A stretch of DNA of 35,398 nucleotides from a virus: positions 1 through 35,398 of IMG/VR virus record IMGVR_UViG_3300035162_000828; one strand, 5' to 3'. Made by a program: the position numbers and the translations under genes. Of the stretch, positions 1 to 35,398 are shown piece after piece; the first letter of the stretch is position 1, and the number at the start of each line of letters is the position of its first letter. Below the pieces are notes generated by a model. That model made no database searches and was not told the origin of the DNA. It worked only from the letters and a program-made list of their open reading frames with translations.

Positions 1-3000
1 GATTCTTAGGATATATTCCGGGAGCTAGGTTTATAAAACCTTTAAGAGCCATTGCTAAATTTACTAGAAACAAATCTATCCCTATGCGTTTTGCAAATTC
101 TGCTACAAAAGGGATGTCTAAACTTTACCCTTCCTTAAAAAGAGATGCTCCTTCAATAGCTAAGATATTTCAAAAAGAAAACAAATTAGGTGACGCTTTG
201 TCTGGTGCTTTTCATTTAGGAGTAGCAAGTGGTGTGTCTGATTGGAGAGGTATTGTAGACGAAGGTATGCCTAGAGCATTAGAATCCATTGGAATGGGTG
301 GTGTTTGGGGTGGTGGTTTTAGAGCGTTAGGTAATACTAAGATGTTTGGTAAAAGATTAACTGTTGCACAGACAGATAGAGCTACTGGTTTACCTATACC
401 AAGTAAACTAGAACCGGGACAGATAGTTGATTACGGTATACGAGCCGCTATAAGTTCAATTACTGCTGGAAAAATGGCTGAGATGGAAGGAGCTCCTACA
501 GAACAACAGATATATGAGTATGCTATGGGAGCCGCATTTAGTTTTAATGACACTCCTCTTCAAACAAGGATAGCAAGAAACGCTATACACGATACAATAA
601 GAAAGAATTACGGATATGAAGAAAACTTTGGTAAGGTTCCAGATGCTGAAGTGCATCCAGAGTATGACACTTGGACACCTGAAATGCAAAAGTTTGTAAA
701 AAAAGATTTTGATGCTTGGTTTGGTCAAGACTCTGAAGTAAAAGCGGCTACATTAATGTTGCAACGACAAGCTATGAAGAACGAAGGGCTGACTCGAGAA
801 GATATTGAAAAGACTATGGACAGGATGGTCAAGAAAAATATAGAAAGTGCTGAGTTTAATCCAGATGGTCAGTTAATAGAGCCTTTATTAAAGGCTGAGA
901 TAAAAAAAGTTAAAGACGTCATTAAAGACAATCCTAATAATGAAGATTATCAGGACCTTGATATGCACATTAACGACCTAGAGAATCTTCCGGGTAGAAT
1001 ATCTGGTGGCAATGGATACGTAGACCAGTACATAACACCAAGAACAAAAGAGACTAGCTCTGTACAAAGACTTGTTCAATCGTTAAAGATATCAAAGAAA
1101 TGGGATTCGTTACACTCAGTAGTCCAAGGAGTTTCTAGACCTAAAGATGGTGCTGTTGAAGAGATGATGGACTACATAAAGAAAGAATACAAGGTTGAGA
1201 ATGTAGACCAAAAAGAAGTAGACTGGTGGAGAAATTGGGCTGAACAAACTAGAAAGAAAAGATTAGTCTTACAAACCTATTACAAAGATGGTGAAGTAGC
1301 TTTTATTGACAAAGGCGTTAGTCCTAGTGGACAGAAAAAAGAGTTAGCTTTTGAACCTCCCGGAATACAGCAGGTATTTGACAACTTACAATCTCTACAC
1401 GGAGAAGATGGTCCTCAAAACTTTTATACTATATCTGATTTCTTTGTTAGGAAAGGCAAAGAGTATGGATTTGGGAGCATAGATAGGAATAGATTACAAT
1501 CTGATTTGAATAAAGAGTCTGACGGTACTGGTCCTCCAGCAAAAGCAGACAATGTAATAAGGCAAATTAAATCTAAAATGGCAACTGACTTAGATAAAGC
1601 TGGATACTATTATGTAGGTGGTAGAGGTGATAAATCTACAATGTACTTTGTAAAGAAAAATCCAATGGTTAAATCTAAAAATAGAACTAAAGATATAGAG
1701 ATGATTGAAAAAGCCTATGAAGAAGCTGGATTTTCTAAAGCTGATTTTAGACAGCACCTACTTAAAATGGGGATTAAGTACAAAGTAAAGTTTGCATCTA
1801 TTGACAACTACTATAAAGATTCCTTGATTAATAACGTATATTATGATATACACAATAACTTTGGTTCTCAAGTAACTAAAGAACAGTTTCCTAAAATGCT
1901 TGTTAAGATGTTTAAAAGCGATGGTTTTATTAAAGACGCTAAAGCTTATAACAAAAGAGCTCAGATATGGTTTAATTCAGGGCAAACTACTAATAGTAAA
2001 GTAGCAAATGAATACTTAAAGAAATTTTATAGAAAATTCAGAAGCGATTACGACTTGCCAAGAGATTGGAAGCCGTTAGAATTTGTTGGAAAAAAGAAAG
2101 ACAAGATAAAGATTAGTATTTGGAATGACGAGCTGATGTCTAAGGATGCCGGGACAAAGCAAGACAGAGAGAATATGAAAAGAGGTGAAAGTTTTGATGG
2201 TGGTATTCCTGCATTACCTGAATTTATATACGCTTTAAACAAGGCTAATGGTCTAACCAATGAGGGTAAGGTTAACAAATCTTTTATCACCTCACCTGAC
2301 GCTAAAAATGGAGCATTACTAGGTAAGTATATGTTTTTTGAAGCCTCTCCTAAACTGCAAAAAGCTATGAGGGAAAAAGGTATCCACGCATTAGCACCAA
2401 AATCCGGTATAAAGCAAATGGGCTATAGGCGTTTTGCTAAAATTAAACTAAATGATTTTAAACCTTTAACACCTGAAGGCAAGAGAAAACTTCGTGTTGA
2501 TTTTGAAGCACAAGTAAGAAAATTAATAGGCGTAAAAGGTCTCTTTAGAAATGCTGAGAATGAAAGGAAAAAACCTTTACCACCAGAAAGAATAGGTGAT
2601 ATTTATTTACTTCCAGAGGCTAGAAAAAAAGGCGTTGGTACTGAGTTTGCTAACTTAGTTGAAGATTATAAAAGGGCATTGGGCTTAAGAGAAATAGATA
2701 TAATGGCTGTTGGTGGCAGAAAAGGTACTGAAGAATTTGACAATGTAGAGTTTTGGAAGAAGCAAGGTTATGAAATTAATGGTAAGAGTCGTGAAGTTAC
2801 TGTAGGTGACAGGGTTTTAAACCCTGAGATAAGAGGTAAAAAAGTAGCAATGGTTCCAATGCAAAAAAAGCTAGACGTTGAAACAGAGAGATACATTCAA
2901 GGTCCTAGTTATGAAATTCCATTAAAAGATATACGGACTGTCTTAAGTGAAGTTACATCTGCTAGAGATATGGTTAGTGCTAAATTTGCTAAACAAATGT

Positions 3001-6000
3001 GGTCTACTATAACTCATTTTGGAAACACAAAAACAGACCCTGCTAAGATAAAAAGTATGGCTGATGAATTAATTAGAGGTTCAGTTGAAGGTGATGAGAC
3101 TATAAATAAAGCTTGGGATTCTCACATAAAGTCTCCTAATAACGTTTCTGAACAAGAAATATTAAAAAATATTGACGATGTATCACTTGATAGATTAATG
3201 AACGCTGTTACTGATACAAACAACGAATCTTTCTCTAGTAAAGTTTACGATAAAGTATTAAAAAGAAACCTAGAAACCACTAGAGAAGGTGCTAAAGAAG
3301 CTGAAGTTATTAAAGATGAGTATTATAAAAGCATAGCTGAAGTAAGTGAGTTTGATAGTATCCTAGATAGAGTGGGTGAGTTATATCCTGAAGGGAACAA
3401 CGGGTTTTATCTCCATAAAATAGCTAAGAATTACAGACAAAATGCTGTTAAGAATTACATAGTAGATAGAATTAGTAGACCAAAGCTAAAGAACGGTATG
3501 AAGGCTAGGATGAGACCTTGGGACCACGGAATGTGGGATGACTTAATTGCTTTAAATGTAAAGCAAGATGAATTTTACCTTGATGAAGGTGCTAGGAAAA
3601 AGAAAATATATGACCCTTATTTTGCCAGAGGATACGAAGAGCTTGGTAAGATATGGGATGAGTATAACAAACCAGAAAATGGTATTTACAAAAACAATCC
3701 TGAAATTGTAAAGGATATACTTGAAGCTGTAGCAATGCGTGTTCCTATGGACTCAATGTCGGGTGCACACGTTTTAAAATTTGCAGGGTTTACTAAAGCT
3801 AAAGGTCAAGGCGTATTGTTACACGGAAGGGTTATGGATGCTTTAGGCGGTGCTGATTTAGATGGAGATAAAGCTTTCATATTCTTTGGTGGAAAGAGCG
3901 GGATGTGGAAAGACTGGAAGGAAATTTATAAAGCTCAAAGAGATGAGTTTATTGATAAAGATAACAATGAGATACCAGCAAAAGACGATTACTCTAAGTC
4001 AAAGTTTGTTGATAAAGATGTAGAAATTGCAAAGTATAATGGCAATCCTATTTCTAAGTATGACCCAAATTTAAGAGCAATTATGAGCGATAAATCTTCA
4101 GATGGTAGAGATACATTAGGAACTGCTGTTACTGCAAGACAGGCTATTGCTTCTGCATATGATACTATTAAATTATCTAAAGGCACTACGTTTGGTCCTG
4201 TTCGTTATATCAAGGGGAAATACCTACCTACCCTACTCCAAGATGGCTCTTATTATTTTCCTGTAAAAACAGAAAAAGGTAAAGTTGTTTACGTTAAACA
4301 AACACCAAAGAGAAGTCTTAACAATTTTAAGCAGTTGTCTAGAGCGGCTATTAATCTTGGTGCTGACCCTATGGATGAAATGGGAATAGTAAGTGGGGAT
4401 GTAATGAAGCAAGTGCTTAACGAATCTGCTTTTACTTACGAATTTGCTAACTATAAAACAGTTGGTAAAAAGAATAAGCAAAGATATGTTTTTTCTAAAG
4501 CTCACGATTTAATGAAAAACAACGATGCTTTAAAACAGATGTTAGCAAATCTTAGCAAGGGTGGTTTGCATCAAAACTATTCTAACGCTAATAACGCTCT
4601 GTACGGAAGAAACTTTCAAACTGGTAAGAAGTATAGCCTTGGTGAAATACAATCAGGTACTAACGATATTAGCTGGGTTCCTGAAGAAGGTAAAAGAAAC
4701 TTATTAAACTTTATTGCTGATGAGTATAAGCAAATACCTTATGAGGATAACTTATTTAAAAGATTAAACGTAGAAGAACTAAACAATTTATACGATTATA
4801 ACAAACGGGAGTTAAGTGACCGACCTGACTTACTGAAACTTTTTAATAGAACAAGTATGGGCACTCGTCAAGGTCCTATGATGAGAGAGATTATAGCTAA
4901 TAAACTTTATTTATTAAAGAATAGAGATATGTTGTCTAAGAACGCTAATAAAGAAAAGTTTTGGGATTTATTTACTCGCAAATGGCATCCTCAATTTGAT
5001 GCAGTAAATGCAGGTAGAAAACAAAATGTGATGGGGACTATACCTTCGCATTTATATGGAGATTTAATAGTTAATAGAAAAAATGCTAGTTACAAAACTA
5101 AAATGCAGTACTTAGAGCATAAGTTAAATCAAGCAGAAGATTTTCTTGTGAACGATTTAAGCGATATGTCTTCTTTAAAGCACATATTATCTGTTAGAGA
5201 TAAGCATAGCATAACGGACAGGGATTTTAAACGTGTTAATACCCTTGTTAATAACGTTAAGAATGATTCCTTCTGGGTTAAGAAAAATCAAAAAGATTTA
5301 AGGCAAGAAATACAGAATGTAGTAGAAGAAACTGGGGATGCTAAAACAGGTGAAGGATTTCTAAAGTTAATTGAAGGTGCAAAGAAAGGTGGGGACTCTG
5401 GTAAAGCTCAGCAGGAAGTAGACAGGCAGATACTTATAGATAAAAAATCTCTTAAGAGTACAAAATTAAATGAATTGTATGATTCAATGCTCCTCGGTAC
5501 GTTTCAACAAACAAATAAAAGACTTCTTAATTACTTAGACAATATGAAGGGTTATAAAACTCCTCCAGAATTAAGGTTCATAGAAGTTCTTAGAAAAGCT
5601 GGACAAAATACAGCCTTACTTAGGTTAGGCTTTCAAAGCCCTAATGTAAAAGACGCTAGTATAAAAGCTCATCTAAACGAATATAACAAGTTGTATAAAG
5701 CTATTGTCCAACCGACTGCAAAAGAAGTTGAAGAAGCTTACACCGCCGCTAAAGGAGATGAGAGCGATAATCCTACTAGGTATCTAAATGATTTAGGTGA
5801 GCCTGTAAGGAACAAAATAATAGAAGCATCAACCCTTGATGAATCAGGGAAGTATTTTATGGACTATATTGAGCCTTGGGCTGGAGGTAAAAAGGCTAAA
5901 ATAAAAGATAGAGATTTATTGCGTACGGTGTATAAATTAAAAAACCATTTAAAACATTACCACAATTTAGACTCAAGAGACTTTAACGGTTTGTTTCGTA

Positions 6001-8873
6001 GTTTGTTCCAAAAGAATATTAATATGGCTAGTAAACAAGATTATGAAAATTTTGAAAAGTTCTTTCAGGATATGAGAGATGGTAGTACTTGGACTAGGTT
6101 TATTAGTTGGGTTAGTGGCAAGAAAGATGAGAGACCGGAAATAGAAAGAAGGTATTGGAATAGATTTCCCGAAGCTAACCAAAGAGAATGGTTAAAGTAT
6201 CCGGGTATGGTTAAATGGAAAGAAGATGTTACGCCTTTTAAAGACAGATTTAACAATAGTATTATGGGTAGGTCCGTAAGACCTACTACTGTTATAGGTG
6301 ATATACAAAATTTTGCTTGGAAAGGTGCTGAATTTGCTCTTTCAACTACGGAAGAAGAAACTAAACTTCTTCAAGATGAGCTGTCTCCTTACACGCAAAC
6401 TAATACAGATGGCTCTGATTTACATAAGATAGCTGTTTCTATTAGAGAAAGGAATATGGTTCATCACATCAAAGAAATAATGGGTGATGACCCTTTACTT
6501 ATGAATAAGCAACGAGCTTATTTAGATAATTACAATGAAGTTCAACCCTTGTATAATAAGTTAAAGAAAAAAATATACGCTATACCTGCAAAAGATGGTG
6601 TAAAAAACCTTACTGGTGAAGAAGTAATTAATAAAATTAACGATATATACACAAGAAAGAATAAAGATATAGGTCAGATTATTAATGGTGATACCGAATG
6701 GTTTGATAACTTTACTAAAGTAGCTTACAATAAAAACGGTGAAATAACTTGGAGAGGTTTAGACAAACTATATAGCAAGTACTTAAGCTACTCTAAAGAA
6801 AAATTTAGATTAGGTCAAAACTTTGAAATAAAGAAGTTTGGTGTTAATGGTATGCAAGAGATAAACAAACTTGTTGCTCTTAAGTTTTCTCTTCCCGTAA
6901 GTAAACGTTCATATAAGTTGTTAAAAGAATACTCTGGCAAACTAGGACTTGGTAAAAAAGTTACTGAATTATGGGATGCTGAGGCTTACTATCCTCACGT
7001 ATCTTTTGATAGAAAGAATATTGATATACTTTTATCTAAGTCTTTAGACGCTATTTTTAAGAATACTAAGTCTACTAAACGAGAAAAACAAGAAGAAGCT
7101 AAGAAGCTAATCTATCAGTCTAAGACTATGACTGGTGACTGGGCACCTAAATCTATTAGTGAAGAGAACTTTGATGCTATGCAAGACGTTTATACAAGAG
7201 CGGCTGGTGATGTAAGACGTAAGGGTGAAAAGAACATACTACCTTTATCCTTTAAACAATCTTATAGCCAATATCAAAGAGAGTCTCATTTACCCGGATG
7301 GTCTCGTGAGGCTGCAGCTTATGAGGCTAACATCAAGAACCTTGTTGATTCGTTCTATAAAGAAAGTATGCTTACTCTATCTAGAGCTCACATTCAAGAG
7401 TTTTATAGAAAGTTTAGAAAACAATCTAATGATAAAGACCTAGCTAACAGATGGTCTAATTTCTTAAAATTATTTACTCAATCTTCTATGGGTTACCCTA
7501 TTGATATACCAGAGTCTGTTCAGAATGACCCTAAGATGAAGATTAGTTATACTCCTTACAAATCTTTTGCAGATAGTAACGTTAGAAAAAGAATTGATTC
7601 TATTAGGAATAAACTTGGAATAACAAGTAAAGCATTAGAAAAGTATGGTGTTTCTAAAGAAGATTCTCAAGATTTAAATCAATACAGTCAGAGTAAGCTC
7701 CAATTTTGGAGTGGACTAGAGGCGAAATGGCAGATGGCATCACTTCTTGCTCATCCTAAGTCAGCTATAACTAACTTATTTGGTGGTCAAGTACATACTG
7801 GTATAAGTGCAGGAGTTGAAAATTTAAAGAACGCTAGAGATATTGATTATCTAAAAACAAATATCAACCCTAATTGGCGTAGTATGAGAGACGTTGAGCA
7901 GTGGGTAGAAAGTTTAGGTATTGTTGAAGAGTTTTTATTACACGAAGCTGGTATGAACAAAGAACTTCGTGGTCGTAGAATGGAAAATTTTGTTAAAGAT
8001 TTCTCATCTAAACTAAAAGGTAAAGATGATTTAAAAGATACAGAATATAAAGCTTTAATTAAAAAGCATAAGATTACAGATAGTATGTGGAATAAAGCAT
8101 CTTGGTTTATGAGAAGACCTGAAAGGACTCTTCGTAGAGATGCTTTTATAGCTCATTATATACAAGCTAAAAAGAATTTTGGTGGTGCCATAAAAGATTA
8201 TGACCACCCTTTTTTAATAGAGATGGGTAGGAGGGGAGTTAAAGCTACACAGTTTTTATACTCTGCTCCTTTTAGACCAATGTGGACTAACAGTGCCTTG
8301 GGTAGGGTAATGTCACGTTTCCAGTTATGGAGTTGGAACTCTGTACGTTTTAGAAAAGACTTATTAAACGAAGCTAAATTGAGAGGTTTTACACCGGGGA
8401 CGCCAGCGTTTAATCGTGCTAAACGATTAGTAACTGCTGATGCAATGATGTATGGCTTATCAGGTATGTTTATGTACAGTCTTTTTGATAACGCACTTCC
8501 AGCTCCTTGGAATTGGTTTCAAGATGCAGCCGCCGCTATGTTTGGTACTGACGAAGAAAGAGAACGTGCGTTCTTTGGTCATCCGGCTGGACCACTATCT
8601 ATTGTTAAACCTCCATTGTTAAGGTTTGACCAACCTATTTACGAAGGATTGATGAATGGTAATTGGGATAAAATGACGGACTATTATCTGTACACACTTC
8701 TCCCGTTTGGTAGAATCATTAAGGATGTAGTTGGTCCGGGTGGAGCTATGGAGAACCCATTTTACGCAGTAGAAAAATTTACAGGAGTACCTTATATACA
8801 AGGTGGTAAGTTCTTACAAGAAGCAAAGAAAGGAGATAAGGATGCTAAAGGTATATTCTCTGACCTTTATTAA
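1..8873 (+). CDS. Giant polyvalent phage protein (5' partial) with RNA polymerase-like DxDGD motif and GNAT segment
   Basis: The reading frame is open from base 3 to the stop at 8871-8873. The first ATG (base 84) is therefore probably internal and the true start lies outside the window. Residues are counted from that ATG (2,929 residues). A GNAT-like segment lies near residues 832-885, with the acetyl-CoA loop pattern R-K-K-G-V-G-T followed by F-W-K-K-Q-G-Y. Residues 1219-1262 hold R-V-P, then L-L-H-G-R, then G-A-D-L-D-G-D (D1258, D1260, D1262). The spacing resembles the beta-prime RNA polymerase stretch R-x-P...H-P...N-A-D-F-D-G-D. The C-terminal ~390 residues look like the conserved tail of large polyvalent phage proteins (motifs such as F-L-Y-S-A-P-F-R-P and R-F-Q-L-W-S-W-N). 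The likely role is an ejected internal virion protein, possibly a virion RNA polymerase. The polymerase call is inference; the giant size and phage origin are solid. Confidence 0.8.
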   Translation, partial: FLGYIPGARFIKPLRAIAKFTRNKSIPMRFANSATKGMSKLYPSLKRDAPSIAKIFQKENKLGDALSGAFHLGVASGVSDWRGIVDEGMPRALESIGMGGVWGGGFRALGNTKMFGKRLTVAQTDRATGLPIPSKLEPGQIVDYGIRAAISSITAGKMAEMEGAPTEQQIYEYAMGAAFSFNDTPLQTRIARNAIHDTIRKNYGYEENFGKVPDAEVHPEYDTWTPEMQKFVKKDFDAWFGQDSEVKAATLMLQRQAMKNEGLTREDIEKTMDRMVKKNIESAEFNPDGQLIEPLLKAEIKKVKDVIKDNPNNEDYQDLDMHINDLENLPGRISGGNGYVDQYITPRTKETSSVQRLVQSLKISKKWDSLHSVVQGVSRPKDGAVEEMMDYIKKEYKVENVDQKEVDWWRNWAEQTRKKRLVLQTYYKDGEVAFIDKGVSPSGQKKELAFEPPGIQQVFDNLQSLHGEDGPQNFYTISDFFVRKGKEYGFGSIDRNRLQSDLNKESDGTGPPAKADNVIRQIKSKMATDLDKAGYYYVGGRGDKSTMYFVKKNPMVKSKNRTKDIEMIEKAYEEAGFSKADFRQHLLKMGIKYKVKFASIDNYYKDSLINNVYYDIHNNFGSQVTKEQFPKMLVKMFKSDGFIKDAKAYNKRAQIWFNSGQTTNSKVANEYLKKFYRKFRSDYDLPRDWKPLEFVGKKKDKIKISIWNDELMSKDAGTKQDRENMKRGESFDGGIPALPEFIYALNKANGLTNEGKVNKSFITSPDAKNGALLGKYMFFEASPKLQKAMREKGIHALAPKSGIKQMGYRRFAKIKLNDFKPLTPEGKRKLRVDFEAQVRKLIGVKGLFRNAENERKKPLPPERIGDIYLLPEARKKGVGTEFANLVEDYKRALGLREIDIMAVGGRKGTEEFDNVEFWKKQGYEINGKSREVTVGDRVLNPEIRGKKVAMVPMQKKLDVETERYIQGPSYEIPLKDIRTVLSEVTSARDMVSAKFAKQMWSTITHFGNTKTDPAKIKSMADELIRGSVEGDETINKAWDSHIKSPNNVSEQEILKNIDDVSLDRLMNAVTDTNNESFSSKVYDKVLKRNLETTREGAKEAEVIKDEYYKSIAEVSEFDSILDRVGELYPEGNNGFYLHKIAKNYRQNAVKNYIVDRISRPKLKNGMKARMRPWDHGMWDDLIALNVKQDEFYLDEGARKKKIYDPYFARGYEELGKIWDEYNKPENGIYKNNPEIVKDILEAVAMRVPMDSMSGAHVLKFAGFTKAKGQGVLLHGRVMDALGGADLDGDKAFIFFGGKSGMWKDWKEIYKAQRDEFIDKDNNEIPAKDDYSKSKFVDKDVEIAKYNGNPISKYDPNLRAIMSDKSSDGRDTLGTAVTARQAIASAYDTIKLSKGTTFGPVRYIKGKYLPTLLQDGSYYFPVKTEKGKVVYVKQTPKRSLNNFKQLSRAAINLGADPMDEMGIVSGDVMKQVLNESAFTYEFANYKTVGKKNKQRYVFSKAHDLMKNNDALKQMLANLSKGGLHQNYSNANNALYGRNFQTGKKYSLGEIQSGTNDISWVPEEGKRNLLNFIADEYKQIPYEDNLFKRLNVEELNNLYDYNKRELSDRPDLLKLFNRTSMGTRQGPMMREIIANKLYLLKNRDMLSKNANKEKFWDLFTRKWHPQFDAVNAGRKQNVMGTIPSHLYGDLIVNRKNASYKTKMQYLEHKLNQAEDFLVNDLSDMSSLKHILSVRDKHSITDRDFKRVNTLVNNVKNDSFWVKKNQKDLRQEIQNVVEETGDAKTGEGFLKLIEGAKKGGDSGKAQQEVDRQILIDKKSLKSTKLNELYDSMLLGTFQQTNKRLLNYLDNMKGYKTPPELRFIEVLRKAGQNTALLRLGFQSPNVKDASIKAHLNEYNKLYKAIVQPTAKEVEEAYTAAKGDESDNPTRYLNDLGEPVRNKIIEASTLDESGKYFMDYIEPWAGGKKAKIKDRDLLRTVYKLKNHLKHYHNLDSRDFNGLFRSLFQKNINMASKQDYENFEKFFQDMRDGSTWTRFISWVSGKKDERPEIERRYWNRFPEANQREWLKYPGMVKWKEDVTPFKDRFNNSIMGRSVRPTTVIGDIQNFAWKGAEFALSTTEEETKLLQDELSPYTQTNTDGSDLHKIAVSIRERNMVHHIKEIMGDDPLLMNKQRAYLDNYNEVQPLYNKLKKKIYAIPAKDGVKNLTGEEVINKINDIYTRKNKDIGQIINGDTEWFDNFTKVAYNKNGEITWRGLDKLYSKYLSYSKEKFRLGQNFEIKKFGVNGMQEINKLVALKFSLPVSKRSYKLLKEYSGKLGLGKKVTELWDAEAYYPHVSFDRKNIDILLSKSLDAIFKNTKSTKREKQEEAKKLIYQSKTMTGDWAPKSISEENFDAMQDVYTRAAGDVRRKGEKNILPLSFKQSYSQYQRESHLPGWSREAAAYEANIKNLVDSFYKESMLTLSRAHIQEFYRKFRKQSNDKDLANRWSNFLKLFTQSSMGYPIDIPESVQNDPKMKISYTPYKSFADSNVRKRIDSIRNKLGITSKALEKYGVSKEDSQDLNQYSQSKLQFWSGLEAKWQMASLLAHPKSAITNLFGGQVHTGISAGVENLKNARDIDYLKTNINPNWRSMRDVEQWVESLGIVEEFLLHEAGMNKELRGRRMENFVKDFSSKLKGKDDLKDTEYKALIKKHKITDSMWNKASWFMRRPERTLRRDAFIAHYIQAKKNFGGAIKDYDHPFLIEMGRRGVKATQFLYSAPFRPMWTNSALGRVMSRFQLWSWNSVRFRKDLLNEAKLRGFTPGTPAFNRAKRLVTADAMMYGLSGMFMYSLFDNALPAPWNWFQDAAAAMFGTDEERERAFFGHPAGPLSIVKPPLLRFDQPIYEGLMNGNWDKMTDYYLYTLLPFGRIIKDVVGPGGAMENPFYAVEKFTGVPYIQGGKFLQEAKKGDKDAKGIFSDLY

Positions 8874-8916
8874 AGTTCGAACCCTGTTTAATGTAGATGT
8901 TTTTTCTGAATATTTA

Positions 8917-8948
8917 GTGAGGGGATAAAGGATAATAAATCCCCCCAC
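8917..8948. terminator. Hairpin between convergent genes, probable bidirectional terminator
   Basis: A 10-base arm (8917-8926) pairs with 8939-8948 around a 12-base loop. The stem has one A-C mismatch on the plus strand, which becomes a G-U pair on the minus strand. It sits between the end of the giant plus-strand gene and the end of the minus-strand arm, where a shared terminator is expected. No long U tract follows on either strand, so efficiency is uncertain. Confidence 0.5.
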
Positions 8949-8953
8949 TATGC

Positions 8954-9008
8954 GACCTGACTATGGCAAGTAGTAAAGTGTTACTCTATAACAGGTAACA
9001 CTGAGGTC
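8954..9008 (-). other. Stem-closed inverted-repeat element at the 3' end of the minus-strand arm
   Basis: A perfect 8-bp inverted repeat (8977-8984 with 8995-9002) lies inside an outer 5-bp pairing (8954-8958 with 9004-9008). It overlaps the last codons of the Cys-rich peptide gene that ends at 8981. It could protect the mRNA 3' end or help termination. Confidence 0.4.
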
Positions 9009-9169
9009 TCAAAATAAATACAATCATCTGGATTGCAGTCTTTGCCTTTCATTTTACTATCTATAAGTTGGTAAATAGTTCCATCTTTAGTACACTTAAT
9101 CATACAACCTAGACACTTACCAACATTGTAATTAGCACAATATATTTGTGCTGGTCTAGTATTAATCAT
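8981..9169 (-). CDS. Small Cys-rich protein, probable zinc binding
   Basis: 62 residues with Cys at 11, 19, 22, 26, 45 and 50. This includes C-L-G-C, and G-K-D-C...D-C-I-Y-F-E near the C-terminus. The spacing suggests a small metal-binding fold like those of short phage proteins of unknown function. The start ATG has a weak AGGA-type site upstream. It is the last gene of the minus-strand arm, lying 1 base after the stop of the neighbouring 83-codon gene, so it is probably co-transcribed with it. Function is not recognised. Confidence 0.6.
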   Translation of the reverse strand: MINTRPAQIYCANYNVGKCLGCMIKCTKDGTIYQLIDSKMKGKDCNPDDCIYFETSVLPVIE

Positions 9170-9170
9170 A

Positions 9171-9422
9171 TTAATATCCTGTTAATTTTCCATCTTTTGA
9201 GGCTATGTACTTACCCGATTTTACAGCTCTTTTTACATCACCAGCATACAAAGTTTTACCCTTGTTGCCTCTTGCGACACAGTATGTTTTACATCTGTCA
9301 CACTTTGTATGTAGTCTAAAATGCTTTATGCCTCCTATTTTACCACATACGCAACGTATATTGTTGTCAGTTCTTGCTACTAACTTTTCTCTTTTGGATT
9401 GTTTTAATTTGATATGTTTCAT
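9171..9422 (-). CDS. Small basic zinc-ribbon-like protein
   Basis: 83 residues, Lys/Arg-rich, with C24-x-C26 and C41-x2-C44 plus C48, consistent with a small zinc ribbon. An AAGGAG site lies 4 bases upstream of the ATG and directly follows a stem-closed intergenic element. The basic charge suggests nucleic acid binding. The family is not recognised. Confidence 0.65.
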   Translation of the reverse strand: MKHIKLKQSKREKLVARTDNNIRCVCGKIGGIKHFRLHTKCDRCKTYCVARGNKGKTLYAGDVKRAVKSGKYIASKDGKLTGY

Positions 9423-9438
9423 TTTAACTCCTTGTTTA

Positions 9439-9518
9439 TAACGCAGTGTTGATGGTGACTGGAATCAATATCCATCTTTCGACTGGGTGCGACCCAATTA
9501 GCCTAGTCCACTGCGTTA
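9439..9518 (-). ncRNA. Stem-closed intergenic RNA element 1 (80 nt)
   Basis: A perfect 10-bp closing stem (9439-9448 with 9509-9518) encloses two internal pairings in minus-strand sense: GGGU-CGC-ACCC nested in GACU/AGUC, and GAUGG/CCAUC. This gives a plausible three-way junction. It ends just before the ribosome binding site of the 83-codon gene. There is no ORF and no tRNA T-arm. It could be an RNA processing site, a leader element or an independent RNA. Confidence 0.45.
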
Positions 9519-9531
9519 ATTTAAATTTACT

Positions 9532-9683
9532 AAGGGCAATTCCTGACGCCAACCATTTTACATTTGTCTTCTTTTTTTTCTTTTAGCTTTGTATACTTGC
9601 TAGACTATTGTCATTATTGCTATATACTAACCTCACAGAGCAACCTTTCGGTTACAAACTCTGACTAATGTGGAATTACCCTT
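9532..9683 (-). ncRNA. Stem-closed intergenic RNA element 2 (152 nt)
   Basis: A 12-base arm at 9532-9543 pairs with 9672-9683. The single non-Watson-Crick position is C-A on the plus strand but U-G on the minus strand, favouring a minus-strand RNA. Inside, in minus sense, CAGAG/CUCUG encloses AACC-GAAA-GGUU, a GNRA tetraloop hairpin, followed by a purine-rich A/G tract. The gap between the MazG-like gene and the 83-codon gene is 266 bases and is filled by this element and element 1. No credible ORF was seen in it. Confidence 0.45.
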
Positions 9684-9688
9684 AATTT

Positions 9689-10132
9689 TTAATCGCAGTT
9701 AGAACCGGGAATACATTTTATAAATTCACCGCTTCTAGTTTCTAACTCTGTTTCGTCAGATTCATTCCAATTACAGCTTTCTTTCATAGTTTTAATCAAT
9801 TCTTTTACTTTATGACCGTATTGTACTTGATTTTCTCTAAAAGCTTCGTTGCTAAGCATCGTTAATCCTTTGAATATTAATGCTATTTCATCTGGTTGAA
9901 CTGTTTTTCTATTATATTTGCGTTCTTCATCACGCTTTGTTTTTGTTTCCAACAAGACTGCCGCTAGATACACTACTAAGTCAATCATTTCTTCTATTGA
10001 TTCTGCTAGATTGTCTCTACCGCCTTCACCGTTTAAAGGTATATCTTGACCATACTTTTTCTGACCCATATCGAGTCTTTCTTTAACTATGTTCAATACT
10101 TGTTCATTAGTGCTTTTATCTGGTATCTTCAT
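9689..10132 (-). CDS. MazG-like nucleotide pyrophosphohydrolase
   Basis: 147 residues from the chosen start. The N-terminal half has the MazG-type helical pattern: K-E-R-L-D-M-G-Q-K-K-Y-G near residues 18-28, then E47-E48-x2-D51 in E-E-M-I-D-L-V-V-Y. The EExxD metal-binding motif is typical of all-alpha NTP pyrophosphatases, which hydrolyse dNTPs or non-standard nucleotides. An ATG two codons upstream lies only 3 bases from the GGAGG site. The ATG used here is 9 bases away and overlaps the HNH stop as TAATG, so it is preferred. The C-terminal ~85 residues have no recognised domain. Likely role: nucleotide pool control during replication. Confidence 0.7.
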   Translation of the reverse strand: MKIPDKSTNEQVLNIVKERLDMGQKKYGQDIPLNGEGGRDNLAESIEEMIDLVVYLAAVLLETKTKRDEERKYNRKTVQPDEIALIFKGLTMLSNEAFRENQVQYGHKVKELIKTMKESCNWNESDETELETRSGEFIKCIPGSNCD

Positions 10133-10566
10133 TACCATCTGCCTCCTTTGGCTAATTTTCTCATTACGTATTTACTTAATTCTTCTGGTAACTCTCCAAC
10201 AAGTTGCATTAACACTATGAAATCATCTTCGTTAAGTGGACCTTTACGAGTATTGCAAGTCTTGCATATCAACTGCAAGTTATCCTTACTACTCTTACCC
10301 TTTTTAACAAGTGGTATGATGTGGTCGCATACTATATTCCTATAGTCTAGCGTTTTATCACAATACTTGCACCCTGTACCATATACATCAAAAAACATTT
10401 GTACTACACCTGCTTTATCTATAGTGCATTCAACTTCATTTTCTTCACTACGTCTTTTTAAAGATGACATTAGTGTTGACATTTTAGATGATAGTTTTTT
10501 ATATGCTCTATTCCAAAATGTTTTATGTATTGGGTATAGCTTAACTTTAAATTCTTCTTTTTTCAT
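10132..10566 (-). CDS. HNH endonuclease
   Basis: 144 residues. The C-terminal half carries the HNH/McrA-type signature: C66-x2-C69, D81-H82-I-I-P, N96 and C101-x2-C104-N. The pattern is complete and includes both zinc Cys pairs. The N-terminal half is basic and unclassified. The ATG has no evident Shine-Dalgarno, and a stable hairpin (10576-10599) lies just upstream, so expression is probably low or coupled. It may be a free-standing homing nuclease inserted between the HTH and MazG-like genes, or a packaging/recombination nuclease. The HNH fold is certain; the role is not. Confidence 0.85.
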   Translation of the reverse strand: MKKEEFKVKLYPIHKTFWNRAYKKLSSKMSTLMSSLKRRSEENEVECTIDKAGVVQMFFDVYGTGCKYCDKTLDYRNIVCDHIIPLVKKGKSSKDNLQLICKTCNTRKGPLNEDDFIVLMQLVGELPEELSKYVMRKLAKGGRW

Positions 10567-10575
10567 AATGTGTTA

Positions 10576-10599
10576 GGAGGGTGGGATTAACCACCCCCC
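10576..10599 (-). terminator. GC-rich hairpin between HTH and HNH genes
   Basis: A 9-bp stem (10576-10584 with 10591-10599) with a 6-base loop. It pairs fully only in minus-strand RNA, where one pair is G-U. It lies 11 bases after the HTH gene stop and 10 bases before the HNH ATG. No U tract follows, so it may attenuate, be cleaved, or shield the mRNA rather than terminate it. Confidence 0.5.
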
Positions 10600-10609
10600 A
10601 TTCCTTTTG

Positions 10610-10819
10610 CTAGGCTAAAGTATACTCTGCATACTTGTTACCAGTATGTGACTCAATTTTGTTGGTCTCTATTTTATGACCTTCTTTTCTTAAGTCGCAT
10701 ATTACTGCCGCTAATCTAAAACATCCACACGAATTTAAAGCTAACATTGGGTTAACCTTAATTCCGTCTTTTAGAAATTTTAATATCATTGACTTTTGGG
10801 TTTGCTTTTGTCTTGGCAT
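10610..10819 (-). CDS. Small helix-turn-helix protein
   Basis: 69 residues from the ATG preceded by AAAGGAG (5-6 base spacing). A longer in-frame start exists 16 codons upstream but lies inside the previous gene without a better site. The pattern Q-K-S-M-I-L-K-F-L-K-D-G, then G-C-F-R-L-A-A-V-I-C-D-L-R-K-E-G-H-K-I matches short winged-HTH proteins common in phages. It probably binds DNA as a local regulator. It overlaps the upstream 82-codon gene by 34 bases. Confidence 0.75.
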   Translation of the reverse strand: MPRQKQTQKSMILKFLKDGIKVNPMLALNSCGCFRLAAVICDLRKEGHKIETNKIESHTGNKYAEYTLA

Positions 10820-11034
10820 ATATTCTCCTTTGCCTTTACTAAGTGAAAATGAAAACCGAATTTCCATATACTAATTGACACGTCTATATCAGCAGAGTCG
10901 TCTTCTGGGGTAGGATTTCTATCATCTAATGTTAACGCACCTATTCTTAATAAGTTAAATAGCGTTAAATACATTCCCTTGACATACTTGTTGTTGATAA
11001 TATCTCCACGTATCATTCCTCCTAGCATATTCAT
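10786..11034 (-). CDS. Hypothetical protein, translationally coupled
   Basis: 82 residues with no recognised family. A GAGGAG site lies 6-7 bases upstream of the ATG. The start shares its A with the stop of the Gp157-like gene (TAATG), which supports real translation. The middle is acidic (P-E-D-D-S-A-D-I-D-V) and the tail is basic. It overlaps the HTH gene start. Confidence 0.55.
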   Translation of the reverse strand: MNMLGGMIRGDIINNKYVKGMYLTLFNLLRIGALTLDDRNPTPEDDSADIDVSISIWKFGFHFHLVKAKENICQDKSKPKSQ

Positions 11035-11570
11035 TAGCTTCTCCTCACTCTTTTTACTCTTTCTGCGTGGAATCCGGGTATCGTACTTCCTTCACTGATA
11101 ACTTTACGAGCTTTCTTTTTATCAATTTTCTCTACGTGTTCCCAAAGTTTGTATTCATCAGGGATTAGCGTGTGATTTACGATTGCTACCGGTCCTAGTG
11201 TTTCATACATCTTATATCTAGCAGTATCTGTTTCATATACGCCATTTTCATCGCCCAACTCTGAGACTATCATAGGTAGTAGGTTTTTATTGAAGTATTC
11301 TTTCATTCCTTCAACTGCTTTTTTCCTAACTCTTAATCTAGTTTGTTCGATTTTAATAGCTTCTATCTCAGCCTCTATAAGATGCTCTCTTCTGGATAGT
11401 TCGACCATAAAATAGTCTATACCATCCACTTTTTTTCTAATCTGACCTTGTATACTTGTCATCTTTTCTTCTAACATTAAATGCTCTTCATTTTCTGTTG
11501 TCATTTGTAAGTCAATGTCAGTATCAATATACTCTCCTATCAGGTCTCTTGTTGTTTTTTTTCTATCCAT
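11034..11570 (-). CDS. Siphovirus Gp157-like protein
   Basis: 178 residues. Residues ~30-100 are strongly helical with heptad character (R-R-E-H-L-I-E-A-E-I-E-A-I-K-I-E). A short beta/basic C-terminal part contains P-D-E-Y-K and K-K-A-R-K-V-I, followed by P-G-F. This layout matches Gp157-family phage proteins, which commonly sit next to recombination/replication genes, as here. Their biochemical role is not well established. The start follows the RHH gene stop by 3 bases. Confidence 0.65.
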   Translation of the reverse strand: MDRKKTTRDLIGEYIDTDIDLQMTTENEEHLMLEEKMTSIQGQIRKKVDGIDYFMVELSRREHLIEAEIEAIKIEQTRLRVRKKAVEGMKEYFNKNLLPMIVSELGDENGVYETDTARYKMYETLGPVAIVNHTLIPDEYKLWEHVEKIDKKKARKVISEGSTIPGFHAERVKRVRRS

Positions 11571-11573
11571 TAC

Positions 11574-11723
11574 TTACCTCTGTTCTTTTTCGATGTGAAC
11601 TGCTTGCTGGATATACCATTCTAATTGCTTTTTAACTGACCTTTTTTCTTTTTCAGCTATTTTCTGTAGCCACATTTTTTCTTCAGGCGTTATTTCTGCT
11701 TTTACAATGTGCATTTTCTTCAT
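11574..11723 (-). CDS. Ribbon-helix-helix-like small protein
   Basis: 49 residues, found by following gene junctions. The ATG overlaps the stop of the primase-helicase gene as ATGA, with GGAGAGG upstream, and the stop lies just before the next gene. The sequence H-I-V-K-A-E-I-T-P-E-E-K-M-W-L-Q-K-I-A-E followed by S-V-K-K-Q-L-E-W-Y-I-Q-Q-A fits a beta strand plus two helices, as in Arc/MetJ-type DNA binders. It is possibly an autoregulator of the replication operon. The fold assignment is inference from pattern. Confidence 0.65.
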   Translation of the reverse strand: MKKMHIVKAEITPEEKMWLQKIAEKEKRSVKKQLEWYIQQAVHIEKEQR

Positions 11724-13510
11724 AATCCTCTCCTTTGTAATCTAAATGATGGAGTCCATTCTAAATCAACTGTGAACAGGTCACCATCTGAGTTTTTAAA
11801 TAGCTCTACGTTTTTGTGTTTGCTATCTTGTTTTCCATTTATACCAATTACCTTACGAGATGCGTTTTCTATTGCACCCGAACCTTTACCTGCGTAAATG
11901 TCTAGTATTTGGTTTCTGCTGTATTCTCTTGACACTTGGGAGACTTGTATTATGATTATATCCATATTGACAGCTAAGTTTGATAAATAGTGTGAGATAT
12001 ATTTAATTTGTTCGTACTCGCCTCTTATGTGCGGCGGAGTCTCTACTAAATCTATATAGTCCACTACTACTAACTTAGGTTGAAGGTCCCTAACTTGTTT
12101 TTGAATTAAGTCAGGAGATGGGCTTATTGTTTGCATAACCATATGTTCTAATAAATGACCATATTGCTTGCCTACGTTTTTACTATCTTTTGACACTTCT
12201 TCCTTACTTAAACCACTTGCTATTTGAAGATTGCGTCTGTGCATATACCAGCCACTTAACTCTAACGATAGAAATAGCGTTGGTAACTGCCATTCCTTGT
12301 TTATTACGTTCTTTTCAAAATCGTAACCTAAGGCTATGTTTTGAGCTAGTGTTGTTTTATTAGCACCAGTTGGACCGAATATTGTTACTAACTCACCCGG
12401 ATACACTGTACAGTCTTTATCTCCTAGTCCGAACATAGCACTTAAGTCTATAGCTCTACCAGAAAAGTCAGTTTCTAAACGCTCTTCTAAGTCCTTTTGT
12501 AGGACACCAGCAGTTTTTACGTCTACTAAGTAGTCTTTATTCTTGTAATATACGCACTTTGGTGAACACACCGTTTTTAACAAGGCGTCTTGACATCCAT
12601 ACTTGTACCCATAATTATAAGTAGACTCTACTTTGTCTATTATTATTTGAGGGTTAAGCTGGTTGTTATTCCAGTGTAACATAGCGGCTTTCGTAGCGTC
12701 ACTTGGTATTCCGTGTCTTCTAAAGTGTGAAGCAACACGCATTACTGAATGATTCCTACTGCCTCTTTCTGGACCATTGTTGTATATTGTTTGTATGCAA
12801 GGAACAACAGTTAAGTTTTCATTTACCTTACCCATAGCTTTAACTTCAGGTATATCTGTACATATGGTACTTTCCATATTTCCATCACCCCATAGTTCCG
12901 TACCCATATACTCAGTTCTCCTGCTTTGTGCAAGTTTTTGAATATCTGTATACGTACCATTCATTAGCTCATCTCTGGATATTGGTACTTTGAATAGCTG
13001 ACTTTTAATATTTAAACTGTGAGCCATTCTAATGATTGCTGTCCTGCTGTACACACTTGGGTCTAATTTAAAATTGGTAAATGCTGTCATCATTGTTTGT
13101 TTAACAACGTATGGCAGTTCATTATCTTCTTTAAAATTAAAGTTTTCACCAGCTAACATTATATGATAGCCAGTCCCACTAAAGTAACATTGGTAGTTAC
13201 CATCTTTTAGATTATATTCGCTTTCAGCAAAACTAAGGATGTCTTTAGTCATACTATGCGTATACTCATCTGTGTTATCACCCTTATCGACATCTATTGG
13301 TATTTCATCTACGAACCTAGTTCCCAAGAAGCTCTTTACAGTCTTATTCTTATTTACGAAGTCTAAACCTTCGTCATCGTATATATATACGCTTCTGTAA
13401 ATTGCTTGTGTTTGACCAGCCTCATAAACAATATCCCACATTTCATCGTAAGGGACTAAGGTCCCCCTCCTTGAAGGGGAACCTATAGCCATTTCTACAT
13501 ACTTAGCCAC
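11720..13510 (-). CDS. Primase-helicase (AEP-like primase fused to RecA/DnaB-type helicase)
   Basis: 596 residues. The N-terminal half has archaeo-eukaryotic primase features: P-I-D73-V-D75, S111-G-T-G-Y-H116, and a later R161...K174 segment. A Cys group (C306, C315, C319) follows and may bind zinc. The C-terminal half is a RecA-fold helicase with Walker A G379-P-T-G-A-N-K385-T-T (Asn where Gly is usual) and Walker B L-V-V-V-D484. It would prime and unwind at the phage fork. The start is GTG immediately after the SSB stop with no clear Shine-Dalgarno, inside a small hairpin. A later ATG (codon 7) is an alternative. It lies with Sak4-like and SSB-like genes. Confidence 0.8.
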   Translation of the reverse strand: MAKYVEMAIGSPSRRGTLVPYDEMWDIVYEAGQTQAIYRSVYIYDDEGLDFVNKNKTVKSFLGTRFVDEIPIDVDKGDNTDEYTHSMTKDILSFAESEYNLKDGNYQCYFSGTGYHIMLAGENFNFKEDNELPYVVKQTMMTAFTNFKLDPSVYSRTAIIRMAHSLNIKSQLFKVPISRDELMNGTYTDIQKLAQSRRTEYMGTELWGDGNMESTICTDIPEVKAMGKVNENLTVVPCIQTIYNNGPERGSRNHSVMRVASHFRRHGIPSDATKAAMLHWNNNQLNPQIIIDKVESTYNYGYKYGCQDALLKTVCSPKCVYYKNKDYLVDVKTAGVLQKDLEERLETDFSGRAIDLSAMFGLGDKDCTVYPGELVTIFGPTGANKTTLAQNIALGYDFEKNVINKEWQLPTLFLSLELSGWYMHRRNLQIASGLSKEEVSKDSKNVGKQYGHLLEHMVMQTISPSPDLIQKQVRDLQPKLVVVDYIDLVETPPHIRGEYEQIKYISHYLSNLAVNMDIIIIQVSQVSREYSRNQILDIYAGKGSGAIENASRKVIGINGKQDSKHKNVELFKNSDGDLFTVDLEWTPSFRLQRRGL

Positions 13511-13521
13511 TTAGAAAGTGG
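13507..13521 (-). promoter_or_regulatory. Hairpin spanning SSB stop and primase-helicase GTG start
   Basis: A perfect 6-bp inverted repeat with a 3-base loop (13507-13512 with 13516-13521). It holds the SSB gene stop codon in its loop and stem, and most of the downstream GTG. Because the primase-helicase start lacks a Shine-Dalgarno, the hairpin suggests its translation depends on ribosomes reading through the SSB gene. Confidence 0.4.
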
Positions 13522-14125
13522 TTTGATTTGCAGAACCCGCCACTTGACCATTAGCTGGCGTAGCAACAACACTACCTTCCTCTCTAATGAGACTTTTGGA
13601 TTTTAAGAATTGGATAAACGATTCCAACTCTGCTCTTCCTTTTTCTGTATTAGAGGTAATGCGAGGATATACTGTTGTATATGAAGTACTAGGGTCCTTC
13701 TTTGAAGGTTCTTTGTACACATAACAATAGTACTCTCTTTTAGGGTCGATAGGATGAGGTTTGATATGCTCTTCTAATGACTCAAGCAAATCTATTGCTT
13801 TACCACTTTCATCAACCATATCACCCTTTACATCCGGACCTCCTTTGAACCCAACAGTATCAGCAAACCGATACCATTTCTTTAGAAGTGAACAAGTCTT
13901 AATGTTCCCGTCTGCTTCTCTATCATAAGAACCTAACAGTTTCATATCGACTGGATATTGTGAACCTTCTATGTCTAACTGCACTCTTAAGAATAAATCA
14001 GCCCAATCAAACTTAGTTGTTTGGTCTTCTAGTTCTGTAATTGCACACGCTTGAAAGCCGAGGTAATTCGCTCCTCCTTCACTTCCACTATCTATATCAC
14101 TTGGTCTGAATGGTACATTACTCAT
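13511..14125 (-). CDS. Probable single-stranded DNA-binding protein
   Basis: 204 residues. The N-terminal ~150 residues contain alternating beta-strand-like segments (for example F-D-W-A-D-L-F-L-R-V-Q-L-D-I). The tail is low-complexity Ala/Gly/Asn/Gln/Thr ending in Phe, as in many SSBs. It is flanked by a Sak4-like ATPase and a primase-helicase and overlaps the former by ATGA, the usual place of phage SSB-like proteins. It also resembles the DUF669-type phage proteins found beside Sak4 ATPases. No catalytic motif is seen. The family call is moderate. Confidence 0.6.
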   Translation of the reverse strand: MSNVPFRPSDIDSGSEGGANYLGFQACAITELEDQTTKFDWADLFLRVQLDIEGSQYPVDMKLLGSYDREADGNIKTCSLLKKWYRFADTVGFKGGPDVKGDMVDESGKAIDLLESLEEHIKPHPIDPKREYYCYVYKEPSKKDPSTSYTTVYPRITSNTEKGRAELESFIQFLKSKSLIREEGSVVATPANGQVAGSANQTTF

Positions 14126-14988
14126 TCTTTAGTCTCCTTGTATTTTACTATTTCATTAACTATACTCTTGTAATCAAATGGTAGTACTTTCTGGCTGAGT
14201 GGCTTTAATCTACTGCCTACTACACGCTCATCGTATGTCTCAAATGAAACATAATACTTTCCATCGTCCTTATTAGCTGTTGAGTATCCGATTACATCTG
14301 CTTTAGCCGCTAGACTATAGCCTAATCCACGAGGTAACTCTGGACTTAATTGTGCTTTACCATCCGTGACTGTTGTAGTCTTTGAATGTGACACTAAGAT
14401 TAAGTTGCCTCCTTTCTTCTTGATAAGGGTTTGGAATCTTTTGATGATGTCTACGTTCTTCCTTCTGGCTTTACCCCAGTCAGCTCCCCATTGACCTTCA
14501 CCCATTGCAGTGATTCCAAGCTCGACACATACTACTTCTTCGACCCACTCATTTACTTGTCCAAGTGTGTCAATTACTACCGTGTCGTAAGGTAGCTCGT
14601 CCCATTCTTTATCTAACCATTGGTATGCTTCGATTAAAGAGTAAACAGGCATCGGTTTTTTCTTATCTGGTCCACTTCTGTAGACAAAACCACGCTCTAT
14701 TGGTGGGACTACTTCTACTTGTGCAGTTCCTGACTTGGTAACTTGTTTACCATCTTTCATCAGGGCTCTGTATGGAGCATTTAGACTGGCTATTGTTACT
14801 ACATTAGCGTCATCTACAAACTCTGCACCTAAATCAGTATCTAGTAATAAGACACCTTTAGAGCCTAGTTCACTCCAGCTTGCACAGGCAGTTGTTTTAC
14901 CTGTTTTTGGCTGACCTATAAATAAATAAGTCAACCCTGAAGGTATACCTGCCCCCCAGTTAGTCTGTACTTTACGTACTTCTATCAT
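14122..14988 (-). CDS. Sak4-like RecA-fold ATPase
   Basis: 288 residues. Walker A is G25-Q-P-K-T-G-K31-T-T. A Walker B-like strand is Y-D-T-V-V-I-D140. A sensor-like strand L-I-L-V-S-H-S-K follows near residues 196-203. The size and the L-L-L-D-T-D after the first helix match the single-domain phage AAA/RecA proteins (Sak4 type), which act as single-strand annealing or recombination ATPases beside an SSB. GGAGG lies 9 bases before the ATG. It follows the E1-like gene by 4 bases. Confidence 0.75.
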   Translation of the reverse strand: MIEVRKVQTNWGAGIPSGLTYLFIGQPKTGKTTACASWSELGSKGVLLLDTDLGAEFVDDANVVTIASLNAPYRALMKDGKQVTKSGTAQVEVVPPIERGFVYRSGPDKKKPMPVYSLIEAYQWLDKEWDELPYDTVVIDTLGQVNEWVEEVVCVELGITAMGEGQWGADWGKARRKNVDIIKRFQTLIKKKGGNLILVSHSKTTTVTDGKAQLSPELPRGLGYSLAAKADVIGYSTANKDDGKYYVSFETYDERVVGSRLKPLSQKVLPFDYKSIVNEIVKYKETKE

Positions 14989-14992
14989 ACGA

Positions 14993-15673
14993 TTACACCT
15001 CCGTATTTAGTTTTGGTATTATTTGGTTCCCATATGTTACGATATGAGGACTCAAGCAGGTATAAATATAGTCATAATAACTTAAATTACCAACTATATT
15101 ATACACTTGAGCTACAATCATTGATGCTATAAACTGAGCGGCAAAGACTGTATGTTTCATTGAACACGGGGGCTTTGGTACACTATCTGTTGGAACCCAT
15201 TCATCCATATAGGTAGAATGTGTCCTGCTTGTTTGTGTACTTAATTCTACTGTAGTGGCACCCATACGTCCGTCAATAAAGAAATCCCTGTTAGGTAATT
15301 CTAACCATTTTTCATAGGCATTCTTTCTTGATTCCATATCATCTGTGCATACAATAGTTCTTGGATGAGCAGGTTCAAATGGTAACCATTTACGGGGTAT
15401 TCCCTCAAGCCATTGGTCGTCATCTGAATACATTTGATTTAATGCTCCTGCTGCATCTATTTTACTTTTTCCTACCATATCGAAAGGATAAGCTGTGCTA
15501 CTTAAATTGTGCTCAGCTACACTATCGTCATCCCAGACAATTAGTTCTTTCCATCCCATAATAGTAAGTGATTGTATTACAAAAGACCCAATACCGCCAG
15601 CACCTATGATTGTTATGTCATTAAGTTTCTTTTGGTCAATTAAGTCTTTGTTTCTTAAGAACCTGCTACTCAT
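14993..15673 (-). CDS. E1/ThiF-like adenylyltransferase
   Basis: 226 residues from the ATG preceded by GGAGGAGAG. An upstream in-frame ATG lies within the previous gene and is rejected. Rossmann motif I-G24-A-G-G-I-G29 leads to V-W-D48-D-D, then N56 and a lysine K71 after G-K-S, T-D111-D with R116, I-D-G-R near 134-136, and P-P-C170-S. These are the ATP-binding and adenylation elements of the ThiF/MoeB/E1 superfamily, which activate the C-terminus of ubiquitin-like proteins. No separate catalytic-cysteine or E2 domain is present. C170 is the obvious candidate thiol. It shares the minus-strand arm with a JAB peptidase and a ubiquitin-like protein. Confidence 0.85.
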   Translation of the reverse strand: MSSRFLRNKDLIDQKKLNDITIIGAGGIGSFVIQSLTIMGWKELIVWDDDSVAEHNLSSTAYPFDMVGKSKIDAAGALNQMYSDDDQWLEGIPRKWLPFEPAHPRTIVCTDDMESRKNAYEKWLELPNRDFFIDGRMGATTVELSTQTSRTHSTYMDEWVPTDSVPKPPCSMKHTVFAAQFIASMIVAQVYNIVGNLSYYDYIYTCLSPHIVTYGNQIIPKLNTEV

Positions 15674-15804
15674 TCTCTCCTCCAGCTTGTTGTTACGAAG
15701 TTTACCATTAAAAGAAAGATAAAGAATCCTACTCCTATTAGCACACAACTAACAGATATTAAAAATAGATTAATACTCCATTCCCATAAATCTATTAATA
15801 TCAT
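15670..15804 (-). CDS. Single-pass membrane peptide
   Basis: 44 residues. The ATG overlaps the stop of the upstream gene (ATGA) and its stop overlaps the E1-like start (ATGA). An AGGAG site lies 8 bases upstream. Residues ~11-36 form one hydrophobic helix (L-F-L-I-S-V-S-C-V-L-I-G-V-G-F-F), with a short basic end W-R-R-E. The function is unknown. The tight coupling on both sides argues that it is real. Confidence 0.7.
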   Translation of the reverse strand: MILIDLWEWSINLFLISVSCVLIGVGFFIFLLMVNFVTTSWRRE

Positions 15805-16229
15805 ATTTTCATCTCCTGAAAGCTCTCCATTAATAAGTAAGCTTCTTCTTCGGTCCCAAACATAGCTTGGTCTTTAATCTTAGTAGCTTCATCATAGATG
15901 TCTTGTTGTTTTTGCATCCTTTTTGCCCAGATTCTTTTTTTCTCATTCTTGTGATTCTCTTTAAACTCTTTCCATTTTGGCACAAACGCATCAATCTGTA
16001 TAGTTCCTGAGTTATTCCAAGCACGAGTATCACTTGTTAGTTCTGTCATAAGAACTTTAACCATCATTTCTTTAGAGCCAAAAGACAATAGTTTTAAATT
16101 AATAGCTGATGCTAATAACTTTTTGTCTGACACTGTATAGTCATCTTTTGGCAATAGTTCGTTTATTTTTGCTTCTGCTACTTCATCTATTCTTTTTATA
16201 AGGTACTTTTTCTGTGGTATTGTTAACAT
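15801..16229 (-). CDS. Hypothetical helical protein in the E1/JAB cluster
   Basis: 142 residues, no recognised family. The C-terminal half is highly charged and probably helical/coiled (K-E-F-K-E-N-H-K-N-E-K-K-R-I-W-A-K-R). AAGGAG precedes the ATG. It is the first gene after a structured intergenic element containing a promoter-like motif. Its position between the JAB and E1 genes suggests a linked role, but nothing in the sequence resembles an E2 (no conserved HPN or catalytic Cys). Confidence 0.65.
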   Translation of the reverse strand: MLTIPQKKYLIKRIDEVAEAKINELLPKDDYTVSDKKLLASAINLKLLSFGSKEMMVKVLMTELTSDTRAWNNSGTIQIDAFVPKWKEFKENHKNEKKRIWAKRMQKQQDIYDEATKIKDQAMFGTEEEAYLLMESFQEMKI

Positions 16230-16249
16230 ATTACTACTCCTTGATTATT

Positions 16250-16318
16250 GGGGACTGGTCCGGCTTTTATCACAAGTGTCACATAGTCGGTTTTATTACT
16301 ATTGGCTTCACAGCCCCC
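16250..16318 (-). ncRNA. Stem-closed intergenic RNA element 3 (69 nt)
   Basis: An 8-bp closing stem (16250-16257 with 16311-16318) is complete only in minus-strand RNA (one G-U where plus has A-C). An inner pairing AUAGU/ACUAU is possible. The element fills the gap between the JAB gene stop and the next gene. A 7-bp acceptor-like stem is seen but there is no T-arm, so it is not a tRNA. Confidence 0.4.
16270..16290 (-). promoter_or_regulatory. Phage-type promoter-like motif 2
   Basis: On the minus strand this reads CCGA, 7 bases, then ACACT and T-x-T-G. It contains GTGACACT, the core of the SP6-type promoter, but the initiation part diverges (TTGTGA instead of ATAGA). It shares CCGA...ACACT with the better match at 18901-18919. 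It would drive the 142-codon gene, the membrane peptide, E1 and the replication genes. Confidence 0.35.
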
Positions 16319-16327
16319 GTTATTTTA

Positions 16328-17212
16328 TTAAACTAGCCCTAATCGGTCAATATACCAATGCGGCTCTACTTTAGGGTCTATGTTTCTAACCCTTTTTACA
16401 AACTCGTCTTCTGTTATCTCATTGGACTCAAGCTTTTCGTAATCTTCCGCTATCAATTCATTAATTTCCTTTTGGTCTTTAATGTCTGATGATGAATGAG
16501 CACCCAATATAGTTCTGACTGGTTTGATTTCGTTACTTTCGGTTACAACACTTGACATTACGTTTTCACCAAACATATGTGTCTGGTCGTAACGATTCCA
16601 CTTGTAGTTGTAGCCGCTCTTTGAAAAAGCACTTTTTGCCTCTTCTTTCTTCTTTGCTATTAGGTCTGCTTCTACACGCCATTCTGGTTGTGAGGTTTCT
16701 TTATACTGAGTTTTTACTTCTCCCTCTATCATCTGAGAGAATCCAAACTGGTCTTTGTAACCCACTGCTGATACGTATTTCTCTTTTGCACTTGCTACTA
16801 CTGTTGAGAAAAACAAACCATCTTTTGATGACTCTTGATGTATTGCTTCTTCATCTGTTCCACTAAAGAAAGCACCCATCGTATGGTGACTGTGTATAAG
16901 CCCTAGAAAGCATTTACCTAGTCTAGGATGCTTTTTATATACTTCTGGTAATAGCTTACCCAGCTCTTCACCATCTTGTTCTGTGCTTGAGCCATCACCT
17001 AAGTCTATTGGTACGAAATGCTCTAGCTTTACTTCAAGAGGGAAACCATTTTCTGTTTCTTTCGTTATTCTGTACCACGCTGGTCCTGACCATTCAGTGC
17101 TACTAAAACGTCTCAATAGATAGTTGACTTTCTTCACTATAACTGTTGGAACTGTAAGCGTGAAGTCCGCTTCCTGTGTGACTACATTGTGTAATGTTAC
17201 TTTTTCTTTCAT
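16328..17212 (-). CDS. JAMM/JAB-domain metallopeptidase
   Basis: 294 residues. The JAMM motif is complete: H107-S-H109-x7-S117-x2-D120, with an upstream Glu (E40 in T-E-W-S-G) in the place of the catalytic Glu. The domain covers about residues 20-155. The remainder is charged and helical. JAB peptidases cleave isopeptide bonds or process ubiquitin-like precursors, using zinc held by the two His and the Asp. GAGGTAAAGG precedes the ATG. The first 110 bases overlap, out of frame, the end of the upstream 577-codon gene. It shares the arm with an E1-like enzyme and a ubiquitin-like protein. Confidence 0.85.
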   Translation of the reverse strand: MKEKVTLHNVVTQEADFTLTVPTVIVKKVNYLLRRFSSTEWSGPAWYRITKETENGFPLEVKLEHFVPIDLGDGSSTEQDGEELGKLLPEVYKKHPRLGKCFLGLIHSHHTMGAFFSGTDEEAIHQESSKDGLFFSTVVASAKEKYVSAVGYKDQFGFSQMIEGEVKTQYKETSQPEWRVEADLIAKKKEEAKSAFSKSGYNYKWNRYDQTHMFGENVMSSVVTESNEIKPVRTILGAHSSSDIKDQKEINELIAEDYEKLESNEITEDEFVKRVRNIDPKVEPHWYIDRLGLV

Positions 17213-18836
17213 CCTTTACCTCTCTTGTTTCCATTTCTAGTTGTTTTATAATGTGTGATTTAGCTTTAGCATTTAAAAACTGCTTCCACTCTGTTAACAT
17301 ATTCGTATTGTTTGAATATGGCAGTAGTTTCTCCAGCATTAAAAATACTCTTTCACCTATCGTTACTTTTAAGTGCTCAACTGCTTCCCTATCTGACCAT
17401 TCTTCTCTGCTTGTTGTATTAGGGTTATAGTTGTCTATGTACGTTTTCATTTGCTTTATTGCTTTGAAAATATCTCGTATGTTATCTTCTTCTTCTATAG
17501 TTGGTCCATAAGCATTGTTAATAAACCTTGTATAGCTTCTAATTGCATATAAAACGGCAGAACCTCTATATAAGTAGTTGTTAGCACTTCTACCCATAAT
17601 AGCAGTTATCTCCTTGTAAAGAATCTCATCTTCCATAACATTCGTTATTATTTTGATGGTGTCTCCTTCTTCTCTAATGGCTCTTTCCATTTCAAGAACT
17701 GCTGTTGCAGTTGGTCCTGTTTGATGATGTGCACTGTTGTTATGCAGATTGTCAATCTTAGTCCTAAAACTCCTAGCAGATACGGCTATATAAGCTTCGT
17801 CTTTAAAGCAAGATATATCTAGTACTCCATCATTAGTACTTCCTATTGCATCTGTATAGTTGTTTACAATAGCCCAGTCCATTACAGGACCTGTATTAAG
17901 AGTATTTACTATCCTAGCATTGCTCATTACTTTCTTTAAGCTATTATCTGTAAATGGCTTTATTGCTCGTTCTAGCTTCTTTATCTTGCCATCTTTAGTA
18001 TCCCATTTATCTGACTTTATAAATGTTAAACACTTTGCATAAACATATAATGCCCCTTTATCCATACCTTGTTCCTTTAGCTCTCTTAATCCGTCTCTAT
18101 CACACTGAACTGGATGGAATCTATTATAGTTACCTTCATCAAACATCCTTGAGATTTCATTCATTGTTTGTACTAGAATAATGTAATCTCTAAAGTTATC
18201 TGCTGTTTTGTAATCTATATATTCTCTGTATGAATTGTTAATATCCCAATACGCATCGTTCCTTGTCCAGTTACATATAAAAGAAAAGGCAACACTGCAT
18301 AGAGCTGTGATATTATTACTTGCTATTGTAGACGCAAAAGCCTCACTAAAATAACCTAAGCAAGGTTTTAAATCATTGCTTACGTGTGGATGAGTAGAGA
18401 TGTCTCCTCTAACTATCTTTCTTAAGCTTGGATTGTCTGGCTTACCTAGAAAATTAGAGAATTTGTGTGCTACTCTTATTAAAAAATCATACCCGCTAGT
18501 TAACTCTTGTTGCACATTAGTTGTAATCTTTACCTCTGGGTCATTCATAGTAAATAATAAACTCATACTTGGCATTAGATACTTTCTACTACCTTTTAGA
18601 GTTCCTCTTCCTAGATTGATTTTAAAACTACTTCTACTAATTCCATCCAGAACAGAACCTTCAACAATAGGGGAATGAAAATTAACTGAGCTTCCTGCTT
18701 TAAGCTCTGTGTAATACTCATCCCAATAAGCTTGACTCTTTAGTTCTCCTGAACGATTATTGTTTTTAAGCCATACTGGTACTATTTTATCCAGCAATGA
18801 TTGTTCTCCACTGGTTACTGGTACGTTTTTGTCCAT
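17103..18836 (-). CDS. Large protein of unknown function in the ubiquitin-like cassette
   Basis: 577 residues, no recognised domain. There is no Walker, nuclease, E2 or RING pattern. It contains mixed alpha/beta segments, a His/Asn stretch near L-H-N-N-S-A-H-H, and a helical C-terminal third. AAAGGAG lies 6 bases before the ATG. The last ~36 codons overlap the JAB gene out of frame and read as Ser/Thr-rich sequence unlike the rest, so that tail is probably not conserved. It lies between the ubiquitin-like gene and JAB, immediately after an SP6-like promoter motif. It could be a substrate, adaptor or effector; the sequence does not decide. Confidence 0.75.
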   Translation of the reverse strand: MDKNVPVTSGEQSLLDKIVPVWLKNNNRSGELKSQAYWDEYYTELKAGSSVNFHSPIVEGSVLDGISRSSFKINLGRGTLKGSRKYLMPSMSLLFTMNDPEVKITTNVQQELTSGYDFLIRVAHKFSNFLGKPDNPSLRKIVRGDISTHPHVSNDLKPCLGYFSEAFASTIASNNITALCSVAFSFICNWTRNDAYWDINNSYREYIDYKTADNFRDYIILVQTMNEISRMFDEGNYNRFHPVQCDRDGLRELKEQGMDKGALYVYAKCLTFIKSDKWDTKDGKIKKLERAIKPFTDNSLKKVMSNARIVNTLNTGPVMDWAIVNNYTDAIGSTNDGVLDISCFKDEAYIAVSARSFRTKIDNLHNNSAHHQTGPTATAVLEMERAIREEGDTIKIITNVMEDEILYKEITAIMGRSANNYLYRGSAVLYAIRSYTRFINNAYGPTIEEEDNIRDIFKAIKQMKTYIDNYNPNTTSREEWSDREAVEHLKVTIGERVFLMLEKLLPYSNNTNMLTEWKQFLNAKAKSHIIKQLEMETREVKDERKSNITQCSHTGSGLHAYSSNSYSEESQLSIETF

Positions 18837-18855
18837 TAGATTCTCCTTTATTTTA

Positions 18856-18933
18856 AACAGAGCTCCCTCCTACTATCTTCTATAGCCCTTCTTCCAGAAA
18901 CTATAGTGTCATACTTCGGTCAGGAGCCCTGTT
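18856..18933 (-). ncRNA. Stem-closed intergenic RNA element 4 (78 nt)
   Basis: An 11-bp closing stem (18856-18866 with 18923-18933) pairs fully only in minus-strand RNA (one G-U). Inside, CUAUAG pairs with a second CUAUAG, capped by UUCU-GGA-AGAA. The element occupies the leader of the 577-codon gene and contains an SP6-like promoter core, so part of it may be DNA signal rather than RNA. Confidence 0.45.
18901..18919 (-). promoter_or_regulatory. SP6-like phage promoter motif
   Basis: On the minus strand it reads CCGAAGTA then TGACACTATAG. The last 11 bases are identical to the core of the known SP6 promoter up to the initiating G. It lies 35 bases after a strong terminator and 64 bases before the ATG of the 577-codon gene, in the right direction. 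No single-subunit RNA polymerase gene is in the window, so the enzyme would be encoded elsewhere. Confidence 0.55.
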
Positions 18934-18953
18934 ATGTCTAATATTAAAAAGTT

Positions 18954-18979
18954 GAGAGGGCAAGTTTCCTTACCCCCTC
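18954..18979 (-). terminator. Strong intrinsic terminator after the ubiquitin-like gene
   Basis: In minus-strand RNA an 11-bp stem (two G-U pairs) is capped by a GAAA tetraloop and followed by AACUUUUUAAUA. The plus-strand version has mismatches. It starts 7 bases after the stop of the ubiquitin-like gene and would end the transcript that carries it. Confidence 0.85.
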
Positions 18980-18986
18980 ATTTATA

Positions 18987-19202
18987 CTACTGAGACAAAC
19001 CAGATGTAACCTTACTTGTTGAGAAAGCAATAAAATCATTGTCTCTAAGGTTGTAGTTTGGTTCTACTGTCTCACCACCGACTACTATCTTGCAACTCTC
19101 TAGTGAAAAGTCTTCACTAGCCGCAATCTCTGCTGGTGTTGTTGCTGTTACGTTGGTCTTTAGTGGTTTACTAGGCATTTGTACTGTTATGTTAGTTGCC
19201 AT
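18987..19202 (-). CDS. Ubiquitin-like (ThiS/MoaD-type beta-grasp) protein
   Basis: 71 residues from the ATG 9 bases after GGAG. An ATG three codons earlier abuts the GGAG and is rejected. The pattern fits a beta-grasp fold: strand N-I-T-V-Q-M, second strand L-K-T-N-V-T-A, helix P-A-E-I-A-A-S-E, strand K-I-V-V-G43-G-E-T-V, then N-Y-N-L-R-D54-N-D56-F-I-A-F, as in ThiS/MoaD (L-x-D-x-D-x-I). The C-terminus is S-G68-L-S-Q, not Gly-Gly, so activation may need trimming to G68. An E1-like and a JAB gene lie in the same arm. The fold call is inference from pattern and context. A strong terminator follows. Confidence 0.65.
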   Translation of the reverse strand: MATNITVQMPSKPLKTNVTATTPAEIAASEDFSLESCKIVVGGETVEPNYNLRDNDFIAFSTSKVTSGLSQ

Positions 19203-19449
19203 TATTCGCATCTCCTACCTGTTTGTTAGTCCCCCGTGAGTCAGGTAATACATCATCGGGTTCTGTTTGTTTAAAACGTTCGTTAAACTTGCTTGGTGTA
19301 GATTGGTGTTCACAATCATCGCATATAATGCCTATTTGAGAGTAGTCTGATTCACTAGAACCATACTCTTCAAATGTTGTATTTGTTGAACCACACTTAC
19401 TACACTCATAGCCAGCATAATCACCGCCTATTATTCTTAATCCATCCAT
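19192..19449 (-). CDS. Zinc-ribbon protein
   Basis: 85 residues. C16-x2-C19 and C43-x2-C46 form a classic zinc ribbon (Y-E-C-S-K-C-G and I-C-D-D-C). The C-terminal half is polar and probably disordered. It overlaps the ubiquitin-like start by 11 bases and the upstream gene by 13, so translation is coupled. Possible nucleic-acid or protein-binding adaptor; the function is unknown. Confidence 0.7.
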   Translation of the reverse strand: MDGLRIIGGDYAGYECSKCGSTNTTFEEYGSSESDYSQIGIICDDCEHQSTPSKFNERFKQTEPDDVLPDSRGTNKQVGDANNGN

Positions 19450-19631
19450 AAGCCTTGTTTCATTCTTAGCTCTATTTCTTGAGAATTAGTTACCAAAGCT
19501 TTCTCTCTCCAATAGTCTATTGTGTCATTTTGTTCCTCAAGTTTATTAGTCAAAGTATTGAGGACCATTATTAACATTACCATTGTACTTAGTAGCAACA
19601 TCATTGATACTACTAGTAATACATCCATCAT
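19437..19631 (-). CDS. Small membrane protein with cytoplasmic helix
   Basis: 64 residues. Residues 3-26 are a hydrophobic helix rich in Leu, Met and Val. A charged helix follows (T-N-K-L-E-E-Q-N-D-T-I-D-Y-W-R-E-K). The ATG overlaps the preceding stop as ATGA. This is a one-pass membrane protein of unknown role, in a run of small early genes. Confidence 0.6.
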   Translation of the reverse strand: MMDVLLVVSMMLLLSTMVMLIMVLNTLTNKLEEQNDTIDYWREKALVTNSQEIELRMKQGLWMD

Positions 19632-19810
19632 CTTCCAAACTCAGGTTCACCTATTGAAGCTAGTTGTGGATGAACAGATATTAATTCCTGATACTCTATC
19701 TCTTCCAGCTCGATGGCTTTCTTTAGTAAAGCTTCCGTATCTTTTAAGTACTTATCTACATCTATTCCGTGACGCTTAAATAGTGCGTCTATCTCTGCGA
19801 ATTTACCCAT
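19628..19810 (-). CDS. Small acidic helical protein
   Basis: 60 residues, no family recognised. It is helical, with D-K-Y-L-K-D-T-E-A-L-L-K-K-A-I-E-L-E-E-I in the middle. AAGGAG lies 7-8 bases before the ATG. It overlaps the 36-codon membrane peptide by 8 bases and the next gene by 4. Confidence 0.6.
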   Translation of the reverse strand: MGKFAEIDALFKRHGIDVDKYLKDTEALLKKAIELEEIEYQELISVHPQLASIGEPEFGR

Positions 19811-19913
19811 TACATTTCTCCTTGAGTGTTTGCCACTCTGTGTAAAACATTATTGCAATTCCGGTTACTATACCTAGTAATCCAGATAGTATGAACTCTG
19901 TTAATGTTACCAT
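19803..19913 (-). CDS. Very small membrane peptide
   Basis: 36 residues, recognised from gene junctions. GGAG lies 8 bases before the ATG, there is a 7-base overlap with the gene before it and an 8-base overlap with the gene after it. The hydrophobic core F-I-L-S-G-L-L-G-I-V-T-G-I-A-I-M-F could span a membrane once. This reading is preferred over a 64-codon frame at 19810-20004, which would lie largely inside the neighbouring zinc-ribbon gene. Confidence 0.6.
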   Translation of the reverse strand: MVTLTEFILSGLLGIVTGIAIMFYTEWQTLKEKCNG

Positions 19914-20263
19914 TGTTCTGACTCCGGTTTAAAGTTTGTCTTATAATAGCCTCTTCTTCCATCCTTTTGATGGTCGAGCCAAGTAAGACCTCTTTCGTTT
20001 GCATACTTTCTATGCATCATAGTCACCTTTCTTCTAACGCAATTCTTACACGTCTTCCTTTGTTTCTTATACGTAGGGAAGTCAGTGTAATACCTAGTCT
20101 CTTTGACTGTGCTAGTCCACGTTGTTTCGTGAGAACGTTTACACCATTTACAATAGAAGATGTTATTGTCTGCTACTTTAGAGTCAACTGTTCTATGCTT
20201 ACCTAGCATTTCCTTTGTTGTTTCTAATGAGCTTTTATTATACTGTTCGTGATACCATTTCAT
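19907..20263 (-). CDS. Basic two-CxxC zinc-binding protein
   Basis: 118 residues from the ATG preceded by AAAGGAG. A longer start 11 codons upstream lacks this spacing. C38-x2-C41 (F-Y-C-K-W-C-K-R-S-H) and C72-x2-C75 (K-T-C-K-N-C-V-R-R-K) form a zinc-binding pair on a basic background. It is reminiscent of HNH or recombination-protein zinc modules, but the D-H catalytic pair is absent. Probably nucleic-acid binding. Confidence 0.7.
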   Translation of the reverse strand: MKWYHEQYNKSSLETTKEMLGKHRTVDSKVADNNIFYCKWCKRSHETTWTSTVKETRYYTDFPTYKKQRKTCKNCVRRKVTMMHRKYANERGLTWLDHQKDGRRGYYKTNFKPESEQW

Positions 20264-20284
20264 AATGATACTCCTTTCAATTAT

Positions 20285-20368
20285 AAAAGGGCACAACTAT
20301 AACAGTATCATTCAACTGTTTTAATCACTATACGATTGGTTACGTCTGTGAAATAGTTATGCTCTTTT
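20285..20368. ncRNA. Stem-closed intergenic element 5 (84 nt)
   Basis: A 16-base arm (20285-20300) pairs with 20353-20368 with one G-U and one mismatch, on either strand. Inner hairpins in minus sense are AACAGU/ACUGUU and AAUC/GAUU. It sits just upstream of the ribosome binding site of the 118-codon gene. The rest of this 253-base gap (20369-20478) holds one 7-bp hairpin (TATATCA/TGATATA) and no convincing gene or promoter. Confidence 0.4.
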
Positions 20369-20478
20369 GTTACGGGATGCGGAGTCCCTGACTATATCAT
20401 ATGGCTGTGATATACGCTGTTGTAGCCAATAGATTAATGTCAAGCATTTCCGGATTCCTGCTAGTAGGTGTGATAAAA

Positions 20479-20506
20479 TATAAGGGCGGAATACACCACC
20501 CCTATA
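20479..20506 (-). terminator. Intrinsic terminator after the 128-codon gene
   Basis: In minus-strand RNA an 11-bp stem (two G-U pairs) with a 6-base loop is followed by UUUUAU. On the plus strand the wobble pairs become mismatches. It lies 10 bases past the stop of the gene ending at 20517. Confidence 0.7.
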
Positions 20507-20516
20507 TACGATATGC

Positions 20517-20903
20517 TTACATCTCTACTTCTTTAGGTACGGAGTACTTATAGTAGTATTCGATGCATTCGACACCAGATTGTGTTGTTCGTGACGAACC
20601 AAACACTTGCCCTTTAGGGTAATCTACGTCTCCTAGCGTCTCAAGTTCTGGAAAGACTTTAGCTAGGTTTTTGATGCCTTTGGCAGTAAGAAGTTCCGGT
20701 AACGACCCGGCTTCTTCAAAGTTATCCTCCTTTTGGAGGATTACTATACTATGTGGAACTGGAGCCTTACCTGACCTATGGTCATAGTAACGGCTCTGTT
20801 TATTCACGATGGGTCTCCCATCTACTCTCACAGGTTTACCTTGAGTGTCTCTTTCATAGTCCTGAGCGTTATACGCCGAATGTACTTTGAATGTTGTAGC
20901 CAT
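20517..20903 (-). CDS. Hypothetical early protein, first gene of the minus-strand arm
   Basis: 128 residues, no recognised family. The N-terminal third is Tyr/Arg/Asp-rich. There is an E-L-L-T-A-K-G-I-K-N-L-A-K-V-F helix in the middle and an aromatic C-terminus (E-Y-Y-Y-K-Y). AAAGGA lies 9-10 bases before the ATG. It is the gene nearest the divergent region and is separated from the rest of the arm by a terminator, so it is probably an abundant, immediate-early product. Confidence 0.65.
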   Translation of the reverse strand: MATTFKVHSAYNAQDYERDTQGKPVRVDGRPIVNKQSRYYDHRSGKAPVPHSIVILQKEDNFEEAGSLPELLTAKGIKNLAKVFPELETLGDVDYPKGQVFGSSRTTQSGVECIEYYYKYSVPKEVEM

Positions 20904-20929
20904 AATGATTTATCCTTTATTGGTTCAAC

Positions 20930-21116
20930 CTATGAGTTCATCTCATAGATTATTGGACATAGTCCAAAACTAACAGGGGATGTTGACAGGAGGTGGAGGC
21001 TCGAGCGATTAGCGAGACGGTTGAGCAACCGGCAGGGGGCTGACGTATTGTGAGGAGGGACGATACTCAATGCGGTTAGACCCCCACGGGGGTGAAAACC
21101 GACCCACCGGGTCAAC
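20930..21116 (+). ncRNA. GC-rich, hairpin-dense element in the divergent region
   Basis: At least six local hairpins: 20930-20948 (7 bp), 20953-20967 (6 bp, 3-base loop), 21018-21031 (5 bp), 21045-21066 (7 bp with a U-G pair on plus, loop GAGGAGGG), 21073-21101 (outer CGGTT/AACCG around ACCCC/GGGGT) and 21101-21113 (5 bp). GTTGAC at 20982-20987 can also pair with GTCAAC at 21111-21116. The plus strand pairs better at 21045-21066. Base composition contrasts sharply with the AT-rich surroundings. It may be a structured RNA, a regulatory leader or part of a replication origin. No coding frame is credible. Confidence 0.5.
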
Positions 21117-21138
21117 TAGTAAAGCACGTACTCCCAAA

Positions 21139-21198
21139 GTATTTCTATTTTTGAAATATTTTATAATTTTTTTCTAGTTTTTTTGTGTAATTTTTTGT
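21139..21198. other. AT-rich tract next to the structured block
   Basis: Sixty bases almost free of G and C, dominated by T runs on the plus strand. They lie between the hairpin block and the first plus-strand ORF. It could be a duplex-unwinding element, or the U-rich end of a transcript from the hairpin block. A TATAAT at 21162-21167 has no matching -35 box. Confidence 0.4.
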
Positions 21199-21432
21199 AT
21201 GAATATTATAATAATTTTAATCATTTCAGGACTTTCATTAAGCTTTGTAGTAGAAGAACCTACTATCTCCGAAGGGGAGCATTCAGTATTTGACGACATA
21301 TTTGACCAAGACAGCACATACCATCAATATCTAGATATTTGTAACGGTGAGAACTGGTGTTGGAGACACAATATGTGGGAGAATGTTAGGATAGTAAACC
21401 CTAGCAGAGTACGTAGAAAAGACGAAGAATAG
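21199..21432 (+). CDS. Small putative membrane or secreted protein
   Basis: 77 residues. The N-terminal ~17 residues are strongly hydrophobic (I-I-I-I-L-I-I-S-G-L-S-L). Then comes an acidic stretch and a Cys/Trp patch (C-N-G-E-N-W-C-W-R-H), ending in a basic R-R-K. No Shine-Dalgarno is visible, so the start is uncertain. It is the first plus-strand ORF after the divergent region. Confidence 0.45.
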   Translation: MNIIIILIISGLSLSFVVEEPTISEGEHSVFDDIFDQDSTYHQYLDICNGENWCWRHNMWENVRIVNPSRVRRKDEE

Positions 21433-21505
21433 GCTAATCGGGTATCTTGTTTATATCGTGAGGTTTAAGCTACTCCTCTTAAAGTAAATCATAACTATTG
21501 TAACT

Positions 21506-21533
21506 TTACTAAAACGGTTTTACATTTTAGTAA
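21506..21533 (+). other. Perfect inverted repeat upstream of the nuclease gene
   Basis: TTACTAAAA at 21506-21514 pairs with TTTTAGTAA at 21525-21533 around a 10-base loop. It lies in the 148-base gap before the nuclease gene. It may be an operator, or a weak terminator for the small ORF upstream. Confidence 0.4.
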
Positions 21534-21580
21534 TATTTGTTAGTTACACATAACGATTTATCAAGGGGTAGTTTTCGTAA

Positions 21581-22231
21581 GTGGTTGATATAAAAGAATA
21601 CATCAATGATGATAATTCATTAAACTATGATATGCTATGGAAGAACCTTGCTTTAATAGTGGGGTTCAAAGCAGAACAAAAACGAGGAGTATTATTTTAT
21701 GAAATCACCGAAGCTTTTAAGCATTATAAAAAGAACCTCAAACATACTGATACTAATGTTGGACCTCCAAATATTAAAGATGAGGTACTACATAACCCGA
21801 CTACTAAAGTCCCTAGGTCTCATAAAGTAACTGAAGACTGGGTAATTGCCTATATAAACCAAGAAGCCAAGTCTAGCTTTACCAAGACTGATGACTTTTG
21901 TTCCTATGATGCACACGAGGAGCGGTATGTTGCAGAGATTAAAGTGCGTAACAAACATTATGACACTTGTTTAATCGAATGGGAAAAGTGCTTAGCTAAT
22001 TTAGGTCACGCAGACATAGATGGTAAAGAGTTTCTTTACATAGTAGTCACAACTTCACATATATACGTATTTAACGTAAGCAGTATACAGAAAAGTTCCT
22101 CTGTAATAGAGTGGGAAGACAAAGAATTACCAAGAAATAGCCATTTTGGGGGATATAATGATAGGAAAACTAAAAAAGTGGGTTATATTCCAATAGAGAG
22201 AGCCAGTGTTTGTTATAACTATAAACCATAA
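21581..22231 (+). CDS. Putative PD-(D/E)xK nuclease
   Basis: 216 residues starting at GTG, with AAGGGG about 12 bases upstream, so the exact start is uncertain. The segment Y-V-A-E119-I-K121-V-R has the E-x-K of the PD-(D/E)xK fold. Acidic residues D104, D105 and D110 lie just before it, and a helix with charged residues (C-L-I-E-W-E-K-C) follows. It may be a resolvase or packaging-associated nuclease. It overlaps the probable small terminase gene by 26 bases. Confidence 0.55.
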   Translation: MVDIKEYINDDNSLNYDMLWKNLALIVGFKAEQKRGVLFYEITEAFKHYKKNLKHTDTNVGPPNIKDEVLHNPTTKVPRSHKVTEDWVIAYINQEAKSSFTKTDDFCSYDAHEERYVAEIKVRNKHYDTCLIEWEKCLANLGHADIDGKEFLYIVVTTSHIYVFNVSSIQKSSSVIEWEDKELPRNSHFGGYNDRKTKKVGYIPIERASVCYNYKP

Positions 22232-22973
22232 GGACATAGGTCCTACAGAATACGCAGTATACACTTCATCTGAAGCAGATAAAGAGAATATTAGCTATTT
22301 ACACTGGCAAAAAGCTAATGCAAAGCAATGGGCACTAACAGATGATGGCTATGTAGCTCAGGTAATTAGCAAAAAGAGTTATACGGGTAAGGATAAAAAG
22401 ATGTCCTACTATTATAGGATGCCTTTTGGCTATATTATGTGGAATCCAAAGTACCCTAATAAAAAATTTGCTTGCGGAGGAAGAGTTGCAAACAATACAT
22501 TCACAGGTCAAGGATGGTTAGATGTGAAAGTAAAGTCTGAAGACTATCAATCCTTAGCGATGTGGGCGGCTTTAACAGAAGATAGAGAGGTTGCCATAGA
22601 CCAAGTATTTGGTCCAGTTAGTGTAAGTAAAAGACGTAAGTTAAAGCGTCATATGAGAACGGAGGTCTTTAAAAAGATGAAAAGAGACGAAGCACAGAAG
22701 TTATTAACCGACAATATGTTGGATGCAGACTACTTTATTGATTTAATGAAGAAGGGAGTAGATATTGCATTAAAGAAAGAAGATGTTTCAGGTATACGTG
22801 GGTTTGTAAACGATGGTATGGAAATACACGGAATGAAGGATAAAGAGACAGTAACGGTTACTGATAGGCTTGAAGCAACACAGACTAGAAAGCTTATTGA
22901 TAATATTAATGCAGAAGAAGATAAGCTAATTGCATCAAGGACTGTAAAGTTACCTTTAAAGGAGGGCAAATGA
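22206..22973 (+). CDS. Probable small terminase subunit
   Basis: 255 residues from a GTG start inside the end of the nuclease gene. The N-terminal half is Tyr/Trp-rich. The C-terminal half is helical, with D-Y-F-I-D-L-M-K-K-G-V-D-I-A-L-K-K-E-D-V and a tail of alternating charges. Position directly before the large terminase, separated only by two small membrane genes, and the helical C-terminus suggest the DNA-recognition subunit of the packaging motor. There is no clear HTH, so the call rests mainly on gene order. Confidence 0.5.
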   Translation: MFVITINHKDIGPTEYAVYTSSEADKENISYLHWQKANAKQWALTDDGYVAQVISKKSYTGKDKKMSYYYRMPFGYIMWNPKYPNKKFACGGRVANNTFTGQGWLDVKVKSEDYQSLAMWAALTEDREVAIDQVFGPVSVSKRRKLKRHMRTEVFKKMKRDEAQKLLTDNMLDADYFIDLMKKGVDIALKKEDVSGIRGFVNDGMEIHGMKDKETVTVTDRLEATQTRKLIDNINAEEDKLIASRTVKLPLKEGK

Positions 22974-23122
22974 GAATGATTTATTATTACGAATCAATGA
23001 TAGAAGCTGTTAACTTCCCCGGATGGGAACTGTATATATTTTTAAACACTATGTTGTGGATTAGTATTATATTAAGATTAAGTAGAATTGAAAAAAATAC
23101 CAGTAAGGAGGTAGCAGAATGA
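22970..23122 (+). CDS. Small membrane protein A before the terminase
   Basis: 50 residues. GGAGG precedes the ATG, which overlaps the previous stop as ATGA. A hydrophobic segment L-Y-I-F-L-N-T-M-L-W-I-S-I-I-L is followed by basic residues. In T7-like phages a holin and spanin component flank the small terminase, so a lysis role is possible. Confidence 0.6.
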   Translation: MRMIYYYESMIEAVNFPGWELYIFLNTMLWISIILRLSRIEKNTSKEVAE

Positions 23123-23238
23123 CGGAATTAGCAATGTTATTAATATTACTACTAGTAGTAATTAATAGTAAGTTATGGAATAATGGATATTGGAAGAAGT
23201 ATGGTAAGTATGGACAATGGATATCAAAGAAGCTGTAA
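23119..23238 (+). CDS. Small membrane protein B before the terminase
   Basis: 39 residues. The ATG overlaps the previous stop (ATGA) with AAGGAGG upstream. The N-terminal helix L-A-M-L-L-I-L-L-L-V-V-I is followed by a basic, aromatic tail (W-K-K-Y-G-K-Y). The last 22 bases overlap the terminase start out of frame. Possible lysis component; not proven. Confidence 0.6.
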   Translation: MTELAMLLILLLVVINSKLWNNGYWKKYGKYGQWISKKL

Positions 23239-24734
23239 AAGTAGACGACTACGAGCAAAAGTACGCAGCACAACAAGCTTTAAAGAAGTTAAAAAGTAAT
23301 GTTGGTCTGTTTGGTGTCACAATGTTTCCAACTGCCATTAATAAATCAGTACCCCCATTCCATCACGAGATATATAGGAATCTGGCAGATGAGTCTAAGA
23401 AGCGTGTACTAATTGCCGCACCGAGAGGTACGGCGAAAAGTACAGTGACCTCCTTAATTCTACCCCTTCATAGAATAGCTTTTAAGCCATCTGCCAGTGA
23501 CTTATTTATTGTCATTGTATCAGAATCGCAATCACAAAGCATAAACTTTTTATCAAGGATTAAGTATCACTTAATTCATTCACAAAACTTTAAGGAGATG
23601 TTTGGAAATTATGGACCAGAAACAGCCAAAAGGTGGACGAATAATGACATTGTTCTTAGTAATGGTGCACGGATTGTTGCTGTGGGAACTGGACAGCGTG
23701 TACGGGGATTTATCGAGGGTGACACTCGTCCTAATCTCATCGTCGTTGATGACTATGAGTCGGAGCTTAACGCCGCTACTGCTGAAGCTAGAGCAAAAAA
23801 TAGGAAATGGATAACAGAGGCTGTAATACCTTCTCTCTCAGACGAAGGAAGAATCGTTATGATTGGCACTGTTATATCAGAAGATTGTTTCTTATATTGG
23901 GCTAAAGAATCTCCAGTATGGAAAGTTCTATGGTATTCAATATATGATGACGATGGAAAAAGTATTTGGGAAGAAAGGTTCCCAGAGAAACGAATACAGG
24001 ATATAAAGACAGAATTTGAATCGGTTGGAAACCTAAACGGTTTTTACCAAGAGTATATGAATGAGGCACAGAGTCCTGACGATGCACCGTTTAAACCGCA
24101 ATATATTAAACTACATCACTACACCTTTAAATACTTGGATGGAGACAGCGTTCTCATTGGTAAGTCGGGTGGCAAAAACATTAAAAAACCAGTTAACGTC
24201 TATTGTGGCATCGACCCTGCTTCTAGTTTATCTAGGAGGGCTGACTTTTTTGTTATTGCTACTGTCGCACTTGATGCTGATGGTAATATTTATATACTGG
24301 ATATTCTCAGAGATAAGGTTGACCCTGCGTACCAACCTGAGAAAATTATTGAAATATATAAAAAGTTTCGTCCTAAAAGAATGACTATTGAAACTGTGGG
24401 CTATCAAGAGGCACTCCGGGCTAACGTGAGAAAAATGATGCTTGAACAGAACCTGTATATACCGGGACTAGAAAAAGGCATAAAACCAAGACAAAGAAAA
24501 TCCGAGCGATTGTTGTCCTTGGTAGCCCCACTAGCTAAAGGAGAGTTTTTCTTTAGACCAGAAGACTTACACGCACAACAAGAATTTCTATCTTACCCTA
24601 GGGGTAAGCACGATGATATACTAGATGCAATATACTATGCACTTGATAAGGCGAAGCCTTCAAGGCAGAAACAATATATAAATCCAGAAGATAGAAAAAG
24701 TAAGTCGAAAGTCCTTGACTGGATGACATTATAA
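23217..24734 (+). CDS. terL: Large terminase subunit
   Basis: 505 residues. ATPase: Walker A A68-P-R-G-T-A-K74-S-T and Walker B L-I-V-V-D178-D-Y-E181. Nuclease: G-I-D333-P-A-S, E392 in T-I-E-T, and H-D-D-I-L-D470 near the end, as in the RNase H-like domain that cuts concatemers. It pumps DNA into the prohead through the portal encoded next. The length and both domains are complete. The start overlaps the small membrane gene. Confidence 0.95.
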   Translation: MDIKEAVKVDDYEQKYAAQQALKKLKSNVGLFGVTMFPTAINKSVPPFHHEIYRNLADESKKRVLIAAPRGTAKSTVTSLILPLHRIAFKPSASDLFIVIVSESQSQSINFLSRIKYHLIHSQNFKEMFGNYGPETAKRWTNNDIVLSNGARIVAVGTGQRVRGFIEGDTRPNLIVVDDYESELNAATAEARAKNRKWITEAVIPSLSDEGRIVMIGTVISEDCFLYWAKESPVWKVLWYSIYDDDGKSIWEERFPEKRIQDIKTEFESVGNLNGFYQEYMNEAQSPDDAPFKPQYIKLHHYTFKYLDGDSVLIGKSGGKNIKKPVNVYCGIDPASSLSRRADFFVIATVALDADGNIYILDILRDKVDPAYQPEKIIEIYKKFRPKRMTIETVGYQEALRANVRKMMLEQNLYIPGLEKGIKPRQRKSERLLSLVAPLAKGEFFFRPEDLHAQQEFLSYPRGKHDDILDAIYYALDKAKPSRQKQYINPEDRKSKSKVLDWMTL

Positions 24735-24752
24735 TAGGTAAGTTTATACGGG

Positions 24753-26933
24753 ATGGCTTACAGTAACAAAGATTCAGAGAAATCTAACGAGGAACTTGTA
24801 AACGAAACGCACGACATTTTTAAGACTTACTCTAGTAAGCGAGAAACGTGGGCGAATCAGGCACAAGAAGATGCCGAGTTTAGATTAGGTAGACAATGGT
24901 CTGCTGAACAAACACGTGTTTTACTCGAGAGGGGTCAAGCACCTTTAGTTGTTAACCGTATTCATCCAGCAGTCGAAGCCGCTAAGGCTCTACTCACTTC
25001 AGGAAAACCACAATTCAGAGTTTCACCAAGAGAAGATTCCGACAACAAAGTTGCTCAAGTCTTTAACGGTTTACTAGAATATATGTGGTACATATCTGAC
25101 GGGACTCAAGCACTCCGAAACGTGATAGACGATTATTATACTATGGGTATGGGAGCTATGTGTGTATATATTGACCCCTTGAAAGATTATGGACGAGGAG
25201 AAGTCTGTGTACACGACATTGACCCTTTAGATGTTTATATTGACCCTAACTCCCGACATAGAATGGGAGATGATGCTGAAAACATAGTTATTAGTAGATT
25301 GTTCACAAAGGAACAAGCAACGACTATGTATCCTATTTATGAAGAGGCTATTAAGAATGCCTCTACAGATTTGTATACAGATAGACCAGTAACGGAAAGA
25401 GTCGATGATAAAGGAATTATATTTCCAGAAGACACCGCTACTAAGACGCACGTTGGTTTTGGGGTTAACAATGAGTATATAAGAGGATACGAAAGATACA
25501 CTAAAGTTTGGGTTAAGCGTTATCACGTAAAGAATAACATTAACAAAAGCGAAGAAACCTTTGATGAAGAAGGATATACAGAGTTTACTCAAAGAATAGC
25601 TGTAAAAATAAATGGTCAAGTTATTCTTGACGAAGAAAAAGCAGGGCAAATTGTTAGTAAGCTTACTGAGGAGTTTGAACAGCAACGCCAACAAGCTGAG
25701 ATGCAAGGAGTCGATGGACCTGAATTACCAGAAATAGAACAGGTCCCGTATTCACAATTAATTCAAGAAGGTTTGATGGAGAGCGTGTCCGTACCAATGC
25801 AACGCATAAAGATGTGCGTTATAATGGGGGACAAGTATTTGTATTCTAGAGTCTTACCTATTGAACATTATCCCATCGTTCTATTTATGAATATTCATAA
25901 CAGGACACCCTACCCAGTAAGCGATGTTCGAATGGTTAAAGATTTGCAAGAATACATAAATAAGACACGCTCTCTTATCATTGCACACGCAACAACAAGT
26001 ACTAACACAAAGATTTTAATACCAGCAGGTTCTGTAGATATGAATGATTTTGAGCAAAGATGGGCACAGCCCGGAGTTGCTATAGAAGTGGATATGGACC
26101 AAGGGGCTCCTCAGCCTATTCAGCCAACACCACTTCCAAGTACATTGTACCAAAATGAACAAGTAGCCAAAACAGACATAGACCATCAACTAGGTTTATA
26201 CGAATTAATGCAAGGGAACGCCGAAGCCGCTCCACACACATACAAAGCTACAATATCACTTGATGAGTTCGGACAGAGAAAGATTAAATCTAAGCTTCAA
26301 GATATTGAGATGGCTTTAGCCAGAGTTGCTAAAGTAGCAATACCTATAATGCAACAACTTTATAGAGCAGAAAAGATTGTTAGGTTAGTACAGCCTAATA
26401 ACTCTCTAACGGAAATAGCTATTAATAAGAAGATGTATGACGATAAGAGTGGTGAAGTAAGCGTTATTAACGATATCTCCAGAGGGGCTTTTGATGTTAT
26501 TGTTGTAACAGGGTCAACTCTACCTACAAATAGGTATGCACAACTTGAGATGTATATGGACGCTTATGAAAAAGGAATTATTGACAAGACTGAAGTATTG
26601 AAAAAGACAGAAGTATTTGACCAAGAAGGTGTCTTAGAAAGAACTGACCAAGTTGGACAAATGCAGGGTCAATTAAAACAACAAGAAGAAAAGATTAAAG
26701 AATTGAAAGGTGACTTACAAACAAGAGAACGTGAAAACTATCACTTGAAACAAGCCGCTGAACTAGAAAAATTCAAAGGGAAACTCGATGGTATCTCAAC
26801 CCAAGGCAAAGCCTCTGGAAAGATATTTGAAAGCCGATTGGATGATGTACTTGGACAGGCTAAACAAGGTATGCGTGAAGCAAACAAGGAAGCCAAAAAA
26901 CAACCTATACCCGGTACCAAGTTTTCCGGCTAG
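24753..26933 (+). CDS. Portal protein, P22-like
   Basis: 726 residues, within the usual size of P22-type portals. The N-terminus contains F-R-L-G-R-Q-W-S and Q-A-P-L-V-V-N-R, typical of this family. The middle has D-P-L-D-V-Y-I-D-P-N-S. The C-terminal ~120 residues are a long charged coiled coil (Q-Q-E-E-K-I-K-E-L-K-G-D-L), the probable barrel or tail-side extension. It lies 18 bases after the terminase and forms the dodecameric DNA entry ring. Confidence 0.9.
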   Translation: MAYSNKDSEKSNEELVNETHDIFKTYSSKRETWANQAQEDAEFRLGRQWSAEQTRVLLERGQAPLVVNRIHPAVEAAKALLTSGKPQFRVSPREDSDNKVAQVFNGLLEYMWYISDGTQALRNVIDDYYTMGMGAMCVYIDPLKDYGRGEVCVHDIDPLDVYIDPNSRHRMGDDAENIVISRLFTKEQATTMYPIYEEAIKNASTDLYTDRPVTERVDDKGIIFPEDTATKTHVGFGVNNEYIRGYERYTKVWVKRYHVKNNINKSEETFDEEGYTEFTQRIAVKINGQVILDEEKAGQIVSKLTEEFEQQRQQAEMQGVDGPELPEIEQVPYSQLIQEGLMESVSVPMQRIKMCVIMGDKYLYSRVLPIEHYPIVLFMNIHNRTPYPVSDVRMVKDLQEYINKTRSLIIAHATTSTNTKILIPAGSVDMNDFEQRWAQPGVAIEVDMDQGAPQPIQPTPLPSTLYQNEQVAKTDIDHQLGLYELMQGNAEAAPHTYKATISLDEFGQRKIKSKLQDIEMALARVAKVAIPIMQQLYRAEKIVRLVQPNNSLTEIAINKKMYDDKSGEVSVINDISRGAFDVIVVTGSTLPTNRYAQLEMYMDAYEKGIIDKTEVLKKTEVFDQEGVLERTDQVGQMQGQLKQQEEKIKELKGDLQTRERENYHLKQAAELEKFKGKLDGISTQGKASGKIFESRLDDVLGQAKQGMREANKEAKKQPIPGTKFSG

Positions 26934-26954
26934 GGCAAAGTAAAGGAACTGAGA

Positions 26955-27899
26955 ATGATAGAACAGGAAGTTACCCCAGATATGGAAATAAAGGGCACTA
27001 CTGAGTCACAACCAGTTAGTGAGGATACAAATCCTCTTGAAGGTTTTTTTAGAGCCAATGGACTTGATGCAGAAGAAGCTCCGATAGACCCATTCGATAC
27101 GAATGAGATAACACCGGATGTACCTCAGACTCAACAAGGGCAGGAAACTCAAAAAGAAACTCAAGATAACGATGAAAAGCGTTATCAGTATTGGCAAAGT
27201 GAGGCAGATAAAGCGAGGAATCAAAATGCACAGATGGCACAACGCCTACAAGCATTGGAACTCCAAAGCCAGTCACCTCAGCCTACAGTAGAAAGTGCAC
27301 CAGAAGAACCGGATAGAAGTTTTCCGCCACCACCGCCAAAGCCGGCTAAGCCTAGAGCTTATAATAGAGCTGAAGCGATGGAAGACAGTACTTCTGAATC
27401 TGCTAAGTACCTCGATGAAGTTGACGATTGGAGAGACGAGATGGATGATTATAACAGATTACATTCTGAGTATAATCTAGCTCTTGTTGAAGAGGAAAAA
27501 GCTAAGATGCAGGAAGAGAGAGATAACGTGATGAGACAACAAGCAGAAGCTCAGAGCAGACAGCAACAAATGTCACAAATGGCTGGACATTTAAGAAGTA
27601 GTTATCAAGCTAGTGATGAGGAGATAGGTCAGTTCGTAGAGATTATGGACAAACCTGAATCTGTTACTATTGATAACTTGTTTAAATTGTTTAGAATGCA
27701 GTCTGGAAATCAGGCGGCAGGTGGTCCTATAACAGAGACTAACCCAAATGAGTCGTTTGAGCAAATGCAACGAGCTCAGCAAGTTCCCACTAGTATGGGA
27801 GTTATGCCATCTCAAGGTAATGTTCAAGGTAGTACGGAAGATAATATGATGGATTCGATGGTGACCGCTTACAAAAAGCAGAACCCTTGGGGTTCGTAA
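26955..27899 (+). CDS. Scaffolding protein
   Basis: 314 residues, acidic, Gln- and Pro-rich, with a central coiled coil (E-E-E-K-A-K-M-Q-E-E-R-D-N-V-M-R-Q-Q) and a proline run near residue 120. It lies between portal and capsid, the standard place for the scaffold. AAGGA precedes the ATG. No protease domain is seen. Confidence 0.85.
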   Translation: MIEQEVTPDMEIKGTTESQPVSEDTNPLEGFFRANGLDAEEAPIDPFDTNEITPDVPQTQQGQETQKETQDNDEKRYQYWQSEADKARNQNAQMAQRLQALELQSQSPQPTVESAPEEPDRSFPPPPPKPAKPRAYNRAEAMEDSTSESAKYLDEVDDWRDEMDDYNRLHSEYNLALVEEEKAKMQEERDNVMRQQAEAQSRQQQMSQMAGHLRSSYQASDEEIGQFVEIMDKPESVTIDNLFKLFRMQSGNQAAGGPITETNPNESFEQMQRAQQVPTSMGVMPSQGNVQGSTEDNMMDSMVTAYKKQNPWGS

Positions 27900-27922
27900 A
27901 CAATAACAAACAGGAGTAGACT

Positions 27923-29242
27923 ATGGCAAATGTATTTAGTCATAAAACAGGTGTAGCTCCGGGTGGCGTATCAATAGATGATAACCGCCGGATTTATAAC
28001 TTTGGCGAGAGAGTCGCAGAGTTAGCACCACAGCAGTCTCCGTTTTTTGTTTATCTTAGCAAAATGGCTAAAGAAGCTACTGATGACCCAGTATTCAAGT
28101 TCCTTGAACAGCGTCATCAATGGCAACGTAGAGATTTTGTTTTAAAAACAGCTATAACTACTAACATTGCAAAAGGCAATGATAGTGCAGAGTTAAAGCT
28201 CGTTTGTGGATATGACAAATTCGGAGTAGAAACAGCCGCAACTGCGGCACCTCAATTTCTTGTCCTCAATCAAGTATTAAGGATTGGCGGTAAGGCATTT
28301 AAGGTAAAGTCAATAGTAAATGTAGGTACAGGACTAAACGCAACTTATGCGGCTGGTACAGTAGGGACTTACACTTCAGTAACGTTGACTGCATTAGAAG
28401 CATCAGGTACTATCGCCGCTGACAAACTAGGTCAGATAATTGGTAGTGCATATGGTGAAGCAACGGTTGACCCAGATGGGTGGAAAGACGAGCTATACAC
28501 AAGAGAAGGATATTGTCAGATTTTTAAAACTGGCATTCAACTTTTCTCGGGTACAGCTTTAGCCACTCGTTATAGAGGTCGTCCAGACGAATATCGCAGA
28601 GTATGGTCCAGTAAGTTAATGGAACATAAGATGGACATTGAACACGCTATGTTGTTTGGTGTTGGTGCAGCTGATGAATCAGCATCACCGTCTGGTCCTA
28701 TTCGTTACTCACACGGAATTGTGCCTTATACTTTGGCTAATGGAAAGAACTACGCTTTCTCTTATGCTAATAGTACTTATGACACATTCATCGATTCAAT
28801 GAAGGACTTCTTTGCTCCAGAGACTGGAAACAGTGGAGACAAGTTGGTTCTTTGTTCTCGTACAATCTTGGCTTGGTTACAGAAGCTAGGTGCAGATGGA
28901 TTCTTGAATAACACTGTTACTTCTAGCTCTTACAAGTTAGATGTTCAGAATATTCAGGGTGCATTTGGACATCAGGTAACAAAAGTAAATACCATTTTTG
29001 GTAACTTACATTTTGTTGCTGAGCCTCTGTTTAGAAACCAAGACGATAATATTGCAATAGCTATTGATATGGCTAATGTAAAGTATCGTCCATTAGCTGG
29101 TAATGGTATCTCAAGAGATACTCACATTATCACTAATGTACAGGATAACAATATGGACGGAAGGAAAGACATCGTAATGACCGAAGCAGGTCTAGAGATA
29201 TCTCTTCCAGAGACTCACGCTTTAATGACTTTTGGAGCGTAA
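27923..29242 (+). CDS. Major capsid protein, SU10-like
   Basis: 439 residues with AGGAG before the ATG. The segments H-A-M-L-F-G-V-G, V-L-C-S-R-T-I-L-A-W-L and the C-terminal R-K-D-I-V-M-T-E-A-G-L-E-I-S-L-P-E-T-H match HK97-fold capsid proteins of the SU10 group. Residues ~90-165 look like an inserted beta-rich region (I-G-G-K-A-F-K-V). It is followed directly by a strong hairpin, expected for an abundant protein. Confidence 0.85.
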   Translation: MANVFSHKTGVAPGGVSIDDNRRIYNFGERVAELAPQQSPFFVYLSKMAKEATDDPVFKFLEQRHQWQRRDFVLKTAITTNIAKGNDSAELKLVCGYDKFGVETAATAAPQFLVLNQVLRIGGKAFKVKSIVNVGTGLNATYAAGTVGTYTSVTLTALEASGTIAADKLGQIIGSAYGEATVDPDGWKDELYTREGYCQIFKTGIQLFSGTALATRYRGRPDEYRRVWSSKLMEHKMDIEHAMLFGVGAADESASPSGPIRYSHGIVPYTLANGKNYAFSYANSTYDTFIDSMKDFFAPETGNSGDKLVLCSRTILAWLQKLGADGFLNNTVTSSSYKLDVQNIQGAFGHQVTKVNTIFGNLHFVAEPLFRNQDDNIAIAIDMANVKYRPLAGNGISRDTHIITNVQDNNMDGRKDIVMTEAGLEISLPETHALMTFGA

Positions 29243-29250
29243 GTAAGTTA

Positions 29251-29281
29251 AATAATGGGGGGTTTTCGGACCCCCCTTATT
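29251..29281 (+). terminator. Hairpin terminator after the capsid gene
   Basis: Six G (29257-29262) pair with six C (29271-29276), extended by AATAA/TTATT with one bulged T. The loop is 8 bases. It lies 9 bases after the capsid stop. The U tract is short, so some readthrough to the adaptor genes is likely. Confidence 0.8.
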
Positions 29282-29292
29282 GAAAGGATAAT

Positions 29293-30348
29293 ATGTCACT
29301 AAGCACCAGAATAGCAAACTACACAAATAGCGTATCAGGCGAGAACATTACAGATGCTCTTCAAAAAGCAGTTGACTACACAGTTGCTATAATAGGTCAA
29401 GTTAACCCGGGTTTACTGCCTTCTCTTTCTGAAGTGGTTACTGTTACTGATAATACTTTGTCAACTGGTTATGATTATTACGCAGGCAATAAAGCAATTT
29501 ATGTTTTAAAAGTCGAAAGAAGTGATGGTGTTTCTACTTATAAAGTTTGTAACCCAGTACCAGATACGCAAGCAAGAGATGCTTTTGACACAGCAAGTAT
29601 TTATTACGCTTTAGCCGATAACCCTGTTTATTGGATAACTGAAAACAATAAGTTATTTATGGCACCATTAGCTACTGTTGGAACAAACAGAGGTTTTAAA
29701 GTAACTATCGTTACAGACCACACAGGAAGAATAATAAGTGATGTCAATGAAACAGTTGGACAGATACCTAATAATTTTATAGAATTAATAGTACTACACG
29801 CATCTGAGTGTGTACTAATGGAAAGGCTTTCAGACTTTAGAGCAAAGCTACCTACAGATTTAGACGCTGATACAACAGCGTTTGACCAAATAGCTGATAT
29901 TGATTTAACTATTACAGATACTTTCCCTGCGGCAGAATATCAAGATGCTTTAGATAAAGCACAAAACCTTATTGATGGAACAGCGATGGGTGGAGATACA
30001 GAGCCTGAAAGTGCTCAATATTGGTTAGCTGATGAAGACGAAGATATGGTTTCTTCTACGCTAAACGTTGCAGGACAAGAATTAAGTAGAGCTCAAGCAA
30101 TACTAGGTGAGTTTAATACTACAATAAATGCTAATGTAAGTATAAAGAGTCAAGAGTTGCGAGAGTTTCAAGCCAACCTACAGAAGAAAATGGGATTATT
30201 CGATAAGATTATTCAAAAATTAACAGTAGATTATCAATGGACTCAAGGACAATTACAACTGGTAGGAAGTAAAAAACAAGAATTTATCCAGACTAGTATT
30301 GGAGGCGTTGGCATAAAAGACAACCCTAGTGAGAGCAAAGCTATATGA
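29293..30348 (+). CDS. Neck/adaptor-region virion protein, unknown
   Basis: 351 residues. The N-terminal ~220 residues contain mixed strands and helices, with V-T-V-T-D-N-T-L and I-P-N-N-F-I-E-L-I-V-L-H-A-S-E-C-V. The C-terminal ~100 residues are a coiled coil (E-L-R-E-F-Q-A-N-L-Q-K-K). GAAAGGA precedes the ATG. Its place just after the capsid suggests a connector or stopper component; the family is not certain. Confidence 0.6.
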   Translation: MSLSTRIANYTNSVSGENITDALQKAVDYTVAIIGQVNPGLLPSLSEVVTVTDNTLSTGYDYYAGNKAIYVLKVERSDGVSTYKVCNPVPDTQARDAFDTASIYYALADNPVYWITENNKLFMAPLATVGTNRGFKVTIVTDHTGRIISDVNETVGQIPNNFIELIVLHASECVLMERLSDFRAKLPTDLDADTTAFDQIADIDLTITDTFPAAEYQDALDKAQNLIDGTAMGGDTEPESAQYWLADEDEDMVSSTLNVAGQELSRAQAILGEFNTTINANVSIKSQELREFQANLQKKMGLFDKIIQKLTVDYQWTQGQLQLVGSKKQEFIQTSIGGVGIKDNPSESKAI

Positions 30349-30608
30349 AACTAAAAGAAATGATAGAAAGAGTACAGCAACATCATCCTAGTATGGGAAC
30401 AGTAGAAATAATTAGATATTTAAATGATGGTATGAACGATATGGGCTTTAGAACAGAACTTATAGAGTCTATAGATACATTTTCTACTGTAGTTGGACAA
30501 AGAGTTTATCCTCTAAAAAAACATATTATAAAAGTTAAAGGTGTGGATTACGATAATAAAACTATAAAGAAGCTTATAGGTAGACCTACTGAAAGGGATA
30601 TAACGTAA
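30345..30608 (+). CDS. Head-tail adaptor, N-terminal part (possibly split gene)
   Basis: 87 residues. The ATG overlaps the previous stop as ATGA. It begins with L-K-E-M-I-E-R-V-Q-Q-H and I-I-R-Y-L-N-D-G-M-N-D-M-G, typical of the helical start of podovirus head-tail adaptors, and ends in I-G-R-P-T-E-R-D-I-T. The stop shares its last base with the next ATG (TAATG). Confidence 0.65.
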   Translation: MKLKEMIERVQQHHPSMGTVEIIRYLNDGMNDMGFRTELIESIDTFSTVVGQRVYPLKKHIIKVKGVDYDNKTIKKLIGRPTERDIT

Positions 30609-31099
30609 TGGAAAGAACAAATTTAAATATTAGTCAGAATTTATGGTGGACAGAAAGAGATTCTGTTCTAATTGCTTACTATGATTCAACTACGGGTAAG
30701 TTTAACTCTCCTACGGTTGTTAAACAAATAAATTTATTATACATACAAAGACCGGACAAGTTTTTAGTTCCGGGAGAATCTCCTGAAAGAGATGGATTTA
30801 CAACTGCAACTACAAGTGCAGTTACTGGTGCTTATCTAGGAACAGAATTAGCAGGAACAGACTTAGCTCCTACAATGCAAACTACACAATACTTAACGCA
30901 AGATTGTGAGATTCCAGAACAATTTCACGAAGCCTTGGTAAATCGTGTTATAGCAAACGGATATGAAAGAAAGGTTGAAACATTGCCTCTCTCAAATCAC
31001 TATATGCAAAAGTATGAAATTGGCATTAGGAAAGCAAAGGCATATGCTTTTAGAGGGAGAGACGGTTCTAAGCAAACAATCCAACCAATGGATTTTTAA
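30608..31099 (+). CDS. Head-tail adaptor, C-terminal part (possibly split gene)
   Basis: 163 residues. The N-terminal W-W-T-E-R-D-S-V-L and C-terminal I-P-E-Q-F-H-E-A-L-V-N-R-V-I-A look like the second half of adaptor proteins whose first half is the preceding ORF. The frame is -1 relative to it and opens only at 30593, so coupled re-initiation is more likely than frameshifting. Confidence 0.65.
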   Translation: MERTNLNISQNLWWTERDSVLIAYYDSTTGKFNSPTVVKQINLLYIQRPDKFLVPGESPERDGFTTATTSAVTGAYLGTELAGTDLAPTMQTTQYLTQDCEIPEQFHEALVNRVIANGYERKVETLPLSNHYMQKYEIGIRKAKAYAFRGRDGSKQTIQPMDF

Positions 31100-31312
31100 A
31101 TGAGTGTAAAATTTAGCGATATAAGTATAGCTTTCAATACAATAGCTTTTCCGTTTAATAACATTCTCCTTGGTTTATTTGTAAAGGGAACACCAACAAT
31201 TAGAGTTATAAGAGCAGTCCCGACTGTGTTTACAAGAACTGCAAAACCAGCTCCACCAGTATTTAGTAAAGTCACTCCAGTGACACCACCGGTCTACACA
31301 AGGGTAATATAA
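31100..31312 (+). CDS. Small Pro/Thr/Val-rich virion-region protein
   Basis: 70 residues starting directly after the previous stop. The N-terminus is hydrophobic (I-A-F-P-F-N-N-I-L-L-G-L-F-V). The C-terminus has repeated P-x-V-F/Y pieces (P-P-V-F-S-K-V-T-P-V-T-P-P-V-Y). The family is unknown; it may be a minor tail or fibre-linked protein. Confidence 0.55.
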   Translation: MSVKFSDISIAFNTIAFPFNNILLGLFVKGTPTIRVIRAVPTVFTRTAKPAPPVFSKVTPVTPPVYTRVI

Positions 31313-31653
31313 TGGCAGGAAGTTTATCAAGTCCTAATCTAGTAAAAGACGTTTACACAAAACTTGTATGGTATAATACAACTGATGGTAAAATGTACAG
31401 AGATAATGGAACATCAGATGTAGAAGTTTTACCAAACTTAGTAACAGGTAATATACTAAAGCATCAAACAGGTAGTACTGTAACATCAGGCGATTTGTTT
31501 CAAATTTTAAATAATAGCACAAAAGTGTTCTCTGTAGATTATCAGGGAGCAGTGCACTTAACCCCAAGAACATCGGCACCATCTGACAATGCGGAAGGCA
31601 CTGTTTACTACAACAGTAGTGAAGATTCATTGATGGTATCAATAGAAGAATAA
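31312..31653 (+). CDS. Short fibre- or tail-associated protein
   Basis: 113 residues. The ATG overlaps the previous stop (TAATG). A beta-rich sequence with L-V-W-Y-N-T-T-D-G-K-M-Y and G-T-V-Y-Y-N-S-S-E-D-S-L resembles the trimer-like repeats of phage fibres. It lies directly before the first long fibre gene. Confidence 0.6.
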   Translation: MAGSLSSPNLVKDVYTKLVWYNTTDGKMYRDNGTSDVEVLPNLVTGNILKHQTGSTVTSGDLFQILNNSTKVFSVDYQGAVHLTPRTSAPSDNAEGTVYYNSSEDSLMVSIEE

Positions 31654-31668
31654 AAGAGAGAGTTTACT

Positions 31669-33036
31669 ATGGCAAAAGTATGGAAAAAACTCCAGCGGTC
31701 AGATGCAGATTACACAGGAAATGTAACTGGTACTGTCGATGGAGAAACAGCGGCAAATATTAAAACAAAAGCAATAGCTGGTGCGGCATCAAAAGTAGTT
31801 ACAGATGCGGCATTTACAAATAACGTACTGAATGTAGCCAATGCAAACGATGCGTTAAAAAATGCAAATACAACAGCAACTGATGTTGGCTTAGGGAATG
31901 TAACTAATAAAAGTGAAGCTCAGTTATTAGCAGGTAATTTAACAGGTACTATCGGTGGTACTGCTATAGCAACAGTCAAATCTGGTGCCGCTTCAGGGGC
32001 AACAGCGAATCAGGATTCAACTTCTACTATTTTAAGTGGAACTTTAACAGGTAACGTAAGTGGAACAGTAGACGGAGTTGCCGTAGGTACAATTAAAGCA
32101 GGAGCGGCTTCTGGTGCAACAGCTAACCAAGATAGTACATCTACTATACTTGGAGGCAATTTAACTGGTCAAGTTGGCGGAACAGCAGTTGCAACGATTA
32201 AATCCGGTGCGGCAAGTGGTGCTACTGCAAACCAAGATTCAACAAGTACTATATTAGGTGGGAATCTAACTGGTTCGGTTAGTGGTACAGCAGTCGCAAC
32301 TATAAAGAGTGGTGCGGCTTCAGGTGCGTTAATAGCTCCAGCTTTTGACACATCTGGTTCTTCTCCAATAATTAAGGTAGCTAACGCTCCATCAACAATG
32401 ATAAACTCGAATACGACAGCTTCGGATGTTGGACTAGGAAATGTAACTAACGCAAGTCAAGCTACTATTCAATCAGCTACTCTTAGTGCGGCTACTAAAG
32501 CTGATGTCGGTTTAAGTGCTGTTGATAATACAGCGGATAGTGCTAAACCAGTATCGACTGCACAAGCAACTTCAATAGCATTGAGAGCACCTAAAGCTAA
32601 TCCTACTTTTACAGGTACAGTAAGTGGAGTTAGTAAAACTCACGTTGGATTAGGCAGTGTCATTGACCAAGCAATTACCGTTGTTGGTGAAAAACTCAAG
32701 TTTGGTGGCGTAGCCCAAACAATTAATGCTGATAAAGTTGGTGGTAAAACAGTAGAACAGACTGAAGCATCAGCCTCTAGTACTGCACAATTAGCAATTA
32801 TTGGTGGTGCACCGGGAGCATTAAACACTCTTGATGAATTAGCCGCCGCTTTAGGTGACGATGCAAATTATGCTACAGCAACTACTAACGCATTAGCAAC
32901 TAAAGGCAAAGCACCAATGATTCTAGTAGCAGAAGATGTTGATGGAGACTCGACTTACACCAATGACCCAGCAAGTGAAGTTGTTGGACAGATTGGAGTG
33001 TTTGGTGGTAATCAATATATAGTGGTAGACATCTAA
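31669..33036 (+). CDS. Tail fibre protein 1
   Basis: 455 residues. The N-terminal anchor M-A-K-V-W-K-K-L-Q-R-S-D is shared with fibre 2. Residues 105-218 hold a tandem repeat (35-39 residues per unit). D-V-G-L-G-N-V-T-N pieces, common in phage fibres, occur at 72 and 252. The C-terminus is Gly/Ala-rich and ends in a small beta-like domain. There is no catalytic motif. Probable host-binding or spacer fibre. Confidence 0.8.
   Translation: MAKVWKKLQRSDADYTGNVTGTVDGETAANIKTKAIAGAASKVVTDAAFTNNVLNVANANDALKNANTTATDVGLGNVTNKSEAQLLAGNLTGTIGGTAIATVKSGAASGATANQDSTSTILSGTLTGNVSGTVDGVAVGTIKAGAASGATANQDSTSTILGGNLTGQVGGTAVATIKSGAASGATANQDSTSTILGGNLTGSVSGTAVATIKSGAASGALIAPAFDTSGSSPIIKVANAPSTMINSNTTASDVGLGNVTNASQATIQSATLSAATKADVGLSAVDNTADSAKPVSTAQATSIALRAPKANPTFTGTVSGVSKTHVGLGSVIDQAITVVGEKLKFGGVAQTINADKVGGKTVEQTEASASSTAQLAIIGGAPGALNTLDELAAALGDDANYATATTNALATKGKAPMILVAEDVDGDSTYTNDPASEVVGQIGVFGGNQYIVVDI
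31981..32326 (+). repeat. Tandem repeat in fibre 1
   Basis: Three full units and the start of a fourth, at protein positions 105, 144, 179 and 214. Each starts G-A-A-S-G-A and, in the full units, contains N-Q-D-S-T-S-T-I-L...L-T-G. Codons differ between units, so the repeat is old or under protein-level selection, not a recent expansion. A related unit occurs once near the N-terminus of fibre 2. Confidence 0.8.
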
Positions 33037-33524
33037 TGGCTAGGGAAATAAAGAAATTCAAACTAAGTGATTTAACGATTACAGTACCCGACAATGGACA
33101 GTGGGAGGGTATGGAAGCATACCCTTACGCTCCTATCAAAGAATCTCTTTTAGCTAAAGGATATAAGCCAGCAGAGTATAATTATATATGTGCAGATACA
33201 GACGGCAATGTAATGTATGGCTCACGAAGAGTTTGGTTAATGAAGAAAGATATGAGTATGGACCAGTCTACTGAAGTAGATTGTGAGATTATGACTAAAT
33301 CTGAATTGTATGCTGAGCTTAATAAAAGATTGAATGATGATATGAAAGATTTACTTACAACCAAAGATGAAAATGGTGATTTAGTGCCACCTAAAAAATC
33401 TACAACCAATATAGAGGGAGGTGTGTCTAATCTTATGAAGCATCATAAGAAAAAAGCTAACATTGCAGGATACCCGTATGACTATAAAGTGGATGGAAAA
33501 GTTGTTGATGCGGGGAAATCATAA
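33036..33524 (+). CDS. Hypothetical protein between the fibre genes
   Basis: 162 residues, no recognised family, TAATG overlap with fibre 1. The N-terminal half has aromatic and strand-like pieces. The C-terminal half is basic and helical (L-M-K-H-H-K-K-K-A). It may be a chaperone, or an attached part of the fibre. Confidence 0.65.
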   Translation: MAREIKKFKLSDLTITVPDNGQWEGMEAYPYAPIKESLLAKGYKPAEYNYICADTDGNVMYGSRRVWLMKKDMSMDQSTEVDCEIMTKSELYAELNKRLNDDMKDLLTTKDENGDLVPPKKSTTNIEGGVSNLMKHHKKKANIAGYPYDYKVDGKVVDAGKS

Positions 33525-33775
33525 TGGGATTTTGGGAAAACGCTAAAGATACGGTAAAAAGTCTTAAGCCAAAAGAAGAAGTAATAGACCTACAAGCTAA
33601 ACTTTCTAAATTAGAGTTGTCAGATATAAGTTATCTAGAAGGCTTAATGAAGGAAAGAACCTACAGGGGTATGGAACTTGAACAGGCTACTACTACTTAT
33701 TTAAAAGTTAAGTTTATAAAACAAATGCTAGAGCAAGGAGATAGTAATGGAGAAACAGAAATTAAAGACAGTTAA
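33524..33775 (+). CDS. Hypothetical helical protein
   Basis: 83 residues. TAATG overlap with the previous gene. It is largely helical (L-Q-A-K-L-S-K-L-E-L and Y-L-K-V-K-F-I-K-Q-M-L). It overlaps the next gene by 29 bases. The family is unknown. Confidence 0.65.
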   Translation: MGFWENAKDTVKSLKPKEEVIDLQAKLSKLELSDISYLEGLMKERTYRGMELEQATTTYLKVKFIKQMLEQGDSNGETEIKDS

Positions 33776-33971
33776 ATGCACAACCCAAGAATTAGAAGGA
33801 ATTTGTAACTTATTAGAAAAAGTTAACGTAGGGGTTAAAGATGGTATGTGGGTGTATGAGATGTATAAAAAATTTGCAAAGACATTCGAAGAAGCCGCTG
33901 AAGCAGACCCTGACTGGGTTCAGACTGAAGAAGATGAAAAAGGTGCCGGAGAAGGTATAGTCAATGGCTAA
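33747..33971 (+). CDS. Small acidic helical protein
   Basis: 74 residues. AAGGAG precedes the ATG inside the previous gene. The C-terminus is strongly acidic (E-E-A-A-E-A-D-P-D-W-V-Q-T-E-E-D-E). It overlaps the start of fibre 2 by 8 bases. Unknown; possibly a fibre-assembly helper by position. Confidence 0.6.
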   Translation: MEKQKLKTVKCTTQELEGICNLLEKVNVGVKDGMWVYEMYKKFAKTFEEAAEADPDWVQTEEDEKGAGEGIVNG

Positions 33972-35307
33972 AGTTTGGAAGAAATTACAGAGAAGTGACG
34001 CCCCCTTTACTGGAGACGTTACAGGTACTATTAATGGTGCTTCTGCTTCTGTAATTAAAAGTGGTTCTGCATTAGGTGCTTCATCTAATCAGGATTCTAC
34101 ATCGACCATTCTTGCTGGTACTTTTACAGGTAATGTAACTGGAAATATAGACGGTGTTTCAGCCGCTACTATAAAGACTAAAGCAGAAGCCGGTTCCGAC
34201 GCTAAGAGTGCTGTAGATGGAAACAGTGCTATCACTATGGTAGGTGGTTCATTAAGCATTGGTACTATTGCTAGTGGGGTTTATCCATTTTCTGTAGATA
34301 GTACAGGCAATTTAAAAATTAAGAATGACGAGTTTCAAGCTCTTGCAGATGGTACTGTTAACTGTAAAGGTAGCTTTACTATCAATCAAGATGCTTCTAG
34401 TAACTCTAAAATAGAATTAGCTGGTTCAAGTAGTGGTACTGCTACAGTATTAGTAAATGGTGCTAACCCTACATTTGACCTTGGTGGAGCTACTCCACTT
34501 GGAACTGCTACATTACACCTTAAAAGAAACTTAACAAGTAACCAATCTAGGGTTCAATTTAGAACAGGTAGTTCTGGTTCAGAGTTTACTATAGGTAACT
34601 CTAATAATACCGGACTAACAACACAATATGCTATACATACAGGACCATTATGGAGTTCTGGTACTGTAGCTGAAAGAGCTTTATCTTTTGATGCAGATGG
34701 TAAGATGGGTATGTATTCTAATAGTAAGACTGTTGCAGGATTTACTTTTGGTAGTGATGGTACTAATAAACACGTTTACGTTAAAAATGGTGGACTTGGT
34801 GTTGGTGTAGCTAACACAACTGATGGAACCTTAGAAACATCCGGTGACACAACAGTTGGTGGAGACCTTGATGTTACTGGTACAGCTTTAACTGGTTGGC
34901 ATACAAAAGATGTTATATGGGTAATGCCTACTGATTTTTATGTTAACGATGACCAAGCTTATTATAATATGGCGTTAGTAGATAGTGGTGGTGCTTTAAA
35001 ACCAATGACTACTTCTTTAGAAGCTTATTGTAATATCCCAATTCCAAGTGGATATAAGGTAACTCATTTTAGAGTTAATGGTACAGCTAGTGTTGGTATA
35101 GCGGCTTATTACAGTGATTGCACAACTGGTGGTCAAACTAGTTGTCAGCCACCTACTTCTATATACACCAATACTTTATACGCTACAAACCCTAGTAGTG
35201 GTATAGCGGCTAATGATACTAGTGGTAGATATTTTATATTGAAATGGTCCTGTTCATCAACAAGTCATCAGCTTTATGGCGGATACTTAAAAATAGCGAA
35301 AATATAA
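33964..35307 (+). CDS. Tail fibre protein 2
   Basis: 447 residues. The N-terminus (M-A-K-V-W-K-K-L-Q-R-S-D, then T-G-D-V-T-G-T) is a paralogue of fibre 1, with one repeat unit (N-Q-D-S-T-S-T-I-L). The middle is beta-rich with V-D-S-T-G-N-L-K pieces. The last ~135 residues form a Cys/aromatic-containing domain, distinct from fibre 1 and a candidate receptor-binding tip. Confidence 0.8.
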   Translation: MAKVWKKLQRSDAPFTGDVTGTINGASASVIKSGSALGASSNQDSTSTILAGTFTGNVTGNIDGVSAATIKTKAEAGSDAKSAVDGNSAITMVGGSLSIGTIASGVYPFSVDSTGNLKIKNDEFQALADGTVNCKGSFTINQDASSNSKIELAGSSSGTATVLVNGANPTFDLGGATPLGTATLHLKRNLTSNQSRVQFRTGSSGSEFTIGNSNNTGLTTQYAIHTGPLWSSGTVAERALSFDADGKMGMYSNSKTVAGFTFGSDGTNKHVYVKNGGLGVGVANTTDGTLETSGDTTVGGDLDVTGTALTGWHTKDVIWVMPTDFYVNDDQAYYNMALVDSGGALKPMTTSLEAYCNIPIPSGYKVTHFRVNGTASVGIAAYYSDCTTGGQTSCQPPTSIYTNTLYATNPSSGIAANDTSGRYFILKWSCSSTSHQLYGGYLKIAKI

Positions 35308-35398
35308 TGGCTAGAGAAAAAATGACAAGTGCAGGTTTAGAAAACCTCACTTCCAAACCAAGTACATACAAATCAAAATCTAAACTTGCTCACTTCTA
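35307..35398 (+). CDS. Partial CDS at the window end
   Basis: The ATG overlaps the fibre 2 stop (TAATG) and the frame stays open for 30 codons to the window end. It begins M-A-R-E-K-M-T-S-A-G-L and continues Ser/Lys-rich. It is too short to classify. The coupling matches the rest of the fibre module. Confidence 0.6.
   Translation, partial: MAREKMTSAGLENLTSKPSTYKSKSKLAHF

Follow-up and report, generated by a model that had tools for sequence, protein, structure and literature searches.

Only a small number of non-coding phage RNAs are known to adopt elaborate and strongly conserved folds; the ones examined in detail, the phi29 pRNA and the put RNAs, revealed unexpected mechanisms. The put RNAs of phage HK022 act in cis in antitermination and comprise about 65 nt folded into two hairpins. 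6S RNA is a rod-like molecule of 150-200 nt. The promoters of the phage N4 virion RNA polymerase, a giant enzyme of the T7-like type, are hairpins with a 5-7 bp stem and a 3-base loop, and sequence contacts are made in both loop and stem. Here, we describe a block of hairpins in the genome of an uncultured marine tailed phage, represented by a 35,398-base IMG/VR virus record that was analysed over its whole length (the window). The joint explanation of our observations is probably that the block encodes, on the plus strand, a structured RNA that is not translated and belongs to a new family; this RNA may bind protein at the early/late junction.

The block is located between divergent genes (20517-20903 on the minus strand and 21199-21432 on the plus strand), in agreement with the original prediction that both arms of the genome start here. 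Profile matches in the window place a primase-helicase and a Sak4-like annealing protein in the leftward replication arm, and TerL, the portal and the major head protein in the rightward structural arm. This gene content points to an early left arm and a late right arm. Near each other in the replication arm, at 14993-15748 and 16328-17212, are also genes for two proteins, one ThiF/E1-like (Pfam E 3e-11) and one Prok-JAB-like (E 4e-5, narrowly missing the Pfam cut-off), a pair that suggests a ubiquitin-like conjugation or deconjugation module in the phage. In the tail region, the proteins encoded at 31669-33036 and 33964-35307 start with near-identical segments (MAKVWKKLQRSDA), which may represent the duplication of an N-terminal attachment domain.

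With a G+C content of 0.582, compared to 0.368 for the genome, positions 20972-21136 rank 7th among the 35,233 windows of 165 bases. The plus-strand fold of 20925-21145 has an energy of -74.9 kcal/mol (z -3.3, with none of 200 shuffles as good), while the minus strand gives z -0.6. As other 180-base windows of the stretch reach z -4 to -7, single-sequence folding of the block is modest; it is covariation in the relatives that places its structure beyond chance. One strongly structured region is the 180-base window 20701-20880, with z -7.0 for the plus strand and -5.0 for the minus strand, which falls within the coding part of the left neighbour.

DNA comparison with isolated phages gave only chance matches in A/T-rich sequence, and neither an exact pattern using the 20-mer around 21080 nor a search of viral contigs with short peptides of the left gene (20517-20903) gave a match. 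The RNA pattern was not found in bacterial genomes. Relatives of TerL were likewise not found in bacterial genomes, and hence no host is assigned. Relatives were collected via TerL, yielding 80 loci, several of which are identical or near-identical, so that independent lineages are fewer than loci. An nhmmer profile built from the window and nine near relatives matches the block in 54 of the 80 terminase loci, always on the TerL strand. The block is present in all 47 loci that have at least 2.1 kb upstream of TerL, on the same strand and 1.0-2.6 kb before the gene, and in every locus without it the available sequence stops less than 2.1 kb before TerL. With a covariance model, each of 16 long contigs shows a single copy. 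There are 47 distinct core sequences, the window's own included, and the sequence varies widely among them with the fold retained. A coding reading (the minus-strand ORF 20930-21115 or a short plus-strand frame from an ATG near 21070) was rejected: indels in the relatives break the frame, and the block is thus non-coding. On its left, the relatives usually have a protein of 100-135 aa, belonging to one of two sequence families and divergent to the RNA. The sequence comparison gives good support to the block being an obligate, single-copy RNA gene at the early/late junction of this uncultured marine phage group.

An obligate, single-copy RNA at 1.0-2.6 kb from the TerL gene in all loci could also be a packaging or virion RNA like the phi29 pRNA. 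The window's TerL matches large-terminase families and not the phi29-type ATPase, and no structural resemblance to pRNA is evident, making this reading very unlikely.

Searches of Rfam 15 with the window and 13 relatives returned no match at gathering thresholds, and permissive thresholds gave only chance-level matches (E 0.5 or worse). No tRNA or tmRNA was found. In the literature on phage or structured RNAs, where subscription papers were sparsely covered, no report of this RNA was found. Judged by these comparisons, the RNA family is a previously undescribed one that no catalogued family matches.

Two alignments were used to assess the fold. A1 is a MAFFT alignment of 10 sequences, with no fitting to structure. 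A7 contains 46 sequences aligned to a covariance model and is biased towards that model by construction; 24% of its cells are unpaired. Since MAFFT misaligns the helices of diverged sequences, covariance models were grown from the near clade. In the predicted fold, P1-P7 make up a long rod with interruptions, the small side hairpin P8 forms a three-way junction at the rod's base, and the hairpin P0 is at the 5' side (Table 1). When relatives were folded singly, the same rod was obtained in most cases.

Table 1 Features of the RNA locus and its flanks in the window.
Feature	Position	Strand	Remarks
H1 hairpin, CTATGAG-TTCAT-CTCATAG, 7 bp	20930-20948	+	window's clade plus L014, L017, L019
P0 hairpin, TTGGAC-ATA-GTCCAA	20953-20967	+	directly 5' of core
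Core of structured RNA, CTAACAGGGG to GTACTCCC	20970-21135	+	nhmmer and covariance-model homologues
P1 closing helix, GGGG / TCCC	20976-20979 / 21132-21135	+	97.8% of cells paired, 46 sequences
P2, GTTGAC / GTCAAC	20982-20987 / 21111-21116	+	6/6 pairs with double changes in A7
P3, GGTGG / CCACC	20992-20996 / 21104-21108	+	5/5 pairs with double changes in A7
P4, CGGTT / AACCG	21018-21022 / 21097-21101	+	paired in 94% (A1) and 86% (A7)
P5a, CCG / CGG	21029-21031 / 21087-21089	+	moderate support, 46-66% of cells paired
P5b, GGGGG / CCCCC	21035-21039 / 21081-21085	+	conserved pairing (A1, A7)
P6, CTGAC / GTTAG	21040-21044 / 21075-21079	+	A1, A7
P7 apical hairpin, loop containing GAGGGACGA	21047-21071	+	A1, A7
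P8 side hairpin, GTA-AAGCACG-TAC	21119-21131	+	95.7% of cells paired in A7
3' tail	21136-21160	+	nearly all relatives read ATTCTACNGNAATTTTTNAAA; window has AAAGTATTTCTATTTTTGAAA instead
Rest of A/T-rich tract	21161-21198	none	ends at start of ORF 21199-21432
Late-promoter candidate, CTTAAAGTAAATCATAACTA then TTGTAA-17-TACATT	21478-21526	+	conserved, single copy in window

The covariation score in A1 is 0.381, against 0.124 or less for slid partners, and was reached in none of 500 shuffles; double changes occur in 32 of 55 pairs. The corresponding A7 score is 0.311 against at most 0.088, likewise reached in none of 500 shuffles, with 376 double-change cells compared to 154 in shuffles. The covariation search that had been proposed alongside the structured-RNA suggestion thus finds compensatory changes in excess of both shuffled and slid controls, and the suggestion itself is borne out by the conserved fold, these changes and a plus-strand G.U bias (below). 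Compensatory changes are found at every pair of P2, P3 and P0; P2 of locus L020, for example, reads TGCACC/GGTGCA. In P4, 4 of 5 pairs show double changes and the 3' side carries the conserved GTGAAAAC. All 7 pairs of H1 are changed on both sides in A1 (94% of cells paired, no G.U), with a free stem sequence and a loop, TTCAT or TGAATT/AGAATT, that is retained in the clade. P1 and P8 vary little and are barely probed by covariation. P1 shows C to U changes that are retained as G.U among the 46 sequences; P8 usually reads GTATATCACGTAC in relatives and, being nearly invariant, is beyond the covariation test.

The plus fold is the more stable in 41 of 47 sequences, with a mean of -61.8 against -53.9 for the minus fold. 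Counting G.U pairs over aligned cells was equivocal owing to misaligned stretches in the alignments, and a strand-neutral count was used instead, in which single interruptions were scored in Watson-Crick-only helices common to both strands. On the plus strand these amount to 31 G.U and 5 A.C, where composition expects 1:1 (one-sided binomial p about 6e-6 assuming independence, which related sequences violate). This excess indicates that the RNA corresponds to the plus strand, read rightward.

The original prediction had correctly placed CCCCC at 21081-21085, a G-run at 21088-21092, GGGGG at 21035-21039, GTC at 21111-21113 and a hairpin at 20953-20967, and had proposed a conformational switch from competing helices. 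The relatives do not bear out the switch: only the pairing of 21081-21085 with 21035-21039 is conserved, the alternative with 21088-21092 being possible in near relatives only, as other clades read GCC, GCG or GGA there.

Besides the core, the RNA probably includes H1 and P0 at its 5' side and a tail rich in U at its 3' side, and would be about 165-215 bases long between its predicted ends. ATTCTACNGNAATTTTT is common to nearly all relatives directly 3' of the core and is lacking in the window, a reason for caution against giving the motif an essential role. When the phage genome was examined for segments with which the tail might pair, a single 12-base A/T-rich chance match was obtained. It is likely, from the pattern of conservation, that the freely varying helices form a scaffold, and that the conserved nucleotides at junctions or in unpaired positions (GCAGGGG, GTGAAAAC, GGGTACGG, the P8 loop and the tail) present a binding surface.

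The tail could alternatively contain a leftward early promoter (minus-strand TAGAAT) that makes an early leader across the block, with which the plus RNA pairs and which it regulates. In line with such an antisense pair, plus-strand ATTCTAC varies only where A2 and T6 of the minus-strand hexamer stay intact, and the mean promoter score at the tail is 4.29 against a null maximum of 3.48. There is, however, no -35 sequence, the window itself is without the motif, and the plus-strand G.U bias and the conserved unpaired bases are left unexplained. We regard an antisense function as improbable.

The 60 bases behind the core were originally called nearly pure A/T; they are the A/T maximum of the window at 87-90%, so the wording was slightly strong. 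An origin had also been suggested, in which the transcript would prime replication (by an R-loop or in a T7-like manner) and the A/T tract would be the unwinding region. The tract is indeed an extreme of the window, the cumulative GC skew has its minimum at the block, and the scan of the window's replication genes brought up neither an initiator nor a DNA polymerase. However, in other clades the tract is conserved over about 25 bases only, no iterons were found, and the skew changes sign together with gene direction, which makes the GC-skew check uninformative on an origin. The origin proposal thus lacks support and has a low probability.

A scan of the window found no recognisable promoter for the RNA and no intrinsic terminator behind it; across loci, a weak average -10-like signal is present 62-82 bases before GGGG. 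Further downstream, a conserved single-copy element extends over 21478-21560, in which CTTAAAGTAAATNATAACTA precedes a sigma-70-like TTGTAA-17-TACATT that spans 21498-21526 and whose distance behind the RNA varies among relatives. The element has the appearance of the sole main promoter of the late genes, combined with a site for an activator. Between RNA and promoter, a small membrane-protein-like ORF is present in 27 of 47 distinct sequences and absent from many others; the RNA persists in relatives without ORF 21199. The window has GTGTAATTTTTTGTATG at the ATG of ORF 21199-21432, which is kept in relatives having the ORF. The small membrane ORF is without a Shine-Dalgarno sequence, and relatives share TGTAATTTTTTTTATG at its start codon (21180-21201), which could be the -10 element of a leaderless mRNA. 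The notion that the junction is the main control region is plausible, with early genes diverging leftward and the conserved sigma-70-like late promoter at 21478-21526.

These flanks bear on whether the RNA, as the 5' portion of a long mRNA running rightward through the small membrane ORF and the late genes, acts in cis by antitermination or attenuation. Such elements sit near the starts of phage transcripts, and the RNA is on the same strand as the late operon and just upstream of it in all loci, with no terminator found behind it. Against this, the ORF directly after the RNA in the window is missing from many relatives, and a conserved sigma-70-like promoter intervenes between the RNA and the late genes, suggesting that the RNA is not simply a late-operon leader. 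A cis-acting leader is unlikely on this evidence, and we infer that the RNA is transcribed, and separately from the late mRNA.

The RNA is located at the point of divergence of early and late transcription, and the phages that have it may encode a polymerase of their own as part of a giant protein. This protein (2929 aa, 84-8873) is conserved in relatives and carries an invariant motif, RVPMD..SGA...GFTG.G...H.R...LGGADLDGDK, with one T to K exception pair at the G after GFT. The motif resembles the catalytic loop of two-barrel RNA polymerases (phi14:2 gp66: RIPN...GSDFDIDK). Pfam and PHROG returned no polymerase match for this protein, and profile searches with it gave nothing significant; it is a candidate virion RNA polymerase, as a lead only. 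In P23-45, a virion RNA polymerase is fused to a tail protein and injected (PMC10770324). The likeness to the P23-45 virion polymerase and to crAss-like phi14:2 gp66 is that of a giant phage protein with a DxDGD/DxDxDK motif, the similarity being at motif level only with no significant profile match. The match to the giant protein is split in two in L124 (349-2757) by a large insertion after GGADLDGDK. Separately, a match to cpYpsA, of the YpsA/SLOG family, was obtained for one sequence in alignment A4 (E 1.4e-25).

The giant protein also bears on a resemblance, noted originally from size, of hairpins 20953-20967 and 21101-21113 to the N4 promoters, and on a reading in which the DNA hairpins themselves would be promoters for a virion RNA polymerase. 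The GGADLDGDK motif is RNA-polymerase-like, and the first hairpin, P0, occupies a fixed position at which almost all relatives have a hairpin of differing sequence, with 3-4 base loops in many. The resemblance of P0 is nonetheless in size only, as its loops and stems are without a common sequence or any N4-like sequence feature, and relatives include some G.U pairs in it. The second hairpin is not conserved, and its strands belong to P2, P3 and P4. The motif, furthermore, is of the two-barrel type and not the T7-like type of N4. We consider hairpin promoters highly improbable.

The reading we favour, possible if somewhat doubtful, is a protein-binding RNA that acts on transcription at the early/late junction. 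As an independent transcript from the early or middle phase of infection, the RNA would bind one of the proteins that carry out transcription, close to where the RNA itself is synthesised, and might thereby modulate the switch from early to late, much as phage put RNAs or 6S RNA do. A role in transcription is favoured because of the fixed junction position, the place upstream of a separate late promoter and the conserved unpaired nucleotides at the basal junction; the mechanism is proposed from position and analogy. More broadly, we tentatively propose an undescribed class of phage RNA, obligate in a whole group of uncultured marine phages, which would bind the machinery of either transcription or packaging and govern the early-to-late change in gene expression. 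With a defined sequence, structure and covariance model, the RNA can now be sought in ocean transcriptomes.

Compared to described systems, the RNA shares with the phi29 pRNA that it is an obligate phage RNA near packaging genes, but it has no Rfam match, another topology and another type of terminase. P0 is similar to the N4 hairpin promoters in stem size and loop length but, unlike these, has no conserved stem or loop sequence; hairpin 21101-21113 is not conserved, and no T7-like polymerase was found. The likeness to 6S RNA consists in the rod shape and a length of 150-200 nt, whereas a single large central bubble and an Rfam match are both lacking and the P8 three-way junction is present at the base. 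Like the put RNAs of HK022, it is a structured phage RNA near divergent phage promoters; no similarity to these was found, the RNA described here being about 170 nt in length, folded into a long rod, and followed by a separate promoter before the late genes.
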